A DNA stretch of 64,000 nt from a virus, in IMG/VR virus record IMGVR_UViG_3300025712_000005, positions 19,051 to 83,050 of that record; one strand, written 5' to 3'. Positions within the stretch are counted from its first letter, which is position 1. The number at the start of each line of letters is the position of its first letter. The position numbers were made by a program, and so were the translations under genes. Positions 1-64,000 of the stretch are shown here, piece by piece. The notes beneath the pieces are model-generated. The model worked only from the letters and a program-made list of their open reading frames with translations, was not told where the DNA came from and made no database searches.

Positions 1-158
1 AGTTCTTTGGTTCCCTCTTCATCATCATGCTGGTAGACAAAAATCTGTAAATTGTCGTGAGACGTACTAAAGGAAAAATTACAGAAGTTTAATTCACTGG
101 CTTCATAAACCTTTCGTGCCATCGTTATTAGCGTGTAGTTACTTGGTCTTAATAGCAT
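1..158 (-). CDS. Hypothetical protein, C-terminus beyond the window
   Basis: The frame is open from an ATG at 158 to the window edge (52 codons), so the gene is partial. The product begins MLLRPSNYTLITMARKVYEA. A GGAG ribosome binding site lies 7 bases before the ATG, inside the last codons of the upstream gene, whose stop almost touches this start. It appears to be the next member of the leftward array of small overlapping genes. No domain was recognised. Confidence 0.6.
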   Translation of the reverse strand, partial: MLLRPSNYTLITMARKVYEASELNFCNFSFSTSHDNLQIFVYQHDDEEGTKE

Positions 159-159
159 T

Positions 160-336
160 TTATTTCTCCTTCAGTTGTTGTCGGGTTAGTTCGGCCATCT
201 CTTCGGCGTGCTCTTTGCTCAAGCCAGCATCGACCACTGTGTCGTTTTTAAAGGGTCGTAATATCACCACTCCCCAGCCGCTAGGGTAGGGCCATATGGT
301 TCTTTTTACTTCAACGGTTGTTCTAAATAATCCCAT
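160..336 (-). CDS. Small hypothetical protein (58 aa)
   Basis: The ATG at 336 is preceded by GAAGGTGAAGTG, a good ribosome binding site lying in the end of the upstream gene, and the frame stops at 160. The product begins MGLFRTTVEVKRTIWPYPSG and ends in a charged helix (KEHAEEMAELTRQQLKEK). The C-terminal codons form the ribosome binding site of the next gene, so the two are translationally coupled. Function unknown. Confidence 0.6.
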   Translation of the reverse strand: MGLFRTTVEVKRTIWPYPSGWGVVILRPFKNDTVVDAGLSKEHAEEMAELTRQQLKEK

Positions 337-340
337 CACT

Positions 341-661
341 TCACCTTCTTAAAATTTCAGCGTGCTTTGAACCCTCCAAAGCACAATAAAGAACATTCCA
401 GTCCAGAGTATTAATAAATTCCTTCGCTTTGTTAATCTCCGAAGTGTAATCCGCTTGCTTTGTCTCAAGTAATATCCACCCCTTATGATTCTTACTGCAT
501 CGCCTATGCTGACTAGCATAATACCAATCTGTTTTGCTGTACTTTTGCCAATAAACATAATCTTCAGATAACGGATAAATCGGTTTATTGCATATTTTAC
601 AAACCATATCCCCGACCCTTGTCTCGCAGGGGGCTAACATAAACTTACGATCAGTTACCAT
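341..661 (-). CDS. Hypothetical zinc-binding small protein (106 aa)
   Basis: The protein has a CKIC pair near residues 21-24 and HRRC near residues 52-55, together a plausible single zinc site. A GGAGAGAG stretch precedes the ATG. The gene overlaps the upstream gene by 7 bases and ends just before the next start. Many phage small proteins carry such zinc knuckles without known function; no target can be inferred. Confidence 0.65.
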   Translation of the reverse strand: MVTDRKFMLAPCETRVGDMVCKICNKPIYPLSEDYVYWQKYSKTDWYYASQHRRCSKNHKGWILLETKQADYTSEINKAKEFINTLDWNVLYCALEGSKHAEILRR

Positions 662-852
662 CCGTCTCTCTCCAAATCAGGGTGTGCTACACCTTCCTTA
701 AATTTGATTTTACCCCCACAATACTGGCAAAAGTCGCCATCAATATCTTCAGGGTGTACAGCTAAAACCGCGCACCCGCCTTCAACTCTTGAGCAACTCG
801 GTGTGAACTGTTCAATTTTTGATTCGCGGTAGTATTTGCATTTCTTAGACAT
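655..852 (-). CDS. Hypothetical zinc-ribbon small protein (65 aa)
   Basis: Cysteines occur at the N-terminus (KKC), in the middle (PSCSR, GGC) and as a CQYCGGK zinc-ribbon-like pair. I chose the ATG at 852, which has AAGGTGAAGTG before it, over a GTG one codon earlier. The ATG overlaps the TGA of the upstream gene, indicating coupled translation. Function unknown. Confidence 0.65.
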   Translation of the reverse strand: MSKKCKYYRESKIEQFTPSCSRVEGGCAVLAVHPEDIDGDFCQYCGGKIKFKEGVAHPDLERDGW

Positions 853-1205
853 CACTTCACCTTCTTACTTTTTCGTGGCACAGGCCATCTAGGTTGGTCG
901 GGGTGTTTAATTTCTACCGCCGGATGAGCATAACTTGGATGTAGCATTTCAATCATCATGCAGACCGGTTGCGATCCAGTTACCAAAACCTCTTTCTCAG
1001 GCCCATCTAACAACCGCTTAAGCTCCTCCCAAATACAGGTGCTTAAATCAACCACCGTGACGCCATCTTCATCCTGTTCGCCACGCATCAACAAATCTTT
1101 TTTAATTCGGGCGAGTAGATTGGTGGCTTCTTGATAGTGTTTAATCTGTATTTTTACTATCTCAACCAACTCTTTTTGTTTCATCTCTTTGACTGAATGG
1201 ATCAT
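852..1205 (-). CDS. Hypothetical protein (117 aa)
   Basis: The N-terminal half (MIHSVKEMKQKELVEIVKIQ...) is predicted helical; the C-terminal part is proline-rich and basic (PRWPVPRKSKKVK). The start overlaps the upstream stop in an ATGA arrangement. The junction resembles the GGCGGTxATTTATG linker seen repeatedly in this array. No family recognised. Confidence 0.65.
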   Translation of the reverse strand: MIHSVKEMKQKELVEIVKIQIKHYQEATNLLARIKKDLLMRGEQDEDGVTVVDLSTCIWEELKRLLDGPEKEVLVTGSQPVCMMIEMLHPSYAHPAVEIKHPDQPRWPVPRKSKKVK

Positions 1206-1678
1206 GATTTACCGCCTTTGGCTTGTTCGTGTAGTTGCTTTGCCCTGTCTAAAAATTCGTATCTAATACTCAAAGCATCATTTGTGAGGCTTTCTGGCTC
1301 ACCTAAAACCGACTCGATAATATCCTCAGCACCCTTAGCTTTTTGCTCCAAGTCGCGCTTTGCTAACCAATCCTTAAATCTAAAAAGTGGGTCGCCGTCT
1401 ACCGAACTAGATACGGTTTCTATTGCTAAATAAGAAAGTAAAGGTGTATTTTCTGATATAAACTTTTCAAGTTCTTCAATTTTCTTATCTTTAGCTACTA
1501 ATGCTTTGATGTCTACTAAAGAGCGAGGGTGAACTGGTGAAGCGTCACTTTGACCCCAAACACCTCTTGGCGTTAAATAGTTACCATAAGCATCAAAATA
1601 TGCGCCTGTTATGTCTGTTACTAAATCATCTAGCTCTGGCGCATCAGCTAATATTTCTAAATCTGTTTTGTTAGTCAT
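1202..1678 (-). CDS. Coiled-coil cassette protein, family member A (158 aa)
   Basis: After an N-terminal unique part comes a heptad-rich segment (KKIEELEKFI), then the modules AKRDLEQKAK, DIIESVLG and SIRYEFLDRAKQLHEQAK. Nearly the same modules recur in the genes at 2995-3402, 3568-3939 and 4851-5288, so this is one of a paralogous set. The ATG at 1678, with GGAGAGTGACA before it, is preferred over an upstream GTG. The family resembles Ea22-like early phage proteins in style, but that assignment is inference only; function is unknown. Confidence 0.65.
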   Translation of the reverse strand: MTNKTDLEILADAPELDDLVTDITGAYFDAYGNYLTPRGVWGQSDASPVHPRSLVDIKALVAKDKKIEELEKFISENTPLLSYLAIETVSSSVDGDPLFRFKDWLAKRDLEQKAKGAEDIIESVLGEPESLTNDALSIRYEFLDRAKQLHEQAKGGKS

Positions 1679-2072
1679 TGTCACTCTCCAGTAAATCGCC
1701 TAGAAGTTCGCAGATTGAGTTACTAAGCACGCCATACTCGAATGATACCCAGTGGTTCACACACTTCTCAATATCACTACGCTTAACTTTCTTCGGTATC
1801 GTGAAGCCTGATTTTTGTATTTCTTTAGCCGTTATTGATAAGCCGCTTTCATAGCATTCATCAAGAATTTTTAACAATCTCTCACGCTCAACATCGGCTT
1901 TGGTTGGTACTGAGCGGAACTCGTACTCTTTAGGTATACAATCTAAATAACCACCTTCATTTTCGTAAGCCACAATTTTTTTAGTAACAATTGCACATGT
2001 TTGCTTTGACCAACCTCCCGATATACTAAGCCACTCAAATTCCTCACCCACTTTAGGTATATACTTACTCAT
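1671..2072 (-). CDS. Hypothetical protein (133 aa)
   Basis: The N-terminus (MSKYIPKVGEEFEWLSISGG) resembles the small SH3-like starts common in phage accessory proteins, as does the protein at 5285-5872. The rest is charged and helical. The ribosome binding site GGCGGTGATTT before the ATG is the recurring linker of this array and encodes the end of the upstream gene. Function unknown. Confidence 0.65.
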   Translation of the reverse strand: MSKYIPKVGEEFEWLSISGGWSKQTCAIVTKKIVAYENEGGYLDCIPKEYEFRSVPTKADVERERLLKILDECYESGLSITAKEIQKSGFTIPKKVKRSDIEKCVNHWVSFEYGVLSNSICELLGDLLESDND

Positions 2073-2260
2073 AAATCACCGCCTTTATCTAGTTGTAACA
2101 AACATAAATCTTCAACCGTAGCGTCTACCCAATATTCATTTACTTTTTGTGCGCTCGGAGGTACATGGTCGTTATACCTGTCGTCTTGGGTGTAACTAAC
2201 CTGCAAGACTAGGAGCGACCTACCGAAAAGTCGCTTTTGTTCTCTGTATCTTGTTTTCAT
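2069..2260 (-). CDS. Small hypothetical protein (63 aa)
   Basis: The basic N-terminus MKTRYREQKRLFGRS is followed by a mixed strand/helix sequence ending LDKGGDL. The same GGDL/GGDV-type ending closes several neighbours because these codons form the next gene's ribosome binding site. The frame overlaps the next start by 4 bases. Function unknown. Confidence 0.55.
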   Translation of the reverse strand: MKTRYREQKRLFGRSLLVLQVSYTQDDRYNDHVPPSAQKVNEYWVDATVEDLCLLQLDKGGDL

Positions 2261-2276
2261 ACATCACCGCCTTTAT

Positions 2277-2774
2277 TTATTGTCCGCAAACTTTACAAGT
2301 GGCAGGATAAGAATTGCCATGCTCTCTAACATGATTTAATTCATCAACAGTCGAATCTAGCAACTCAATATTTTCATTGTAATTATCTACTCGGCTTTCT
2401 TTTCTAGCGACTTTTTTGCACACCTTAACTAGCATATCTATTTCTTTCTCAAGCTCTGCTATGCGCTTTTGTAGTTTGTAATTTCTATCAATAACAGAAA
2501 CTCTCTGACGCATACGAATATGGGCGCGTTCGCACAACTGATGAATTTCTGTGTTATCGGTTAAGCACTTGACGCGAATAAACTCATCTAAAACTAAATC
2601 ATTTTGGTCAGTTGATTTAGTTAGCTCCTGCTCAAGCTCTAATATGCGCTCTTGTTGCTTATTAAATACATGCTCACCAAACAGCTTACAACTGACACTA
2701 GTCACTGTGCTTCTGTCTTTTGTGCTGAACTCAAAAAACTCATTAAACCATGTTTGTATTTGTTCTCTGCTCAT
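2277..2774 (-). CDS. Coiled-coil protein with C-terminal CxxC (165 aa)
   Basis: Two heptad-rich segments (ERILELEQELTKS and KLQKRIAELEKEIDML) indicate a coiled coil. The C-terminus ends ATCKVCGQ, half of a zinc knuckle. It follows the same stop/start linker as its neighbours and belongs to the array of early small proteins. It lacks the KRDLEQQAK module of its paralogous neighbours. Function unknown. Confidence 0.65.
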   Translation of the reverse strand: MSREQIQTWFNEFFEFSTKDRSTVTSVSCKLFGEHVFNKQQERILELEQELTKSTDQNDLVLDEFIRVKCLTDNTEIHQLCERAHIRMRQRVSVIDRNYKLQKRIAELEKEIDMLVKVCKKVARKESRVDNYNENIELLDSTVDELNHVREHGNSYPATCKVCGQ

Positions 2775-2998
2775 ATATCACCCCTCTCAAGCTTGCCTGC
2801 GTATTCATTTAAACTAATCAGTACCCTATCAAGTAAATTATTTTCACTAAGATGAAGTATCCAGTGCGCTTCCATACAATCGGATACATAATCTCGAACA
2901 GCATCAGCTTTAATTTTGTTTAAAATGTTAGCCATCGCTCTGGCTTCAACGTCATCGTGCGGATAGCCGCAACATGGACATTCTGTTAATTTACTCAT
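2771..2998 (-). CDS. Hypothetical zinc-motif protein (75 aa)
   Basis: The N-terminus carries TECPCCGYPHDD, a compact CxCC zinc-knuckle-like motif common in small phage early proteins; the remainder is helical. It overlaps both neighbours by 4 bases (ATGA), so it is translated as part of a coupled chain. No specific function can be assigned. Confidence 0.65.
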   Translation of the reverse strand: MSKLTECPCCGYPHDDVEARAMANILNKIKADAVRDYVSDCMEAHWILHLSENNLLDRVLISLNEYAGKLERGDI

Positions 2999-3402
2999 AC
3001 ATCATCGCCTTTGGCTTGTTCGCGTAGCTCGTTTACCTTTCTACGTATTGAGTCAGGACACATATACTCTGCTCTAGCGTATGCTTTTACTTGTTGCTCC
3101 AAGTCGCGCTTTGCTAAATCTTCGTATGAAACGCATCTTGTTTGGGCTACAGTTCTTAGTGACTCCTCAAGCTCTGCTATGCGTTCTATCATCTGTTCTT
3201 TTGAATTATCTAATGCGTTGTCTATATAAGATTGTTGGTGATTTACTTCTTGCTCAAGCTCTTCGATTTTTTGCGCCATTGCTAACACAAAACCATCGCC
3301 AGTTAAGTCTCTCCATCGTTCACCGTATCTGAGAGCGTGTTGGTCACTACCGTCATCGTTGCAAACATAAGTGTATTTACCATCGTATAAATCAATTCTC
3401 AT
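2995..3402 (-). CDS. Coiled-coil cassette protein, family member B (135 aa)
   Basis: A unique 40-residue N-terminus (MRIDLYDGKYTYVCNDDGSD) joins a coiled coil (QKIEELEQEV, ERIAELEESL) and the shared modules AKRDLEQQVK and NELREQAKGDDV. This pattern of a unique head on a shared tail is what distinguishes the paralogous set. Four-base overlaps on both sides place it in the translationally coupled array. Function unknown. Confidence 0.65.
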   Translation of the reverse strand: MRIDLYDGKYTYVCNDDGSDQHALRYGERWRDLTGDGFVLAMAQKIEELEQEVNHQQSYIDNALDNSKEQMIERIAELEESLRTVAQTRCVSYEDLAKRDLEQQVKAYARAEYMCPDSIRRKVNELREQAKGDDV

Positions 3403-3575
3403 AAATCACCGCCTTTTTCTGCTTGGTTAATAGCCCATCGTAAATTTAGGGAGTAACCATCAGCGTCATTTTCACAAGTAGGCACTCTTTTATTACTAAC
3501 CGCAAAATATGTACCTATACGAACCACGTTGTAAAACTTATCTTCTATCAAGTGTAAAAGCTCTGTGTCACTCAT
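3399..3575 (-). CDS. Small hypothetical protein (58 aa)
   Basis: The ATG at 3575 follows the array's standard GGCGGTGATTT ribosome binding site, and the frame ends at a TGA overlapping the next ATG by 4 bases. The product begins MSDTELLHLIEDKFYNVVRI and ends AEKGGDL, the same ending as the protein at 2069-2260. It fills an otherwise empty gap exactly, which supports it as real. Function unknown. Confidence 0.6.
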   Translation of the reverse strand: MSDTELLHLIEDKFYNVVRIGTYFAVSNKRVPTCENDADGYSLNLRWAINQAEKGGDL

Positions 3576-3939
3576 AAATCACCGCCTTTGGCGGTAGTTG
3601 CTTTTCCCTATCTAAAAATTCGTTTCTAATGCTTAGGGCATCACCTAAAACCGATTCAATAACATCATCAGCGCATTTCGCCTGTTGCTCCAAGTCGCGC
3701 TTTGCTATAATTTTCAATAGCTCGTCACTGCAATCAACTTTGCTTAACCCTTGCATCATTGCTTTAGCTATCCAGCCATGCGCTTTAAGGTTTTCTTTCT
3801 CAAGCTCTGCAATCTTCTCGCTATAAGCACGACACTCATACTCTTTAGCATTTAAGTCATGAGCTAATTCGTCAGTTTGACTTTGAAGCTCTGAAATCTT
3901 CTCGTCTTTAGCTACTAATGCTTTGATGTTGTCTTTCAT
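3568..3939 (-). CDS. Coiled-coil cassette protein, family member C (123 aa)
   Basis: It opens MKDNIKALVAKDEKISELQ, sharing the IKALVAKD segment with the protein at 1202-1678, then has coiled-coil heptads (EKIAELEKEN) and the shared modules AKRDLEQQAK, DVIESVLGDALSIRNEFLDR. The ATG at 3939 is chosen because GGAGG lies just before it and because it overlaps the upstream TGA by 4 bases. It is the clearest paralog of the 1202-1678 gene. Function unknown. Confidence 0.7.
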   Translation of the reverse strand: MKDNIKALVAKDEKISELQSQTDELAHDLNAKEYECRAYSEKIAELEKENLKAHGWIAKAMMQGLSKVDCSDELLKIIAKRDLEQQAKCADDVIESVLGDALSIRNEFLDREKQLPPKAVIYE

Positions 3940-4598
3940 TGGGATGCCCTCCATCCTTTGTGCTGAGAGAATCTACCCTTGTTAACCTGGCACATTGAGC
4001 TTTGATTCAAGCCTCTTTTCTTGCAAAAATCTCTTAAATTGTAAATTTCATTTAATTCCCCTTGTGGGGATATGAATTTGTATCTTTTGGCGTGAGCTTT
4101 TTCGATGTTTTTTGATGGACTTACAAACGAGCAAAACTCAGGAGAATATACTTTATTGCCGTCTAGTATTATGTCTTTATCAAGCACTGTATTTGGCTTT
4201 TTGTTTTCACTAAACCATCTAGCGAAATTTTGATAATTATGCCATTCATCACAAACAGTGCATCCTACATATGATGGCTGCTTTATTTGCTGCTCCTTGC
4301 TGTAACACCTTTTAATCATGTTTGCCCAAGTTATGTAGGATGATTCAGTCCCGCCAGTTTTGCTATATGACATGAACTCACCATCGCCAATAAATCCAAC
4401 ACCAAATATAATTGGTAGTAGCTTATCTTTTACATTTCCTTTTTGTATAGATTGAGCTGTTGCAAAGGTAATATAGCCAGTTTGAATAAATTTAACTTTT
4501 ACTTTTGACCAGTCTATTTTCTCAAGTATTATTAAATCGCCAAAAGAATTAGTCTCTATTTTATCACCAACATTCAATACTTTTGTTTTGTTAGTCAT
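3936..4598 (-). CDS. Homing-endonuclease-like / AP2-type phage protein (220 aa)
   Basis: The middle holds the pattern SSYITWANMIKRCY...PSYVGCTVCDEWHNYQNFARWF, followed by KVYSPEFCSFVSPSKNIEKA and a C-terminal NLRDFCKKRGLNQSSM...HKGW segment like a NUMOD1-type helix-turn-helix. Proteins of this build are recurrent in phages and are usually called homing-endonuclease-like or AP2-domain proteins. I see no HNH or GIY-YIG catalytic motif, so it may only bind DNA. The start MTNK at 4598 follows AGGAG. It interrupts the coiled-coil cassette array and may be an inserted selfish element; this is inference. Confidence 0.65.
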   Translation of the reverse strand: MTNKTKVLNVGDKIETNSFGDLIILEKIDWSKVKVKFIQTGYITFATAQSIQKGNVKDKLLPIIFGVGFIGDGEFMSYSKTGGTESSYITWANMIKRCYSKEQQIKQPSYVGCTVCDEWHNYQNFARWFSENKKPNTVLDKDIILDGNKVYSPEFCSFVSPSKNIEKAHAKRYKFISPQGELNEIYNLRDFCKKRGLNQSSMCQVNKGRFSQHKGWRASQ

Positions 4599-4851
4599 TG
4601 GCTTGCTCCTTTTTATCTTGCAGAATTGAAGCACCTACGCTGTTCTCATAAAGCTGTCTAATGCTGCCTTCATGCCTATTGGTGTGTACAAACATGGCGC
4701 TGACGACATTCTCAAGCTCAGTTATTTTTTCTATTAGCTCAAAAACACCCTCGCTTATTTCATGTGTCTCTGAGCAGCTAACAAAATTAGCTTTCGGGCC
4801 TTCTTGAATTAACCTGTTGGCCAACTCCTTTAACCTCGCGTAATTATTCAT
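4591..4851 (-). CDS. Hypothetical helical protein (86 aa)
   Basis: It begins MNNYARLKELANRLIQEGPK, contains a short coiled coil (EKITELENVV) shared with the next gene's EKITELEEYK, and ends KKEQAND. AAGGAG lies 8 bases before the ATG, which overlaps the upstream stop. It is probably another reduced member of the coiled-coil cassette set. Function unknown. Confidence 0.65.
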   Translation of the reverse strand: MNNYARLKELANRLIQEGPKANFVSCSETHEISEGVFELIEKITELENVVSAMFVHTNRHEGSIRQLYENSVGASILQDKKEQAND

Positions 4852-5288
4852 CAGCCTTGCTCCTTGAGTTGCTTGGCTTGCTTAAGCAAAAACTCAGAGC
4901 GATCCTTTAAGTCTCCCAAAGTCAAATTCGTTGACTTCATTGACTTCCACATCCCTTCCAAATCAGTGCAAGCTTTGGCTTGTTGCTCAAAGTTGTGTGC
5001 ATCCATATTAAAGGACTCAACTTTACATTCAGTTCTTTGTAGCAATTCATAACGCTCTTTCTCAAGCGCGGCTATTCTTTCTAATAGCCCACCTTCATAG
5101 TCACTCTGCTTTTCTGATTCTTCGGCACATCGCGCTAGTTCGCCCGATTTATATTCCTCAAGCTCAGTTATTTTTTCAGCTTGTGACTCAAGCATGTCAA
5201 TCATTTCAAGTACTTGAGGGATTGCAAAAATCAACTTTTTATTCGTTGATAACTTTCGCCAAAATTCTATTTTTTCTGGGTTATTCAT
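4851..5288 (-). CDS. Coiled-coil cassette protein, family member D (145 aa)
   Basis: The unique N-terminus (MNNPEKIEFWRKLSTNKK) is followed by long coiled-coil heptads (QAEKITELEE, LLERIAALEKERYELL) and degenerate forms of the shared modules, FEQQAK and RSEFLLKQAKQLKEQ. It starts with a 4-base ATGA overlap with the gene at 5285-5872. It shares the C-terminal module of members A and C but has diverged most. Function unknown. Confidence 0.65.
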   Translation of the reverse strand: MNNPEKIEFWRKLSTNKKLIFAIPQVLEMIDMLESQAEKITELEEYKSGELARCAEESEKQSDYEGGLLERIAALEKERYELLQRTECKVESFNMDAHNFEQQAKACTDLEGMWKSMKSTNLTLGDLKDRSEFLLKQAKQLKEQG

Positions 5289-5872
5289 GGCGTAATATCC
5301 TCCAACCGTTTCTGCAATTCCGCAATTTCACGATTAATTTTTTCACGTTCTTCTGCGTGGATGTCTGGGATTACGACACGGTATTGAGAACCAGAATTCC
5401 ACGTAGGCGCTGTTGTTTTTTGCCACTGAGAGCTAAAAGATTCAAACTCAATCTCAGCCCCCAAAGCGTGAGCAATACGCTGTTTAGGGTGTGATAATGG
5501 TGGCTTATGGCAGGGGGTAAAGTGGCTGGCCATAAAGTTTGCCGTCATACCATTAAAACACAAAGATCCATCAGGACTAATATGTGCAATCAACGTCACA
5601 TCGCCTACAGCGTGATTGCAGGTTTTCTTAACACATATCGCGCCGTGACCGACTTTGAATTCGGGTTTTGACTCGACCAGTTCAAGGTCTGAGTCTCTGT
5701 AAGAGTTAGACCCTTTTTTTCCCCAAGCTACTGAGTATTTGTAATCCGTTGAATTGTTATTGACACGAATCACCTCCCCCTCAACATCTTTCGGGTTAAC
5801 TTCAGTGTCTCCCCCATAATACTTACTGCTTTTAGCAATCCGAACTTTGTCGCCTACTTTGAATTTATTCAT
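5285..5872 (-). CDS. Hypothetical SH3-like phage protein (195 aa)
   Basis: The N-terminus MNKFKVGDKVRIAKSSKYYG, with a later EVIRVN strand, has the look of a KOW/SH3-like barrel. The C-terminus (EEREKINREIAELQKRLED) is a short coiled coil like that of the downstream cassette genes. It overlaps both neighbours by 4 bases. A role in binding nucleic acid is possible but not shown. Confidence 0.65.
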   Translation of the reverse strand: MNKFKVGDKVRIAKSSKYYGGDTEVNPKDVEGEVIRVNNNSTDYKYSVAWGKKGSNSYRDSDLELVESKPEFKVGHGAICVKKTCNHAVGDVTLIAHISPDGSLCFNGMTANFMASHFTPCHKPPLSHPKQRIAHALGAEIEFESFSSQWQKTTAPTWNSGSQYRVVIPDIHAEEREKINREIAELQKRLEDITP

Positions 5873-6063
5873 GATTTTCTCCGCTTTTTCTTAGGACGAT
5901 AATGACTAGTAGACTCCGCCTTTACTTTGGCTTTATCGGCGGCAGTCATTTCTGAGTCGAGCACTATGTTGTTAACTCTTCTTGGTAAAATAGCTGGGAC
6001 ACTGTTTGCGGCCATTCCCAACAGGCTGGTTAACATAGCTGTAGATATCATCGATCGTTTCAT
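5869..6063 (-). CDS. Small protein with hydrophobic N-terminus and basic tail (64 aa)
   Basis: A basic start (MKRS) precedes a hydrophobic stretch (MISTAMLTSLLGMAANSVPA) resembling a signal peptide or short membrane segment, and the C-terminus is strongly basic (RPKKKRRKS). Four-base overlaps with both neighbours support translation. Membrane association is an inference. Confidence 0.55.
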   Translation of the reverse strand: MKRSMISTAMLTSLLGMAANSVPAILPRRVNNIVLDSEMTAADKAKVKAESTSHYRPKKKRRKS

Positions 6064-6512
6064 ATTTTGTTATCCCCCAAATAATATTTGAAGACCAAAC
6101 GGGTTGCGCTTGGACAATTAAATTTTGCGTAAATATTTCTCATCGTTGCTCGTATCGTTCCGACCGCTCTATGCAACGCTAAGGCTGTTTCTTCTTGGCT
6201 GTAGCCTTCGACAAGCAAAGCAAAAACTTTTCTCTCAGCAGGGCTTAGGCGGTCATACATCGAGTCATCACCCTTCGTCTCAAAATACTTAAAATGTGCT
6301 ACGGCCATTTTTAATCGAGACTCAAAATTCAACAGCTCTCGAATATCCCCAAGATGGCAGTGAATGGTGTTAAGTTTGATGCTGAGAAGGTCGGCCAGTG
6401 TCTGGTCATCTATCCCCAACATATGCAGTCCATACACCTCGTTTTGACGCTCGTTTAAAAACGGTCTCACGTCTTCGTTGCCGTGGTTTCGAAAGTTCTC
6501 GTTCATTCCCAT
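6060..6512 (-). CDS. Tandem LuxR-type helix-turn-helix regulator (150 aa)
   Basis: Two related helix-turn-helix units lie in one protein: residues about 18-62 (LNERQNEVYGLHMLGIDDQTLADLL...) and about 87-145 (LSPAERKVFALLVEGYSQEETALALH...). The second closely follows the LuxR/FixJ GerE pattern, with the turn EGYSQEETALAL and recognition helix VGTIRATMRNIYAKF. There is no receiver or autoinducer domain, so it probably acts as a constitutive DNA binder or needs a partner. It sits between the small-gene array and the metabolic early genes, where a transcriptional switch protein would be useful. The start ATG at 6512 overlaps the upstream stop by 1 base. Confidence 0.75.
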   Translation of the reverse strand: MGMNENFRNHGNEDVRPFLNERQNEVYGLHMLGIDDQTLADLLSIKLNTIHCHLGDIRELLNFESRLKMAVAHFKYFETKGDDSMYDRLSPAERKVFALLVEGYSQEETALALHRAVGTIRATMRNIYAKFNCPSATRLVFKYYLGDNKI

Positions 6513-7003
6513 TAGTACGGTATCCTTTTGCCTACGTTATTAAATAACGTCTCAACGACTTTGAGGTAAACACAATCGGAATATTGAAATTCACCGTCAG
6601 GGCAAAATTGGTTATACCCGCTAGGCTCTTTGTTTTTGCCACTGATAAACCCCGAATAAAAAACTTTGCGGTGAACTGGATTTCCAGAACTAAACGCAAC
6701 CTCAACTAAGTACCAAGTTGATTCTTTCCAACCTGTAGCGGGGGCCATTCGAACAGGGTGCTTTTTTGATAGCTCAAACCCCATTTCACTTGGCGTCTTT
6801 TGCATGGGTATGTAAATGGCTTGTGGTGATTTTTTTGGATAGAACTTGCAATGCTCTCTATCTAAGCAGATTGCGGCGCCCTCGGGGGTGGAACCCACCA
6901 CAAAGTCTGCGTTAACAAACTCCGGTATAACAAGGTGATTTTGGCTATTTCCCAGCTTGTAAAACAAGCACTCAACACCGACCTTCGGTTCATATTCATT
7001 CAT
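6512..7003 (-). CDS. Hypothetical protein (163 aa)
   Basis: The ATG at 7003 carries the perfect initiation box GGAAATTGACGATG, with the GC hairpin 7020-7035 just upstream. An in-frame GTG inside the hairpin would add about 8 residues but has no ribosome binding site. The protein is of mixed composition (EYEPKVGVECLFYKLGNSQN...). No family recognised. Confidence 0.7.
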   Translation of the reverse strand: MNEYEPKVGVECLFYKLGNSQNHLVIPEFVNADFVVGSTPEGAAICLDREHCKFYPKKSPQAIYIPMQKTPSEMGFELSKKHPVRMAPATGWKESTWYLVEVAFSSGNPVHRKVFYSGFISGKNKEPSGYNQFCPDGEFQYSDCVYLKVVETLFNNVGKRIPY

Positions 7004-7019
7004 CGTCAATTTCCTTGTT

Positions 7020-7035
7020 GGGGGCACATGCCCCC
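7020..7035 (-). repeat. GC hairpin before the 6512-7003 gene
   Basis: GGGGGC stem with loop ATGT (reading the minus strand) placed between a stop codon and the initiation box of the next gene. Confidence 0.85.
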
Positions 7036-7042
7036 TTGTTAG

Positions 7043-7582
7043 TTAGTCAAATTCAAACAGTAAATCAATTACTGATTCTTCAAGGGCTCTATGCCCTTCG
7101 TGCGGGTTGTTTAACACCCAATCTTCTTCTTGCTTACGAATCGGCCGCTCCGAAACATGAGCATCTTTGAGCAAATCAATATCGGTTTCTATGTGGATTA
7201 ATTTACCCCCTAAAGCTCGGATCAACTGCGCTTCATTCTCAAAACGAACGTCAGTGACAATCACTGGCTTTTTGCTGGCCAAGATAAACTTACGCATGGA
7301 TAACACCCATAAATCAGGGTGTATTAAATCTCGGCCCCATTCGGTTCCCAGCGTTTGTAATGCTCTACGAGGGTTGACGCCAAATTCAGGATCCACTTTT
7401 TCTTTGAATTCTAAACTCTCCATATTCATAGGAGACCAACCAAAAATAATCGTACAGGCCTCTTTCATGGGGGCAGCAAACGAGCGAGTAATCATCTCAG
7501 GGTGCTGCTTTTGGATCATACGGGCAACGGTATCTTTGCCTGAGCCTTTGCGACCGGCTATGCCGATTAACTTAGTCTGCAT
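7043..7582 (-). CDS. Deoxynucleoside monophosphate kinase-like protein
   Basis: The N-terminal P-loop GRKGSGKD (residues 10-17) and downstream segments TLGTEWGRDLIHPDLWV and VIVTDVRFENEA match the phage dNMP kinase family (T4 gene 1 type), which phosphorylates dNMPs to dNDPs for phage DNA synthesis. The length of 179 residues is usual for the compact members. The ATG at 7582 with AGGGG 7 bases before it is preferred over a GTG two codons earlier. It overlaps the upstream gene by 11 bases. It is the only nucleotide-metabolism enzyme visible in the window. Confidence 0.85.
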   Translation of the reverse strand: MQTKLIGIAGRKGSGKDTVARMIQKQHPEMITRSFAAPMKEACTIIFGWSPMNMESLEFKEKVDPEFGVNPRRALQTLGTEWGRDLIHPDLWVLSMRKFILASKKPVIVTDVRFENEAQLIRALGGKLIHIETDIDLLKDAHVSERPIRKQEEDWVLNNPHEGHRALEESVIDLLFEFD

Positions 7583-7904
7583 TGACACGCCCCTTCACCT
7601 TGTTGTCGATAATCCAAACCGTAAACTCCAGCTTTTGTTCCTCGGATATAAACCAATCAATACCTTTCTCGTCCATGAATCCCCGCATTTCTAAACGCGT
7701 TACATAATAGGTTTTTATTTCTTCGTAAGTTACTGCGGGAAGTGCAGTGCTTTTTAGTCGACGCATGTCAGTTACAACATACTTGTCTAAGAAACCAAGC
7801 TCCCATAGGGCAACGGCTCTTTGCTGGCTGTCGGTATCCGACAATTCTGTAGGGTCTAAAAGTAGCATCCCAATACTTAACTGTTCTCTCTTAAATACTT
7901 CCAT
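7572..7904 (-). CDS. Hypothetical protein (110 aa)
   Basis: It starts at 7904 with the perfect GGAAATTGACGATG box but has no GC hairpin before it, because the upstream gene ends within 12 bases. It begins MEVFKREQLSIGMLLLDPTE and is otherwise featureless. It overlaps the dNMP kinase start by 11 bases, suggesting coupled translation. Function unknown. Confidence 0.65.
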   Translation of the reverse strand: MEVFKREQLSIGMLLLDPTELSDTDSQQRAVALWELGFLDKYVVTDMRRLKSTALPAVTYEEIKTYYVTRLEMRGFMDEKGIDWFISEEQKLEFTVWIIDNKVKGRVNAD

Positions 7905-7915
7905 CGTCAATTTCC

Positions 7916-8203
7916 TTAAAGTGGTTCGCCAAATAAAGCAAGGCGCATTAATTTTCTCTCAGGGGAGATTTGTTTTTCTTTTGCTGAGTGCAGCAAGCGG
8001 ATACTTCTTACGTTCTTTTCACCGTACTCAACTTCATAGTGAAACTTCCCAGACTCCATCAAATACAAAATAATTTGAGAGGCACGGGGAGTGCTGCAAC
8101 CATAAGTCTCAGCGACTCTTCTAGCTGTCCAAAATTCGCCACTAGCAAGCATTCTTTCGGCTACCATTGGGTAGCCCCATTTAGCTTCGCCTTTTTTACG
8201 CAT
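7916..8203 (-). CDS. Winged-helix-like DNA-binding protein (95 aa)
   Basis: The segment RRVAETYGCSTPRASQIILYLMESGKFHYEVEYGEKN reads as helix-turn-helix followed by a beta wing, typical of small winged-helix proteins. It overlaps the upstream gene's stop by 8 bases. It may regulate early transcription or replication, but no operator was identified. Confidence 0.65.
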   Translation of the reverse strand: MRKKGEAKWGYPMVAERMLASGEFWTARRVAETYGCSTPRASQIILYLMESGKFHYEVEYGEKNVRSIRLLHSAKEKQISPERKLMRLALFGEPL

Positions 8204-8846
8204 CGGCCTTCTCCTTGCGCTTCGGCGTTTTCAGCTTGTTTAGGGAGGCGACCGCTTTCTTATCCGTCTGGGTCATTAGCGCCATGCCGTTAGAGGGCAT
8301 AAACGGGTCAAACACTTTGGTGATTTCTCGCAGCTGCTTGTCTGTGTTGATTGACCATAGGACTTTTTCAGCGTCTTTCATCAGCGTGGATAACTCAACA
8401 TAAAGTGCATTCCAAGCGGTTCTAATACCGAATAGTTCAGGTTCACACCCTTTTAGTACTTCGTCCGAGTTGATATTAAAGTCATGTCTACCATTTTCAG
8501 GAACCCACTCGTCACCCTCTAATCTGGGGTTGAAATGACGTTCCATAACAAAATCAAACTTTAGGTTGCTGTCACTAAAGGTGAGGTACATGCGATTATG
8601 GCCATTGAAATCTTCAAACCATCCCGAGTAACAGTTAAGCGTTTGGGTGGCGTTTATGTGCATATTGCTAATACCATTTGCTCGGGCAAACCCGAGTAGT
8701 TTTTCAAATTTCTTCGGGCGAAATTTAACTGCGGCTTTTCGTGCTAACGCTTTCAATTGCTCTTCGAGCTCTTTAAATCGGTCAGCGAATTGGTCTTCAG
8801 CGAGTTGCTCAAGCATGTTGCGTTTTTGGGTAGGTGTTAATTTCAT
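8196..8846 (-). CDS. Hypothetical phage protein (216 aa)
   Basis: It begins MKLTPTQKRNMLEQLAEDQF, with a basic coiled helix (FKELEEQLKALARKAAVKFRPKKFEK) and a KA-rich basic C-terminus (LNKLKTPKRKEKADA). The ATG at 8846 has the box GGAATTGACGATG (one A shorter) and the GC hairpin 8860-8875 upstream. The build resembles nucleotide-modification-associated phage proteins, but I cannot support a specific family. Confidence 0.65.
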   Translation of the reverse strand: MKLTPTQKRNMLEQLAEDQFADRFKELEEQLKALARKAAVKFRPKKFEKLLGFARANGISNMHINATQTLNCYSGWFEDFNGHNRMYLTFSDSNLKFDFVMERHFNPRLEGDEWVPENGRHDFNINSDEVLKGCEPELFGIRTAWNALYVELSTLMKDAEKVLWSINTDKQLREITKVFDPFMPSNGMALMTQTDKKAVASLNKLKTPKRKEKADA

Positions 8847-8859
8847 CGTCAATTCCTTT

Positions 8860-8875
8860 GGGGGCACATGCCCCC
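8860..8875 (-). repeat. GC hairpin before the 8196-8846 gene
   Basis: Same 16-base element as at 7020; it is 4 bases from the box GGAATTGACGATG. Confidence 0.85.
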
Positions 8876-8880
8876 TGATT

Positions 8881-9552
8881 TTAGTTAGTTAAAAAATAGT
8901 GATTGCTGTCTTCACACCACGAATCCAACTCAGCATTACCCCAACTTTCATAGTCAAAGTAATTACTGAGTTCGCCGAGGTTATCGTTAACTCCATAGCG
9001 GTCGGCCATGTTCATAAAGAACGTGGCTTCATTTGAAAACTCACCGACATAGGTCTCAGAAATATCAGACACAACAATATTGCAAGCATGAGCCGCCTCA
9101 CAGACACCTTCAGGATGCTTGTCAGAATACTCAAGATACTCAAAATCTATTTGAGTAATAGCGTCATATTCGTGGCCGATATAGCCGCTGACAATGTAAT
9201 CAACAGCGTCAGAGCAAGCGACAATGATGCAACCGTGATCGTCAATATCCGAAATCAATTCTTCAAGAGCCGCATATTCTTCAGAGTCTTCATCATCAGG
9301 GAGGGCTTCGTTTAGAATGGTATCCAGAAAGGTGCGGTATTCATCTAAGAACCAATAAACATTGTTCTCGAAGTCAGTAGCACTGTCGCCAAGCACATCC
9401 ACGCAAAATTCAACGCTGAAATTAGTGCAGACGTCAACGCGAAGCGTTATCTCATCCGCATATTCTTCATCATTAATTTTGTGTTCAGCGAGTATTTTTT
9501 GAACTGTCTCAGGCAAGTCTTCATAGACAGTATTTAAGATTGGTTTTGTCAT
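8881..9552 (-). CDS. ArdA-like antirestriction protein
   Basis: The C-terminal third contains YVGEFSNEATFFMNMADRYG and NYFDYESWGNAEL, which match the ArdA signature (an EF-type segment then YxDYExxxxxL). The protein is very acidic throughout, as expected of a DNA mimic. ArdA proteins bind type I restriction-modification enzymes in place of DNA and protect incoming DNA. At 223 residues it is longer than the usual roughly 165-180, with an extra acidic N-terminal region. It starts at 9552 with a perfect initiation box; upstream lies a 7-bp hairpin of different sequence (9596-9613). It is the clearest anti-defence gene in the window. Confidence 0.75.
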   Translation of the reverse strand: MTKPILNTVYEDLPETVQKILAEHKINDEEYADEITLRVDVCTNFSVEFCVDVLGDSATDFENNVYWFLDEYRTFLDTILNEALPDDEDSEEYAALEELISDIDDHGCIIVACSDAVDYIVSGYIGHEYDAITQIDFEYLEYSDKHPEGVCEAAHACNIVVSDISETYVGEFSNEATFFMNMADRYGVNDNLGELSNYFDYESWGNAELDSWCEDSNHYFLTN

Positions 9553-9595
9553 CGTCAATTTCCAATTTTGTTGCTCAAAAGAGCTAGTTAATTAT

Positions 9596-9613
9596 CGGTG
9601 GAATTCTCCACCG
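9596..9613 (-). repeat. Unrelated hairpin in the junction before the ArdA-like gene
   Basis: CGGTGGA and TCCACCG form a perfect 7-bp stem over a 4-base loop. It lies between the same kind of genes as the GC hairpin but has a different sequence, suggesting that structure is what matters. Confidence 0.6.
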
Positions 9614-9632
9614 GATTCAAATAGTAGCATAA

Positions 9633-9941
9633 CTATTTGTGGGTTTCCATCTCCAAATCATAGTCTGGATGCTCAAAGAAACACACGTATTTATCCGCTT
9701 TTTCATCATAGCGAATTGAGTAATCTGAGACGTAAGTTTTACCTTTAATTACTTGGTCAGGGAAGTCATCCATCTCAAAGAAATCGGTTATCACACCGCG
9801 TTTTCTTTCTTCATCCACAGCAACAATAAAACTCATCTCATCGTTGCCATAATAATAATCTATCCCATGGATAGTCGAATCAAAAAAGTAATCCTGAGCG
9901 ACCACACCCGCCTTAAATTTCTCATAGTTAATTTCACGCAT
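9633..9941 (-). CDS. Small acidic protein (102 aa)
   Basis: The protein is acidic and aromatic (KAGVVAQDYFFDSTIHGIDYYYGNDEM...), like the neighbouring ArdA-like protein, which hints at another anti-host factor. GGAGATTATAAAGA precedes the ATG, a degenerate version of the initiation box. It overlaps the upstream methyltransferase by 8 bases. Function unknown. Confidence 0.6.
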   Translation of the reverse strand: MREINYEKFKAGVVAQDYFFDSTIHGIDYYYGNDEMSFIVAVDEERKRGVITDFFEMDDFPDQVIKGKTYVSDYSIRYDEKADKYVCFFEHPDYDLEMETHK

Positions 9942-10593
9942 TCTTTATAATCTCCACGATTTTAGTATTTACTTTTGCGGTTGCAAACGTGTCGTTTGGT
10001 AAGACTTCCAATTCGGTAAAAGAAAAATCACCTTTTAATTTAGCCTCGTTATAACTGGTCGGAACCAAGGCAATCATGATGCCCCCCTCGACCAGCAAAT
10101 CATACGCATGTTGCATATGCTTTACCACTGGAGTGAAGGGGGGATTCATACAAATACAAGTGAACTCAATATCTGGCTGATAATCTAAAAAGTCCATTTG
10201 ATGTTTTTCAACATAACTGAAATCCGGCGTATGCTGTACCCGAGAGGCTAACTGAATATTTAATTCAACCCCGACTACTTTGGCCCAGTCATGTTTCAAC
10301 AACTCTCGAAGAATTTGACCTGTGCCAAAACTAGGCTCCAACACATAGGATTCATGAGTATAAAAATCCCACGCCACATATTCGACCATACGCTGAGCAA
10401 CATCCGAAGGTGTCACATGACACTCGGTACTTTTATCGACCGTTACAATCTCAATTTTTGGGCCACAATCTAACGTCAACTCAGCCTCAATCGATTTTGT
10501 GCAGGGCTTGACCGCATAGAGCGGCTTGTCAGGGCGGCGAAAAGCCGCCGCCCCCATACCACCAACGTTATGCAGTCTCTTCACCGGCCACAT
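9934..10593 (-). CDS. N6-adenine-type DNA methyltransferase
   Basis: The SAM-binding motif LEPSFGTG (residues 85-92) and catalytic NPPF (150-153), in that order, indicate a class I amino-methyltransferase of the adenine type. No separate target-recognition domain is visible, as in small orphan phage enzymes that protect DNA from host restriction. The start overlaps the upstream gene by 26 bases; the first ATG (10593) has a close GGGGAG, but a later start at residue 13 is possible. With the ArdA-like gene it forms a short anti-restriction group. Confidence 0.75.
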   Translation of the reverse strand: MWPVKRLHNVGGMGAAAFRRPDKPLYAVKPCTKSIEAELTLDCGPKIEIVTVDKSTECHVTPSDVAQRMVEYVAWDFYTHESYVLEPSFGTGQILRELLKHDWAKVVGVELNIQLASRVQHTPDFSYVEKHQMDFLDYQPDIEFTCICMNPPFTPVVKHMQHAYDLLVEGGIMIALVPTSYNEAKLKGDFSFTELEVLPNDTFATAKVNTKIVEIIKNA

Positions 10594-11965
10594 ACTCCCC
10601 TTGTTTTACAAACGAGATGGATTCGATTTTATGTTTCTTCGAATCCGTTAACGAAACAACCACCCAAGGACGGCAGTACCATGCTTCTTTTTGAGCCGCT
10701 TCTCGGGTGTCGATCGTAACCTTTACCCGAACCTCACCACAGTAAGAATCACGCGTGCCACGGATTTCACCTCGCTGCTTGGCATAGTCCGCTTTGGTCA
10801 TCTCAACAATTTCCATCATCTCCAGCTTGCCGCCATAGCCACGCACTCCAGCATGAGAGAATAACTCAGCACACGGATTCACAATTGGCGCTTTCTTTGG
10901 CGGTGGAGCAGGGACGGTGTAATCAAGCGAGGCCATCAGGTCAACCCATTCGCTCGCTAACAGCTCCAAACTTTTACCTTCACCAATTTGAATCGGAAGC
11001 GATTGAACGCTTGTCACCTTCCATTTGCCCCCCTCCGTGGCTTTTGCCGTCGGTTTCTCAGCGCCGTGTGTTCTGCAAAACGTTTGCAGAATTGGCGCAG
11101 TCAACTGGCCTTCAAATTTTGACGTCTCAGCAAAAAAGCTTTGCTCATACGACAAGCGATTTAAGATATGATTAATCCAACGATAGTGAAAATTGGAATC
11201 CGCAATTTTCTGAGCCGCTTTTAAATTGACGTCAATTGCATGGCTAGTCGTCCACTCACCGTCGTTCAATTTGCCCCAGCTGCCATTCACTGAATATTTA
11301 TAGTGATTGCAAATCTGCTTAACAGACTGATCAATCGTTTCTGAATCCCGCTTTTTGTCCAAGCGAACCCACAAGCTCAAACGAAACTCATCATCGTTCA
11401 AGCTGCGTTGGTGCTTTCGCAAATCAGCCAGCAAAGTTTTAATGCGATTCGAACGAGTGTACGCATCGGCTTTCTTGTTGGCGTGGTGAATAACTCCGGA
11501 GATTTTCCACTTCCAATACTGAATATTGCTTTCCATCTCTTTGGCTTTTGCCTCCGATCGCTCCGCAGAATCTTTCATTTTTTCCGCTTTGCGTTGGCTG
11601 TGATGACCGGCCAAAATTGGCTGGTGACTCATCTTGGCCGCAATAGTTTGAGCCGCTTCAGCATACCCTGACGCACGCTGAATTTTCTTCTCGGTCATCT
11701 CAATCAAACGCTGGGATTTTATTTCAGCACGCTCAGCCATCGTGGTGCCCTCAGGCTCAATCGAACCGGCCAAAGCAATCGCCATGTCTTCACGTTTTGT
11801 ATTCCACGCGGCGCCATAAAATTTTTGCATCGGAGCCCACTTGAAGCCTAGCTCTTTGAGCTCACCATACAGCTCATCGCTGATACGGTCGTTAGTGTAA
11901 ATACGTAGCTTGTTGTCTTCAGCTGAATACGTGGCTGAATCAATTTCTGGGTAGTTAGTTTGCAT
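10568..11965 (-). CDS. DUF3560-like protein (465 aa)
   Basis: Residues about 75-170 hold the DUF3560 pattern: AERAEIKSQRLIEMTEKKIQ, QPILAGHHSQRKAEK and a following charged helix. This family is widespread on phages, plasmids and conjugative elements and has no established biochemical role. The first 50 residues (LRIYTNDRISDELYGELKEL, FKWAPMQKFYGAAW) look like a small fold also seen at the start of related proteins. The C-terminal half is unassigned. It starts at 11965 with a perfect initiation box, the hairpin 11980-11994 lying upstream. Confidence 0.7.
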   Translation of the reverse strand: MQTNYPEIDSATYSAEDNKLRIYTNDRISDELYGELKELGFKWAPMQKFYGAAWNTKREDMAIALAGSIEPEGTTMAERAEIKSQRLIEMTEKKIQRASGYAEAAQTIAAKMSHQPILAGHHSQRKAEKMKDSAERSEAKAKEMESNIQYWKWKISGVIHHANKKADAYTRSNRIKTLLADLRKHQRSLNDDEFRLSLWVRLDKKRDSETIDQSVKQICNHYKYSVNGSWGKLNDGEWTTSHAIDVNLKAAQKIADSNFHYRWINHILNRLSYEQSFFAETSKFEGQLTAPILQTFCRTHGAEKPTAKATEGGKWKVTSVQSLPIQIGEGKSLELLASEWVDLMASLDYTVPAPPPKKAPIVNPCAELFSHAGVRGYGGKLEMMEIVEMTKADYAKQRGEIRGTRDSYCGEVRVKVTIDTREAAQKEAWYCRPWVVVSLTDSKKHKIESISFVKQGEYVAGEETA

Positions 11966-11979
11966 CGTCAATTTCCTTT

Positions 11980-11994
11980 GGGGGCACATGCCCC
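11980..11994 (-). repeat. GC hairpin before the DUF3560 gene
   Basis: GGGGC stem with loop ATGT on the minus strand; one outer C is missing. Confidence 0.8.
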
Positions 11995-11997
11995 TCG

Positions 11998-12273
11998 TTA
12001 GTTTAGTTTAATTAAAATGTAATCTTTTGTGTAAGCCTCTGCTTCAGCGGCTTTGTAGTGGTTGGGCAAGATTAACTCCAACTCATCGTGGTACTTTCTG
12101 GCGGACTCTTCCCCGAAACTTTCCGCCATTTCTAACAGGTCAATTAAAATAATCTTAGCTTGAGGGCCAACGGTCGCCCAAGTTTCTTTTTTTGTATTTA
12201 ACCAAGCATGATAAAAATCTTGCTTGTTTAACGAGTATTCCAAGCCTCGAAACTTTCTAGGTTTATTAGTCAT
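11998..12273 (-). CDS. Hypothetical protein (91 aa)
   Basis: The ATG at 12273 carries a stretched box (GGAAAAATTGACGATG). The product begins MTNKPRKFRGLEYSLNKQDF and is helical and acidic in the second half. The gene starts just 14 bases after its upstream neighbour ends, with no hairpin between. Function unknown. Confidence 0.6.
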   Translation of the reverse strand: MTNKPRKFRGLEYSLNKQDFYHAWLNTKKETWATVGPQAKIILIDLLEMAESFGEESARKYHDELELILPNHYKAAEAEAYTKDYILIKLN

Positions 12274-12286
12274 CGTCAATTTTTCC

Positions 12287-12496
12287 TTATCGTGAACCGT
12301 AATAGAGCGTTGATAACATATCGTTACGACGCTCAACCCATTCAAATTCTTTGGTATCAACTTGAATAGAAATTATCGTGCCATCCGTTCGAGAATTTAC
12401 CGACACAAACCCTTCGGAGTGGGCTTCTTCCAGCGTCTCAAAGTTTTCGCTTTCAGCAATCGCTTTGTCGTATTGGTCTTTCGTTATTTCAAACAT
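12287..12496 (-). CDS. Small hypothetical protein (69 aa)
   Basis: The box here reads GGAAATTGATGATG, with one change that creates an extra ATG; the second ATG (12496) is the one aligned with other genes. The product begins MFEITKDQYDKAIAESENFE. The GC hairpin 12513-12528 precedes it. Function unknown. Confidence 0.6.
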   Translation of the reverse strand: MFEITKDQYDKAIAESENFETLEEAHSEGFVSVNSRTDGTIISIQVDTKEFEWVERRNDMLSTLYYGSR

Positions 12497-12512
12497 CATC
12501 AATTTCCTTACG

Positions 12513-12528
12513 GGGGGCACATGCCCCC
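12513..12528 (-). repeat. GC hairpin before the 12287-12496 gene
   Basis: Full 6-bp GGGGGC stem, loop ATGT, directly before AAGGAAATTGATGATG. Confidence 0.85.
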
Positions 12529-12536
12529 TGATTTAA

Positions 12537-13205
12537 TTACTCGTTGTTAAACTTTACCATTTTGTTAGCGATTTCTATGATTGTGTCCCAAAGCTCTTCA
12601 GGGTCAGTCGCCTCAAACATGTCGAAACTTTTAAGCGAAACAAAATCTCGCAATTCATCCTTTGAACCATTTATCAGCGAGACCGTGATTGGCTCATGAA
12701 AAAAGCTATCGCCTAACTCAATAATGGCTTTATCAATATCAGACACGGGTGATTCAAAATGCTCACCCTCTCGAACCCAGTAAGCCATTGCCGTTCTTTG
12801 AGTCCCCGAATCATAATGATAGCAACCGTAAACGTCTTGGTTAGGCTCAGCAATCACCGCTTTTAAGCGCCCAATTGCCCCTGACAAACTGTTGTCGAAG
12901 GTCTTCCAAGCCGAATCAAACAAAAATGTCCACACCCCGCTATCAATCTTAAGTAACCCCATTACCCGACATGAATAACGTGACCATGCTTCCATTTCCA
13001 TGGGAGCGGGGAGGTCGCTACACATTGCCATGTGCCCCGCCAAACAAAGCACATGCCCGCACTCCAACGGTTCCGATCCACGGTACGCAAGCAAGTCATG
13101 AGGGTCATCATGCTTATTGCAATACTGATACATATCGAAGTGTTCATAATTTTCAGGAAGTGCTTCCAAATACGTTAAAAACCGTTTCATATTGCCAATA
13201 TTCAT
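12537..13205 (-). CDS. Hypothetical protein (222 aa)
   Basis: It begins MNIGNMKRFLTYLEALPENY and contains LECGHVLCLAGHMAMCSD near residue 50, loosely like the CCLGVLA region of the proteins at 15941-16849, followed by alternating helices and strands. The start overlaps the upstream stop (ATGA). The C-x4-C / H pattern could bind metal. No function assigned. Confidence 0.65.
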   Translation of the reverse strand: MNIGNMKRFLTYLEALPENYEHFDMYQYCNKHDDPHDLLAYRGSEPLECGHVLCLAGHMAMCSDLPAPMEMEAWSRYSCRVMGLLKIDSGVWTFLFDSAWKTFDNSLSGAIGRLKAVIAEPNQDVYGCYHYDSGTQRTAMAYWVREGEHFESPVSDIDKAIIELGDSFFHEPITVSLINGSKDELRDFVSLKSFDMFEATDPEELWDTIIEIANKMVKFNNE

Positions 13206-13972
13206 GCTGTAAATTCCTTAAAATCTTGTGAATTTCCACTGGCTTTCAAGTGGTTGTCGATGGTCTGCGCTTCCATGATATGACTCGCACAATATTTTGT
13301 ATTGACCACATACTTCAATTTTCCCGTGTCGCCGCTTTCAAAGTGCTGCACATCCCAGACTAGAACATCGCAAGGATAGCCTTTGCGCCACCAATCCAAA
13401 TTGCCGCCCATCATCGGCTCAAACAACACTTTCTCAAGTCTACGAAAGCCCGTGTTAGTAAGTAGGGTGTTACGAACTCGCATAAAATTCTTGACATGAA
13501 AAACCAGCTGGCCAACATCATGTAAACCAGAAAAGTGCCAATCAAAGCTTTGTTTTTGGCTGTGGTTCATCTCCTTAGCGGCCTTTTCATATGTGGCATA
13601 GGATTTAAAACAATCCTGAAAATACGCAAACATATTCGAGGTCGTCTTCGGCACCTTTCGAACCCCTTTTTTAATTTCCAGTTGATTGCGGTCAGCATAA
13701 TCATCCGCTTGTTCAATCAGTGATTTACCTGCAAATCTCAAGAAGTCTGAAAATTCCATGGTTCGAAAGGCTTTCATGCCGTACCCAAAAGCATCATTTC
13801 GCAATTTTTCGTGCAGCCAAAATTTTTCCTCAGTCGTTAGACTTAGGCGGCAATCAGTACCCGTTAAATAACGGATAGCATCAGCACGCTGTAAAAAATT
13901 ACCGACCTGATAAAGTCCCAATACCAAGTCATGCTTGGCCATTTCTGTTTTGTTTAAAGTTGTTGTTGTCAT
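13202..13972 (-). CDS. Hypothetical protein (256 aa)
   Basis: The ATG at 13972 follows the box GGAAATTTGACGATG (one extra T). The product begins MTTTTLNKTEMAKHDLVLGL, is rich in aromatic residues and Lys/Arg and appears globular and helical. It lies in a run of uncharacterised genes between the DUF3560 gene and the duplicated 16 kb genes. No domain recognised. Confidence 0.65.
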   Translation of the reverse strand: MTTTTLNKTEMAKHDLVLGLYQVGNFLQRADAIRYLTGTDCRLSLTTEEKFWLHEKLRNDAFGYGMKAFRTMEFSDFLRFAGKSLIEQADDYADRNQLEIKKGVRKVPKTTSNMFAYFQDCFKSYATYEKAAKEMNHSQKQSFDWHFSGLHDVGQLVFHVKNFMRVRNTLLTNTGFRRLEKVLFEPMMGGNLDWWRKGYPCDVLVWDVQHFESGDTGKLKYVVNTKYCASHIMEAQTIDNHLKASGNSQDFKEFTA

Positions 13973-13983
13973 CGTCAAATTTC

Positions 13984-14232
13984 CTATTCAGTGATCACTA
14001 AAAATTCTACGTCGTCGGCTAAGTCAGGGTATTGACCACACAGCTCTGTAATTAACTGGTCGAAAAGCGTTTCATTTTTATTGATATACGTGCCTCTCAT
14101 TCGAACAATATCCACGTAAATCTCTTGATAGAGTGGGTTTTCAACAACCACACCCCAGTTTTTAAACTTTCGAATGATATGTTTAATGGTTGTTTCTGTC
14201 GCAAAAAATCCTACTGTTTTAATGGTATTCAT
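13984..14232 (-). CDS. Hypothetical protein (82 aa)
   Basis: It begins MNTIKTVGFFATETTIKHII and ends with an acidic segment (DLADDVEFLVITE). The box is GGAAAATTGACGATG and the hairpin 14249-14264 lies directly upstream. Function unknown. Confidence 0.6.
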   Translation of the reverse strand: MNTIKTVGFFATETTIKHIIRKFKNWGVVVENPLYQEIYVDIVRMRGTYINKNETLFDQLITELCGQYPDLADDVEFLVITE

Positions 14233-14248
14233 CGTCAATTTTCCTTAC

Positions 14249-14264
14249 GGGGGCACATGCCCCC
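14249..14264 (-). repeat. GC hairpin before the 13984-14232 gene
   Basis: Full 6-bp GGGGGC stem, loop ATGT. Confidence 0.85.
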
Positions 14265-14272
14265 TTAATTAG

Positions 14273-15304
14273 TTAATAAGTGTTTTGTGCCAACGCTTGC
14301 GATTTCTTGGCCGTGGCCAGCCCTACTAGCAACTCAGCAACCTCTTTTTGATTATTCTGAGCCAGTGTTAGCACCGCAATTTTTAATCGCTCAGGCTGCA
14401 TCAGAGACTCTAAAAGAGTGTGAATTGCATCCTCTTCAGCCTCATAAATTTCATCGGCGATTTCTTTCATCCTGATATACTCAGCTAATTTCAAAGGCAC
14501 GTCACTGGTCTGTGCTTTATCCTCTAGCTCACACAAGGATTCATATTTCGCCCAGTGCTTTTCGAGCACCACATAACGAGATTTAACTTCAGCCCAGTAA
14601 TAAAACAACGCGGCTTTTAATTCTCCCCGAACACTAGAATTATTACCCACAAAACCCCAGCAAGAATCCTGACAAACGTCATCAAGCTCAACCGTGAAGC
14701 CGTAGACGTTGCCTTGTATCAAGTCGTCAAAATATTGCACTTGGCTATCTAAATGCGCCATGGCATCAGCGGTACGTTTAGCCGTTAAACGAGGGAAGCC
14801 ATACGCTTTGATATATTCATCTTTGGCACATATAGCAATCCCAAGTGTGCCCGAATCCCATTGGCAGCTGAAAGGCTGCGTTGAAATGGTGATGCCTGAG
14901 TGTTCGTAAACATACACTGGCTTGTGGATATAATATTTATCAAACTTAACCAGTATTTTGTCATAGTCAGATGGATTCTGGTCACTCGATTCCCAGCGGT
15001 CATAAGCGGCTTGATCATACTCAGAAACTAACTGAGCAATCATTTCAAAGCGGTTATTTTTTTCATAGCCATGTGTATGGCCAATAGAATAGTTACCGGT
15101 AAAACTCAGGACTTTGAACAAATTATCTTCCATGCTCAATTCTTCAGAGTCAGGCTCATGATAAACATCCCGCTCAATTTCACCCCTCAACACATGAGGG
15201 CCAACTTCAATCGTGAATTTCCCAGTCGGGTCAAACTCAGACCTAAAATTCAAATCAAAGTTTTCTTTGAGCTCAGCTTCGCTCATATCTATATAATCAA
15301 ACAT
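14273..15304 (-). CDS. Large acidic hypothetical phage protein (343 aa)
   Basis: The protein is acidic. Its segments SFTGNYSIGHTHGYE, GVTIS-like HSGITISTQPFSCQW and CQDSCWGFVGN are reminiscent of large hypothetical proteins shared by phages and plasmids, but no function is known to me. The C-terminal 80 residues are helical. The box is degraded (GGAAAAAGACGATG), and the nearest hairpin (15368-15380) lies over 60 bases upstream, unlike at most junctions. Confidence 0.65.
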   Translation of the reverse strand: MFDYIDMSEAELKENFDLNFRSEFDPTGKFTIEVGPHVLRGEIERDVYHEPDSEELSMEDNLFKVLSFTGNYSIGHTHGYEKNNRFEMIAQLVSEYDQAAYDRWESSDQNPSDYDKILVKFDKYYIHKPVYVYEHSGITISTQPFSCQWDSGTLGIAICAKDEYIKAYGFPRLTAKRTADAMAHLDSQVQYFDDLIQGNVYGFTVELDDVCQDSCWGFVGNNSSVRGELKAALFYYWAEVKSRYVVLEKHWAKYESLCELEDKAQTSDVPLKLAEYIRMKEIADEIYEAEEDAIHTLLESLMQPERLKIAVLTLAQNNQKEVAELLVGLATAKKSQALAQNTY

Positions 15305-15367
15305 CGTCTTTTTCCTTAGAGATAATTAAACCTCAGTAAACGGCGACCGAAACGGCCAGTAATTGGA

Positions 15368-15380
15368 GGGCACATGCCCC
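15368..15380 (-). repeat. Shortened GC hairpin in the 15305-15414 gap
   Basis: Only a 4-bp GGGC stem remains and it lies more than 60 bases before the next start, unlike the other copies. Confidence 0.6.
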
Positions 15381-15414
15381 CAGAAATAATCTATCTGTAA
15401 ACTTTAGTGTACGC

Positions 15415-15657
15415 TCACTTATAATCACGTAGCGTCACCATCTCAGTCCAACCGAAAACAGGGTGATAGAGCTTGCGAGAATTTTGGATTGAACAGTCAA
15501 CCTTCCAACCGCTCCACGATTTATTGTCACGAATATCATCACGCCAAGCTCGAACGAGTTCGGCTATCCACTTTTTAGCGGCTTTTTTTGTCTCAAATAA
15601 TTGATTGCTGCCTGTCGCTCCAGCAACAACGTAATCAACTTCGTATTTAAAGGCCAC
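15415..15657 (-). CDS. Hypothetical protein with GTG start (80 aa)
   Basis: I chose the GTG at 15657 because GAGGAG lies 7 bases before it; an ATG five codons upstream (15672) has no ribosome binding site. From the GTG the product begins MAFKYEVDYVVAGATGSNQL, then a helix rich in Lys and Trp. It overlaps the upstream gene by 11 bases. Function unknown. Confidence 0.6.
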   Translation of the reverse strand: MAFKYEVDYVVAGATGSNQLFETKKAAKKWIAELVRAWRDDIRDNKSWSGWKVDCSIQNSRKLYHPVFGWTEMVTLRDYK

Positions 15658-15910
15658 AAGCTTTCTCCTCATCAAAACAATAGAGGCGAACGCCTCGATG
15701 GGTGTCACTGTGATCACCACGTAAAAACGTGCGGCGATTTTGTGTGCCAGAGCTTATGTATTCAACGTGAAGGTTAGTAATAACGACCTCCATAACGAAG
15801 ACATCACCAGAGGCATAAGCACGGTTCAAATTAGCCAGAAACATTTCGATTATGCTGGGTGGCATATCCAAACGACGGATAATATATTTCATGTATTTTT
15901 TGCTGCTCAT
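15647..15910 (-). CDS. Hypothetical protein (87 aa)
   Basis: It begins MSSKKYMKYIIRRLDMPPSI; the C-terminal half contains THRGVRLYCFDEEKACGL. It has a perfect initiation box and the hairpin 15927-15941. Function unknown. Confidence 0.65.
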   Translation of the reverse strand: MSSKKYMKYIIRRLDMPPSIIEMFLANLNRAYASGDVFVMEVVITNLHVEYISSGTQNRRTFLRGDHSDTHRGVRLYCFDEEKACGL

Positions 15911-15926
15911 CGTCAATTTCCTTAAA

Positions 15927-15941
15927 GGGGGCACATGCCCC
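15927..15941 (-). repeat. GC hairpin before the 15647-15910 gene
   Basis: GGGGC stem, loop ATGT, followed by TTTAAGGAAATTGACGATG. Confidence 0.85.
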
Positions 15942-16375
15942 TATTCAATAAATAATTCTTTGGGTTCGGATTCAATCACATCCGCAATCGCTGAAAACTC
16001 AATACGGTACTGGTCGTTTAATTTAGCCAGCGAACCTTGAGTGTCATACCCCATAATAGGGATTTTTTGGTCATTGAAAAAACACCCCATGTCCGTCTGC
16101 AAACCAACCCAGACACCCACGTTTCGCAAGGCCCAACCATACATATCAGTATGAATTAGACCCGAGCCAATAATAAAACCACTCTTATCTCGGGGCAGTT
16201 CGTCACCCGTTTTTTGCTCGTAAACTTCAGCCAATACGCCAAGGCAACAATGGCCCCTCGCATTATTCAAGCAATTAGTCGTCTGTTGGTATTTGCCAGA
16301 ACGCAAAGCATCCACCCATTTCTGGCGGTTCGCTTTCATTTCTACAGGCGTGGGGTGTGGTATAATATCTTTCAT
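15941..16375 (-). CDS. Tandem-duplicated phage protein, copy 1 (144 aa)
   Basis: The signature WVDALRSGKY...GHCCLGVLAEVY is that of a hypothetical family common in tailed phages. The same signature is in the next gene upstream (16406-16849), with the same order of segments: ANRQKW / NRAKW, CCLGV, DEL/LPV, SLAKLND / SLVSLND, and F(S/E)xIADVIE followed by PxxLFxE. The two genes are therefore a tandem duplication that has diverged. Both carry perfect boxes and hairpins. Function unknown. Confidence 0.7.
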   Translation of the reverse strand: MKDIIPHPTPVEMKANRQKWVDALRSGKYQQTTNCLNNARGHCCLGVLAEVYEQKTGDELPRDKSGFIIGSGLIHTDMYGWALRNVGVWVGLQTDMGCFFNDQKIPIMGYDTQGSLAKLNDQYRIEFSAIADVIESEPKELFIE

Positions 16376-16391
16376 CGTCAATTTCCTTAAA

Positions 16392-16406
16392 GGGGGCACA
16401 TGCCCC
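16392..16406 (-). repeat. GC hairpin before duplicated gene copy 1
   Basis: Same as 15927, with identical flanks, showing that hairpin and box were copied together. Confidence 0.85.
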
Positions 16407-16849
16407 TATTCTTCAAATAACCCAGCAGGGTTGGCTTCAATAACATCAGCAATCTGCTCAAAGGTCATTAGAGCCGTGTCATTTAAACTAACCAGTGAAT
16501 GAACATGCTTGTGTAACTCAGGGATTAGGCCTAAACCATCTAACACTTTCTGTTCAAATTCACCCGCTCGATGGCGTAAACCCAACCACTCCTGAACTTC
16601 ACTAGGAGAAACAAAATCTGCGCCAAGGTCTTCATCTTCATACGAAAATAAAGACCCTCCCGCGATATAACCCAACTGGTTTACGGGTAATTTCAAACCT
16701 GTCTCTTTTTGAAAGACATCACAAGCCACACCTAAACAGCAAAAACCATCACCCCCTTGCAGCTGGCCAGTATCCTGTGAATAGTCACCCGAACGCAAAG
16801 CAGCAAGCCACTTCGCACGGTTATTTTGTAATTCTTCTTTTTTGTTCAT
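16406..16849 (-). CDS. Tandem-duplicated phage protein, copy 2 (147 aa)
   Basis: It contains KWLAALRSGDYSQ, GFCCLGVACDVFQ and a C-terminal FEQIADVIEANPAGLFEE that aligns with copy 1's FSAIADVIESEPKELFIE. The paired cysteines in CCLGV are kept in both copies. A perfect initiation box and hairpin (16866-16880) precede it. The role of the family is unknown. Confidence 0.7.
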   Translation of the reverse strand: MNKKEELQNNRAKWLAALRSGDYSQDTGQLQGGDGFCCLGVACDVFQKETGLKLPVNQLGYIAGGSLFSYEDEDLGADFVSPSEVQEWLGLRHRAGEFEQKVLDGLGLIPELHKHVHSLVSLNDTALMTFEQIADVIEANPAGLFEE

Positions 16850-16865
16850 CGTCAATTTCCTTAAA

Positions 16866-16880
16866 GGGGGCACATGCCCC
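16866..16880 (-). repeat. GC hairpin before duplicated gene copy 2
   Basis: Same as 15927 and 16392, including the TTTAAGG spacer. Confidence 0.85.
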
Positions 16881-17095
16881 TAGTGTAATTCTGGAGTAGG
16901 GTTAAAAGTGAAACGCACAAATCGGTTTTCATACGTATATTTCGAACCAACTCGAATCGCCGTGTCTAATTGTTGACACTGAGCACCGTCCAAAGTTTGG
17001 TCAATCAATAGCCGATAACAGTCGTCTCTATCCATCAAAGAATTGAATTTTTGGCCGTGGTCTTTACGTAATATTTCAACGTCTATATTTTTCAT
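16880..17095 (-). CDS. Small hypothetical protein (71 aa)
   Basis: The start at 17095 (MKNIDVEILRKDHGQKFNSL) has TAGGAAAAACA before it, a poor match to the usual box. A TATAAA-containing promoter-like stretch lies about 40 bases upstream, so this could be the first gene of a sub-operon. Function unknown. Confidence 0.6.
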   Translation of the reverse strand: MKNIDVEILRKDHGQKFNSLMDRDDCYRLLIDQTLDGAQCQQLDTAIRVGSKYTYENRFVRFTFNPTPELH

Positions 17096-17136
17096 TGTTT
17101 TTCCTAAAAGTGTATTTGAATAGTTGAAGTGAGCAT

Positions 17137-17168
17137 TTTATAGCGCGAATTAGGGTTTCATATCGAAC
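17137..17168 (-). promoter_or_regulatory. Possible promoter before the 16880-17095 gene
   Basis: TATAAA on the minus strand (17137-17142) lies about 40 bases before the start; a weak TTCGAT lies 19 bases further upstream (17162-17167). Low certainty. Confidence 0.25.
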
Positions 17169-17178
17169 GGTAAGCGCA

Positions 17179-17340
17179 TCAAATTAGAATTCCATCCTGA
17201 GCTACCTCGTCAGAATTATATCCGCTTAAATCGTCTCTCAGGTCGGTTAGAACGCACTCAAGTTCCAAATCTTCAGGAAAAAGGTCTTCCCCGAACATAT
17301 TTTTGAACTGAATATCGAGCACATTTACGTAATTTTTCAT
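17179..17340 (-). CDS. Small acidic hypothetical protein (53 aa)
   Basis: An ATG at 17340 with a perfect GGAAATTGACGATG box opens a 53-codon frame to a TGA at 17179. The product begins MKNYVNVLDIQFKNMFGEDL and is strongly acidic. No GC hairpin precedes it. The box is the main reason for calling it. Function unknown. Confidence 0.6.
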   Translation of the reverse strand: MKNYVNVLDIQFKNMFGEDLFPEDLELECVLTDLRDDLSGYNSDEVAQDGILI

Positions 17341-17423
17341 CGTCAATTTCCTTGTAAATCATATAGTTACACTAAATTTCTGTCATTTGCTGCCGGACAG
17401 AACGGCATTGAGGTGTTACGTCT

Positions 17424-17777
17424 CTACGCCTTGAAACTGGGCGAAATGAGGGCGCAGCCCCACAATGCATATTCCCCCTTGATTAAATCATCAGCTTCAA
17501 GTGGGTAAATTAATTTTACGCCAAATTGTAAAAATAGGGTTTTAGCTCTTTCGTTCTGTCCCACCCAAAAATTTATTAAAAGAACATAATGTATATTAAT
17601 AACTTTTTTCAGTGGGACAAACTTATGGAGGCAACGCCAGTACTGGGCTAGAGTAGAGTTAAAATCCAAAGGGAAGGCATTGCAAGTTTTTAGCCCAAAA
17701 TCCATTATTTTTGCATGTGCAAAAGTCAGTGTTTTAGGTAGTCCAAGCCGCAATCGCTGTCTAACCGCCAAAACCAT
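17424..17777 (-). CDS. Doubtful open frame in a repeat-bearing region (117 aa)
   Basis: The frame runs from an ATG overlapping the upstream stop, but there is no ribosome binding site, no initiation box and an unusual composition (hydrophobic, Leu/Phe/Trp-rich). The same DNA carries two copies of GTGGGACA in inverted orientation. It may be a regulatory or degenerate stretch and not a gene. Confidence 0.25.
   Translation of the reverse strand: MVLAVRQRLRLGLPKTLTFAHAKIMDFGLKTCNAFPLDFNSTLAQYWRCLHKFVPLKKVINIHYVLLINFWVGQNERAKTLFLQFGVKLIYPLEADDLIKGEYALWGCALISPSFKA
17557..17619. repeat. Inverted pair of GTGGGACA
   Basis: TGTCCCAC at 17557-17564 and GTGGGACA at 17612-17619 are 47 bases apart; a third copy, in a 13-base direct repeat AGTGGGACAAACT, is at 18539-18551. 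All lie in the low-coding 17.4-18.8 kb region. Confidence 0.55.
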
Positions 17778-18148
17778 TAGTTAAGTTGGCCGTCTGTTTG
17801 CGACGTAGGGCGTTGGACTTCCAGTGGAATAAGGGCGTGAACATTCCAAAAGATTTCGTCCAATAAGGCGTATTTTGTGGCATCAAATAGCAACGGTCGG
17901 GCAGGGGCAACGATGGGAATGTCGACCAACGGCGATGAGGCTATTTTTCTGAATTTACTCTCGGGTTTGTCGATTACTCTATAACCACGTTGATAGAGGG
18001 CATCGCACAAATGAGGGTAAACAGCCAGTATGTTTCGAACGGTTTTGTATTGCTCAGCTAAACCGCGAATTTGAATGGTTTGACCTTTGCAGGTCGCTAG
18101 ATTAAAGCATTCTAGCTCGAATGCTCTTTCTTTAAAGTTGTATATCAT
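17777..18148 (-). CDS. Hypothetical protein (123 aa)
   Basis: It begins MIYNFKERAFELECFNLATC and is a compact mixed alpha/beta protein with a proline-rich middle. The box at 18146-18159 is perfect and is also the longest match to the antisense segment at 40.7 kb (17 bases). The hairpin 18171-18186 has its loop in the opposite orientation to the others. It is the first gene left of the 18.2-18.8 kb non-coding region. Function unknown. Confidence 0.65.
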   Translation of the reverse strand: MIYNFKERAFELECFNLATCKGQTIQIRGLAEQYKTVRNILAVYPHLCDALYQRGYRVIDKPESKFRKIASSPLVDIPIVAPARPLLFDATKYALLDEIFWNVHALIPLEVQRPTSQTDGQLN

Positions 18149-18170
18149 CGTCAATTTCCAGTATGTAGTA

Positions 18171-18186
18171 GGGGGCATGTGCCCCC
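18171..18186 (-). repeat. GC hairpin with reversed loop before the 17777-18148 gene
   Basis: The stem is perfect but the loop reads ACAT on the minus strand, opposite to the others. Confidence 0.8.
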
Positions 18187-18791
18187 AACTTGAGGCTAGT
18201 TTAATCGCAAGTGATTTGCGAAATCCAATCTAATTTATTAATGAATAAGGCCGAATAAAATCGGTTTTATTAATTAAGAAACTAAAATAGTGTTTTTAGT
18301 TTGTATATTTTTTAGGGTAAAACGATTAATTTAGGCTATCGGCGGCGACTTCGGCTGAAGGCGTAGGGCAAAAAACGGCCTGCAATTTTTTCTTTTACGT
18401 CAACCACTTAGCGAAAAAACCTCAAAATAAGCAAAAATAAATGCCTAGAATGCTAAAAAACCTAAAACCAACGCCTAAAAACCCCGCCTAAAAACAAAAA
18501 CACGTCTACAGCCCACGGCTGACCTAACTTGTATTCTTAGTGGGACAAACTACTGGCTATAAACACAGTGAAATAACCCCTAAAAACCACCTGCAAAAAC
18601 GTGGCGATTATTTTCAATCGTACACACCCCGATTTATGAAGCTCGCGGTCAATTATCACTACCTACATATAACGGCGTACGGCGTGGGCTGTGGGCTGTA
18701 GAAGTTTTTTGTTATTCGCTTGCGCGAAAAAAACACGTTTTTGATACGTATCTGAATACATACCAAAAACAGGTGTTTTTCGTTGGATAAT
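18187..18791. other. Non-coding region, candidate replication origin and regulatory zone
   Basis: About 600 bases with no supported gene. It holds short inverted repeats (CGCAA-GTGAT-TTGCG at 18206-18220; AAACTAAAA with TTTTAGTTT at 18279-18302), several CCTAAAA-type units between 18443 and 18590 (for example GCCTAAAAACC at 18473-18483), the palindrome GATACGTATC at 18743-18752, and AAAACACG/GTGTTTT arms around it. Iterons, AT-rich stretches and palindromes fit an origin, but transcription control of the leftward genes is equally possible. Confidence 0.35.
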
Positions 18792-18807
18792 GGGGGCACG
18801 TGCCCCC
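18792..18807 (-). repeat. GC hairpin after the 18817-19656 gene
   Basis: A fully palindromic copy with loop ACGT. It follows a stop codon but is not next to an initiation box. Confidence 0.8.
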
Positions 18808-18816
18808 GTTTATGGC

Positions 18817-19656
18817 TTAAGCGATGGCTGCTATTGTGTCTTTGAAGGCGGCCATAACCTTGAGCAATGTTGCGCTGTCCAGTTTAAGTTCACCCATACG
18901 GCGGCCAAAATCATTGGTTAAAGCACGCGTTTTATCGGTGCTCTGCTGAAGCGTCTCTTTTTCAACTTCAGATTTACCCGCACTTTCGTTGGCCTCAACT
19001 TGGGCCGCTGTACTGCCTGTATTTTGTTGGCCTTTTTCACGTCCACCAGCTGAAGAATGTTTTTTGTCCTTTTGTGGCTTGCCTACTGTTACCTTTGGCG
19101 CTTGCTTACTTGGGGCGGTTTGCTTCACTTTGTCCGCATCCGTCTTGGCAAAACCATCGCAAAACTCGATCCATTCTTGCTTTGATTCAGGCATACCGTT
19201 TACACCGAATGAGTAAAGGCTAAGCTGTTCAATAACGGCTTCCGGCGTTGGAGTTTCTAACGTCTCAATTAACATGGTCAATTGGTCGGGTAGCTGTTTA
19301 AGAACCGCCGCGAATGGAACCACATAGTGACGTCTAAAACCTTTCATTCGGTTATATTGTGCGTGCTCTTTTAAAGCCTTGCCTGTTAAGTCGATACCGA
19401 AACCAGTTTGTGCAACGTTGGCTTCCGTTGGCGTGCCCTTGTGTTGCATAGCGATAAGTAAAGCACTAACCACCTTGCCCGCTTCAGACTGTAGACCTTG
19501 CATAATTGATGCGCCTAATAGTTCAGGCAAGTTCAATGCCTTAATTGCTTTTGGTTCAACGGCTTCAGGCGCGGTCTTTACTGGTGCTTTTTTAGGTGCT
19601 GTTTTAGTAGTAGATGCTTTACGTGTTTTTGGTGCTGCCTTAGTAGTAGTAGTCAT
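18817..19656 (-). CDS. Histone-like / basic-tailed protein (279 aa)
   Basis: The first 45 residues are rich in Lys, Ala, Thr and Pro (TRKASTTKTAPKKAPVKTAP), like histone H1-type tails. A globular helical domain (about 50-190) and a second low-complexity charged linker (about 195-240) follow, then a C-terminal helix pair. The ATG at 19656 has GGAATTGACGAA before it (ATG shifted by two bases). It sits beside the iteron-like region, so a DNA-compacting or origin-related role is possible. No family recognised. Confidence 0.65.
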   Translation of the reverse strand: MTTTTKAAPKTRKASTTKTAPKKAPVKTAPEAVEPKAIKALNLPELLGASIMQGLQSEAGKVVSALLIAMQHKGTPTEANVAQTGFGIDLTGKALKEHAQYNRMKGFRRHYVVPFAAVLKQLPDQLTMLIETLETPTPEAVIEQLSLYSFGVNGMPESKQEWIEFCDGFAKTDADKVKQTAPSKQAPKVTVGKPQKDKKHSSAGGREKGQQNTGSTAAQVEANESAGKSEVEKETLQQSTDKTRALTNDFGRRMGELKLDSATLLKVMAAFKDTIAAIA

Positions 19657-19673
19657 TTCGTCAATTCCTTGTA

Positions 19674-19687
19674 GGGGCATATGCCCC
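19674..19687 (-). repeat. GC hairpin before the 18817-19656 gene
   Basis: GGGGC stem with loop ATAT, just before AAGGAATTGACGAAATG. Confidence 0.8.
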
Positions 19688-19744
19688 CTTGTTTGGTTTA
19701 AGTTGTCCGCTGTTTGCGGCGTTGCTGGGTTGCAACGTGAAACT

Positions 19745-19774
19745 ACTATAAAGGGGGGGTAGTTTTTCTGTCTA
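19745..19774 (-). promoter_or_regulatory. Promoter before the 18817-19656 gene
   Basis: On the minus strand TAGACA, 18 bases, TATAGT. The -35 matches 5 of 6 and the -10 5 of 6 consensus bases. It would transcribe the basic-tailed protein gene with a leader of roughly 80 bases that contains the hairpin. Confidence 0.5.
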
Positions 19775-20109
19775 GTATTTTAGTGATATGAGAGGGGGGC
19801 CACCTCACTCTCCCTGAAAAATTTTTGAGATTTCGGCGATAGGCTACATCCACTACCTTCAAAGAACAGACTAGAAACCCCCGCCAGAAAAAAGTTAAAC
19901 GTTATTCTTACGATTAGATGATTAAATAAACAACAGAAATATTTAGAAACATTTACGTGACCAGATTGAAGGTAAAACACAACTTAAACGATTTTTATAT
20001 TTAATTTTTTGTCATAATTATGTAATATCCAGCCTCTTGCAAATCGCAAGTTCGTTTAGTGAGCCTTAATCTGCTCAGCTAAATGTAGTACCGCACAAGG
20101 AATCGCAGT
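19775..20109. other. Non-coding stretch between promoter and orphan gene
   Basis: About 330 AT-rich bases. Besides the inverted repeat CTTGC-AAATC-GCAAG at 20036-20050 and an AT-rich stretch near 19990-20030 that could hold a rightward promoter (weak TTTAAT-17-TAATAT), I see nothing clear. Confidence 0.4.
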
Positions 20110-20232
20110 ATGATTTTAGTAAACGGTATGACGCTGGAAAATGACGATGATATTGAGATAGTAAATTTTACCAAAGCAGTATGCGCGGTAGGCTTTAACT
20201 TTATTCCCGAAGCTGTCTCGCTTAGCCCCTAG
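20110..20232 (+). CDS. Orphan rightward small gene (40 aa)
   Basis: An ATG at 20110 with AAGGA eight bases before it opens a 40-codon frame (begins MILVNGMTLENDDDIEIVNF), ending at 20232 shortly before a terminator. The direction is opposite to the genes on both sides. It follows an AT-rich stretch and an inverted repeat CTTGC-AAATC-GCAAG. The size and position fit a small regulatory peptide, but no family is recognised. Confidence 0.45.
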   Translation: MILVNGMTLENDDDIEIVNFTKAVCAVGFNFIPEAVSLSP

Positions 20233-20256
20233 AATTCCCTAGAGTTTTAGTAGGCT

Positions 20257-20286
20257 AAAAAAAACCACCTTAGGGTGGTTTTTTTG
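20257..20286. terminator. Bidirectional terminator between the orphan gene and the SF3 helicase
   Basis: AACCACC-TTAG-GGTGGTT with A-runs on the left and T-runs on the right. It can end the rightward 40-codon gene and the leftward helicase transcript. Confidence 0.85.
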
Positions 20287-20299
20287 TATCTGCTCACGA

Positions 20300-22594
20300 C
20301 TAACCGCACTTTATTCCGTAATACCGCAGCTGATAGTTCCCGTTGTAATCCGCCCCGCTAACCACAAGAAACCCTAGCTGTGAAGCCAGCTCACGGGTGC
20401 GTTTGTGAAACTCCACCTCAGGAACTTCGCGCTTCCCGTGTTTACTGCAAATATAAGCATAATGCTGATACAGCTTTAAACTGTCGGTGCAGCGAAGCTT
20501 ATTAATCTCCGCGCTCAGCTCTTCTTTTGGCAATGATTTAAGCGCATTGAGATTGTTGACCGTGACTGCGCCTGACCGGTAAAAGTAATAAATCACGTTA
20601 TTATTCACCATGGCCATTTCGCGCTGTATCTCTAAATGTGAGTTCGGGATTTTATATTCAGACTCTGGCAAAGCCGACGCCGCCCAGTTGATTATTTTTT
20701 CTCCCTCTTGCTCGGCAATTTTTCGGCCTAGCTCGAGCACGGGTTTTGTCGTCGGGTTGTTGAAATGGAAAATCAACCAGCGTCGGGTAAATCCTTCAGA
20801 GAAATCTTTGGTAAGCGGGAGATGGTTACTGGCGAACCAATGAGCGCACTGAGGCTTGATATCTCGGGAGGTGGTTTTCTTGGCCACCGTAATTGTGGAA
20901 CCATCCACAATCTCTTTGAATCTTTGTGAGTTGACTGAGGCGCTTTCTGACAATTCCCCGCAGACGTTGAGCAAAACCGAATTCAAACTGAACAGGCTGT
21001 CGGTGTCACTCCACTTGTTCGGGGGCAAGGAGACTTGCTTTTGTTTTGGGATGAGGTGACTCAATATTCTGAGTAGCTGGGTTTTGCCTGAGTTCGAACT
21101 CCCGTAAAGCAAGAAGGCCTGTTGTAAGTTGTGGGCCTGATTGAATAGGGTGGCTGCGAACGCTTGCCTCAGGGTTTGGATTATTACGATGCGTTCTTCT
21201 TCTGGGTGCTGGCCAAAGCACTCGTTGAGGAAGGCGAGGAATTGTTCTGGGGGAGGTGGGAAATTTTGGTACTCGAACGGAAAATAATAGTCCATGCCTA
21301 AGTCGGGGTTATGCGCTTTTAGCTGCTGGTTGATATCCAGAATGCCGTTGGCGAAGTTCATGCCCTTCTGATTGAGTATTTTAATTGGCGAGGTTAAGGC
21401 GTCTTTAATGGTGCTGATAATAGTATTCAGCGCCGTCGCGTTTCTTAGGGTGAACTCGCACGGGAAGTATAACTGCAGCAGTCGGATGAGTTTATAGTCG
21501 GCGAAGACTTCCCAGCACACGCCGTTGTAATAATATAGGGCCGGTTGGTAAGCATGGTCTGAATCAAACTTATAATTTCCCTGCAGCTGCAGAATTTCTA
21601 ACGCTCGAGTGCTGATGTTGGCCACGGTATCGGTGCCGAGGGCTTCGCGCTGTAATTGCAGTCGCTGGCTTTCCATCTTGCTCATGTTCAGGGACAGGCC
21701 TGACTGTTTACTCACAAAACGCTTTAATTGGTCTAATGCGACCTTGTTTATGGCAGTAGATAGGGCCATTTGCTCTATTATTAGCTGACAGTTTTCGACC
21801 ATTTTACCTTCACTTTCTAGCCCTTCTGATAGTTTTTCATAGATAAACGCTCGTAAATCATCGTAATTACGCTGTTTTAGGCTGAAATTAACGGATATAT
21901 GGTATTTATCTCTAAAACCGGTGTTTATGCCCTTATCGAAGGTTGGATGTAGCTGCAGCTTGTATTTGACGCAGAAATACTGAATCGTCTGGTAGAGCAT
22001 TCTTAGGGTTGAATCCAGCAAGGATGGGGCGTTTTTCTCCTCCAGAATGACTTCTAATTCGTTAATGACCTGCAGCAATGTCGGTTGATTAGTGTGATTT
22101 AGGGTTAAGTCGAGGGCGAATTCGACAGTCAATGATTGCAGCTGGGCGCTGAACATGGCCTTTGAGGTTTCTTTTTCCTGCAGTTCGGACGCATGACCTA
22201 ACGCGGTTAAGTCGGTCGGGAGAATACCTTGCGGGTTTGGGATATACGACGCTGAGGTGATTGGAAAATAGGTATTCGTATGCAAGATAACGTCATGATC
22301 ATTAAATTTCGCTGACGGATGGTCTGTGTTCACTAAGAGGAGGGGATTTTGACCCCAGTCGACAGCCACAGCGTTTGGTATCTCCACGGTTTGAGGAGAT
22401 AAGAACTCTAACAGGGCCAACGGCGGTTTTAGCAACACTGCCGCGTCTTTATCCCCGTGCTGGTTTTTCCAGACCTCGATTACGGATGGCATGTGGGCCT
22501 TTGAAAAGCTGTCTCTTTTGATGGCTGGCAACCGTGATGTTTTGTAAATAGGTATCAGCGGAATAGGGCTCATGTCGACTAAATGTAAGTACAC
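20300..22594 (-). CDS. SF3 (D5-like) helicase, probable primase-helicase
   Basis: Residues 498-505 (GSSNSGKT) are the Walker A motif. A Walker B-like VLLNVCGE (about 540-547), HWFASNHLP (585-593) and FTRRWLIFHF (602-611) complete the superfamily 3 / D5 pattern. A D5_N-like segment (about 335-450, LYYYNGVCWEVFADYKLIRLL) precedes it. The first 330 residues are unassigned; in related P4-alpha and D5 proteins this part holds the primase, but no clear catalytic motif is seen. The GTG start at 22594 has GGAGGG seven bases before it, overlapping the upstream stop region. It is probably the replication initiator or replicative helicase; no DNA polymerase is seen nearby. Confidence 0.85.
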   Translation of the reverse strand: MYLHLVDMSPIPLIPIYKTSRLPAIKRDSFSKAHMPSVIEVWKNQHGDKDAAVLLKPPLALLEFLSPQTVEIPNAVAVDWGQNPLLLVNTDHPSAKFNDHDVILHTNTYFPITSASYIPNPQGILPTDLTALGHASELQEKETSKAMFSAQLQSLTVEFALDLTLNHTNQPTLLQVINELEVILEEKNAPSLLDSTLRMLYQTIQYFCVKYKLQLHPTFDKGINTGFRDKYHISVNFSLKQRNYDDLRAFIYEKLSEGLESEGKMVENCQLIIEQMALSTAINKVALDQLKRFVSKQSGLSLNMSKMESQRLQLQREALGTDTVANISTRALEILQLQGNYKFDSDHAYQPALYYYNGVCWEVFADYKLIRLLQLYFPCEFTLRNATALNTIISTIKDALTSPIKILNQKGMNFANGILDINQQLKAHNPDLGMDYYFPFEYQNFPPPPEQFLAFLNECFGQHPEEERIVIIQTLRQAFAATLFNQAHNLQQAFLLYGSSNSGKTQLLRILSHLIPKQKQVSLPPNKWSDTDSLFSLNSVLLNVCGELSESASVNSQRFKEIVDGSTITVAKKTTSRDIKPQCAHWFASNHLPLTKDFSEGFTRRWLIFHFNNPTTKPVLELGRKIAEQEGEKIINWAASALPESEYKIPNSHLEIQREMAMVNNNVIYYFYRSGAVTVNNLNALKSLPKEELSAEINKLRCTDSLKLYQHYAYICSKHGKREVPEVEFHKRTRELASQLGFLVVSGADYNGNYQLRYYGIKCG

Positions 22595-22597
22595 GGC

Positions 22598-23074
22598 TTA
22601 GCCCTCCGTCTGTAATGTTTCTTGCACTGAATCGATGAACTCGGTCTTTTGTGTCGGGCTTAGATATCTGTCCATCGAGTCCAGCATAAGCTCTTTGAAG
22701 GCTTTGAAGTTGACCACCCCGCTGGAACGTTCTTGGATAACCAGAATCTTTTCCATGAGAGTAACCATGACTCGAAAAGTACCCATCTTTTCGGTGGTGT
22801 CTTCGGCACTTAGCGTTTTCTTAAAGCTTCGCATCTCGTTGTATAGGGTTAACGTCTCCTGAGATAAATCGATGGATTCTAAATCGTATAGAAAAACTTC
22901 TTCGGGGCTAATACCCTCTTTTTCCTCAGGCGCGAATATTTTCTCCAGCAGCATGAGCGTCTTTGCATCATAAGGGCAGTCGTCTGAGGTCAAGTAAGTG
23001 CGGTGACTTTTAGTCATGGCGGCTAGGGTAGAAAGCGTCGTAAAAATTTCAGGGGTGATTGTGGGATAGTGCAT
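22598..23074 (-). CDS. Hypothetical helical protein preceding the SF3 helicase (158 aa)
   Basis: It begins MHYPTITPEIFTTLSTLAAM and is helical throughout, with no recognised domain. The ATG at 23074 has the box GGAATTGACGATG. It ends four bases before the helicase start, so the two are probably co-translated. Its place next to the divergent terminase gene means a small terminase subunit cannot be excluded, though the strand argues for a replication partner. Confidence 0.65.
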   Translation of the reverse strand: MHYPTITPEIFTTLSTLAAMTKSHRTYLTSDDCPYDAKTLMLLEKIFAPEEKEGISPEEVFLYDLESIDLSQETLTLYNEMRSFKKTLSAEDTTEKMGTFRVMVTLMEKILVIQERSSGVVNFKAFKELMLDSMDRYLSPTQKTEFIDSVQETLQTEG

Positions 23075-23086
23075 CGTCAATTCCAA

Positions 23087-23140
23087 TGTGGTTTAATAGG
23101 GTATAGGCTATCCATGATACCTTTTGACTACAATTAGGCA
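23087..23140. promoter_or_regulatory. Divergent intergenic region between early and late arms
   Basis: Only about 60 bases separate the leftward and rightward gene sets. On the minus strand TTGCCT-16-TATCAT is a possible promoter. No good rightward promoter is obvious, so late transcription may need a phage activator. Confidence 0.35.
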
Positions 23141-23149
23141 AGACGATGA

Positions 23150-24946
23150 ATGAGAGTAAACGTGCAAAATACTTATACCGCTGATTTTTGCGACACAGCT
23201 TCGCGCCGATATAACCGTGACACAGCCGATATGACCCATGGTCAATGGATGTGTAAAAACACGTCACTCAATAAGAAACCCTTTAGTTTCACTCGCTATC
23301 CTTTTCAGGAGCAGATTGCCAACGACATGCACCCTAATTTGGACTGCATAAAACCGTCGCAAGTGGGTCTCACGGAGATTCAAATCCGAAAAGCCCTGAC
23401 AATCTTAACCAGAACCCCGAACACGTCACTGATTTACACAATGCCTAACGAGCGAATGTTCAAACGTATTTCTAAGGCGCGTATTCAGCCTTTGATGAAC
23501 TACGACAAAGCATTTAAGTTAGACAAAGGCGATAATACAAAACAGTCAATGGACTTAATGCGTGTTGGCTCTTCGTTCATGTACGTTACCGGTTCTTCAG
23601 AAGCAGATGCCACGTCAATCAACGCCGACTATGTGTTTAACGATGAGATTGATTTGACCGACTCCTCGATGCTGGCGCTATTTAACTCACGTCTTCAGGG
23701 TTCCGACCACCGAGTCAGCCAACGTTTCAGCACACCGACCTTTGAAGGGTTTGGGGTAGATAGGGGTTTTGCACGCTCAGACCAGCATGAATACATGATT
23801 AAGTGCGGTGGATGCAATCACCATCAAATACCGTTGTTCACACCGGACTTTGTTCACGTCGATGGGATGCCGGATATTGATGATTTTATCAATTTGCAAG
23901 AATCGTTGGTGGATGCTGGCAAAGTGAGAATTGAAACGGCCTATGTTTTTTGTGAAAAATGTCGAAAGCCTTTAGACTTATCTGACTACTCCAGTCGAGA
24001 ATGGGTTGCCAAGTTTCCCAGCCGCACGTTGAATCGAGGTTATCGCGTGCGGACTTTTTCGAGCCACCGATTAGACCCTGTTTATTGCTTCACCCAGATG
24101 TTTAAATATTTGGAGAAGGACAATATCAAGGGCTTTAAAAATACGGTGCTGGGGGATGCTTACACCAATGCTGATCAGAAGATGACCGAACAGCAAATCG
24201 AGTTAGTCCTACTGCAAGATTCTATTCCCGAGCCCGTTCCTGAGGGCCAGTATTTTCTGGGCGTGGATATCGGTGCCACTTGTTATATCACGGTGGGTGA
24301 TATCAGAGGGCCGAAGGATGCGGACGTCGTGCTCTTTCAAATCTGCACAGCTGACGCCTTACCCAATATAGTTAAAGTCCTCGAAGAGAAATACAAATTT
24401 CAAAACGGGGGCTTGGATAGATATCCCTACACGCCGACAGTTAATGATATTCGAACCGCCAGTAACGGAAAGTTGATGCCTGTTCACTACGGGGGCCGAA
24501 AAGTGGTTGCTGAAGTGAAAGACGCTGGCGGCGAGGTTGACTATTTGACGGTGAACAGAACTTCGATGCTGGATAAGGTGGCCAATGGGGTTCGTAATGC
24601 GACGATGCGATTCAGGGGTTTCACGCAGTACAAAGAAACCATTAAGATTCACCTTCAAGATATGGTGCGTGAGGAAAAAGAAGAGCAAGAGCCTATTTGG
24701 ATAAAACTCAACGGCAACGACCACTTTTTTCACTCGCTAGGGTATATGTGGGCCGCTTATGAATACCGTCAGCTCTTAATTGAGTTAGGTGGTCATAAAA
24801 ATATGACACTCGGTTTCAGCACACCGAGCGCGGGTTCCGTGGTTTTGGGCCAACCCGCGCAACAGGATTTCTTTGGCACGTCCACCTTAATCGGGTATGC
24901 TCAGACACCTAGCAACGATAAAATAATTCGTAGCAACCGCAAATAA
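23150..24946 (+). CDS. Terminase large subunit (GpA type)
   Basis: A deviant Walker A KPSQVGLT (residues 68-75) and Walker B YVFNDE (161-166) mark the packaging ATPase. A two-part zinc site (CGGC 219-222, CEKC 268-271) and the nuclease aspartate in GVDIGA (D373) are typical of GpA-type terminases. The enzyme cuts and pumps DNA into the prohead through the portal. The start is uncertain: ATG 23150, GTG 23162 (preceded by GAGAG) and ATG 23231 are in frame. A box-like AAGACGATG at 23141 opens only a 12-codon ORF in another frame. It is the first gene of the rightward late operon. Confidence 0.9.
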   Translation: MRVNVQNTYTADFCDTASRRYNRDTADMTHGQWMCKNTSLNKKPFSFTRYPFQEQIANDMHPNLDCIKPSQVGLTEIQIRKALTILTRTPNTSLIYTMPNERMFKRISKARIQPLMNYDKAFKLDKGDNTKQSMDLMRVGSSFMYVTGSSEADATSINADYVFNDEIDLTDSSMLALFNSRLQGSDHRVSQRFSTPTFEGFGVDRGFARSDQHEYMIKCGGCNHHQIPLFTPDFVHVDGMPDIDDFINLQESLVDAGKVRIETAYVFCEKCRKPLDLSDYSSREWVAKFPSRTLNRGYRVRTFSSHRLDPVYCFTQMFKYLEKDNIKGFKNTVLGDAYTNADQKMTEQQIELVLLQDSIPEPVPEGQYFLGVDIGATCYITVGDIRGPKDADVVLFQICTADALPNIVKVLEEKYKFQNGGLDRYPYTPTVNDIRTASNGKLMPVHYGGRKVVAEVKDAGGEVDYLTVNRTSMLDKVANGVRNATMRFRGFTQYKETIKIHLQDMVREEKEEQEPIWIKLNGNDHFFHSLGYMWAAYEYRQLLIELGGHKNMTLGFSTPSAGSVVLGQPAQQDFFGTSTLIGYAQTPSNDKIIRSNRK

Positions 24947-24960
24947 CTTGGAAACTGACG

Positions 24961-26409
24961 ATGGCTGAGAATATCATTTCAAAATTTAAACTGTTATTGC
25001 CAACACGCACCAAACCCAAGGGCGTTACGCAAACAGGCAGTTATGACGCTGAGAACCGAACTGAGGTTCTAGGTACCCCAGACTATCGTGAGCACCTTCA
25101 AGATTTACAAACAGAACGCGCTGCCAAGAACTCTCAGGAGATAATTCAGCAGCTGCTTGAATCTGACCCTGATGCTTCCGCTGCGTTGAACGCTTTCTTG
25201 ACCACCGCTGGAAGTTCGAAACCCTTAATCAAGATTACCGACCCTGATGGCGCCATCGATAGAGACGGCTATAAAATCTTAAATCAAATTGTGGAATTGC
25301 TCGAAACGCGACGCGATTACTCAAAAGGGTTCGTGCATAAGAAAACGCTGCGTGAACTTTGCGAAGAAATGCGCTACATGATTTTGGCACAAGGCGGTTG
25401 TGCCGCTGAAGCTATCTTCGGTGACTTCCTTGAATTAAGCGCGGTGAGGATGGTTGAGCTATCGAGTTTGAGATGGCAAGAAAAAGAAGCCGGTACGTTG
25501 GTGCCTTATCAAGACCAAGGCGACGGCGACCCTGTTAAGATTGATGTCCCTACCTTATTCATTGGCTGGTTTAGAAAGCCGTCCAGAACGCCTTACGCTT
25601 CGTCTCCGTTTGTCTCTGCAATTAATACGATGGCAGCAAGACAGCAGGTAATTAATGATCTATACCGCATATTGCAAATAACCGGTTTCCCGAGAATCAC
25701 TCTTAAAGTTCTCGAGAGTGTGTTAGTTGAAAATGCGCCGATTGAAATTAAGAGTGACCCTGTGAAGCTTCGTGCTTATATCACCAACCAGCGTAACGCG
25801 ATTGGTGCCCAGTTTGCTGCGATAAGACCAGACCAACCGATTGTGCATACTGACTCGTTAGAAGTATCGATGCTCAATGAAAAGAATCCGGCCTCAGGCC
25901 TCGATGTCTCGAAGATTATTGAAACCCTAAACGCACAAAACCAAGCTGGGCTTAGAACCATGGCCACGGTATTGGGACGCGGTGAGAGTGGGGTTAACAC
26001 CGCGACAGTTGAAGCTAACTTGTTCTCAAAGAACGCCGATAGTTTGAACGAGCCGATTGGTGATGTGTTAAGTAAAATTTTAACAATGGCGCTGAGATTA
26101 CAAGGCAGTGAGAGCCGCGTTATTTTAACTTTCCCGAATATTGATTTACGCTCTGAGTTAGAACTTGAAGCGCAATTAAATTTAAAATCCCAGCGGCTCC
26201 GTACAGACCTCAGTGACGGTTTAATTAGTGATGACGACTATCACTTAGCAATGTACCGAAGAATTCGACCAGATGCTTCTCCAGAGCTTTCAGGCACCGG
26301 TTTTGCAAATGCTAAGATGGAAGTTGACGCCGAGAAAGTTTCACCTAATTCTGACCCTCAAGGACGTTCCGTTTCCAGAGCCTCAGATAAGCAAGCTAAA
26401 TCTAATTAA
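24961..26409 (+). CDS. Portal protein
   Basis: The position between terminase and protease, the length of 482 residues and segments such as YASSPFVSAINTMAARQQVI and RMVELSSLRWQEK fit a siphophage portal. It would form the dodecameric vertex through which DNA passes. The start has the late-type box GGAAACTGACGATG. The C-terminal part is helical with a disordered tail (SPNSDPQGRSVSRASDKQAK). Confidence 0.85.
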   Translation: MAENIISKFKLLLPTRTKPKGVTQTGSYDAENRTEVLGTPDYREHLQDLQTERAAKNSQEIIQQLLESDPDASAALNAFLTTAGSSKPLIKITDPDGAIDRDGYKILNQIVELLETRRDYSKGFVHKKTLRELCEEMRYMILAQGGCAAEAIFGDFLELSAVRMVELSSLRWQEKEAGTLVPYQDQGDGDPVKIDVPTLFIGWFRKPSRTPYASSPFVSAINTMAARQQVINDLYRILQITGFPRITLKVLESVLVENAPIEIKSDPVKLRAYITNQRNAIGAQFAAIRPDQPIVHTDSLEVSMLNEKNPASGLDVSKIIETLNAQNQAGLRTMATVLGRGESGVNTATVEANLFSKNADSLNEPIGDVLSKILTMALRLQGSESRVILTFPNIDLRSELELEAQLNLKSQRLRTDLSDGLISDDDYHLAMYRRIRPDASPELSGTGFANAKMEVDAEKVSPNSDPQGRSVSRASDKQAKSN

Positions 26410-26491
26410 CTGAGATACTAGAAATTACTGGTTAGATAAAGTTATAGTAATAAAGAAACTCGTTAAGAGTTAAAAAATTTGGAAAATGACG

Positions 26492-27667
26492 ATGGCTAAG
26501 AAACTTACACTCACAGAATCATTGCGTGCTGCAATTAGAAAAGCAGCGGGGGATGACGATATAGATTTTAATCTAATTTCTGCTTATGAAGCGGTAGCCG
26601 CGTCTACCCGTCCGATTTCTCAGTCAGCGACTGCCTACGATGGCGCTCAAATGACCGAGACCTTTCTAAGAGATATGGAAACGTATCTCGAAACCGAATC
26701 AGTCCCTATTCATGTTATGCACAACGGCAGCGTACTTCCTATCGGAAAAACGTTCAAAGCGGGTGTGCTTGATGCTGAAGCAGGGCATTACGATTTAAAC
26801 GCATTATTTTATGTTGAGAGTGATAGCGAACATGCTCGTCAAATCGACTTAGGCATTATCGATGAAGTTTCAGTGGGTGCCTTACCTAAGCACGCTTATT
26901 GTTCTGAGTGTGATTTTGATTATATGGCTCCTGAGAACGAATACAGTTTTTACTACCGTGAGTGTGACAATGGTCATGCGTTAGGCCAGAACGGAGTGCA
27001 CCTTCGTTTAACCGGTCTTGAAAAGTGGAAAGAACTTTCGCTTGTTGGAAAAGGGGCTTCCAACAAACCGAAAATACTTGGCACTGCCAAGCAACGATTG
27101 AGTAAAGAGTCTTATGAACAATTGGCCGCGTCGGGTATGTCTCCTGAAGCGGTTCAAATGTCTTATTTGCTTTGCTCTGCTACCCCCAAAACTAAAGATG
27201 AAGGTGTAATCATGGATTTAACAGCATTGAGCGATAAAGCCATTTCTTTGTCAGCAGAAAAAGCTAAATTGGAAAGTAAATTAGAGATTGTTGAGGCTAA
27301 CTTAGCGACTTCTGATTCCAAGGTAGCGGAGCTGAATGGCAAAGTGACGGAGCTACAAACACAATTAGCAGCAACAGATGAGTCGGCTATTAAGCTTGAA
27401 CTTACTGAAGCGAAAGCTAAGCAAGCGGAATTCGAACCAGTAACAGCGTACTTAACTGAACAAGTTAAGATTGCGGCGGTTGCTGCCGGATTAGAACTGA
27501 AAGAAGATGCAACGATGCAAGAACAGATTGAAGTACTGAAAAGTGCTCAAATCAAACTAGGTGCAATCCCTAGAAACGGTTCTGACATCTTAGCGTCTGG
27601 TGGCAAAGAACAGACGGCAGAGTTGTCGGCTACTATTCTTCGCAATTCAGCATTTTTAACGAAGTAA
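26492..27667 (+). CDS. Head maturation protease fused to scaffold
   Basis: Residues 1-200 show an HK97/S78-like protease layout: HVMHNGSVLPIGK (H74/H77) followed by DEVSVGA (S127) as a possible His-Ser pair. An unusual C-x2-C-x17-C-x3-H cluster (C137, C140, C158, H162) may bind zinc. After about residue 240 the sequence is an Ala/Glu/Lys coiled coil typical of scaffold. An in-frame internal ATG at 27212 with its own ribosome binding site allows separate scaffold synthesis. The ATG at 26492 is chosen because it is preceded by GGAAAATGACG. Confidence 0.8.
   Translation: MAKKLTLTESLRAAIRKAAGDDDIDFNLISAYEAVAASTRPISQSATAYDGAQMTETFLRDMETYLETESVPIHVMHNGSVLPIGKTFKAGVLDAEAGHYDLNALFYVESDSEHARQIDLGIIDEVSVGALPKHAYCSECDFDYMAPENEYSFYYRECDNGHALGQNGVHLRLTGLEKWKELSLVGKGASNKPKILGTAKQRLSKESYEQLAASGMSPEAVQMSYLLCSATPKTKDEGVIMDLTALSDKAISLSAEKAKLESKLEIVEANLATSDSKVAELNGKVTELQTQLAATDESAIKLELTEAKAKQAEFEPVTAYLTEQVKIAAVAAGLELKEDATMQEQIEVLKSAQIKLGAIPRNGSDILASGGKEQTAELSATILRNSAFLTK
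27212..27667 (+). CDS. Scaffold protein from an internal start (151 aa)
   Basis: The internal ATG (codon 241 of the protease gene) has AAGGTG six to seven bases before it and opens MDLTALSDKAISLSAEKAKL, the beginning of the coiled coil. Nested scaffold genes of this kind are known for lambda C/Nu3. The product would be the abundant assembly scaffold. Confidence 0.65.
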   Translation: MDLTALSDKAISLSAEKAKLESKLEIVEANLATSDSKVAELNGKVTELQTQLAATDESAIKLELTEAKAKQAEFEPVTAYLTEQVKIAAVAAGLELKEDATMQEQIEVLKSAQIKLGAIPRNGSDILASGGKEQTAELSATILRNSAFLTK

Positions 27668-27683
27668 GTAGGAGTACAATACT

Positions 27684-28079
27684 ATGTATTTTGGACAACT
27701 AACACATAAAGGTATTCGTACCGAATCCGCTGCCGCCACTTTCGAGTTAGACGCGAGCATCGATGGGTACGATAAAGTCGGTCTCCCAGTTGCTATGAAA
27801 GGTAACTTTCTTGTCGGCTTGGCGGGTGATGGCGATGCGATTGTAGGTTACCTAGAGTCGTATGAAGAGCGTAAAGCGGATGGCACTAAAACAGGTGCAG
27901 TTTCGTGGAATATCTGCGCGGAATGGACTTACACGGGCACAGCTCCAGTTGTTGGCGGCGGTGTAGTAGGTTCAGCGACAGAAGGTGCTGTTAAAGCGGC
28001 AGTCGCCCCAGCAGGTCTAAACGCGTTGGTAACAGCCGTTGACACCACAAACAAAATAGTTTCAGTTATCCTTCGATAA
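27684..28079 (+). CDS. Head decoration protein-like (131 aa)
   Basis: A small beta-rich, glycine- and alanine-rich protein encoded between scaffold and major capsid, the place of lambda D. It begins MYFGQLTHKGIRTESAAATF and has a GGGVVGSA turn. The assignment rests on position and composition. It would bind the capsid surface and stabilise the expanded head. Confidence 0.65.
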   Translation: MYFGQLTHKGIRTESAAATFELDASIDGYDKVGLPVAMKGNFLVGLAGDGDAIVGYLESYEERKADGTKTGAVSWNICAEWTYTGTAPVVGGGVVGSATEGAVKAAVAPAGLNALVTAVDTTNKIVSVILR

Positions 28080-28107
28080 TTGATAACTGAAAATTAGGAG
28101 ATTGACG

Positions 28108-29313
28108 ATGAGTTTACAATCATTAACAACTATAAAACGCGCCCCTCTTGCTGTGATTCTTGGCGAGATAGGTTCTGAAAATAAACAAGCCTCTTCAAGT
28201 GCTGGTCTTAGCCTTGTCGACAAAGCCAAGTCGTATGGTATTTCTGTAAAGGACTACTTGGACTTAGCGGTAGATGTCCGCGCCTCTGAAGGCGAAGACA
28301 AAGGCAAGTATCTGAAGAACGCAAACGAGCGTATGTCTGGTTACGAGGCGGCACTAGCTGACTTGAATCTACCAGTACAGAACAACTTCAAGCAAGGCAT
28401 TGTGCTTCAAGCAGCTGCGGATAGCTTCAGTGCTCGCCCAGGCTCTCGCGCACTTTTCCCTGAAGTCATTGACTCAATGATGCAGTGGTCTACGAAGCAA
28501 GACCAGTTCGAATCAACTGAAGGTTTAGTGTCTCAAACCCGTACGGTTACTGGTAACGAAGTTATCACTCAGGCGATTTTTGATGACCAAGGTCAGTTGA
28601 ATACGAGCCCGATTGCTGAGTTAGCGAACATTCCAGTTCAGACTATCACTAGTTCTGATCGTAGTGTGAAGTTCTTCAAGCACGGTTCAGCGATTCGTAC
28701 CTCGTATGAATTTGAACGTCGTGTTTCTTTGGACGTACTGACTCCGTATGCTAACCGTGTTGCTCGCAACCTAGAGTTAAGCAAAGTGGCTCAAGCGACT
28801 CGTCTTCTTATCGAAGGTGATGGTGTTCATTCTGCAGCAACTCCGTTCGCAGCAAGTGCGCTGAAGAATTGGGACATCACTGGTTCTAAGTCACTTAAAG
28901 ACAACTATGTTGGTCTTGCTGACTTCCTAGCGCGTCGTGCTAAAGCGGGTAACCCAGTAGATACCATCATCGGTAACTACGACATGTGGTTAGAGTTGTT
29001 CTTAATGTTCTTACCGACTAAGACAACTAACTCTGATGCTGCAGAGCTTCAGGGCCGTGGTATGCCACGTGTTGGCCTACAGTTAGACTTCTTGCAAGGT
29101 GTTAACTTCAAGATTTCAAGCTCAATGCCAGCGGGTCAGCTAATGTGTTACAGCGTTGGCGATACTTTGGAAGAGTTGATCGAAAACGGTTCTGTTCTGT
29201 CTGAGTCTGAGACAGCTATCAAGAATCAGTCAATCACGTATATCAAAACAATGAACATGGGTTACCGTTTAGTTTACGGCGACACTCGTACTTTGTTAGA
29301 CCTTACGGCGTAA
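28108..29313 (+). CDS. Major capsid protein
   Basis: The 401-residue protein sits immediately after the decoration gene, with a helical N-terminal segment (about 1-100) followed by a mixed domain (SRALFPEVIDSMMQWSTKQD onward), as in HK97-fold capsids. The box GGAGATTGACGATG precedes the ATG. A GC hairpin follows the stop. Codons are strongly biased (GGT, CGT), as in an abundant protein. Confidence 0.85.
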   Translation: MSLQSLTTIKRAPLAVILGEIGSENKQASSSAGLSLVDKAKSYGISVKDYLDLAVDVRASEGEDKGKYLKNANERMSGYEAALADLNLPVQNNFKQGIVLQAAADSFSARPGSRALFPEVIDSMMQWSTKQDQFESTEGLVSQTRTVTGNEVITQAIFDDQGQLNTSPIAELANIPVQTITSSDRSVKFFKHGSAIRTSYEFERRVSLDVLTPYANRVARNLELSKVAQATRLLIEGDGVHSAATPFAASALKNWDITGSKSLKDNYVGLADFLARRAKAGNPVDTIIGNYDMWLELFLMFLPTKTTNSDAAELQGRGMPRVGLQLDFLQGVNFKISSSMPAGQLMCYSVGDTLEELIENGSVLSESETAIKNQSITYIKTMNMGYRLVYGDTRTLLDLTA

Positions 29314-29319
29314 TTGATT

Positions 29320-29335
29320 GGGGGCTTCTGCCCCC
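29320..29335 (+). repeat. GC hairpin after the major capsid gene
   Basis: The only rightward copy: GGGGGC-TTCT-GCCCCC followed by TTT. The loop differs but the stem is identical, so the stem is the conserved part. Confidence 0.8.
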
Positions 29336-29356
29336 TTTAAACTTTGGGAAAAGAAA

Positions 29357-29716
29357 ATGTCAAAAATACTAGTAAAAGTAAAAGGCAAATTTACTTGCCT
29401 TGTAGAGAACGACTTTGTACCGGCTTTTCGTCCAGCGGTAGTTGCCGACTGTAACAAGTACAAGCAACTTGTAGATGAAGGTAAGTTAAAGCCTTTAGCA
29501 GAGTTGAAAGACGAAGCCACTGACCAAGATTTTGTCGACTTCATTGCCAGCCATGACGGTGACGTTGAAACGGCGACTGAAAACTTCTTAGCGAAGTTTG
29601 GTATCGACGCAAGCGATGACCCTGAAGCGGATGCGATGGCGAAAGATATTGCCGACGCTGAAGCCAAAGCGGAAGCTGAAAAAGCACTGGCTAAAAAGCC
29701 CGTGGCTAAAAAGTAA
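29357..29716 (+). CDS. Head-tail joining protein-like, lambda FI position (119 aa)
   Basis: After a short beta start (MSKILVKVKGKFTCLVENDF) the C-terminal half is an Ala/Glu/Lys helix ending KKPVAKK. Its position after the capsid gene is that of lambda FI or of head-completion proteins. The hairpin 29320-29335 lies between the capsid stop and this start. Confidence 0.6.
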   Translation: MSKILVKVKGKFTCLVENDFVPAFRPAVVADCNKYKQLVDEGKLKPLAELKDEATDQDFVDFIASHDGDVETATENFLAKFGIDASDDPEADAMAKDIADAEAKAEAEKALAKKPVAKK

Positions 29717-29733
29717 TTTAAAGGACAACAGCA

Positions 29734-30426
29734 ATGATAAATTTAAAAGAAGGTGCCGAGCTTGAGCTAAAAGACTTTGAAATTCAGGGTCGATTTCTCA
29801 CGCCAGATGCTAGTAACGTTGCTGTTGTCGTTTACAATGACCAAGGTGTGGAGGCGTACTCAAAAGTATTTTCCTTTGATCCCGCTTATTATTATGTCAT
29901 GGCCGGAGAGCTTCTGTTCGCATCCCTTGATGCAGCTTATGAGTTCTTTACGATTAAAGTTACGTTTCAATCCAATGGTAAGTCTCACACGTTTAAAGAC
30001 ATTATTCGATTGCAACGAGACCCTATGATTTACACCGATGAGAATTCGGTGCGGACTATTCTAGGCGCTTCTGAAAAAGAGTTGCCAAATGAAGAAATCG
30101 ATATTTATGGCGCTTACGCTGAGTTATCAGTTGATTTGGGAATTTCGTTTATTTCGAATAATTCGAATATTAAGAATGCGAATGATCTCATCACCTACCA
30201 CGAAGCCCTAAAGCAATTAGACAGCCTAGAATTGAAGTTACTGAAAAGTGATGAATTCGATGATATCCGTCAAGCTAGATTAGCAAAATTTGATTATGTG
30301 GGCATGAAAGCGAGATTGACGAATGTGTATATCCGCTTGCTGAATAATTTCACCGAAGAGTTTGTCGTTGGCGACAGTCCACTTCTAACGGTTGTCACAA
30401 GAACCGACCCCTTTCTAGGTAGCTAA
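29734..30426 (+). CDS. Head-tail adaptor-like protein (230 aa)
   Basis: An N-terminal beta-rich domain (about 1-90) is joined to a helical C-terminal domain (about 95-215), and the latter resembles gp6-type adaptors by position and helical content. It would attach to the portal ring. Two-domain adaptors of this length are less usual. Assignment is by synteny. Confidence 0.6.
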   Translation: MINLKEGAELELKDFEIQGRFLTPDASNVAVVVYNDQGVEAYSKVFSFDPAYYYVMAGELLFASLDAAYEFFTIKVTFQSNGKSHTFKDIIRLQRDPMIYTDENSVRTILGASEKELPNEEIDIYGAYAELSVDLGISFISNNSNIKNANDLITYHEALKQLDSLELKLLKSDEFDDIRQARLAKFDYVGMKARLTNVYIRLLNNFTEEFVVGDSPLLTVVTRTDPFLGS

Positions 30427-30427
30427 T

Positions 30428-30916
30428 ATGAGAACCTTATCGAATTATCGGGTAGGTAATCTCAAGGTTAGAGCCGCTGTCACAAAACCAAATGAAAACA
30501 CGCTGACGATGATGCCCGTGCGTTCGTTGGTTTATGTCCCTAAAAAGTACCCTGTTGAAGCCGGAGAAATATTAAGTTTCGATGGCAAAGATGATGATTT
30601 GCTTTTGGCCACCCACCATGAGAATCCAGAGTATTGGGTATTTATGGGTCTTCATATGAATGCCACCGTAACGATTGAAAAACGTTTTTCAGGCATTAAC
30701 CCTGTGACCAAAATGAAGCAAGGCTCTTTCACGGTTGAGCCGATTACCTGCCGAGCGGTGCATGAACTTGGAAAGCTAATTGATGACAGAGGACTACAGA
30801 CTTCAAGGGATGTTTATTATGTCGCTGAGCAAGTTAAAGAGGGTGATGTGATTGACGGTCAGTCTATTACTGGTGTGCAAAAGCTGAACGGTATTTATTA
30901 TATCGAGGTAAAGTAG
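30428..30916 (+). CDS. Head closure / neck protein-like (162 aa)
   Basis: It starts one base after the adaptor stop and is beta-rich (SLVYVPKKYPVEAGEILSF), as expected of head-closure (lambda FII or gp16-like) proteins. Position between adaptor and tail-completion genes is the main evidence. Confidence 0.6.
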   Translation: MRTLSNYRVGNLKVRAAVTKPNENTLTMMPVRSLVYVPKKYPVEAGEILSFDGKDDDLLLATHHENPEYWVFMGLHMNATVTIEKRFSGINPVTKMKQGSFTVEPITCRAVHELGKLIDDRGLQTSRDVYYVAEQVKEGDVIDGQSITGVQKLNGIYYIEVK

Positions 30917-31854
30917 TGGCCAAGCAGCGGAACGATATTTTCAGAGACCTTCAAACTCGAATTCAGGCCGTTTTATTAGGGCTTGAACAAGGCACGCAAG
31001 ACCAGATAAGAGGTAAGTTGGAAGTCGCAACCATCGAATTCTTAGATGGTATTTTTAACCAAATGATTAAGATCATAACAGCGGTTAAAATTGACAGTTC
31101 CGCCTATAACTTTGAAGGCAATGTCTTTGGGTTTAAGCGAACAAAACCACTCACTAAAAAATGGATTAACGCTAAGACAGGGGGATTGACCGCAAAGGAA
31201 GGCGCAAGAAATCCAATGCTTTGGCGGATACCCGCTCAGAACAAAAAACGTTTTAGGCAGAAGCATAGAGACCCCTTAGAAGAAATTTTGCGAGACCTGA
31301 CAACGAAAAAAGTCGGTAAGCAGTTGTATGATAAATTCGGCGGGATTAGTGGGGGAGCAACGTCGGGAAAGTCCACGTTTAGAGAGAACCGTCGCCGAGG
31401 GATGAATGGTAGACCCTATAACACGGTAACCAAGAAGTACGAAAGCTGGGCAACGGCAGTTCGACCTGAAGTGGTAAACGCGGTTAAGAATGCAGATATT
31501 CAGTTACTAACCGGCGCGACGAGAACCGCCAGCGGAAGAATAACTATCCCAAAAAGTGGAAGAGGCCGAAGCGTGTCTATCTACAGTGCAATACAATTAG
31601 GATACGCGGCGACCAAAAATAAATTAATTTTTTTGGATAGATTAAACTCTATTCAAGGCCCAAGTTCTACGACAGATGAGATAGCCCTCATGCTAAAGAA
31701 TATGGGTGAAATGGATGGCACGAACTTTAAGAAGTTCGACGGATTGCACAAGCAAGGCCATCCAGTGATTACCGCTATGATGGGGATGCTGCTTTCTAAA
31801 GGATTTAGAGGCGGGGATAATAACCTTCACGAATATTTGGATAAGGTAGTTTAA
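30916..31854 (+). CDS. Neck / tail completion protein-like (312 aa)
   Basis: A GTG start overlaps the preceding TAG by one base, with GAGGTAAA before it. The product is basic and rich in Arg/Lys (KNKKRFRQKHRDPLEEI-type stretches) with a helical start. By order it takes the place of the gpZ/HK97 gp10-type tail-completion protein, though it is longer than those. No motif confirms this. Confidence 0.55.
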   Translation: MAKQRNDIFRDLQTRIQAVLLGLEQGTQDQIRGKLEVATIEFLDGIFNQMIKIITAVKIDSSAYNFEGNVFGFKRTKPLTKKWINAKTGGLTAKEGARNPMLWRIPAQNKKRFRQKHRDPLEEILRDLTTKKVGKQLYDKFGGISGGATSGKSTFRENRRRGMNGRPYNTVTKKYESWATAVRPEVVNAVKNADIQLLTGATRTASGRITIPKSGRGRSVSIYSAIQLGYAATKNKLIFLDRLNSIQGPSSTTDEIALMLKNMGEMDGTNFKKFDGLHKQGHPVITAMMGMLLSKGFRGGDNNLHEYLDKVV

Positions 31855-32297
31855 TGGCAACTTACAAGAACGTGCATACCTCGCTACTTAGATATTGCAG
31901 CGACAAGGCAGTCAACTTCAACATGCTAAAAGGGACTAACCTCGAAGCGTTGAACTTAGATGCTATTTCAGATGAATCGCAATTGCCTAGCGTCAATGTA
32001 ATTGGCATTGAGAAGATGACTTATCAGAGTGAAGGTGATTCTCAAGGACTGGACAACTTTACGGTGTCGATCACAATCGGGACAGTTCAGGATGAGAACA
32101 ACATGCTGCTCGTTGACTTAATCGATTCTCTCTTTGAAGAATTACGTTCGAGTAAGACGGTCGGTATTTTTGATGCGACAAGTGGATTGTTAATTGCCAA
32201 GGCGGTTGTCTATGGTCAAACGTTTATTACCCCAGTAATGATGGGAGAAAACGACCGTGTGTTTCAATCTATCGTAATTAGTGCCTCAGTGACTTAG
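31854..32297 (+). CDS. Tail terminator-like protein, lambda U position (147 aa)
   Basis: Compact alpha/beta protein beginning MATYKNVHTSLLRYCSDKAV with a strand-rich C-terminus (VFQSIVISASVT). It overlaps the upstream stop by one base and precedes the tail tube gene, as does lambda U. It would cap the tube. Its TAG stop lies in a palindrome that also contains the stop of the convergent moron gene. Confidence 0.65.
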   Translation: MATYKNVHTSLLRYCSDKAVNFNMLKGTNLEALNLDAISDESQLPSVNVIGIEKMTYQSEGDSQGLDNFTVSITIGTVQDENNMLLVDLIDSLFEELRSSKTVGIFDATSGLLIAKAVVYGQTFITPVMMGENDRVFQSIVISASVT

Positions 32298-32314
32298 AGA
32301 TTTTCTAAGTCACT
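32288..32314. terminator. Palindrome over two convergent stop codons
   Basis: AGTGACTTAGA and TCTAAGTCACT form a perfect 11-bp stem with a 5-base loop (32299-32303). The stem holds the TAG of the tail terminator gene and the TAA of the opposite gene. No T-run follows on either side, so it is not a standard intrinsic terminator; it may still slow or process both transcripts. Confidence 0.6.
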
Positions 32315-32614
32315 AAGGGCCGTGCAGATAGCTATTTGCAAGGCTTGTTGTCTAGTATATAAAGTTTGTTTGCAATAAGTGTCTAAGCTTTCCAACTCGC
32401 TACCGAGAAGGCGTAAGGTGAAGTTATGGTCATTCTTGAGATGTTCGTAATTTGACATGTCAATGGGTGACAATTTATTCTCGAAGAAGTGGTTTAACAG
32501 TAACCGAATTTTTGAAGCCGTAGTGCTTTTATTAAACGGTGCGTTGGTTGCCATTTCAACAAGTCCTGACGGGATATTAAAAGCAACTGGAATTAATGTT
32601 TGTTCTGCATTCAT
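32294..32614 (-). CDS. Ribbon-helix-helix-like moron protein (106 aa)
   Basis: This leftward gene lies inside the rightward tail module. The C-terminal region HNFTLRLLGSELESLDTYCK followed by TRQQALQIAICTAL resembles an Arc/MetJ-type ribbon-helix-helix, with a polar strand and two helices. AAGGAG lies 11 bases before the ATG at 32614. The position and opposite strand are typical of a lysogenically expressed moron. It could repress phage or host promoters; this is inference. Confidence 0.65.
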   Translation of the reverse strand: MNAEQTLIPVAFNIPSGLVEMATNAPFNKSTTASKIRLLLNHFFENKLSPIDMSNYEHLKNDHNFTLRLLGSELESLDTYCKQTLYTRQQALQIAICTALSDLENL

Positions 32615-32669
32615 GATTTTTGTTTCTCCTTTCAGGTATTGAGTATAACCTAAAATTTGGAGATTGACG

Positions 32670-33503
32670 ATGGCTGGTGAAGCACGTTCAAATAAATTCA
32701 TGTTGGGAACCGCTACCGTAATGATCGGTAATACCAACGAACTATACGACCTTAACCCAGACGAACACAGCGTTGGTCTCGTTAAGAATTTCACATGTGA
32801 AGCGACGAAAGACCGTACTGACTTAACACAAGGCCGTACTAACGACATCGTTTTCACATTAACAACTAGCTCAACAACCCGAGCAACGTTCGAGATGTAC
32901 GAGTATTCAGTGACTAACATTGCTTATGCTCTAGGTCTTGAAGGCGGCGCTATTACTGAGTTGACCGGTGATGCATTAGTTACTGATGGAGCCGTAACCT
33001 TTGCTTCTGGCACCGCTGATTTAACTTTCGTAGACGCAGCGGGTGTTCAAGATATCTTAGTTGGTCAAGATGTTTCTTTACGTACAGGCGACGGTGAAAA
33101 CGTTATCCTTGCTAAAGTAACAGCTGTATCAGGTATCACTGGCGGTTCTGCTACTTCGGCAACGATGACGGTTATGATCCCCGATTCTGTTTCAGTGGCG
33201 GCTATTTCTGCAGGTACCCTTGTTTCAGGTGTAACGGTTCTTGAAGTTGGTTCTACTGACGTTGACCGTGACTTCTCGGCCAAGGTTACTGGCCAGTTGG
33301 CAAATGGTACTTACGTTACTTACTTGTTCCCGAAAATCCGTATCACGTCTGGTCTATCTATGGCGTTTACTACGGATAACTTCGGCAACATTCCTTTTGA
33401 GTTTACCCCTATGAAGGTAACTCCTCAGGATGACAACTACATACCATTTAAAGGATTGTCTGGTAAGTTAGTGATGGATACGGTTCAGGCACCATTGGCT
33501 TAA
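32670..33503 (+). CDS. Major tail (tube) protein
   Basis: Beta-rich 277-residue protein placed between the tail terminator and the frameshift chaperone pair. It is Thr/Ser/Gly-rich, with a middle insertion (about 100-200, GVQDILVGQDVSLRTGDGEN...) that may be an extra surface domain. The box GGAGATTGACGATG precedes the ATG and a strong terminator follows the stop. Confidence 0.8.
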   Translation: MAGEARSNKFMLGTATVMIGNTNELYDLNPDEHSVGLVKNFTCEATKDRTDLTQGRTNDIVFTLTTSSTTRATFEMYEYSVTNIAYALGLEGGAITELTGDALVTDGAVTFASGTADLTFVDAAGVQDILVGQDVSLRTGDGENVILAKVTAVSGITGGSATSATMTVMIPDSVSVAAISAGTLVSGVTVLEVGSTDVDRDFSAKVTGQLANGTYVTYLFPKIRITSGLSMAFTTDNFGNIPFEFTPMKVTPQDDNYIPFKGLSGKLVMDTVQAPLA

Positions 33504-33524
33504 TAAGCTTTCTAACGTATTATT

Positions 33525-33552
33525 AAAAGCCTCCCAATTGGGAGGCTTTTTT
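33525..33552 (+). terminator. Intrinsic terminator after the tail tube gene
   Basis: GCCTCCC (33529-33535), loop AATT and GGGAGGC (33540-33546) are followed by six Ts and preceded by As. It should reduce transcription of the tail assembly genes relative to the abundant tube protein. Confidence 0.9.
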
Positions 33553-33577
33553 ATTTAAACAATTAGGAAATTGACGA

Positions 33578-33949
33578 ATGTTAGAACCAACGAAAGTTGA
33601 ACCCCGCCACACTACCATTTTGAATGGTCAGGAACGTACGGTATTCATGAGCTTTGGCTTAATCAATACGCTTACAAATATGTTTGAGAACGTTGAGCAA
33701 ATACCCGAGTTATTTACTAATCCGATGCTACGTGGAGTAATATTGGTTGAAGCCTTTTCGGAGCGAGATGAGCACGGCAAAATCACAAAGGAGTTGAACA
33801 TTCAAACCCTTGAGATTGAAGACGATGCCTTTATCGAGTTTGTTGAATGGGTGGAGGTGCATGTCACCAATTTTTTTATAAAGACGTCGAACTCCAACAA
33901 AAAGAGACAGCTAAGGCTCACGCAAGCATTGAAGAAAGCGAACTCCTAA
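33578..33949 (+). CDS. Tail assembly chaperone, lambda G-like (123 aa)
   Basis: The gene follows the tube gene and precedes the tape measure, the place of lambda G. The box is GGAAATTGACGAATG, with one added base before the ATG. Codons 98-100 contain the heptamer T TTT TTT. The unshifted product ends in a basic tail (KKRQLRLTQALKKANS). Confidence 0.8.
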   Translation: MLEPTKVEPRHTTILNGQERTVFMSFGLINTLTNMFENVEQIPELFTNPMLRGVILVEAFSERDEHGKITKELNIQTLEIEDDAFIEFVEWVEVHVTNFFIKTSNSNKKRQLRLTQALKKANS

Positions 33950-34245
33950 GATCATTCAATGGATGGTACATGGGGCTCGACTTAGAAGAGCAACTATGTC
34001 TTGCCTTTCAATGCGTACCAAGTCAACTCAGCTCAATTTATTGGCGTAACACGTATCGTGATATTCAGACTCAACTCAAACTTGTAGTAGGTTTGAAGAC
34101 AGTTGAACTCACACAAAACTACGAAAATTTATTGAAGGTCGCTGGAGCTGTCATGGGTGGCGGTGAAGAGAAGCCACATACCAACGCACCAGAACCAAAG
34201 AATGACGCTGAAGCGATGGCCTTAGCAAACGCTGTATTCAGCTAA
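33578..34245 (+). CDS. Frameshifted tail assembly chaperone, lambda GT-like (222 aa)
   Basis: A -1 shift at 33871-33877 joins the first 100 residues of the G-like protein to a downstream frame (YKDVELQQKETAKAHASIEE...) ending at 34245. In lambda and most siphophages the rarer G-T product binds the tape measure protein. The downstream frame has no own initiation box, which supports expression by shifting. Confidence 0.8.
33871..33877 (+). promoter_or_regulatory. -1 ribosomal frameshift slippery site
   Basis: Seven Ts read as T TTT TTT in the G frame (AAT TTT TTT ATA). After slipping one base back both tRNA-Phe re-pair fully and reading continues as TAT AAA GAC. A second, weaker candidate is AAC AAA AAG about 20 bases on. 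Confidence 0.75.
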
Positions 34246-34264
34246 ACAACTTGGAGATTGACGA

Positions 34265-37200
34265 ATGTCTGTGAACAAAATCCGCCAAACGGTATTGGAT
34301 ATTAATTTATCCTCTGCAGCAAAAAAGAGAATGGACGAAGTTCTTCAAAAAGCGCAAGCGATTGAGGAAGCTCTTAAAGCGTCTGAACAGGCATTCAATA
34401 AATTAGCTAAAGGCAAGTTTACTAGCCCCGCTGCTCGAAATAAATATATTGAAGAGCAGTCAGGTGGAGCAAAAACAGATCTTACCCAGAGCCGTAAAAT
34501 AATAGAGCAAAACAGGTCTAACCTAAAAACGTTGCTTGGGGTTGCTTCCCGAGAAATGTCTCAAGGATTACCTCAGGCTCAGAAAGCATTAATCTCCAGC
34601 GCGTTTAATACCATACTCTCTGAATTGAATGGTACGTTTAAAGACACCGCTAAGAAGGTTCGTCAAAAGACCTCAGACTTCATTGATAACGAGTTCAAAA
34701 GAAAAGTTGGCTCTCAACGAGTTGATGTGCGCTCTAATGCCAATCCTAAGCCACTCTCAGGCAAAAATCTTGAGCAATCAATCCAATCCCTAAGCTTAAC
34801 CGTTAAGGGCGCTCAGAAGGCGTTAAACACCGGTCTTACTAAGAAAGACGAAAGCCTGATCAAAAGTGCGACGACGACCCTTGAAAAGAACCAAGGCGTA
34901 TTGAATCGTTTTCAAAATGAGTTGCGTGACCGTAAGCTTTACGAAAGACAGTTAAGAAGTTCTGGGGTTAAGAGCGCCGAGTTGGAAAACTTCAACAAAA
35001 AAGCGTTCAAAAGAAATCCGTCAGTCACCCGTCAGGAAGAAATCAAAGATAAAAAAATAAAGACGCTGACACTTCAAGGGCTGCAAGAACAGCAAGCGAG
35101 TCGTCGCACGCTATTGTCTGGGGCTCAGTCGGCGAATAAGTTTGCGGACAAAAATAATAATCGAGACCTTTACGATAAATCGGCCTTAGCGATAAAGCAG
35201 CACCAGACGGCGCTGGAGAAACTAAGCGCAGAGACGAAGCTTAGAACCAGTATCGAGAAGACCAACAACCAAGCTAGGATAAAGCAGCGCAGCGTTGAGG
35301 CTTTCTATGACAAGCGTTATGGCGATAAGCCAGAAGTAAAACGCAAAGAGGCGATTGCTGAAGCGAAAATTCGAGACTTAAAAAATAAAGAGCTTCAGGA
35401 TGGTTTGCAAAATGCTAACCTGAGAAAAGGCGCGTCCTACGAAGCATTGAACTTTGCTCGAAAGAATGGTGACAGCCGTTTAGAAGCTGATGCTCGAAAA
35501 GCGATTACGGAAAACACGGCGCAGCTCAAAGCATTAACCGATGAAAATAAACGCCGCACGCAGACCACCGCGCAGAATAACCGAGCCAAAGTAAAGAACG
35601 GCAACTTTGATGAGTTCGTAAACAGGCAGTTTAAGTTAAATCCAGCGGTTCAACGTTTTGACCCGATTAAACAATCCAAGCTCGGGGGTCTTACTGACTC
35701 TCAACTCAAAGACCAAATCGCAAGTCAAAAGCTTTTGGTGGCTGGGGCTAACAAGGCTAATTCTTTTGCTATCGACAATAAACGTAGTGAAGCTGAACAG
35801 AAAAGAGCTAGTGCCGCCTTAGCTGATTTTACCCGTGCGCTAAAAGCCGCTCAGCAAGAAATGAGTGACCGCAGTACCACGCGAAATAAGAAAGCGCCGA
35901 TTACAGATGCCCAACGCCGAAGTAACGCTATCGAGAGTGATAAGCAAAGGACAGTGAATCGAAACTTTGACGGCGGGGCGGGGCTGTTTAAACAGCAAGC
36001 CGCCTTGCTTAGAAACTATGCGGTCATGGGTGCGGGTGTTGGCGCGGTTACCTCAGCAGCGACCTTCAGCAATGATTTAGATAAACAGTTCAAGCAGCTA
36101 CAAAGTATCGTCGCATTGACGAACACTGAGATGAATGAGCTGAAGACAAATCTTATCGACGTGTCTGAAGAAACTAAATTTACTGCGCTCGAAGTTGCTG
36201 ACGCTGCGGTTATTTTGGGACAAGCTGGTTTCGGGTCTAAAGAGATTCAGGATTCAATACAAGGCGTAACCTTATTCGCAACAGCGGTTGGCTCTGACCT
36301 AAAAAGTGCGGTTGACCTAGCAACGTCAACGCTCGGGGTATTTAAGAAAGACGCCTCGGAAATGACTGACATCACCGACAAGATGACCACTGCTGTCAAC
36401 AGCTCAAAGCTGAACTTGGATAAACTAAGCTTAGGCCTCCAGTACTCAGGTAACTTGGCTGCACAATCTAACGTTCGATTTGAAGAAGTTGTGGCCGCAC
36501 TTGGCGCCATGGCCAACGCCGGTATTCGTTCAGGCTCAACCTTGGGTACCGGTCTTCGTCAGATAATCATTGCCCTGCGTAAACCGTCAGAACAATTTGT
36601 TAGTATTGTTCGAGGCCTTGGTATCGGGATGGATGATTTAGATATCTCTACCCGAGGACTAATCCCCGTATTAAAAACGCTGGCTAATGCTGGCTTTACC
36701 TCTCGGGATGCAATCGAATCAATGCAGGTTCGAGCGGCGTCTGCTTTCCAAGCGTTCGTAGGTAATATTAAAGTTGCTGATGAGCTGCAAACTAAGATGG
36801 AACTTGGGGGGTCAGCGGCAAGAGCTAACGGGGTTCAAATGGGTGCCCTTGCGAACCAACTAGCAAGGCTTGGCTCCGTGGCCAACTCAATCGCCTTTGA
36901 AGCGTTTGAACCTATGCTGAAGGTGTTTGCAAAACTAGTTGAAGTGACTGCAGACGCATTGACAGGTATACGTAATATGGGGCCAGCGTTACAAGGTCTG
37001 GGGACGGCTGTCATTACTTTTTTAGGGATTAAAGGGATTGCCAGCGTCATTCGTTTACTCGGGTTCTTGGTTGGCGGAGGTGGGGCTTTACGTGCTGCTG
37101 CAGGTTTCTTTAAAGGTGCTGGGACAGTTGCCGCTGGAGGAACTGCCGTAGCAGCGAGAGGAGGGGCGGCAGTAGCCTCGACTACAGCTATTTCTTCAAT

Positions 37201-40200
37201 AATGGCGGTAGTTTTTAGAATACTTGGATTGGCAAGCCCAATTGGTTGGGCAGCTACAGCACTTTCGGTTGCGGGGGGTGTGGCAGCATATTCTTCGTCA
37301 AAACGTGGCCCAAAAGAGAATAACCTAGATGTTTCTACAGCGGGATATAATAAGGCTGAGTCTGAAGTTGAGTCCTATAATAAGCGTGTGGATAAACTTA
37401 GCAACTCCATCTCGGAATTGATTTTCAAACAAGATAGACTTTCTGATCCTAAAGAGCTGCGTCAAACCATTCAGAACTTAAACTCTGACTTTAAGCAGCA
37501 GGGGTTGTTCATTGGTAAAAACGTTAAGAGCTACGACGAACTTATTGCAAAGATGATTGAGTTTGAAGAACAAACAAAGGACGCTCGTTTTTTCTTAGAA
37601 AGTGAAAGTCGCTCTAAGTTGCAAGAAAATATTAAGGATATGAAAGAGGATATACTTGCAAATCCTGAATTGAGGGATTCAAGTAGTCGTATTCTAAACA
37701 ACACATCCAATGAAAATTTAGGGTTTAACGATATTAGACAAATGCCTCGCGTTGAAAGATTTCTAACCCAAGAGAGCAGAAATAAAGGAAGCTCTTTTGA
37801 AGGATTTAATGCGAAACGTGACGAAGCCTTAACGCTGGTAAGAAATTTTGAAAGTGGTAGTGATACCAGTCTTGAGGGGCTTAGGAGTGCGCTAGAACTA
37901 GTAAAAGAAATGCAAGCTCAGTTTGTTAATTTTAAAGAGAATAACGTTTCTGACTACGAAGACACGATTACAAAATACTTTGGTCTCAACAAAGAGGGGC
38001 GTGCGTTTGGTATAAAAACGATTGCCGAGGTGGAAAAAGGCTTATCGGACTTTGCTCAAAAAGTAAATGCACTAACGATTGCTGAGTCTAGCTTTCAAGA
38101 AAACTCTGAAGAAAATAGAACGAAAAGAGACCAGATAACAGGGCTGGTAACTGATGCTGGGAGAGCTATTGCGAGTGAAGGGAATGCGTTCCGTGTGGGG
38201 AGTAAAGATATAAGCGACCGATTAGTTACCCCTAAAGGTGAAAAGTCTACACTTACGGGCACGGATTATATTCAAGCGTATGAAGACACTAAGAAACTGT
38301 ATGAGCAAGAGGTTATTAATCTCGAAGAAAACAGAGCACTAATAAAAGAGGTACTTCTTGCCAGCGGAATTGATAAAACTCAGCTTGAGGCTACCCTAAA
38401 CAAAGAGGGTTATTACGAGGAGTATGGAACCTCAATATCCAACGCCAAGCGCACTGTTAAATCAGCTGCTCAGTTAGCCGCTGGCCCTTTTGCACAACAA
38501 ACGGCAGACCAGAGAGCTTCTATCCAAGCAACGATTGAAGAGTTAACACCGTTGTTTAGTAACGAGCAAAATTTAGAAAGGTCGGAAGCATTAGAAGCTA
38601 AGTTGAATACCCTTTACGCTTCTTTAGAAACATTGACCACCAACGAGGTTAAGTTTAATAAAGACCTTAACGGGGGTGACGATGCCACCATCCGCCAGAG
38701 AGAAATCACTGAGCTGCAGGTCAATGAATCACGACGTGCTAAATTAGCAGAAAGTCAGGACAGAACCTTCAACCTAATCGAAGTGAGTAAATCCCTTCGT
38801 GCGGGTCAGGGTATTCCTGATGGTGAAACTAAGCTGACGGACAGAGACTTGAAAAAGTTGCTGGGCGATTTCATCACTGAAGCTAATTCCAAAATAGACC
38901 AGCAAGAAACGATTGGTAAGCGTGGCGTCGAATCTATTGGTCGTGATATCGATGAGACCAAGTACCAGTTTGACCAAAGCACCGAGATTGCTAAAGCGGG
39001 TTCAGGCTATGAATATGAAACTCGGGTAGCTGCGTTTGAAAAAGCACAACAACTTCAACAGACAATCGCTCAACTAACTGAAGAGCAGCTGGCCGCTGAA
39101 CGACAAATCTTGCTAGACAAAATTGATAGTCTGAATGAGCTAAAAGCTCAAGCCGATAAAATCCTTACTGACGAGAACGTTGTTGATGGGGAGGCTAAGA
39201 ATAAGTTACGTAAAGCCTCACAGGACGCAGCTGAAAAGGTGAGTGAAGTTAGTCTTGAGATGGATAAGCTGGAAACTAAATCACGGGATGCTGGGCGTGG
39301 TGTTGGTGAATTAAAAGATAGTCTTAAGCTACTAGAACAGCAGCTGGTTGAGTCTAACTTCAACAGTACGCGTGAGCAGCAGGTAGGCGCTCGTCTATAT
39401 GGTAAGGGATACAACCCCACAGACAATGCCACTGAGGACACGACTAATTTAAGTCGGAGCGGCATGGGGTACGGTGAAATTGCAGAAAACGGGGCAAACT
39501 CTGTACTTGGAGACCTGCAAGCGTACTACACTGGTTTTGATCCTCTGGTTGACTCTGTAATGAACTTAACCGAGATGGGTAAGGGATTGGGGGAGACCTT
39601 CTCAGATACCTTTGTATCTATTGTTACGGGCGCAGAGAGTGGCCATAGAGCAATTAAGAATCTGATGGCTGGGTTATTAACGGAAGTTCTCAGAATAGCG
39701 GCGAATGCAGCCTTTAAAAAAGCAATCCAGTTGTTGGTTAACTTGGGAATGACTTTACTAGGGGGCACGGGCGATACGGTTGGGGATGGGGCGTCTACCA
39801 TGAACTTTGGGTCGGACATGACAGCCTATACCGGAGGGGAGATGATTGCTGGGTCTTACTATAAGGGTGGAGAGATAACTTCAGGGTCAACGTCTCGGGA
39901 TTCTACCTATGCCAAAGTAGCTAAAGGCGAATTTGTTATGCGCCGTCGTGCTGTACAAGCCTTAGGCTTAGATACAGTGAGAGCATTGAACTCAGCTGAC
40001 CCCTCATCGATTCAATCGAGTGAAGCTAAGCTGGCCAGTGTCGGCATGGATACTAAGCCGTCATCCGGTCAAGATAAAACGGTCAACGTCTGGGTTGTAA
40101 CCCCTGACCAAAAACCAGAAGGGTTAACCGAGAACGACATAGTTACGGTTGTCAGCGACAATATAAATAGAAACGGCACCATCAAAAAGCTGGTTCGTTC

Positions 40201-40222
40201 CATTAGCATGAATAGGATTTAA
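34265..40222 (+). CDS. Tape measure protein (1985 aa)
   Basis: The longest helical protein, placed after G/GT. Residues about 600-830 match the TP901 tape-measure core (FSNDLDKQFKQLQSIVALTN... and GTGLRQIIIALRKPSEQFV). Hydrophobic segments lie at about 915-1020. Residues 139-554 are four 104-residue repeats with aromatic anchors at 139/144, 243/248, 347/352 and 451/456. The C-terminal 150 residues are glycine-rich (YYKGGEITSGSTSRDSTYAK). The box is GGAGATTGACGAATG. The protein sets tail length and may form the membrane channel. Confidence 0.9.
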   Translation: MSVNKIRQTVLDINLSSAAKKRMDEVLQKAQAIEEALKASEQAFNKLAKGKFTSPAARNKYIEEQSGGAKTDLTQSRKIIEQNRSNLKTLLGVASREMSQGLPQAQKALISSAFNTILSELNGTFKDTAKKVRQKTSDFIDNEFKRKVGSQRVDVRSNANPKPLSGKNLEQSIQSLSLTVKGAQKALNTGLTKKDESLIKSATTTLEKNQGVLNRFQNELRDRKLYERQLRSSGVKSAELENFNKKAFKRNPSVTRQEEIKDKKIKTLTLQGLQEQQASRRTLLSGAQSANKFADKNNNRDLYDKSALAIKQHQTALEKLSAETKLRTSIEKTNNQARIKQRSVEAFYDKRYGDKPEVKRKEAIAEAKIRDLKNKELQDGLQNANLRKGASYEALNFARKNGDSRLEADARKAITENTAQLKALTDENKRRTQTTAQNNRAKVKNGNFDEFVNRQFKLNPAVQRFDPIKQSKLGGLTDSQLKDQIASQKLLVAGANKANSFAIDNKRSEAEQKRASAALADFTRALKAAQQEMSDRSTTRNKKAPITDAQRRSNAIESDKQRTVNRNFDGGAGLFKQQAALLRNYAVMGAGVGAVTSAATFSNDLDKQFKQLQSIVALTNTEMNELKTNLIDVSEETKFTALEVADAAVILGQAGFGSKEIQDSIQGVTLFATAVGSDLKSAVDLATSTLGVFKKDASEMTDITDKMTTAVNSSKLNLDKLSLGLQYSGNLAAQSNVRFEEVVAALGAMANAGIRSGSTLGTGLRQIIIALRKPSEQFVSIVRGLGIGMDDLDISTRGLIPVLKTLANAGFTSRDAIESMQVRAASAFQAFVGNIKVADELQTKMELGGSAARANGVQMGALANQLARLGSVANSIAFEAFEPMLKVFAKLVEVTADALTGIRNMGPALQGLGTAVITFLGIKGIASVIRLLGFLVGGGGALRAAAGFFKGAGTVAAGGTAVAARGGAAVASTTAISSIMAVVFRILGLASPIGWAATALSVAGGVAAYSSSKRGPKENNLDVSTAGYNKAESEVESYNKRVDKLSNSISELIFKQDRLSDPKELRQTIQNLNSDFKQQGLFIGKNVKSYDELIAKMIEFEEQTKDARFFLESESRSKLQENIKDMKEDILANPELRDSSSRILNNTSNENLGFNDIRQMPRVERFLTQESRNKGSSFEGFNAKRDEALTLVRNFESGSDTSLEGLRSALELVKEMQAQFVNFKENNVSDYEDTITKYFGLNKEGRAFGIKTIAEVEKGLSDFAQKVNALTIAESSFQENSEENRTKRDQITGLVTDAGRAIASEGNAFRVGSKDISDRLVTPKGEKSTLTGTDYIQAYEDTKKLYEQEVINLEENRALIKEVLLASGIDKTQLEATLNKEGYYEEYGTSISNAKRTVKSAAQLAAGPFAQQTADQRASIQATIEELTPLFSNEQNLERSEALEAKLNTLYASLETLTTNEVKFNKDLNGGDDATIRQREITELQVNESRRAKLAESQDRTFNLIEVSKSLRAGQGIPDGETKLTDRDLKKLLGDFITEANSKIDQQETIGKRGVESIGRDIDETKYQFDQSTEIAKAGSGYEYETRVAAFEKAQQLQQTIAQLTEEQLAAERQILLDKIDSLNELKAQADKILTDENVVDGEAKNKLRKASQDAAEKVSEVSLEMDKLETKSRDAGRGVGELKDSLKLLEQQLVESNFNSTREQQVGARLYGKGYNPTDNATEDTTNLSRSGMGYGEIAENGANSVLGDLQAYYTGFDPLVDSVMNLTEMGKGLGETFSDTFVSIVTGAESGHRAIKNLMAGLLTEVLRIAANAAFKKAIQLLVNLGMTLLGGTGDTVGDGASTMNFGSDMTAYTGGEMIAGSYYKGGEITSGSTSRDSTYAKVAKGEFVMRRRAVQALGLDTVRALNSADPSSIQSSEAKLASVGMDTKPSSGQDKTVNVWVVTPDQKPEGLTENDIVTVVSDNINRNGTIKKLVRSISMNRI
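34679..35926 (+). repeat. Four 312-bp coding repeats in the tape measure gene
   Basis: The repeats are at protein level, residues 139-242, 243-346, 347-450 and 451-554. Each starts F/A-x-x-x-x-F/Y, followed about 40-55 residues on by a segment of the type GLQEQQASRRTLLSGAQSAN, then an Ala-rich charged helix. The spacing of 104 residues between aromatic anchors is exact. Confidence 0.75.
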
Positions 40223-40223
40223 C

Positions 40224-40613
40224 ATGGCACTTAAAGTATTTAATTTCCCTTATCATAAGGCGGCGACTCGTTACCCAGACAGAGGAAATAAAATGACCCT
40301 CGGGGGAAACTGGGACTACACAATTAAACCAAATACCCCTGCAGCAAGAACGTTTCAACTTTCTTTCTCAGCGATGAAATACTTTGATCCGTTTGCCGTG
40401 CTGAGTCTGCGAGAGCAACAAATCAGCATGGCTGCTCTCGAAGCGTTCTACGAAGAGCATGAAACCCACACTGCTTTTGTCTATCCACATCCACAACACG
40501 GGGATGTGGTGGTTAAATTCAGTGCCCCTTTAGAAATTCCAACCGGAGTTACTGGAGGAGATGGGGCGGTTTTAAACATCTCAACGAGTTTAAAAGAACA
40601 AAAAGTAACCTAA
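40224..40613 (+). CDS. Minor tail protein, lambda M-like (129 aa)
   Basis: The start MALKVFNFPYHKAATRYPDR and later AFVYPHPQHGDVVVKFSAPL fit the M-type distal tail protein that connects the tube to the baseplate cone. It lies directly between the tape measure and L-like genes. Confidence 0.75.
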   Translation: MALKVFNFPYHKAATRYPDRGNKMTLGGNWDYTIKPNTPAARTFQLSFSAMKYFDPFAVLSLREQQISMAALEAFYEEHETHTAFVYPHPQHGDVVVKFSAPLEIPTGVTGGDGAVLNISTSLKEQKVT

Positions 40614-40637
40614 TATAATAAATATTAATAAAAGCTA

Positions 40638-40665
40638 TTGACGAAAATAAAAAAGTCGTTAATAT
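40638..40665 (+). promoter_or_regulatory. Promoter of the putative small RNA
   Basis: TTGACG (40638-40643), a 16-base spacer of AT-rich sequence, then TAATAT (40660-40665). The -35 matches 5 of 6 and the -10 4 of 6 consensus bases, including the three most important -10 positions. It lies in a 200-base gap with no gene. Confidence 0.6.
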
Positions 40666-40671
40666 AGACCT

Positions 40672-40748
40672 CGATTAGTAAGTTTACTTACTCAATCATC
40701 GTCAATTTCCACGTCAACCCCGCCTTAGCTGCGGGGTTCTTTATTTCT
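40672..40748 (+). ncRNA. Putative small RNA antisense to the phage initiation box
   Basis: Transcription from the promoter at 40638-40665 would begin near 40672. The RNA would have a 5' hairpin AGTAAG-TTTA-CTTACT (40677-40692), a single-stranded stretch containing CATCGTCAATTTCC (40697-40710) and a terminator hairpin with a T-rich tail (40716-40748). The middle stretch is the exact complement of GGAAATTGACGATG, which precedes nine leftward genes perfectly and many others in variant form. Binding would cover the ribosome binding site and start codon. An alternative is that it is the left-over start of a deleted leftward gene: read on the minus strand it has the same hairpin-box-ATG layout followed by two codons and a stop. 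Confidence 0.55.
40716..40748 (+). terminator. Intrinsic terminator in the M-L gap
   Basis: AACCCCGC (40716-40723) pairs with GCGGGGTT (40731-40738) over a 7-base loop and is followed by CTTTATTT. It ends the putative small RNA and probably also part of the upstream tail transcript. Confidence 0.8.
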
Positions 40749-40762
40749 GGCTTCGGAATATC

Positions 40763-40790
40763 TTCAATTTCTTTGATTTTTACGTATACT
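40763..40790 (+). promoter_or_regulatory. Possible promoter before the L-like gene
   Basis: TTCAAT, 16 bases, then TATACT just before the L-like gene. The -10 is good (5 of 6) but the -35 is weak. It would restart transcription after the terminator. Low certainty. Confidence 0.3.
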
Positions 40791-40816
40791 AGATACTTAA
40801 AACTTGGAAACTGACG

Positions 40817-41305
40817 ATGAAAAATCCTTCCCCTCTCTTAAAACGTGAGGTTCAATCTTTGAACCCGCACGAACCAATCACCTTTATTGAAATTGTGATG
40901 GAAGACGCTCAGGGTAATCCTTTTGCTTTTCGATTAACCGATGCTGGTACCCGAATTTGGCGAGGGAATACATGGAGCAATACCCCGTTTCAGATTGTTG
41001 GCAACACCTATAGTTCAGATGGTGAATTGAGTCGTCCAAAATTAAACCTTCCAAATATGGACGGGCAGTATTCTTTTTACGTTGACAAGGGTTTCTTAGA
41101 AAGAGCTATTGTCACACGATTTAGAGTCTCCCCGTTAGAATTAGAGGTTGGTAGCTTTGACAAACAAGTCTTTTTTATTAGTCAAGTGGTGTCTCTAACG
41201 AGGGATATTCTAACCGTTGAGCTGCGTAAAAGTTCAGACGGGAACGCATTTAGATTGTCCGGCACTCGCTATGAACAGCCCGAATATGGAACGGTGGTTC
41301 TATGA
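40817..41305 (+). CDS. Minor tail protein, lambda L-like (162 aa)
   Basis: Length and content (EPITFIEIVMEDAQGNPFAF at the start, GTRYEQPEYGTVVL at the end) fit the distal-tail L family, and it precedes the K- and I-like genes. The box is GGAAACTGACGATG. It is the first gene after the terminator and the putative small RNA. No iron-sulfur cysteine cluster of the lambda type is evident. Confidence 0.7.
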   Translation: MKNPSPLLKREVQSLNPHEPITFIEIVMEDAQGNPFAFRLTDAGTRIWRGNTWSNTPFQIVGNTYSSDGELSRPKLNLPNMDGQYSFYVDKGFLERAIVTRFRVSPLELEVGSFDKQVFFISQVVSLTRDILTVELRKSSDGNAFRLSGTRYEQPEYGTVVL

Positions 41306-41784
41306 ATGCTGAACTTAGACCCTTTCTCGGTGAACGCTACCAAACCGGTTTTAACGATTGTTATACGTTGGTACAGCGTTATTTCTCGGCACGCTTTGGA
41401 TTGGAACTGACCAACTACGCCCGTCCAACAAATTGGTACATGCTGAAAGAACTCGATTTCTTTAATAAATTTTTTGCCAAAGAAGGCTTTGAGGACACGG
41501 GTTGCTCCTCAAATCATGTTAGAAAGGGAGATGTATTGTTGATCAATCTTTTAAAGTCTCCCTGTGATAACCACGTCGCTGTGTATGTGGGAAACAACAA
41601 GATACTTCACCACCTTCAAGGGCAACGTAGCCAAGTAGAAGAATATAGTTATAAATGGCGCCTTCGCGTCTCCAAAGTGTTGAGACACCCTATTGTCCTG
41701 ATGGGGATTGAAAGTAAAACCATTACAACCTTAGAAAGCCAGCTCCCACCAATGGTGCGTATGCGGATTAAAAATGAAAGATAA
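41302..41784 (+). CDS. NlpC/P60 tail peptidase, C-terminal half of lambda K (160 aa)
   Basis: A catalytic cysteine in GFNDCYTLVQRYF (C20), a histidine in DNHVAVYVGNN (H91) and ILHH (H103/104) make the NlpC/P60 triad. It would cleave peptidoglycan peptides during DNA entry. In lambda this domain is fused behind a JAMM domain in gpK; here it is a separate gene placed first. Confidence 0.85.
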   Translation: MNAELRPFLGERYQTGFNDCYTLVQRYFSARFGLELTNYARPTNWYMLKELDFFNKFFAKEGFEDTGCSSNHVRKGDVLLINLLKSPCDNHVAVYVGNNKILHHLQGQRSQVEEYSYKWRLRVSKVLRHPIVLMGIESKTITTLESQLPPMVRMRIKNER

Positions 41785-42124
41785 TATACTAAGCAACCTA
41801 GCCAAGTACTGGGTAGATGATGTCGAGCGATGCGGAATCATCAATGGCCGAGGACAGATTGTTGAATTAGAAAATAAGGCAGAGAATCCAAAGCTCGACT
41901 TTTTAATCTCTGAAAAAGACTTCAAAAAGTACCAAGAAAAAATGACGGGCACTTGGCACACACACCCAACAGGGAACGCTAATCTTAGCCTTGCTGATTA
42001 CAATTCGTTCAAGCAGTGGCCTAATATCACCCACGTTATTATTTGTCGGACACATGTTGTTTGTTACAGAATGACCGATGGCCAACTATTAATCGAAAAG
42101 GTGACTGAACATGGTAACGATTAA
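41774..42124 (+). CDS. JAMM/Mov34 metallopeptidase, N-terminal half of lambda K (116 aa)
   Basis: E18 in DDVERCGII, then WHTHPTGNANLSLADY with H62, H64, S72 and D75: the full JAMM zinc motif HxHP-x7-SxxD. It overlaps the NlpC gene by 11 bases and the I-like gene by 14. It probably processes tail-tip components or peptidoglycan. Confidence 0.85.
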   Translation: MKDNILSNLAKYWVDDVERCGIINGRGQIVELENKAENPKLDFLISEKDFKKYQEKMTGTWHTHPTGNANLSLADYNSFKQWPNITHVIICRTHVVCYRMTDGQLLIEKVTEHGND

Positions 42125-42842
42125 CTTAACGGGGTTTGACTCTAGCTTCCCTAGTCAGCTTAAGGTTGCAGCGACAACCTATGAAGAAGCTATCGAGATG
42201 CTGAAACTGCATGAAAAATTTAATCCCCTTAAACAAATTAAACGGTTTGTATGCAAGGTGATTGAGTGTGCGGACATAGCAGCGTTGAAAAGCCGCATCG
42301 TTGGGGATGAAATAAACCTAGTTTGTGAATCTGAAGTTAAAGCAGGGTTTACTGGCTCAGGTGAACAAAAGATGCAAGTTATCATCGGGGTTGTTCTAAT
42401 TGTTGTTGGTGTCGTTGTAACCATGGCTGGGTTTCCTACGGTTGGCCCAGCTTTAGTAGCAGCAGGGGTCGCCACCCTTATAGGTGCCATCGTTCAATAC
42501 TTATTGATGCCAGATGAGGAAGAAGCTGACGACCGGCAAAGTCGAATCGCTCAGCGGTACCCAAATACGGTGGCTTCAGGAACACCAAAGGCGCTGATAC
42601 TCGGTAAGTTTCGTTTTGGTGGCCACTTGATCAGCGTTAACGTTGAATCCAGAGACGGTGTGGACTTGGACTTTGAAGAGTTTGTTTACAACCTTTGGGA
42701 TTCAACGCTATATTCAGGGCGAGATACTTGGGAAACCCTCTACCAAAATACAGAAACAGGTACCACCGGAAGGCTTGGTGCTTGGGGTGGTGGCGGTGGA
42801 ACTGTTGGTGGCCCACGCGATGAAGATTGGCTGCACCCCTAG
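42111..42842 (+). CDS. Tail assembly protein, lambda I-like (243 aa)
   Basis: An alpha/beta N-terminal domain is followed by a hydrophobic hairpin (about 88-130, VIIGVVLIVVGVVVTMAGF and PALVAAGVATLIGAIVQYLL), as in the I family. The C-terminal 90 residues, ending in a Gly-rich stretch, extend beyond lambda gpI length. It precedes the J-like gene. Confidence 0.8.
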   Translation: MVTINLTGFDSSFPSQLKVAATTYEEAIEMLKLHEKFNPLKQIKRFVCKVIECADIAALKSRIVGDEINLVCESEVKAGFTGSGEQKMQVIIGVVLIVVGVVVTMAGFPTVGPALVAAGVATLIGAIVQYLLMPDEEEADDRQSRIAQRYPNTVASGTPKALILGKFRFGGHLISVNVESRDGVDLDFEEFVYNLWDSTLYSGRDTWETLYQNTETGTTGRLGAWGGGGGTVGGPRDEDWLHP

Positions 42843-42865
42843 AAGCACTTAAAATTTAAATGACG

Positions 42866-42895
42866 ATGATTGAGAGAGGTAAGTATGAACTTTAA
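42866..42895 (+). CDS. Nine-codon leader ORF before the J-like gene
   Basis: A box-derived ATG in AAATGACGATG opens MIERGKYEL and stops inside the J-like gene, overlapping its start. GAGAGAGGTAAGT within the leader is the ribosome binding site of the large gene. Translation of the leader could couple to or compete with J synthesis. Confidence 0.35.
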   Translation: MIERGKYEL

Positions 42896-45800
42896 GGGTT
42901 CTGGTGGTGGCGGGGGCGGAAGTAATGCCCGAGATAGTTTATTTTCCACAGACGCATTTGAGTTTGTACTGGGCATTTCAGAAGGCCCAATCGGTGGCAT
43001 CGATGGCGATACCATTGAAGAGAAATTAAAAAATATTTATATCGATGACACAGCAGTTTATTCAACAACGGGTAAGCCAAATTTCAGCGATAGTAAACTC
43101 TTTATCCGCTTCGAAAAAGGCACCGAGTTAACGGCAATTGATGACCCTGATATGGGTCAGACACCTATCATGTATGCCTTTAAAGGGGCGACGGTTAGTG
43201 AGCCGGTTAATCTAAGCCTTAGCTCTCAAGCCACGGTCACCAAAGTCACGTCTAAAACTCCTGAAGGTTACGACCAAATAGAGCTTCGCTTTTACGTTAG
43301 CCAACTAGTTGAGTATACCGATAACGGCTCTAAGCCCTCTCGAATAAACATGTTCATAGAATATCGTGAAGTTGGTGAGGCGGAATATAAAACTACCTTT
43401 CTTCAAGTGGATGGCAAGACTACCGTTAACGGCTTTGTAAAAAGCACGGTTATTACGGTGCCTAGAGGGGACTCTAACACCCAGCATGAATTGAAAGTCA
43501 CAGTCACCACTGAAGACTCTAACGAAGAAAGGATCGCTGAAATTTCATGGGCCTCCTATGAATTAGTCCAGCTTACCGGTGACGCCTATCAGACCGAGAA
43601 CCCTGACTATACCAGCGACAGGTTTGAGTATCATGCAGGGAACTCGATGCTGCATGTTGCAGGGGTTTTAGGGCAGCAACTAACGAACCTACCTAATATT
43701 AATGCTATCTACAAAGGGTTGCTTTGTGCCGTTCCCTCTAACTATGACCCAGTAACCAAGACGTATGATGAAAGTACTTCTTGGGATGGCACTTTCTTAG
43801 CTGAAAAACAGTGGACAGATAACCCTTTCTGGATAGCACATGAATTAATTACTAACATCCGTTTTGGGGCCGCTAAATACAACCCGTTAATTCGTGTGAA
43901 TCGTTTCTCCGTTTATGAGAAAGCGAAGTATGCTGACGGCTACAATCCTATCAGCGGAGAGAAAGATTTATACGACCCGATTTTAAATATTGAGGGTGCG
44001 GCTAGATATACGTATAACGCCATCGTCACTGAGTCTCAAAGCGGCATGGGGGTTATTAACCAGATACTTGCCTCAGCATTCAGTATTGCCGTGGATAATG
44101 ACGACGGCGAAATTCAAATCTATTCAGATATGCCAGCGTTACCAACCATCACAATAATGCCTGAAATGTGTATTTCTCCTGAGGGCGGGACACCTTTCTC
44201 TTATACTTTCTCCGACATCACAGGCAGACACAATGCGGTAACTGCCAAGTACATTGATAAAGAAAACAAGTATCAACCTCAAGTCTTGTCTGAAATTCGA
44301 GATGAAGAGTCGATAGCCAAGCATGGCTACAATCGATTTGAGTTCGATGCAGTGGGGACAACTTCTGCGTGGGAGGCTGATAGAAAACGTTTCTTGTATA
44401 TGCGTACAGCGCAAACAGAAATAAAAACGATTTCGTTCACCCTGCCTATGCTTGGTTATTACATGGAGGTTTTCGATGTTATTGCCGTTGTTGACCCTGA
44501 CATGGGGAATGCTTTGTCAGGCCGCAGCGTTGAGCTTTCTAATGGTGTGATACGCGTTAGAGACCCACTTTACTTTGCTCAAGCGGGAACGTATGACGTC
44601 ACGCTGCAGGGCTTTGATCAAGATTATGAGTTCCAGACAACGATTGGTATTCAAGATGAAATGGTACCGATTACGGAGTTAACGGTCGGAGCAACTCAAG
44701 CTCTCACTCCGCTGAGATTTGATGGCAGCAATGACCGCTTAAGTTTGCCTGTGGTCGATATCCCGCTGACCGATACTACGTTTACTTGGGTGGGCTCTTT
44801 TGCCGCCTTGCTTAATAAAGACTACGGCTTGTTTCAAAGCAAAGCAGCATTCAATGAAACGGATTTAGTTGTCTGGTATGACGACCCTCAAGGGTTAGTC
44901 TTCTTTGTAAGAAGAGGAACCTCTGGGGTAGGGTTTAGAAATAGTGGGATACTAGGACTCTCCGTGGATACCGTTTACAAGATTGAGTTAACTATTCAAT
45001 CCGGTTTGCAAGTAAGCATAAGCGTCTATTTAGAAGATGGGACTTTTGTAGACAGTGCTACTGAGTCGGGCAGCGATGTCTTAGCAAATTTAAAGTTCCT
45101 TTTCATTGGGGATGACTTGAATGGTTATGCTCGTCCGTTCAAAGGCGACCTAAAATCCTTCACGATTACCGACAACACTACGACTGAAATTCTGCACGAT
45201 TACCGCAATACGGATGGAACCACCCCTAGGGTATGGGTGGACGTTGCTAATGGGGTTAATGCTGAACTAATTAACTTTGGGCCCAATCCGTGGAGAACTG
45301 TTCAGGGCGTAGTTTCTTTCCCCGCACCAACTGAGATTGCTGAGTATCCGGTCGTTTATATCAAGAATAGTGAAAGCACGCCGACGTCAAGCGTGGGCTT
45401 ACCTAAACTCTACCGTATTGCCAACATCGAAGAATCTGGAGAGGTGGCCAACGCCTACCAAATTACAGCGACCGAGGTAAATCCAAACAAACACAGCGAT
45501 GCTGATTTGATGGAGAACACGCCGGTACCTCAGTATTCGTTTTTGAATGAGGGCATTCTGCAGAAAGTCACAGGCCTTCAGGTTAGTAAACAAGAAGCCT
45601 TAGAAACTGATACGGGCGTGAAATACAACTTAGTTGTTAGCTGGGATGAGCAGACACAAAAACGCTTAGGAACCACCTACGAAGTTGAAATCCAGAGTCA
45701 CGAACAAAACGCGGGTAACCAAAAGATTTTGACCTCAACTAACTACGTTGAAATAGACAACGTGGGTTTAGGACAGGTTGTTATTCTGGTTAGAACCCGA

Positions 45801-48800
45801 GCTGGCGACAGCGTGACGTCTCCTGTCAGAATTGAATGGTATGTCTCAAGAATTGGGATACAAGACTTTATTGATGCTGGGTTGAGCATTGTTACTTTAG
45901 GAAACTTAAGCAAGTACGTTTTCAGTGTGTCTTTGAGTTTGCCTTTCACTTATGAAACGAGTCGCGTTGTTAATCTGTTAAAAGAAGACCCGCAGCTTGT
46001 TGGCCACATCCGTGTTTTTGATACCACTGACCCACTTTCCCCCAGATTAATACTTGAGGCAGAAAGCGAGGACGGTCGATTCAATTACAGCAGCGGTGAA
46101 TTCAAGCAGTTCATGGGCGAGGTTGACTATGTTCCAACGAGCTTAACAGTTTACGGGCATTTAAGAGATGCGTTTGGCGGCAGATTTCCTGTTCTTGAAG
46201 AAGATGAGATAGCGTACCCAATCGGCGTGGCCAATGGGGATATTCTAAATCTTCGTGTGGCTTTGGTAAATTCAGACATAGACCGCTACAAGTTTGATTG
46301 GGATGACACGCACCATGGGTATATCGTTAATGTCCTTGGTACGAATGTAAACAACGTCTTATCGACAAGAACACTTTATGAGAATACGTTTTCGCTGCCT
46401 ACCTTTTCCGATGGTTCAGGCTATCGAGTAAGCGTTCAAGGTTTTGATATCAATCAAAACTACAGTCGAACGGCTTACGTTATTTTTCGCAATAACAACA
46501 ATGTGATTACAAACGGACAAGCGCCAAAGGTAGACATTGATAATGGTGTGATTAGAACAACTCCTTTTGTGCTTGAAAGACCTTCTGATACTTACCAGTT
46601 CAAGCATGGCACGATAAATGATTTGTCACTGGCAAAAGATGGGCCCGATGGCACAACGTTGGTCATACCTAATACTAAGAAAGGCCAAACCCAATATATT
46701 TGGTACCGTCAAAAGTCACCAGAAGGGTTAGGAGAGTGGGCAACTACCTCCGTAGTGGCGGATGAACAGACGCTTTATGATTGGACAGTTTACGCCAATT
46801 CAGACACAGGGACAGATATTAGCGTAACCCGAGGGGCCAGAACGTACATTGGTATTTCCTCTGGCCACACTAACGAGACGCCCGAATTGGGAGACCCCAG
46901 TATTTACACTTGGGTACCAGCGGTGGAGGGTGTCGATTGGCTAACCGGCTCAGGAGCTCCTAGCAACAACATAGGAAAGATAAGAACCAAGTACTTAGAT
47001 TTGGACAGCGGAGACGTTTACACCAAAACTGGGGCTGCTGAGTGGACGTTAGAAGGTAATCTTAGCGGTGGAGACGGGGACAACTGGTTTAACGGTGTTG
47101 AGGATCCTCCTTCAGCCTCCTTAGGGAAAAACGGCGACAACTATTTAGTTACTGGTTCGGGCAAGCATTATGAAAAAGTCGCAGGGTCTTGGTCTTTAGT
47201 TGGCGTTCTTAAAGGAGATGACGGAACTTCAGTTACTGTTTCTGGAAGCAGCATCGATGGTAATGGTGATACCGTTGTTAATTTCAGTGACGGGTCTTCG
47301 ACAACGATCAGTCGCGGGGCGGATGGAATCGCTAAGGGCGTCAAAGCGATTTATGCGACGAATGCCACTGGAACGAGTGCCAGCTTTACCGAAGGCACAA
47401 GAGAATTTATTAATCTGTACGAATGGACAGGTACAGCCCCTACTACCGTTCCAGCTGGGCTTACTTACGCTAGATTTAAAGGTACCGATGGAACCTCCAG
47501 TGGTGTCGTTCCTATTTACGCCACGAATTCGACAGGGACAAGCGCCAGTTATACTCGCGGGTCAAGAACCTATGTCAACTTTTACGAGTGGACAGGGACA
47601 AAGCCAGCGACGCCGCCAACCGGATTATCTTATTTAAAGATGGTCGGCATCGATGGCGTTCGAGGCGCTGGTCATTACTATACCACAGGGAATGGCCCTA
47701 CTTGGGATGAAACTAAAGCCAACGGAGCAGTCCCCGCGCCAGTACAAATTGGTGACAGGGTGACGATAAGCAATGGTTCTGATTATTCAGAAACTAAAGT
47801 TTGGACAGGAACGTGGGAAGAGGTGGGGGCTTTCATTGATAGCAATCTACTGGTCAACGGGAATGCAATCGCCAACAAGGTGTTTGCAAATGCGGTAACG
47901 GTTAGTGAGAGTGTGACGGCCACCAAAGGTGACACCTCAGTACAAATCAGTGCGGTGGATGATTACCCTATTCAAGTCACCCAGAACAATAATATTATTT
48001 TCGCGGTTAAGCAGGGTAGCGGGATATTTGACGGCGGCATAATCAACCCTAGCAGCATTAAAGCTGAGTCACTAACTCAAGGGGTAGTTGACTTTCTGCG
48101 TGCGACGTTAGGCGTCCCAGTGGCGGCAAGTGGCGGTGTGCTAGATTCACCAATCAGCTTCACTTACCCGAACAACGGGTCAACAGCCCTAGTTAGCAAC
48201 TTTGTTCATGGCAACAATCCGACCACGATTTCAGCCACGGTTAGATATTTCAGTGGAGCTGGAGCTACGGCGCCCTCACTGGCTGATCGTTCTGCCACTT
48301 TAAAGATACAAAGAAAGCTTTCCTCTAGTGCGTCTGGTTGGGTGGATGTTCCAAACACAACCACACCGATGATATTGGAGTACACCTCAAGCACGAAGTA
48401 CAACACACTATCACAAACAGAAACGATAACGGTTATTGAGAACCAAGCGGCGGAAGAATATGACTATCAATTGGTGGTCTCTTCTGTTGGCTCAGCCTAC
48501 ACCAATTCCGTAACTGGAACGCTCTCAGTAAGCGAAGAGGCTACGGGTGGAGCAACTAGCTCAGCAGAAGCTAACAACGCTCAAATCACGTTGCAGATGG
48601 GCTCAGGTTTAAGCGGAGGTGGCAACTTCACGCTAAATCAGATCGCCAATGAAACTATCGATCTCAATCACGCAGACCCACAAGCGGTCACTCGAATAAA
48701 AGGCGGTGGTGGCACGAGTCTGAAAGTTGTTAACTATATCGCAACGGACGGCAAGGGGCATGTCCACAATACAACTAACGAAATTGATTTGTCGCTTTAT

Positions 48801-51467
48801 CTTGCAGCCAAGTCGCATAGCCACAGCTATCTTGATGAAGTTGTTGCCGGAAACCTTGACGTAAATAGTTTTGCTGCCGGTTCTAAGATAGCAGTCGGCT
48901 CAACAGGGAGTTGGAGCAATCGAGGACCACAGGTTGACAATGCTAATGGTTTAATTTCTCTACACACTCATTCGGGTAACTATTTCAGTCAGCTATGGTT
49001 TGACACTACGGGTGACAATTTTTATCACCGCACAGCCAGTAATGCTGCATTCAGACCGTGGGCGAAAGTATGGACAGATAGAAGCGATGGAGAAGGCTCA
49101 GGCTTAGATGCTGACTTGCTAGACGGATATCAAGCGTCTGATCTCTTTGACGACACTACCGATTATCGTCAAATACAAAGCAAGGCAGGCAATGGCTCAG
49201 GATGGGTAAGAACCCCCTCCACAGGATTGCTACCAAGTAATTCAGGAGGGGCTAGTAATATAGGTTCGGCTTCGTGGAATTTCTTGTCTGGTTATTTCAA
49301 CACTCTTTACGAAGGCAATCAGGCATTAAGCCTTAGATACTTAGGAATAAATTCTACTGCGAGTAACGCTGCCAAATTAGACAACTTAGATTCGACTGAT
49401 TTCTTAAAAAGTAATAAAGCAAATGGTACACCTATCGCTGCTTATTATTTAACAAGCGCAAGCGGTAATGTCGGTACAAAGATACGCCTCCCTTTTAATA
49501 CTGACTCAAGCAAAATGGTGGCGTTTACAGTTCGTGTTTATCAAGGTTATCAACACTATGATGTAGTGTTTAGCGGATATTTGTACTCCGATGCTCCCAA
49601 TAACTGGTACTCGCCTAAAGCAACTATGCTCTGCTCCACCAATGCAAACGGGATGTTTGTGAGAATGGGTAGAGATGCAGATGGTAGAGCCTACGTTTGG
49701 TTAGCTGGTAGCAATTACAGAGGCGTTGCTGTAATGGACGTTGTTGGCGGTTATCGCACAGGTGATTGGAACACGGGATGGGATATCTCCGAAAGCGATT
49801 CCACACCTAATCTTGCTTTAGACACGGCCATTTACCCACCTTACAGCCCTCACAATCCACAAGTAAATATCACAGGGAATGCGGGGTCTGTCAGTGGCGG
49901 TGTCTATACTACTGGAAACCAGACAATAAGTGGTGTCAAAACCTTTAGCAGCACAATAGCAGGCTCTATATCTGGTAATGCCGGTAGTGTAACTAACGGT
50001 GTTTATACGTCTGATTCCCGCTTAACTGATGCGAGACCTCCAACCGTATTAACCATAGGAGCATCAACTGCAAGTCTTGGGTTAGAAACTATATCAAGTA
50101 TGGTTGGATACACGCAAGGTATACCTTCTGGGGCTATTGTCGGCACTACTAGTTTAAGTGATGGTGCATTGTATGCCAATTCTTACAGTACGTTATGGAG
50201 ACACCAAATAATAGGCGATTACAGAACAGGGCGTATAGCGGTTAGGGGTAGAAATAACGGTGTTTGGCAACCTTGGTTAAGCCCCGTTATGTCGGGTGAT
50301 ACGGTGGGGTCGGCTAATAACGTAAACCGAAGCGTAAATGCGGGTACGGGCTTATCTGGTGGAGGAACATTGACATCTAATGTGACTCTCAATGCTATTA
50401 CTTCGGGTAATGTTTTCCACTTGGCAGCTTCTTCTGGGCGAGTAGTTGCTGATTGTAATGCTGCGGCTTATAGAGAAAGCGGGTTTTATGGATTTAATAA
50501 CCTCCCTACAAATGGCCCCTCAAGTAAAAGCTACTTAGCGATGATGGTCGCTAGAAATAGCGATGTCGGCTTTCAACTTGCTGGCGGTTTCATACATGAC
50601 GAATGGTATGCACGAGGTTGGTCAGCTTCGGGTACTTATAGAGCTTGGAAACGCTTTCTACATGACGGTAATGCTTTAGAGATAATTAAAACCATAGATG
50701 TGAACGGCTCGGCAGGGATAAATGCGGGCACTTTTGACAGTTTAGGTAGTGGCAGCTTCTTACGGTCTGATGTGACGGACTATATCAACGGACTTCTTTA
50801 TTTAAGAAACGACATTGTTGTAGAAACTGGATACCGTAATCGTGGTGTTTTTGGAACATACGACCCTGCTAAAACTCAGCACATTTGGTCTATGGGTACC
50901 AATTACAGAAATGCAGCCGGAGGTGTAAGAACGTCAGGTTCTTCGGGTGAACGAATAGGTTCTCCTTTTGGCAACATGTATGGCGCATCTTATTATCATC
51001 CTAGTAACGGAGAAGGAACGTTAGCCAACGGTCATCAATTCGTTTGGTGTGAAAATGGTGTACCTAAAGTTGCTTTAGGCCAAAACATATGGACGGCGGG
51101 TGACATCACCGCTTTAGGTGACATTTATGGTGTAGAAGTTACCGAAACCTCAGCATTAAAGTACAAAAACATTAGCCATCGTGTTGGTATAGATGAGTCA
51201 TTAAGGCGAGTAGTTGCACTCGGTAAAAAAGGTGTCGCTGTTGGTAGCTATAAAGATGATAAGACCAATACGTTAAAGCTCCACTTTATTGCTGATGAAG
51301 CCGAAGAAGACTTCAAAGAAGCGGTCAAATACAAAGACGGTGAAGTCGACGGTCTTAGCTACACTCGTATGCTTCCAGACGCTTACGCAGCCATAGCAAA
51401 GCAGCAAGAAATTATTGAAAGGCTAATGGCGCGTGTTGAGATGTTGGAGGCTAAATTAAATGGCTAA
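42885..51467 (+). CDS. Central tail hub / host specificity protein with tail spike and S74 chaperone (2860 aa)
   Basis: The N-terminus (MNFKGSGGGGGGSNARDSLF, then FEFVLGISEGPIGGIDGDTI) and the first 600 residues are J-like. About 608-808 is an inserted LamG/concanavalin-like domain (LRFDGSNDRLSLPVVDI onward), after which the J sequence resumes. Fibronectin-like segments, a Gly/Asp-rich shaft with a 55-residue duplication (from 47349 and 47514) and T4-fibre-like segments (LDADLLDGYQASDLF) follow. Residues about 2755-2860 are an S74 intramolecular chaperone (TSALKYKNI... ending in a coiled coil), expected to cleave itself off after trimer folding. The ATG at 42885 has GAGAGAGGTAAGT before it. 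Confidence 0.85.
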   Translation: MNFKGSGGGGGGSNARDSLFSTDAFEFVLGISEGPIGGIDGDTIEEKLKNIYIDDTAVYSTTGKPNFSDSKLFIRFEKGTELTAIDDPDMGQTPIMYAFKGATVSEPVNLSLSSQATVTKVTSKTPEGYDQIELRFYVSQLVEYTDNGSKPSRINMFIEYREVGEAEYKTTFLQVDGKTTVNGFVKSTVITVPRGDSNTQHELKVTVTTEDSNEERIAEISWASYELVQLTGDAYQTENPDYTSDRFEYHAGNSMLHVAGVLGQQLTNLPNINAIYKGLLCAVPSNYDPVTKTYDESTSWDGTFLAEKQWTDNPFWIAHELITNIRFGAAKYNPLIRVNRFSVYEKAKYADGYNPISGEKDLYDPILNIEGAARYTYNAIVTESQSGMGVINQILASAFSIAVDNDDGEIQIYSDMPALPTITIMPEMCISPEGGTPFSYTFSDITGRHNAVTAKYIDKENKYQPQVLSEIRDEESIAKHGYNRFEFDAVGTTSAWEADRKRFLYMRTAQTEIKTISFTLPMLGYYMEVFDVIAVVDPDMGNALSGRSVELSNGVIRVRDPLYFAQAGTYDVTLQGFDQDYEFQTTIGIQDEMVPITELTVGATQALTPLRFDGSNDRLSLPVVDIPLTDTTFTWVGSFAALLNKDYGLFQSKAAFNETDLVVWYDDPQGLVFFVRRGTSGVGFRNSGILGLSVDTVYKIELTIQSGLQVSISVYLEDGTFVDSATESGSDVLANLKFLFIGDDLNGYARPFKGDLKSFTITDNTTTEILHDYRNTDGTTPRVWVDVANGVNAELINFGPNPWRTVQGVVSFPAPTEIAEYPVVYIKNSESTPTSSVGLPKLYRIANIEESGEVANAYQITATEVNPNKHSDADLMENTPVPQYSFLNEGILQKVTGLQVSKQEALETDTGVKYNLVVSWDEQTQKRLGTTYEVEIQSHEQNAGNQKILTSTNYVEIDNVGLGQVVILVRTRAGDSVTSPVRIEWYVSRIGIQDFIDAGLSIVTLGNLSKYVFSVSLSLPFTYETSRVVNLLKEDPQLVGHIRVFDTTDPLSPRLILEAESEDGRFNYSSGEFKQFMGEVDYVPTSLTVYGHLRDAFGGRFPVLEEDEIAYPIGVANGDILNLRVALVNSDIDRYKFDWDDTHHGYIVNVLGTNVNNVLSTRTLYENTFSLPTFSDGSGYRVSVQGFDINQNYSRTAYVIFRNNNNVITNGQAPKVDIDNGVIRTTPFVLERPSDTYQFKHGTINDLSLAKDGPDGTTLVIPNTKKGQTQYIWYRQKSPEGLGEWATTSVVADEQTLYDWTVYANSDTGTDISVTRGARTYIGISSGHTNETPELGDPSIYTWVPAVEGVDWLTGSGAPSNNIGKIRTKYLDLDSGDVYTKTGAAEWTLEGNLSGGDGDNWFNGVEDPPSASLGKNGDNYLVTGSGKHYEKVAGSWSLVGVLKGDDGTSVTVSGSSIDGNGDTVVNFSDGSSTTISRGADGIAKGVKAIYATNATGTSASFTEGTREFINLYEWTGTAPTTVPAGLTYARFKGTDGTSSGVVPIYATNSTGTSASYTRGSRTYVNFYEWTGTKPATPPTGLSYLKMVGIDGVRGAGHYYTTGNGPTWDETKANGAVPAPVQIGDRVTISNGSDYSETKVWTGTWEEVGAFIDSNLLVNGNAIANKVFANAVTVSESVTATKGDTSVQISAVDDYPIQVTQNNNIIFAVKQGSGIFDGGIINPSSIKAESLTQGVVDFLRATLGVPVAASGGVLDSPISFTYPNNGSTALVSNFVHGNNPTTISATVRYFSGAGATAPSLADRSATLKIQRKLSSSASGWVDVPNTTTPMILEYTSSTKYNTLSQTETITVIENQAAEEYDYQLVVSSVGSAYTNSVTGTLSVSEEATGGATSSAEANNAQITLQMGSGLSGGGNFTLNQIANETIDLNHADPQAVTRIKGGGGTSLKVVNYIATDGKGHVHNTTNEIDLSLYLAAKSHSHSYLDEVVAGNLDVNSFAAGSKIAVGSTGSWSNRGPQVDNANGLISLHTHSGNYFSQLWFDTTGDNFYHRTASNAAFRPWAKVWTDRSDGEGSGLDADLLDGYQASDLFDDTTDYRQIQSKAGNGSGWVRTPSTGLLPSNSGGASNIGSASWNFLSGYFNTLYEGNQALSLRYLGINSTASNAAKLDNLDSTDFLKSNKANGTPIAAYYLTSASGNVGTKIRLPFNTDSSKMVAFTVRVYQGYQHYDVVFSGYLYSDAPNNWYSPKATMLCSTNANGMFVRMGRDADGRAYVWLAGSNYRGVAVMDVVGGYRTGDWNTGWDISESDSTPNLALDTAIYPPYSPHNPQVNITGNAGSVSGGVYTTGNQTISGVKTFSSTIAGSISGNAGSVTNGVYTSDSRLTDARPPTVLTIGASTASLGLETISSMVGYTQGIPSGAIVGTTSLSDGALYANSYSTLWRHQIIGDYRTGRIAVRGRNNGVWQPWLSPVMSGDTVGSANNVNRSVNAGTGLSGGGTLTSNVTLNAITSGNVFHLAASSGRVVADCNAAAYRESGFYGFNNLPTNGPSSKSYLAMMVARNSDVGFQLAGGFIHDEWYARGWSASGTYRAWKRFLHDGNALEIIKTIDVNGSAGINAGTFDSLGSGSFLRSDVTDYINGLLYLRNDIVVETGYRNRGVFGTYDPAKTQHIWSMGTNYRNAAGGVRTSGSSGERIGSPFGNMYGASYYHPSNGEGTLANGHQFVWCENGVPKVALGQNIWTAGDITALGDIYGVEVTETSALKYKNISHRVGIDESLRRVVALGKKGVAVGSYKDDKTNTLKLHFIADEAEEDFKEAVKYKDGEVDGLSYTRMLPDAYAAIAKQQEIIERLMARVEMLEAKLNG

Positions 51468-52713
51468 TTACAATGTTACAATCGATGCTGTAGATTTTGG
51501 CGGCGGCCCTCAATTGTTTGTTCAAAGCCCAGATGGAGGATTATCTTCGAATGATCGCCTCGTAGTAGCCCCTAACGATACGGTTAAGTTCACTAACCAA
51601 TATAGCAGCAATGCGACTATCAGTGGGCAGGGTACAGCCAGATTTAACACAAATAATCTGTTAGCCGCTGCAAACAGCTTTGGCACGTTGACGGTTAATT
51701 CAGGAGCTACCAGTGGCACAAACAACGCTACGATATTTTTAGCAGGTCAATCGTTCGCTTTCTATTTTGAAGTTGTGTCAAGCATCGACCTAACCCCAGA
51801 CGCTTACGATATGGGGCAACCTGCGAGGTCAGTGGAGCCTAGTTCAACTGTCTATTTTGCAGCGTTTGTTGTGAGAGGAATATCACAATCGGTAGGTATC
51901 ACTTCTAACAATTGTGAGTTTCAGAAAAGCGGTACTGGAAGTTGGCTAACAAACTCGTCAGTGTTACCTAATCAGCAAATTCAGGTTAGAGCTACTGCTC
52001 CGTCAGGTTTTGCTGAAACACTACCGTTAAGCATGAGCATTGGGGGTGTTAACGATACCAACAACCTGATAACAAAGAACAACCCTGCCGATGGTATGCG
52101 TTTGTATTTTCCTAAAACTCAACCACCTGTCAGTTTGAAAGATGTGACTCAGCATTTTGCCGCACCTATCACAGCACCAGAAACAGATCGTGTCATGTCA
52201 CACTTTAGGCGTGGCGGCGATCACGTTCCTAATATCCCTGAGAATTCGCAAGTTGCGGATATGAATCAGAACAACGATTTAAAATTGGGGCAGTTTTTAA
52301 CCGGCACAGCAACGCTATTTACATTTGAATCTTACCCTCAAAATAAGTTTCAGAGTGTTAGCACCAGTGTAGGAACGCGCAATTTGAGTTTGAACTGGTC
52401 GGCAGAAACAGATTGGCTTCTGGGCTACAGTCCTCTGACTAAATACAACGTTGAATATAAGTTCACGCATACCCCAGACATAAACCTATTTAATGAGCCA
52501 GTTACTTTTAGTAGTAGTGGCCCATCAACAGGCTCTTATAGCTCAAGTAACTTTAGAGTCTCAATCACAGCGTCGGCACCACCGGATAAGTACCGCTATT
52601 TTACGGGAAAAATCACGATGTACATGCGCTCTTTAATCAGTCCTTACCCTGTTTTAACCGCTGAATTTGAATACGCCCTGCAATTTGAAGGCGCATTGGA
52701 ACAAGCTAATTAA
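51460..52713 (+). CDS. Tail-tip / fibre-associated beta-rich protein (417 aa)
   Basis: It overlaps the J-like stop by 8 bases. The protein is Ser/Thr/Asn/Gly-rich and beta-rich, with two Ig-like stretches (about 1-105 and 110-215) and a middle segment (SLKDVTQHFAAPITAPETDR). It is probably a virion surface protein. No family recognised. Confidence 0.6.
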   Translation: MANYNVTIDAVDFGGGPQLFVQSPDGGLSSNDRLVVAPNDTVKFTNQYSSNATISGQGTARFNTNNLLAAANSFGTLTVNSGATSGTNNATIFLAGQSFAFYFEVVSSIDLTPDAYDMGQPARSVEPSSTVYFAAFVVRGISQSVGITSNNCEFQKSGTGSWLTNSSVLPNQQIQVRATAPSGFAETLPLSMSIGGVNDTNNLITKNNPADGMRLYFPKTQPPVSLKDVTQHFAAPITAPETDRVMSHFRRGGDHVPNIPENSQVADMNQNNDLKLGQFLTGTATLFTFESYPQNKFQSVSTSVGTRNLSLNWSAETDWLLGYSPLTKYNVEYKFTHTPDINLFNEPVTFSSSGPSTGSYSSSNFRVSITASAPPDKYRYFTGKITMYMRSLISPYPVLTAEFEYALQFEGALEQAN

Positions 52714-52743
52714 TTTACAACTAACCACAATCTGGAGATACAC

Positions 52744-53109
52744 ATGGCTTTATTAAAAAATATACCGTTCACAGACCCACAAGGCATGGAGTTTGCCGCT
52801 GCAACGTTTGGCGTTTCTTATGCGTCACGTAACACAACTGAAAACGTGGATTTAAACCGTAACATGGCAGACATGGAGAGCATGAATCAAAATGTTTTCA
52901 GCCAAGTTAACGTCAACGTTCAATTTTATTATTGGGCAGATGAAGCAAAACGTTTGGAAGGTAAGAGCCCTTACATTCTAGCAAATATGAATGATGGCAC
53001 AGCCCCCCCGACGATGAGCTTTAATTTTGTCGTTGAAGGTGTTGAGTATGAAGGTATGTCTCTTGAAGAACAGTGCTTGCACTATCTACAAACAGTCATC
53101 TTAGCTTAA
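52744..53109 (+). CDS. Hypothetical virion-region protein (121 aa)
   Basis: It begins MALLKNIPFTDPQGMEFAAA, with GGAGATACAC before the ATG, a drifted form of the usual box. Beta-rich first half, helical C-terminus. It lies in the tail-fibre region and is likely structural or an accessory of the fibre. Confidence 0.6.
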   Translation: MALLKNIPFTDPQGMEFAAATFGVSYASRNTTENVDLNRNMADMESMNQNVFSQVNVNVQFYYWADEAKRLEGKSPYILANMNDGTAPPTMSFNFVVEGVEYEGMSLEEQCLHYLQTVILA

Positions 53110-53127
53110 TAAATTAGGAGTCCCCTT

Positions 53128-53604
53128 ATGAAGTATTTAAAAGCGTATTTAGTCGTAATAATGTTAATTCTGATGTGGGGGACTCGTATTTTTAATGAAT
53201 GGGTCTCTATGATTTTTTGTGTGCTATTCGACATCTCAGATGCGAAGGAAAGAAAAACTCGAGACCCAGAAACCGGTTGGCTTCACAGTAAATTATTAGC
53301 CCAAGACGTCAACGTCAACGTCGACTGTGGCGGGTATTTTAGAACAACTATTTCCAGTGAGCTGGGGGAGTTAAAGCTAAAAGGGAGTGAGGTTGGAACC
53401 ATCGTGGCTGAGATTGTAGATTGGTTTTTCTGGAAACTTTTCAAACAAGCGAACCACTGCGTAGGGGCTATCGAGCCAAATGACCGGCATATCTTTAATC
53501 CTTTGAGGATGGTTATTGGCTTTTTTATATTTATGTCCGTTAATATAGCTAAATATGCGGCAATTTATTTATTGCTTACGGAGATTTTATGGGTACTCAC
53601 ATAA
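53128..53604 (+). CDS. Membrane protein with two hydrophobic segments (158 aa)
   Basis: Residues 7-19 plus a second stretch (FNEWVSMIFCVLF) form an N-terminal membrane region, and residues 125-155 (PLRMVIGFFIFMSVNIAKYA...) a C-terminal one, with a soluble loop between. Phages often encode superinfection exclusion or host-envelope proteins near the tail genes; that role here is a guess. GGAG lies before the ATG. Confidence 0.6.
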   Translation: MKYLKAYLVVIMLILMWGTRIFNEWVSMIFCVLFDISDAKERKTRDPETGWLHSKLLAQDVNVNVDCGGYFRTTISSELGELKLKGSEVGTIVAEIVDWFFWKLFKQANHCVGAIEPNDRHIFNPLRMVIGFFIFMSVNIAKYAAIYLLLTEILWVLT

Positions 53605-53873
53605 CCAAACGCGGCAATCTGTGTGAGATACTTTATACAAACGCCGAGCTAAGACTTTTTACCGGCGATAAAGAACATAGATTGTTCCAATGCTCGTTGA
53701 GTGTGGATGGTACGCACGCACATGTAACCCTCGGGGCAACCTTTGACACCTCAGGCGTCGGCGTCTTCTTTGACGTTGAACAAGGTTTGTTAGCTGAAGG
53801 ATTTTCTTCTGTCTCTTTTGAACGAGAAAAGGGCGGGGAAGTTAAACACCACACTTTAAAACAAAGAGATTGA
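53589..53873 (+). CDS. Hypothetical protein (94 aa)
   Basis: It overlaps the membrane protein gene by 16 bases. Beta-rich, begins MGTHITKRGNLCEILYTNAE. GGAG upstream supports the start. Function unknown. Confidence 0.6.
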   Translation: MGTHITKRGNLCEILYTNAELRLFTGDKEHRLFQCSLSVDGTHAHVTLGATFDTSGVGVFFDVEQGLLAEGFSSVSFEREKGGEVKHHTLKQRD

Positions 53874-53877
53874 TAAA

Positions 53878-54504
53878 ATGAACTTACAAGATTTCGCTAC
53901 ACTAGCAGATGCACAGGCTCACTTTGAAACTACTTACCGTAAAATTGGCGGTAATGAAGCGAGTCAGATTTTAGCCAAGACCAGTGCGTTAGATAGCATT
54001 GAAGCAAACACTGAGAATCTTCAACAAGTAGAAGTGACAGCGGGTGATCCTACAACAGTCGGTGCATTATGCCGTACTGTTATTCGTACTCTCAATGGCG
54101 GTCAGTTTGCTACTGACCCAAACACTGAGGACGGTGCAGTTAATCGCGGCTCAAGCTCAATACTAGTTGCCTTCGGTGTATTGACTCAAGCACAGATGGA
54201 TGGCTTCTATTCTAAAGCTGAAACGGTCACATTCCCATTCAAGAACAAGACTGAGTATGATTTTAAGGTCGCTAAGAACACGATAACCAAAGTGCCGTTG
54301 AGACAAACAGCGAACGGTGATTGCGCAGTGATGGAAGTATCAACAAGCTGTGACAACCACGCACCGAGAGTAACGATTGCTAACGGCACACGCATTGGAT
54401 ATTTCTACAATGTTGCCGCTGTTGGTTTCTACTCGTTCACTATTCCTAATGAGTATCGCGGTCAAGATTTGTTTGTGGATGATGCTTATGGTGTGGTTGC
54501 TTAA
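53878..54504 (+). CDS. Hypothetical virion-region protein (208 aa)
   Basis: The N-terminus is helical (MNLQDFATLADAQAHFETTY) and the rest beta-rich, with paired cysteines. A likely virion accessory protein encoded with the large repeat protein that follows two bases later. No family recognised. Confidence 0.6.
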   Translation: MNLQDFATLADAQAHFETTYRKIGGNEASQILAKTSALDSIEANTENLQQVEVTAGDPTTVGALCRTVIRTLNGGQFATDPNTEDGAVNRGSSSILVAFGVLTQAQMDGFYSKAETVTFPFKNKTEYDFKVAKNTITKVPLRQTANGDCAVMEVSTSCDNHAPRVTIANGTRIGYFYNVAAVGFYSFTIPNEYRGQDLFVDDAYGVVA

Positions 54505-54506
54505 CT

Positions 54507-57500
54507 GTGGCTTATTATTTACTGCGTCAACCTGACCAGCTAGTTACATTCCCATCACTAGCTTGGACTAGCAATGTTTGGGCAATAGAGTTTGATATAA
54601 GGATTGATGCAACATTTACAACTGGTGAATATTTAATTTCCAGCTCATCTGGAGATGTTAGCACTCAAATTACATTCCAGAATGGAGGTAACACCTTAAG
54701 GTTACGCGCTGTAGGTACAGCGTTAACAAACTATGATTTTAATGTAACCACTATAGATTTATCAATCAGGCATAAATTTAAAATAGAATCAGACGGCTCA
54801 GATTTATCACTAATTGTAGATGGGATTCCGCTTGAAACAAAAGCAGGCGATGCTATTCAGCCGCCTAACGCGCTTGTTGGGCTTTTTTCTACTTTTAGAG
54901 ATAGACCTGACGCTAATTTAGAACTTTATGGTATTAGTTTTTCTGGTGGGTTCGCCTCTCAGCGTAACTACAACCCATCAAGCTCAAGTGGTACAGGAAG
55001 TGTATTGCCTGATGCTCTTAATGCATCTAATGACGGAACACTTGTAAACTTCGATCCACTTACCGCTTGGGTAGAATACTTCACCGCAATAGACCCTACG
55101 TTTTGGCAAAAGAAAGTTGAGATAAAAACCAAGAACACAATACCGAGTATTGCCGATCCGTTTGTGTCACTCGTTACAGAGGCTAATTTACCTGCTGAAA
55201 TATGGGATATTGCTGAAAGTGGCGGAGGTGACATACGCGTTTGCCTAAACGAAGACGGTACAGGACGTTTGCCACTTGAAATAGTTAACTTTGATACCGT
55301 AAATCAAAAAGCGGTCATGTGGTCTAGGTCACCGAACATTAACCCCGCACAAGGGTTGTGGCTGTTTTACGGTAAAGCGGGTGAGACTCAGCCAGCGGTG
55401 ACAGATGTTAATGGTAGGAATGCAGTAAACGTTGATTATGCTTCCGCATGGCATCTTAATACTTTAAGTGACAGTGCTGGAAACGCTAATGACTTAACGG
55501 TAGTTGGTAGTCCAAGTCTTATAGAGGGTATTGTAGGTAAAAGCTACAAGTTTGCATCGAGTAGTGATTATCTTCACACTGATTATGTAGGTGTTGTTGC
55601 AGGTACTTTTAATATGTCGTTTTGGTATCAAAGAGACGGAAGTACTGACTTACCATTAAATGAAGCTGTTCTTGGTATAGCAAATAGCGGTAATGCTTTT
55701 GACAACTATGCAATAGTTTTAAATAGAGTAGGTGCGGACTTTAAAGTAGCTCTTTTTGCTAGAAATAGTAATACAGCAGTAATAGACGTTGTGTCGATTC
55801 CAAACTTACCTAGTAGCGCTTTAGTCTATATATCGGTCAATCAAGATATAAATGGATCAACGGTTACTGCGATACATAATGGAGTTACGTACTCTGGTAC
55901 AAGTGCTTTAAAACTACAAGGTTCTGGATTTAACAAACTCTCATTTAATAGGCTTATGGATAGTTCTCCTATTAGTGGGGGTAATGTAATAATAGATGAA
56001 CCTAGATTAACTAATAACAATATTAGCAGGCCTACAGCTTATATAGAAACGGAATACGCGAACCAATCAGACCCCGCGACATTCTGGGAAACAGGTGTGC
56101 CGCAGAGTACGGTAAGTGGCCCAGCCAACGTCGTAATCGACTTTGAGATTGCCACCAGTGAAGTAAAAACCACTTACACTTCGGTAGCTGCAGCCGTGGC
56201 TTTAGCGTTAAACGCTAAAATATCCGAAGTTAAGAACGAGGCACAAACATTATCTTTGTCTGGTGCGATTGACCTTGATCTAAGCGCCTCTGAAGTTATT
56301 ATTTCAGCGGCAGCGTTCAGTGTCGGCTTAAATTTCTCAATCAACACCACGCCAACAGAGCAAGTTACAGGTGTACAAGCCTTAACCCTTGCCAGTCAAA
56401 TAGCTACAGTTTCCTCTGAGTCTGAAATTATTTTCCAGACAACCTCGCTGACACTGGGTAATCAAATCGTTACCCAATCGAGCGAGGCCGAAGTATTAAT
56501 TGAATACCAAGGCATTGTATTAGACTCTGAGCTTGACCTTGCTATCTCAGCGGCTGAGGTGCTAATCGAAGCACAGGACGTGCAGGTTAGTTCTCGTCAG
56601 TTGTTTAACAGCGTCGACGTTGAAACGGTAATCGAGGTTCCTAGCTTCCAAATAACCTCAAACCAGTTCTTCAATAGCTCTACCGTACAAACCTTATTCG
56701 AAATCGGCCAAGTATCTTTGACTCAGGATGCGACATTCAGCACCTTACCTTCTGAAATAATAGTCGGCACCCAAGCAGCCACACTACAGAATATCATCCT
56801 TGTGGATGTTCCCTCTCTGCAAATACGGACAGAGACACAAAGCCTTGACCTTAGTCAAAGTCTATCGTTAACAACTTCACCATTAGAAATTTTAAATGAG
56901 GCTATTACCGGTAATTTAGATGGGGTTGATAAGTTTATTGCCAGCGTTGTTGAGCAGCTGAATGAAACGCAGACCGCAACCGCAAACAGTGACTTGCATT
57001 TCTTTGTTGTGAATGCTGAGCAGTTGACGGAGAGTGACGTATTGTCAGCATTGACTGTGCAAGAGTTAGGGGGCGTTGAGACTGAGCAGCACTGCAATTA
57101 CACTGTCTTAGATTTGTTAGACCAAGCCAACGTTATTGTTGTACGGGTCGAGCAGAATACGGACGTAGAAAGTTTAATCGTTGACCAAACAATCAATTTG
57201 GAAACTCCTCAGAGCGAAATCGAGGTTCAGGTTGAGCTTGTTGAGCTGAATCAATTAATTAATTTCGCTACAACGTCAACGGAGCAATTGACCGAATTAA
57301 CTGGGCTAACCTTACTAGGGGACAGTGAGCTTTCATCGAATCCTACGGAGACAAACACTGCAGTTAATTCCGTTTATGTTTCTAGCTTGCTAAACTTTAC
57401 GGGCGCAATGACCGAGCAACTATCGACCGTTGATATTATCAGCATCGTTATTAGAAACTTGAACATTGACCCTGAAAATATTATCCCGCTTGGTAGCAAC

Positions 57501-57554
57501 GTTAGATTTAAGCTTACCGAGACAACGGAACAATTTAGATTGACGATGAGGTAA
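54507..57554 (+). CDS. Large LamG/DUF2341 protein with twenty 22-residue repeats (1015 aa)
   Basis: A GTG start at 54507 follows the upstream stop by two bases. Residues about 1-160 are LamG-like (QPDQLVTFPSLAWTSNVWAI onward), about 195-295 carry a DUF2341-like pattern (GGGDIRVCLNEDGTGRLPLE, GLWLFYGKAGETQ), and about 315-510 are a second LamG-like domain. Residues 550-989 are twenty contiguous 22-residue repeats without a gap, with Glu at position 3 in 18 of 20 and hydrophobic residues alternating at positions 9-20. A 26-residue cap follows. It is probably a surface-exposed fibre or receptor-binding protein with a beta-solenoid shaft. Confidence 0.8.
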   Translation: MAYYLLRQPDQLVTFPSLAWTSNVWAIEFDIRIDATFTTGEYLISSSSGDVSTQITFQNGGNTLRLRAVGTALTNYDFNVTTIDLSIRHKFKIESDGSDLSLIVDGIPLETKAGDAIQPPNALVGLFSTFRDRPDANLELYGISFSGGFASQRNYNPSSSSGTGSVLPDALNASNDGTLVNFDPLTAWVEYFTAIDPTFWQKKVEIKTKNTIPSIADPFVSLVTEANLPAEIWDIAESGGGDIRVCLNEDGTGRLPLEIVNFDTVNQKAVMWSRSPNINPAQGLWLFYGKAGETQPAVTDVNGRNAVNVDYASAWHLNTLSDSAGNANDLTVVGSPSLIEGIVGKSYKFASSSDYLHTDYVGVVAGTFNMSFWYQRDGSTDLPLNEAVLGIANSGNAFDNYAIVLNRVGADFKVALFARNSNTAVIDVVSIPNLPSSALVYISVNQDINGSTVTAIHNGVTYSGTSALKLQGSGFNKLSFNRLMDSSPISGGNVIIDEPRLTNNNISRPTAYIETEYANQSDPATFWETGVPQSTVSGPANVVIDFEIATSEVKTTYTSVAAAVALALNAKISEVKNEAQTLSLSGAIDLDLSASEVIISAAAFSVGLNFSINTTPTEQVTGVQALTLASQIATVSSESEIIFQTTSLTLGNQIVTQSSEAEVLIEYQGIVLDSELDLAISAAEVLIEAQDVQVSSRQLFNSVDVETVIEVPSFQITSNQFFNSSTVQTLFEIGQVSLTQDATFSTLPSEIIVGTQAATLQNIILVDVPSLQIRTETQSLDLSQSLSLTTSPLEILNEAITGNLDGVDKFIASVVEQLNETQTATANSDLHFFVVNAEQLTESDVLSALTVQELGGVETEQHCNYTVLDLLDQANVIVVRVEQNTDVESLIVDQTINLETPQSEIEVQVELVELNQLINFATTSTEQLTELTGLTLLGDSELSSNPTETNTAVNSVYVSSLLNFTGAMTEQLSTVDIISIVIRNLNIDPENIIPLGSNVRFKLTETTEQFRLTMR
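56154..57473 (+). repeat. Twenty 66-bp coding repeats (22 residues each)
   Basis: Each unit begins x-(S/T/A/V)-E-(V/I/Q) and continues with alternating hydrophobic residues. Glu at position 3 is replaced by Gln only in units 9 and 11. The DNA itself is not repetitive, so selection is on the protein. The total is 440 residues with no insertion or deletion. Confidence 0.85.
57538..57548 (+). promoter_or_regulatory. Displaced initiation box before the 57562 gene
   Basis: GATTGACGATG occurs at the end of the large repeat gene; its ATG is codon 1014 of that gene and is followed by AGG TAA. The sequence after it, GAGGTAAGTA, is the ribosome binding site of the next gene, as in the J leader. Confidence 0.4.
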
Positions 57555-57561
57555 GTAAACT

Positions 57562-57963
57562 ATGGCTAATTTCAGCTCATACCAGTACAAACAAGCTCCT
57601 AAGGCTGTCCTTGAGGCCTGTAACGAAATTGGGATCATAAAGAACCCTTTAAAAAGCGACAGTGATGCTCAGCTGCTTGCTAAAGTAATCTGCACAACGG
57701 CAATGACCGCCGGTGACGTAGGTTTCACTGCCGAAGGTGATGGCTCAGCCCGTGTTGTAATTAATGCGAAGACAGGCATTGACCCAACAGGTTCAGCGTT
57801 AGACAGCGACGATATTTGTTTGTATGTTCGTAACTCCTCTGCAACCCGCTTTGAATTTATTCAAGACATCAACGACAAAACCATTGCTAACGATGACGGC
57901 GACACGCTGAACATTCCGCAGTCGGTTCATTATATTCGAGAGCCTTCGGCGATTGTTGTCTAA
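57562..57963 (+). CDS. Hypothetical virion-region protein (133 aa)
   Basis: It begins MANFSSYQYKQAPKAVLEAC, with a helical start and a beta-rich remainder. GAGGTAAGTAAACT precedes the ATG. It overlaps the next start by one base (TAATG). Likely a tail or fibre accessory. Confidence 0.6.
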   Translation: MANFSSYQYKQAPKAVLEACNEIGIIKNPLKSDSDAQLLAKVICTTAMTAGDVGFTAEGDGSARVVINAKTGIDPTGSALDSDDICLYVRNSSATRFEFIQDINDKTIANDDGDTLNIPQSVHYIREPSAIVV

Positions 57964-58307
57964 TGATTAAGCGCATCCCAGTTTATCAGGGGGCACTTAG
58001 TGTCTCCTCTTTCAAAGTCGAATCCTTCCCAGCGAACAGTCTTAGTTCGTTGAAAGAGTTCGACTTGCTTAAACATGGGATAGTTCGTGTGGTTGCGGAA
58101 GCAGGTAATAAGGTTCTCGATTCTGATATTTCCCCAGACTCTATTTGGTTTGACGTGGATACTGTGTTTATAAAATTTGGTGACCTTATGTTGCCAAAAG
58201 GTGGGCAGCATGTCCTAACCTTGCTTGTTTATAAATTGAATGAAGACGCTCCTATCCTTGTCTCCTCAGCCTACACCTACACTCAAATAGTGCTTGTCAC
58301 TATTTAA
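57963..58307 (+). CDS. Hypothetical protein (114 aa)
   Basis: A small beta-sandwich-like protein (MIKRIPVYQGALSVSSFKVE onward), coupled by a one-base overlap to the preceding gene. No family recognised. Confidence 0.55.
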   Translation: MIKRIPVYQGALSVSSFKVESFPANSLSSLKEFDLLKHGIVRVVAEAGNKVLDSDISPDSIWFDVDTVFIKFGDLMLPKGGQHVLTLLVYKLNEDAPILVSSAYTYTQIVLVTI

Positions 58308-58323
58308 GGTTAAAGGTCTTTAT

Positions 58324-58800
58324 ATGGGTTTTGCAGAAATCATTTCCTTTTTCGGGATTGTTGCAACTGTCCTTACCACAATATCGCTATTCATACTCTC
58401 CGGCTTAAAGTCTGATTTTAAACAGACTCAAGACCGAATTGATTCTCTTTCAAAAGAAACAAGCTCAGCCATGACTACCTTGGCAGAAAAGACCAGCGAG
58501 TCTCTTAGGTCTTCCTACGAAAAAACCAATGACCGGATTAACGATTCGGATAAAACGAACAGCGCGTTTAGAGAGCGAGTGATTAGTTATTACCCTCAGA
58601 AGAATGACGTTGACGTTAAGCTTTCGGCGTTGGAACAGAAAACCGATATGCAAATCAATTCCACCCTGTCAGCTATCGATTTGCGTTTGAATAAACTTGA
58701 AGTACATGCAGCAACCACAGAAGAGGGCATCAAAGGTTTAACCACCTTATTACCTCAAATGGTTGAGGCGATGAAAACACTCAACAGCAAAGGCAACTAA
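58324..58800 (+). CDS. Membrane-anchored coiled-coil protein (158 aa)
   Basis: Residues 4-26 (AEIISFFGIVATVLTTISLF) are a single membrane segment, followed by heptads (QDRIDSLSKETSS, DVKLSALEQKTD, IDLRLNKLEVHA) that predict a coiled coil. Position just before the endolysin suggests a lysis-related (spanin-like or holin-regulating) role. AAAGG precedes the ATG at 58324. Confidence 0.6.
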   Translation: MGFAEIISFFGIVATVLTTISLFILSGLKSDFKQTQDRIDSLSKETSSAMTTLAEKTSESLRSSYEKTNDRINDSDKTNSAFRERVISYYPQKNDVDVKLSALEQKTDMQINSTLSAIDLRLNKLEVHAATTEEGIKGLTTLLPQMVEAMKTLNSKGN

Positions 58801-58801
58801 C

Positions 58802-59344
58802 ATGGATCCACATTTAATTGGCCACATAAATGAAATCATTTCTAAAGAACGTGGTTACGTTAATCATCCTGACGATTTGGGCGGCGAAACTAATTTCGGT
58901 ATTACTAAGAAGACCGCTGAGAAATTTGGGTACGTTGGTGAAATGGTCGACATGCAGATTGATACTGCTAGGGATATTTACGCTCGTTTTTATTGGGACG
59001 AGCCCCGCTTAGATTTAATCCAACAGCATTCAAGCATAATCGCGCTGGAAGTCTTAGACACCGGCGTGAATATCGGTATGCACCGCGCTATTAAATTTCT
59101 TCAACGCGCCCTGAATGCATTCAATAAAAAAGGCGAGTGGTATACCGACCTTGTTGTTGACGGTGTGATGGGGGAGAACACGCGTCATGCGCTCAAACTT
59201 TATTTTAACCGTCGCAGTCTGCACGGTGAATATGTGCTAAGTAAAGCATTGAATTGTCTTCAAGGTGAGTATTACATTGCTGCAGCTGAGGCCAGAGAAG
59301 AAAATGAAAGCTTCGTCTTTGGCTGGATAAAAGACCGAGCATAA
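58802..59344 (+). CDS. Endolysin, GH108 family (180 aa)
   Basis: The N-terminal motif ERGYVNHPDDLGGETNFGIT with E16 as catalytic glutamate is the GH108 signature. A C-terminal helical peptidoglycan-binding-3-like part (VDGVMGENTRHALKLY) follows. It cleaves the glycan backbone of peptidoglycan at lysis. There is no signal peptide, so it depends on a holin. Confidence 0.9.
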   Translation: MDPHLIGHINEIISKERGYVNHPDDLGGETNFGITKKTAEKFGYVGEMVDMQIDTARDIYARFYWDEPRLDLIQQHSSIIALEVLDTGVNIGMHRAIKFLQRALNAFNKKGEWYTDLVVDGVMGENTRHALKLYFNRRSLHGEYVLSKALNCLQGEYYIAAAEAREENESFVFGWIKDRA

Positions 59345-59354
59345 GGGGAAGAGT

Positions 59355-59618
59355 ATGTTTCAGGACTTAAAAGATTTACTGGTATTTTTAATTCCACATT
59401 TTATTGAAGAGTATGTGGCTTTTGAATATGGTACGGACAAAACATTGTTACTAGATGCTTTCCCTGTTGGGCCCGTAAATATGTTTAAATCCTCAGCACA
59501 TTATCCTCTTATGGCACGACGTAAATCTATTCTTTGGCTAGGGGTATGTTTCTTTAATACCTTTGGCGAGTTAGAGCCTTATAACCACCAAAAGGGGTGC
59601 CAACCATGTGGACGCTAA
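59355..59618 (+). CDS. Small hypothetical protein of the lysis region (87 aa)
   Basis: A moderately hydrophobic protein beginning MFQDLKDLLVFLIPHFIEEY, with the run KSILWLGVCFFNTFG and a C-terminal C-x2-C (KGCQPCGR). It overlaps the next gene by 13 bases. It may be part of the lysis system; no family recognised. Confidence 0.5.
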   Translation: MFQDLKDLLVFLIPHFIEEYVAFEYGTDKTLLLDAFPVGPVNMFKSSAHYPLMARRKSILWLGVCFFNTFGELEPYNHQKGCQPCGR

Positions 59619-60019
59619 TTTACAGCGGTTTTAAGATGTTGATCGGCGGTTACTTCGATATGAAGAAATCGCAAATGGAATACACTGCCGCTTACAATCG
59701 CCAAGAACTTTCGGGGGAGCAGAATTACGACCTGCAAGCTCAGAAGAATGCACAGACATCATGGAAGGATGAAATACTCATGTTGATTTGGTTTGCTCCG
59801 ATGGTTTTAGGTTGGTGGGATGAAGACGGAAAACGAGTAAGTGCCACTGAATGGGTGGCCTTTGCTAACTCCTTGCCTTACTGGTGGTGGTTTGGGTCGT
59901 TTGGGATAATTGCTGCAACGTTCGGTTTACGATGGTATTTCAAACGTCAAAACTTTAAGATGGCCGACATGAAACTCGGGGCGACAAACACCCCAAGTTT
60001 AGGTATAAAAAAGGAATAA
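59606..60019 (+). CDS. Membrane protein, candidate holin (137 aa)
   Basis: Two membrane segments lie in the second half (ILMLIWFAPMVLGWW and YWWWFGSFGIIAATFGLRWY), after an amphipathic N-terminus. AAGGGG lies 8 bases before the ATG at 59606; an upstream GTG is less likely. Proximity to the endolysin and topology support a holin role. This is the last rightward gene before attP. Confidence 0.6.
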   Translation: MWTLIYSGFKMLIGGYFDMKKSQMEYTAAYNRQELSGEQNYDLQAQKNAQTSWKDEILMLIWFAPMVLGWWDEDGKRVSATEWVAFANSLPYWWWFGSFGIIAATFGLRWYFKRQNFKMADMKLGATNTPSLGIKKE

Positions 60020-60078
60020 AGGCCAAAAGTCTTGCTCCCCCAAATTGGCCTCCAGCCCTTTACCAGCTTGATTTTACT

Positions 60079-60141
60079 CCTGACTTGAAATCAGACGTAC
60101 GGTCAAACGTACCGGGGGTTCGAATCCCTCGCTATCCGCCA
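60079..60141 (+). tRNA. 3' part of tRNA-Ser(UGA), probable integration core
   Basis: The anticodon loop CTTGAAA (60084-60090), a long variable arm with stem GTACG/CGTAC, the T-arm GGGGG-TTCGAAT-CCCTC and the 3' strand GCTATCC-G-CCA are all present. The matching 5' acceptor strand GGATAGC and D-arm are absent upstream, so this is not a working gene. Carrying the 3' part restores the host gene upon integration. Confidence 0.8.
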
Positions 60142-60149
60142 CACACAAG

Positions 60150-60177
60150 GCCTCGACGAAAGTCGGGGCTTTTTTGT
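60150..60177 (+). terminator. Terminator downstream of the tRNA piece
   Basis: GCCTCGAC-GAAA-GTCGGGGC followed by a run of six Ts. It may be the host tRNA terminator carried in the attachment site, and it also ends the late operon. Confidence 0.85.
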
Positions 60178-60231
60178 TTTCACGAAGGGGAGCAAAAGGG
60201 GAGCACTTTTGGGGAGCAATAATTCCCTGCA

Positions 60232-61287
60232 TTATTTATTGCTCCTGTGTGTGAAATCTGAGAGGTTTATCGGGGCTAAGTCACCATCGAGAGCCGGTAC
60301 GACCGATAATTTCCTATCATATGACTGTGTTTGCCTAAGATTGGTGTGCCCTGCAGCGAATCTTTTATCCTCAAGACTACCTTTCATGTCAGAAACACCC
60401 TTCGATTTTAAATCATGGAAGTGTATATTCATTTCTGATGGTGTTTTGAATCCACATTCATCCAGTGAATTAAAACGAGCTATCTCAAATCGCTTTTGAA
60501 GCATTCGGATACTCACTTTCTTACCATTCACTTGATGAATGAGATAAATAGAATGCATATTATTTTCTAATGGGAGTTTATGCGCTCTTTTTATTGCATC
60601 TCTCAGTCGGTCATTCCATTCTTTTATTTGGCCCACTCCGGTTTTTGACTGTTGGATAAATAAACCTTCTTCAAGCAAGTTTGATTTTCTTAATTCAACT
60701 ACATCATTAATTCTGGCCATGCAGACATACGCAATTTCCATGGCCACTTTTAATATCGGGTCGGCGTTCTTATAAAGGATGGAGTATTCTTCGTGGGTGA
60801 TATAACGAGTTCTCGCCTTCTCTGGCAGCTTCTTTATCTGTAGGGCAGGGTTTGTCTTGAGGTAACCGTTCTCTTTCCCGTAGCGGCATACTGAGCCAAT
60901 GAAGGAGACGTGTCGATTACCTTGGAGGGGGGAGCTTCTTTTCTTTGCCAGTAGATTACGCCACTTAACAATATGTGGCGTCTCTATGCTGTCAGGATTC
61001 ATGTTGCCAAAGGCCAGTGTGACTTCTTTGGCATACAGAATATAATCTTTTTGGGTTTTGTTAGCGAGGCGACTGAACTCCTCGCTATCAAGGTATTCAA
61101 GAATGACTTTCTTGAAGTTGGTATCGCCATCTAATTCACTCAGAACGCGATCATAACTTAGCAGCACGTCTCTTCGTGAGTCACTGGTCGAACATAATCT
61201 GTAACGCTTTCCATTTCTCAATGGTCTGTAATAATAAAAATTCCCTTTTGGGGATACCTTGGGCGGAAGCCAGTCAGGTCGTTTCAT
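60232..61287 (-). CDS. int: Tyrosine-recombinase integrase (351 aa)
   Basis: Catalytic residues in order: R192 (CMARINDVV), K215 (QQSKTG), H291 (FHDLK), H314 (AGHTN) and Y323 (QTQSYDRK). The usual HxxR second arginine is lysine here (HDLK294SKG), a form seen in a known subset of phage integrases. An N-terminal DNA-binding part (1-50) and SAM-like core-binding domain (55-145) precede. The start at 61287 has GGAAATTAACTATG, a degraded initiation box. It would recombine attP in the tRNA-Ser core with the host gene. Confidence 0.9.
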   Translation of the reverse strand: MKRPDWLPPKVSPKGNFYYYRPLRNGKRYRLCSTSDSRRDVLLSYDRVLSELDGDTNFKKVILEYLDSEEFSRLANKTQKDYILYAKEVTLAFGNMNPDSIETPHIVKWRNLLAKKRSSPLQGNRHVSFIGSVCRYGKENGYLKTNPALQIKKLPEKARTRYITHEEYSILYKNADPILKVAMEIAYVCMARINDVVELRKSNLLEEGLFIQQSKTGVGQIKEWNDRLRDAIKRAHKLPLENNMHSIYLIHQVNGKKVSIRMLQKRFEIARFNSLDECGFKTPSEMNIHFHDLKSKGVSDMKGSLEDKRFAAGHTNLRQTQSYDRKLSVVPALDGDLAPINLSDFTHRSNK

Positions 61288-61310
61288 AGTTAATTTCCAC
61301 GTAGCTATAG

Positions 61311-61526
61311 TTAAGTTAAATGAGAAAAATCCGGCTCCTTTTGTTTAGTCTGGGTGGGGAGGTCGTTCCCCAGTAAACTTACCCAAGCTACTTTTAATTT
61401 ACCGTCTTCTTGCTCCACATAACGGATTCGGTTTTTATCCAGAACCAGTTTTTGTTTTGCGCGGTGTGTTGCGCCAGTTAAAGTTTTCATTTCTTCTGCA
61501 GTTAGAAAGCTACATACATTCATCAT
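61311..61526 (-). CDS. DUF4224-like small protein, possible excisionase (71 aa)
   Basis: FLTAEEMKTLTGATHRAKQK followed by LDKNRIRYVEQEDGKLKVAW fits the DUF4224 pattern, often encoded beside phage integrases. It may be a recombination directionality factor, but this is inference. The ATG at 61526 carries GGAATTGACGATG and the hairpin 61547-61562 is upstream. Confidence 0.65.
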   Translation of the reverse strand: MMNVCSFLTAEEMKTLTGATHRAKQKLVLDKNRIRYVEQEDGKLKVAWVSLLGNDLPTQTKQKEPDFSHLT

Positions 61527-61546
61527 CGTCAATTCCAAAGGTAGGC

Positions 61547-61562
61547 GGGGGCACATGCCCCC
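61547..61562 (-). repeat. GC hairpin before the DUF4224-like gene
   Basis: Full 6-bp stem, loop ATGT, between the SbcC-like gene and the box GGAATTGACGATG. Confidence 0.85.
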
Positions 61563-61570
61563 TTTAATAG

Positions 61571-63601
61571 TTAAACTTCAATACGGCGACTCGCGTCCAG
61601 CTCCTTATGACTGGCTTGAATCACTTGGCCAATTTGTGGCGTGATGCGGTTGATACAATCCCAAGTATAACCGGCTCTGGTATCATCCATTGCTGAATCG
61701 ATTTCATCCAGCATAACAACCGGTAAGGTTTTATGGGTCAGAATGCGTCCCAGTGCAATTCTAAGCGTTAAGTTGGCTAAGTCTTTGCCTGAGCCAGATA
61801 ACGTCCTTAGAGACTGTCCGTCGACGTTTACCTCGAAGTCTTGACCAATCTCCACTTCTTGGAATTCACCGCCGGTCATGTCGAACATTAACTTAGAAGC
61901 AACCACGTTCAAGCTCGGAATTAAATGGTTCTGAACTTGGCTCTTAACTGATTTCAACGCCGCCTGAGCATTGGCTAATTCAGATAACTCGGTTTCCTTT
62001 TCTGAAATACCACTAAGTTGTGCGTTGTATTCCTTTAAGTCACTCTCATAGCGCGTCCATCTATCAGCGTGCAATTTCAACTCAGCGATATTTGATTGGC
62101 AATTTTGTTTGTACGAAACCAGCTCTTCTTTATAGTTCGAGGTCGTTACCAACAAGCCTGAAATATATTTCTGAGCTGTCTCGTAAGCGGCCACACCCTC
62201 GTCATATTTTACCAACGCCGCTTTATAATTTGTCAGCTGAGTTTGGTAAGCTGAGAACTGAGCATTGTATTTCGTTTTCTGGCTGGCAATTTGCTTCTTC
62301 CAACTATCCAACTGTTCAGCATGAAGGGACAACAGCAAATTCTCTTGCTTGGTATACGTGGCCATCTCATCTTCAAACAATTCTAAGTCCGCCCGAGCTT
62401 TACGAATTTGGCTTAAGGCTGTTCTTACGTTGTCCATTCGTTCAGCATCGAACTCAGCTTCAACTTTGTCATGCTCCGCGTTAATCTCTAACTGAGTTTT
62501 TAGTTCAGCCCACTTTGAACGGGTAATACTGGGCTCTGTTTTTCTAGTCTTACCTTTTTCTAGCTCAGCAATCTCAGTGTTTAAAAAGAAATGTTCTTTA
62601 CAGTGTGGGCAATCTACGCCGCTCTGGTCTTTCAACGTTTCAATCTTTAAGTGTAGATTATATTCGTTCCAAGCAGCCTCAAGTTTTTCAACTGTCTCAA
62701 ACCCTTTTGGGAACTTCACGTCTGGGTTGCGTTTAGCTTCAAGGTCTAACAGTTTGCGTTCCATCGGCTCCAAAATCTGCAGCTGATCAAGAAATTGATT
62801 CTCAATAGCTATCGCTTGCTGAACAGTCGAGGGCATCCCTTGTTTAATCTCCAAAGGCTCCGGCTTCTTAACGCTTTGATTGCCCAGCTTCTTAGGCTCA
62901 TCCGCGTAAATAGGCTCTGAAGGCTCAGTCGGGGCGAATGGCTCACTAGGCTTCTGAACCGATTGAGCTTCATTAAATTTAGTTAATAACGCTTCTGTTC
63001 CCGCTAAAGATTTTTCCCACTTAGTAACATCACCCTCGACGCTACACTCGGGTTTTTGAGGTTGAACTAACGTGCCCTTTACGGCATTAACTTCAGCACT
63101 GAGTGTCTTCCATTCGTTGTTCAACTCTTTAGATAGACCGTCCATTTGAGTAAGGCCAGCCACAGAATCAATCATCGCTTTACGCTCAGTCGGACGCATG
63201 TTGGCTAGGGCTTGGATATCGCCTTGGGCACACCAGTGAGCAATTCTAAAGACGTTGTAGTCTTGGCCCAGTGTTCTGGTCACCCACTGATTAACCGGCG
63301 TATTACCGCTGACAATCGTTTCACCTTTCAAGATGACTTTCGCATTTGATTTGGTGCGGTTTATTTCGTAGGTGACTTCTTTGATCGTAACTGTCATATC
63401 GCAGCTGATTTTCTTGTAGTCAGCGGCAGCTCCTCGCAACGCTTTGGCGCCGAAGAAAGCAAAGGCAATCATTTCAAATGTCATGGATTTACCTTTACCG
63501 TTTTTACCGGTAATTAAAGTAGAGCCATTTTCCAGCGTCAGTTCTTGGCTTAGGCCTTTGCCGTTTGAAAAGCCTATGTCGTATTTTAATAGTGAAATCA
63601 T
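61571..63601 (-). CDS. SbcC/Rad50-like ATPase (gp46 type, 676 aa)
   Basis: Walker A GKNGKGKS (32-39), a CPHC zinc hook (331-334) flanked by coiled coils, ABC signature TLSGSGKDLANLTLRIALG (about 600-618) and Walker B VVMLDEID (628-635) in order. This is the SMC-like partner of SbcD/Mre11 nucleases, used by T4- and T5-like phages in recombination and host DNA degradation. At 676 residues it is a short phage-type member. It starts immediately after the SbcD-like gene ends. Confidence 0.9.
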   Translation of the reverse strand: MISLLKYDIGFSNGKGLSQELTLENGSTLITGKNGKGKSMTFEMIAFAFFGAKALRGAAADYKKISCDMTVTIKEVTYEINRTKSNAKVILKGETIVSGNTPVNQWVTRTLGQDYNVFRIAHWCAQGDIQALANMRPTERKAMIDSVAGLTQMDGLSKELNNEWKTLSAEVNAVKGTLVQPQKPECSVEGDVTKWEKSLAGTEALLTKFNEAQSVQKPSEPFAPTEPSEPIYADEPKKLGNQSVKKPEPLEIKQGMPSTVQQAIAIENQFLDQLQILEPMERKLLDLEAKRNPDVKFPKGFETVEKLEAAWNEYNLHLKIETLKDQSGVDCPHCKEHFFLNTEIAELEKGKTRKTEPSITRSKWAELKTQLEINAEHDKVEAEFDAERMDNVRTALSQIRKARADLELFEDEMATYTKQENLLLSLHAEQLDSWKKQIASQKTKYNAQFSAYQTQLTNYKAALVKYDEGVAAYETAQKYISGLLVTTSNYKEELVSYKQNCQSNIAELKLHADRWTRYESDLKEYNAQLSGISEKETELSELANAQAALKSVKSQVQNHLIPSLNVVASKLMFDMTGGEFQEVEIGQDFEVNVDGQSLRTLSGSGKDLANLTLRIALGRILTHKTLPVVMLDEIDSAMDDTRAGYTWDCINRITPQIGQVIQASHKELDASRRIEV

Positions 63602-64000
63602 TTATTCAGCCTCATTAACTGATAAGAAGCGAGTCCATAACTTAGACGTTGTTTCGTCTGAGACTTTAAAGTCGCTCATTGTATTTTTAAATATTGATTC
63701 AAGGTTGAAGCTCTCGATATCGACGTCGATATTTTCCTGTTCATCCTTCTGCATTCTCTTTACTCGATAGCTAAGGCAATCGATGTCCGCCAGCGGCACT
63801 TCGTCAGGGCCAAGCAGCACTCTCAAGTTAACGTACTTGTAATGCTCTGGATTGGCTGACAGCGTGGCCACAACTTCTGGCAAGCTTTCTGTCCGGTAAA
63901 GTTCACCCACCTCGTCTTCAGCGTGGGTGTATGGCTGCATTGAACCGGTGATGTTAATTGTCATACCGTCTAACGGGAATGCCTTGGGTAAATGATAATG
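63602..64000 (-). CDS. SbcD/Mre11-like exonuclease, C-terminal part
   Basis: The frame is open to the window edge, so the gene is cut. It reads HYHLPKAFPLDGMTINITGS, which fits the last conserved histidine motif (GHxH) and GS segment of Mre11/SbcD. An ATG at 63964 lies inside this conserved part and is unlikely to be the true start. It pairs with the SbcC-like gene as in T4 gp47/gp46. Confidence 0.7.
   Translation of the reverse strand, partial: HYHLPKAFPLDGMTINITGSMQPYTHAEDEVGELYRTESLPEVVATLSANPEHYKYVNLRVLLGPDEVPLADIDCLSYRVKRMQKDEQENIDVDIESFNLESIFKNTMSDFKVSDETTSKLWTRFLSVNEAE

Follow-up and report, generated by a model that had tools for sequence, protein, structure and literature searches.

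The gene at positions 54507-57554 (+) of the 64,000-nucleotide stretch of DNA analysed here (the window, bases 19051-83050 of an 83,050-base IMG/VR virus record) encodes a 1015-residue protein with a GTG start, in which residues 550-989 (56154..57473, +) form 20 gap-free tandem units of 22 residues with the consensus PSEQLTEVQSLSLSSQINLNTS. The same kind of repeat occurs in the same gene cassette in phages with different virions, and thus the array probably forms the acidic stalk of a host-recognition part that can be exchanged. We regard it as likely that the protein is a tail-associated fibre or adhesin belonging to a host-recognition cassette exchanged between phages, in which the repeats form a rigid acidic beta-rod.

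The phage is a marine siphovirus of 83 kb, the MCP relatives of which include Pseudoalteromonas phage KB12-38 (57%), Xylophilus Lumi, Achromobacter JWF, and Caulobacter Seuss. An integrase-family recombinase (PF00589) encoded at 60232-61287 (-), adjoining the tail/lysis region, suggests that it is temperate; a tRNA search of the 64-kb window gave none. The description of the 1015-residue protein as a probable fibre in the initial annotation is supported by its context, as its gene lies between those of a 2865-residue tail-tip J protein (Phage-tail_3) upstream and a GH108 endolysin downstream, in a cassette that other phages also carry; the label itself comes from gene position and protein architecture.

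Several modules precede the array. The N-terminal domain (residues 1-193; 54507..55085, +) is homologous to those of the corresponding cassette proteins of Alteromonas phages R9Y3 and R9Y2 (BLASTP 8e-5 with R9Y3) and shares with the former the end motif 'NDGTLxNF....WV'. By its sequence pattern only, it may be LamG- or lectin-like, while no LamG profile from Pfam or NCBIfam matches the 1015-residue protein. Residues 200-310 (55104..55436, +) match Pfam PF10102 with an E-value of 3e-4 and 21.6 bits, under the gathering cut-off of 23.4, and for this reason we refer to this domain only as DUF2341-like; it is common to the window protein and protein WBK39766 of Desulfofustis phage LS06-2018-MD01 (tblastn, 28% identity, 3e-5). 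The global alignment with the latter protein (23% over 351 aa) points to a second LamG-like region at residues ~311-545 (55437..56141, +). The array is followed by a short C-terminal tail (57474..57551, +) with the end NVRFKLTETTEQFRLTMR.

Periodicity, sequence columns and age of the array

The division of residues 550-989 into 20 units without a single insertion or deletion, as initially proposed, is exact. The mean BLOSUM62 self-match of the array is +0.47 at lag 22, +0.39 at lag 44, and +0.16 at lag 66, every other lag from 5 to 69 gives -0.31 or less, and the highest value given by 500 shuffles at any lag was -0.17, far below that at lag 22. A profile built from the 20 units finds exactly 20 in-phase units, which is partly circular, as these are the units of its training, and nothing above threshold outside the array from residue 441 on.

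The conserved columns previously noticed by eye are also borne out. Position 3 is Glu in 18 units and Gln in two, while the largest column count of Glu in 20000 placements of the 39 Glu residues was 9. Positions 11 and 13 are V, I, L, F, or M in 17 of the 20 units each (19 and 20 units, respectively, when Ala is included). Additionally, results of our analysis indicate that positions 17 (12/20) and 19 (17/20) are hydrophobic and that position 7 is Glu in half of the units (10/20). The array as a whole is acidic, with 59 D+E residues vs. 8 K+R.

The earlier view that the DNA is not repetitive, and that the array is old and selected, agrees with the divergence of the units, the mean identity of which is 19% at the protein level and 34% at the DNA level. 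Since the third codon positions of the units agree at 27%, which is the random level, and the 18 Glu codons of position 3 comprise nine GAA and nine GAG, the array appears to be old and to have been maintained by selection at the protein level.

The repeat-profile search suggested in the initial annotation revealed no significant match of residues 550-989 to a named repeat family in Pfam, PHROGs, or NCBIfam, and no sequence relative of the array was found among PDB sequences (solved chains, including solved solenoids). No repeat relatives were obtained by tblastn with the whole protein, the array, or the array consensus against 50,697 phage records, nor by scans of the IMG/VR and GTDB genomes, in single-protein or two-row form, for which several genes of the window were used. 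A scan with the MCP gave relatives, the contigs of which gave no match to the fibre, and no 22-residue fibre of the window kind was found in the genomes closest by this protein (KB12-38, Lumi, JWF, Seuss, Acinetobacter phages, and a Methylobacterium plasmid). A search of papers likewise gave no description of this repeat. The statement that no described repeat family has this pattern is thus valid for Pfam, PHROGs, NCBIfam, and PDB sequences, but relatives of the array do occur in two IMG/VR sequences (L068 and L143) and in the cultured Alteromonas phage P24. While phage fibres built from repeats and mobile cassettes for recognition are kinds already known, the libraries searched contain no name for the repeat, and its spread across virion types seems to be undescribed.

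The cassette and its relatives in other phages

The fibre gene is preceded by a 208-aa gene (53878..54504, +), the product of which is homologous to P24 AZU97341 (BLASTP 6e-13), and followed by a 133-aa gene (57562..57963, +) with homologues in L068 (BLASTP 6e-33, 40% identity), L143, and P24 (AZU97339, 9e-25). The P24 homologue, of 127 aa, may be a chaperone or cap. Same-position homologues of the 208-aa gene are indicated by alignment in R9Y2/R9Y3, L143, and L068, the alignment being weak in the case of the latter two. Farther upstream, a gene of a small, probable membrane protein of 158 aa (53128..53604, +) is homologous to the gene in front of the R9Y2 cassette (BLASTP 5e-16). The gene order of L068 is that of the window: a 218-aa gene, the fibre gene, the gene of the 132-aa homologue of the 133-aa protein, and a 114-aa gene. 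The last of these matches the window gene at 57963..58307 (+; 114 aa) in position and length, and no sequence similarity was detected between the two.

L143 was identified in a search with the L068 downstream gene pair, and P24 by tblastn; both were reached via a neighbouring gene and not via the repeat, and both contain a 22-residue array in the fibre slot. The neighbouring tape-measure and late-control-type genes lead us to read the L068 fragment and the L143 contig as P2-like. L068 itself came from a scan of IMG/VR in which Glu codons had to recur every 66 bases through eight units in a row and which yielded at least 120 stretches; among the matches listed, most are unrelated repeats, many acidic or coiled-coil ones having been discarded, and several, with L068 as one of them, belong to phage proteins that have beta-like units of 22 residues.

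The units of L143, 'TGEQVEESVALTLAASFTVTSV', agree with the window consensus in E3, Q4, E7, L11, L13, and the hydrophobic positions 5, 17, and 19, and the L143 array aligns with that of the window over 220 columns without a gap. The 22-residue units of L068, 'SAEQVEQGEVNSIIANIDVHSV', align with a gap of exactly one unit. With a profile based on the window units only, the units of P24 score 13.6 vs. a 95% shuffle maximum of 9.4, which five of them exceed, and those of L143 and L068 score 10.6 and 10.1 vs. 9.8 and 9.4, respectively. An HMM of the window units detects P24 at 1.9e-6 and L143 at 1.8e-7, the best shuffle giving 0.12, while L068 by itself is not significant (HMM E-value 0.089; whole-fibre BLASTP 0.12). 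Over the 51 units of the four phages, with two spacings of 24 residues placed by eye in the phase of P24, position 3 is Glu in 46 and Gln in five, and nothing else.

The proteins in this slot of P24 (AZU97340, a hypothetical protein), L068, and L143 resemble the window protein in cassette order, N-terminal domain, units, and a similar short, strand-rich C-terminal tail, and their arrays are acidic too (D+E/K+R values of 44/2, 27/3, and 24/7 among the three). They differ in lacking the DUF2341-like and second LamG-like modules and in having ~9-14 units instead of 20 (13 and a degenerate last part in L143, nine in L068, and ~9 in P24); in addition, the P24 array contains two spacings of 24. We define here a P24/L068/L143 type of marine phage cassette fibre by 22-residue units with E/Q at position 3 and hydrophobic residues at 11 and 13, a homologue of the 133-aa gene behind, and one of the 208-aa gene in front. 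The window protein has the first two of these features, whereas the third is clear in the comparison with P24 and is seen by weak alignment only in that with L068 and L143. Same-type units of L143 are 83-94% identical in DNA while the window array is saturated, which indicates that the design was re-amplified recently in the L143 lineage and is ancient here.

In P24, the cassette of the repeat protein lies directly after two genes that, from their order and size, we take to encode the tail fibre and its chaperone. These two proteins belong to a recognition module common to morphologically distinct Alteromonas phages, and the passages of the P24 paper that treat them do not discuss the repeat protein (PMC10579305).

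The P24 cassette fibre has matches in the cultured Alteromonas phages R9Y2 and R9Y3, in which a homologous 199-aa gene and the homologue of the window 158-aa gene lie upstream of a slot protein (UNA02094/UNA02149). The latter is similar to the window protein in its slot, its homologous N-terminal domain (MAYYL...), and the presence of a tandem array. In contrast, its repeat, 'DAPALTGSVSIDGLSVTGAVSSDV', comprises 24 residues and has no Glu ladder, and the downstream gene is not clearly related to that of the window (19% identity). The PHROGs match of the R9Y2 repeat to 'tail fiber' is weak (5.7e-6). The occupation of the slot by a 24-residue repeat implies that the cassette keeps a plan of N-terminal domain, tandem array, and C-terminal tail, while the kind and number of repeats change.

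The slot proteins of R9Y2 (L144:5581-7074) and R9Y3 (L145:5713-7344) differ in their N-terminal domains and are nearly identical in their 24-residue arrays and C-termini, a difference that, judged from the sequences, is an allele swap between close phages. A published host-range panel might bear on this swap (PMC9430817).

Fold and role of the array

AlphaFold2 models were obtained with the array's own units as input rows and, in a second case, with these units and those of L143 and L068. In both, almost all units have strands at positions ~3-13 and 17-21, and no helix is present, at low confidence (pLDDT 69 and 57; pTM 0.51 and 0.46), which is in line with the beta repeat initially proposed. 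A coiled coil was rejected, as the lag analysis contains no heptad or hendecad signal and the models are all-beta. The ~15-residue repeat of the adenovirus-type triple beta-spiral shaft was likewise not seen, the period being 22 with nothing at 15. The top PDB matches in Foldseek are beta-solenoids (bactofilin, curli CsgA, LpxD, and GlmU); none is significant (best E-value 0.065), and thus they hint at a fold class without establishing it. CsgA has ~22-23 residues per repeat, and the stacked two-strand turns of CsgA and bactofilin resemble the model of the window array at low confidence, although there is no sequence relation and their biology is different.

Each unit, with a long strand at 3-13 and a short one at 17-21, would probably form one turn of a two-sided beta-solenoid, with the hydrophobic residues of positions 11, 13, 17, and 19 stacked inside the rod and the Glu/Gln residues of position 3 forming a stacked ladder at the turn that leads into the long strand. 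Such a rod, rigid, elongated, and strongly acidic, may determine how far the C-terminal tail stands from the globular, lectin-like modules at the N-terminus, one end presumably facing the cell, and its length could vary from phage to phage as whole units are gained or lost. The cassette, composed of the 208-aa gene, the fibre gene, and the 133-aa gene, would then be exchanged between phages of different virion types.

The strands may instead pair between three chains, as in a beta-prism or a triple beta-spiral-like shaft, so that the array would be a trimeric beta-fibre and not a monomeric solenoid. Most phage fibre shafts are trimers, the relevant part of the P24 paper presents the central fibres of P24, V22, and A5 as modelled trimeric beta-helical structures (PMC10579305), the monomer models of the window array are low in confidence, and several viral Foldseek matches (TMq ~0.57-0.61) are phage proteins, one of them annotated as tail-fibre like. 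Against this, the nearest, though not significant, PDB matches are monomeric solenoids and curli, and the clean alternation of two strands suits a 22-residue solenoid turn; we see about one chance in three for the trimer. A somewhat stronger case, still short of an even one, can be made for the array being, by descent, a divergent member of a broader superfamily, as yet without a name, of phage tail repeats with units of 20-24 residues; 'GVEATTAVGSVTVTADANVSVS' in L045 would be an example. The GV(E)ATGxVGTVTV tail repeats of L045, L025, and L022 have 22-residue, beta-rich units in apparently the same E3/V11/V13/V19 register, with other residues elsewhere; of the 22 possible phases, the same one gives the best fit for all three when the E column is omitted, and the HMM E-value for L045 is 1.1e-11 with this column and 1.3e-4 with it masked. 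However, loci of the L045 type had been chosen for Glu every 22 residues, and convergence could account for the likeness. The E-masked profile also matches apparent reverse-strand frames and other repeats, one shuffle giving 0.014, and was rejected as proof of the superfamily because it is too unspecific.

That the Glu ladder is a functional site, with carboxylates stacked along the rod to bind either Ca2+/Mg2+ or a receptor of basic character, seems unlikely to us. The constancy of E or Q in 51 of 51 units indicates that the ladder matters, and the arrays are very acidic; on the other hand, no known metal motif is present, the R9Y2 repeats occupy the same slot without such a ladder, and the five Gln units suit a hydrogen-bond ladder at least as well. 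As Gln can stand for Glu at position 3, a ladder of hydrogen-bonded side chains is more probable than a metal site that is obligatory, and in sea water the ladder might be held by hydrogen bonds or bridged by cations. Least probable of all is a decoration protein of the capsid surface or the tail tube, an assignment suggested by the DUF2341 relative of the Desulfofustis phage, which sits among head genes and is annotated as 'capsid protein'; the window gene lies in a tail/lysis region after tail-tip or fibre genes, here and in the homologous cassettes.

The reading of the protein as a fibre or adhesin with a repeat-built stalk can be extended to a bolder, rather speculative proposal: an unnamed family of 22-residue acidic beta-solenoids would serve as the stalk of a tail-fibre cassette that can be exchanged and that functions in three or more virion types unrelated to one another, its obligatory Glu/Gln ladder, of a new kind and based on cation bridges or hydrogen bonds, making the rod stiff in sea water, and its length being tuned by whole units. 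The analysis provides a defined repeat family without a model and a cassette boundary, which annotation pipelines have left as 'hypothetical protein', and adds evidence that parts for host recognition move between marine phages of different morphology, in which the array would be a spacer that can be adjusted. For the study of fibre function, a cultured system is available in Alteromonas macleodii ATCC 27126 together with either P24 or the R9Y phages.

Other repeat proteins of phages and related elements

Tandem, beta-like units of exactly 22 residues with differing consensus sequences are encoded at further IMG/VR loci (L045, L025, L022/L087/L100, L047, L116, L028, L033, L030, L071, and L121), and for those of them that were scanned, neither Pfam nor PHROGs gave a convincing model of the repeat. 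Possibly, these proteins represent a large unnamed class of phage stalks.

Protein WBK39766 (L006:5980-8262) resembles the window protein in having a DUF2341-like domain followed by C-terminal tandem repeats and differs from it in repeat periods (14/44, 'TSYDLRLNV') and in its head-gene neighbourhood. Its annotation as a capsid protein is doubtful, as the domain and the 14/44-residue repeats suggest a surface or fibre protein.

Caulobacter phage Seuss gp039 (L005:23173-23979), of 268 aa, is composed of 21-residue repeats, 'LAGMTDNIVAQVSIAASLSKT', and is encoded between the tail fibre J and lysis genes; a relation to the window array would be hypothetical. The 85.7-kb plasmid pMaq22A_3p of Methylobacterium aquaticum (L017) carries a siphophage gene set related to that of the window phage (MCP 38%) and looks like a phage-plasmid. 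Its tail-tip frame of 4087 residues contains repeats of 17, 20, and 40 residues.
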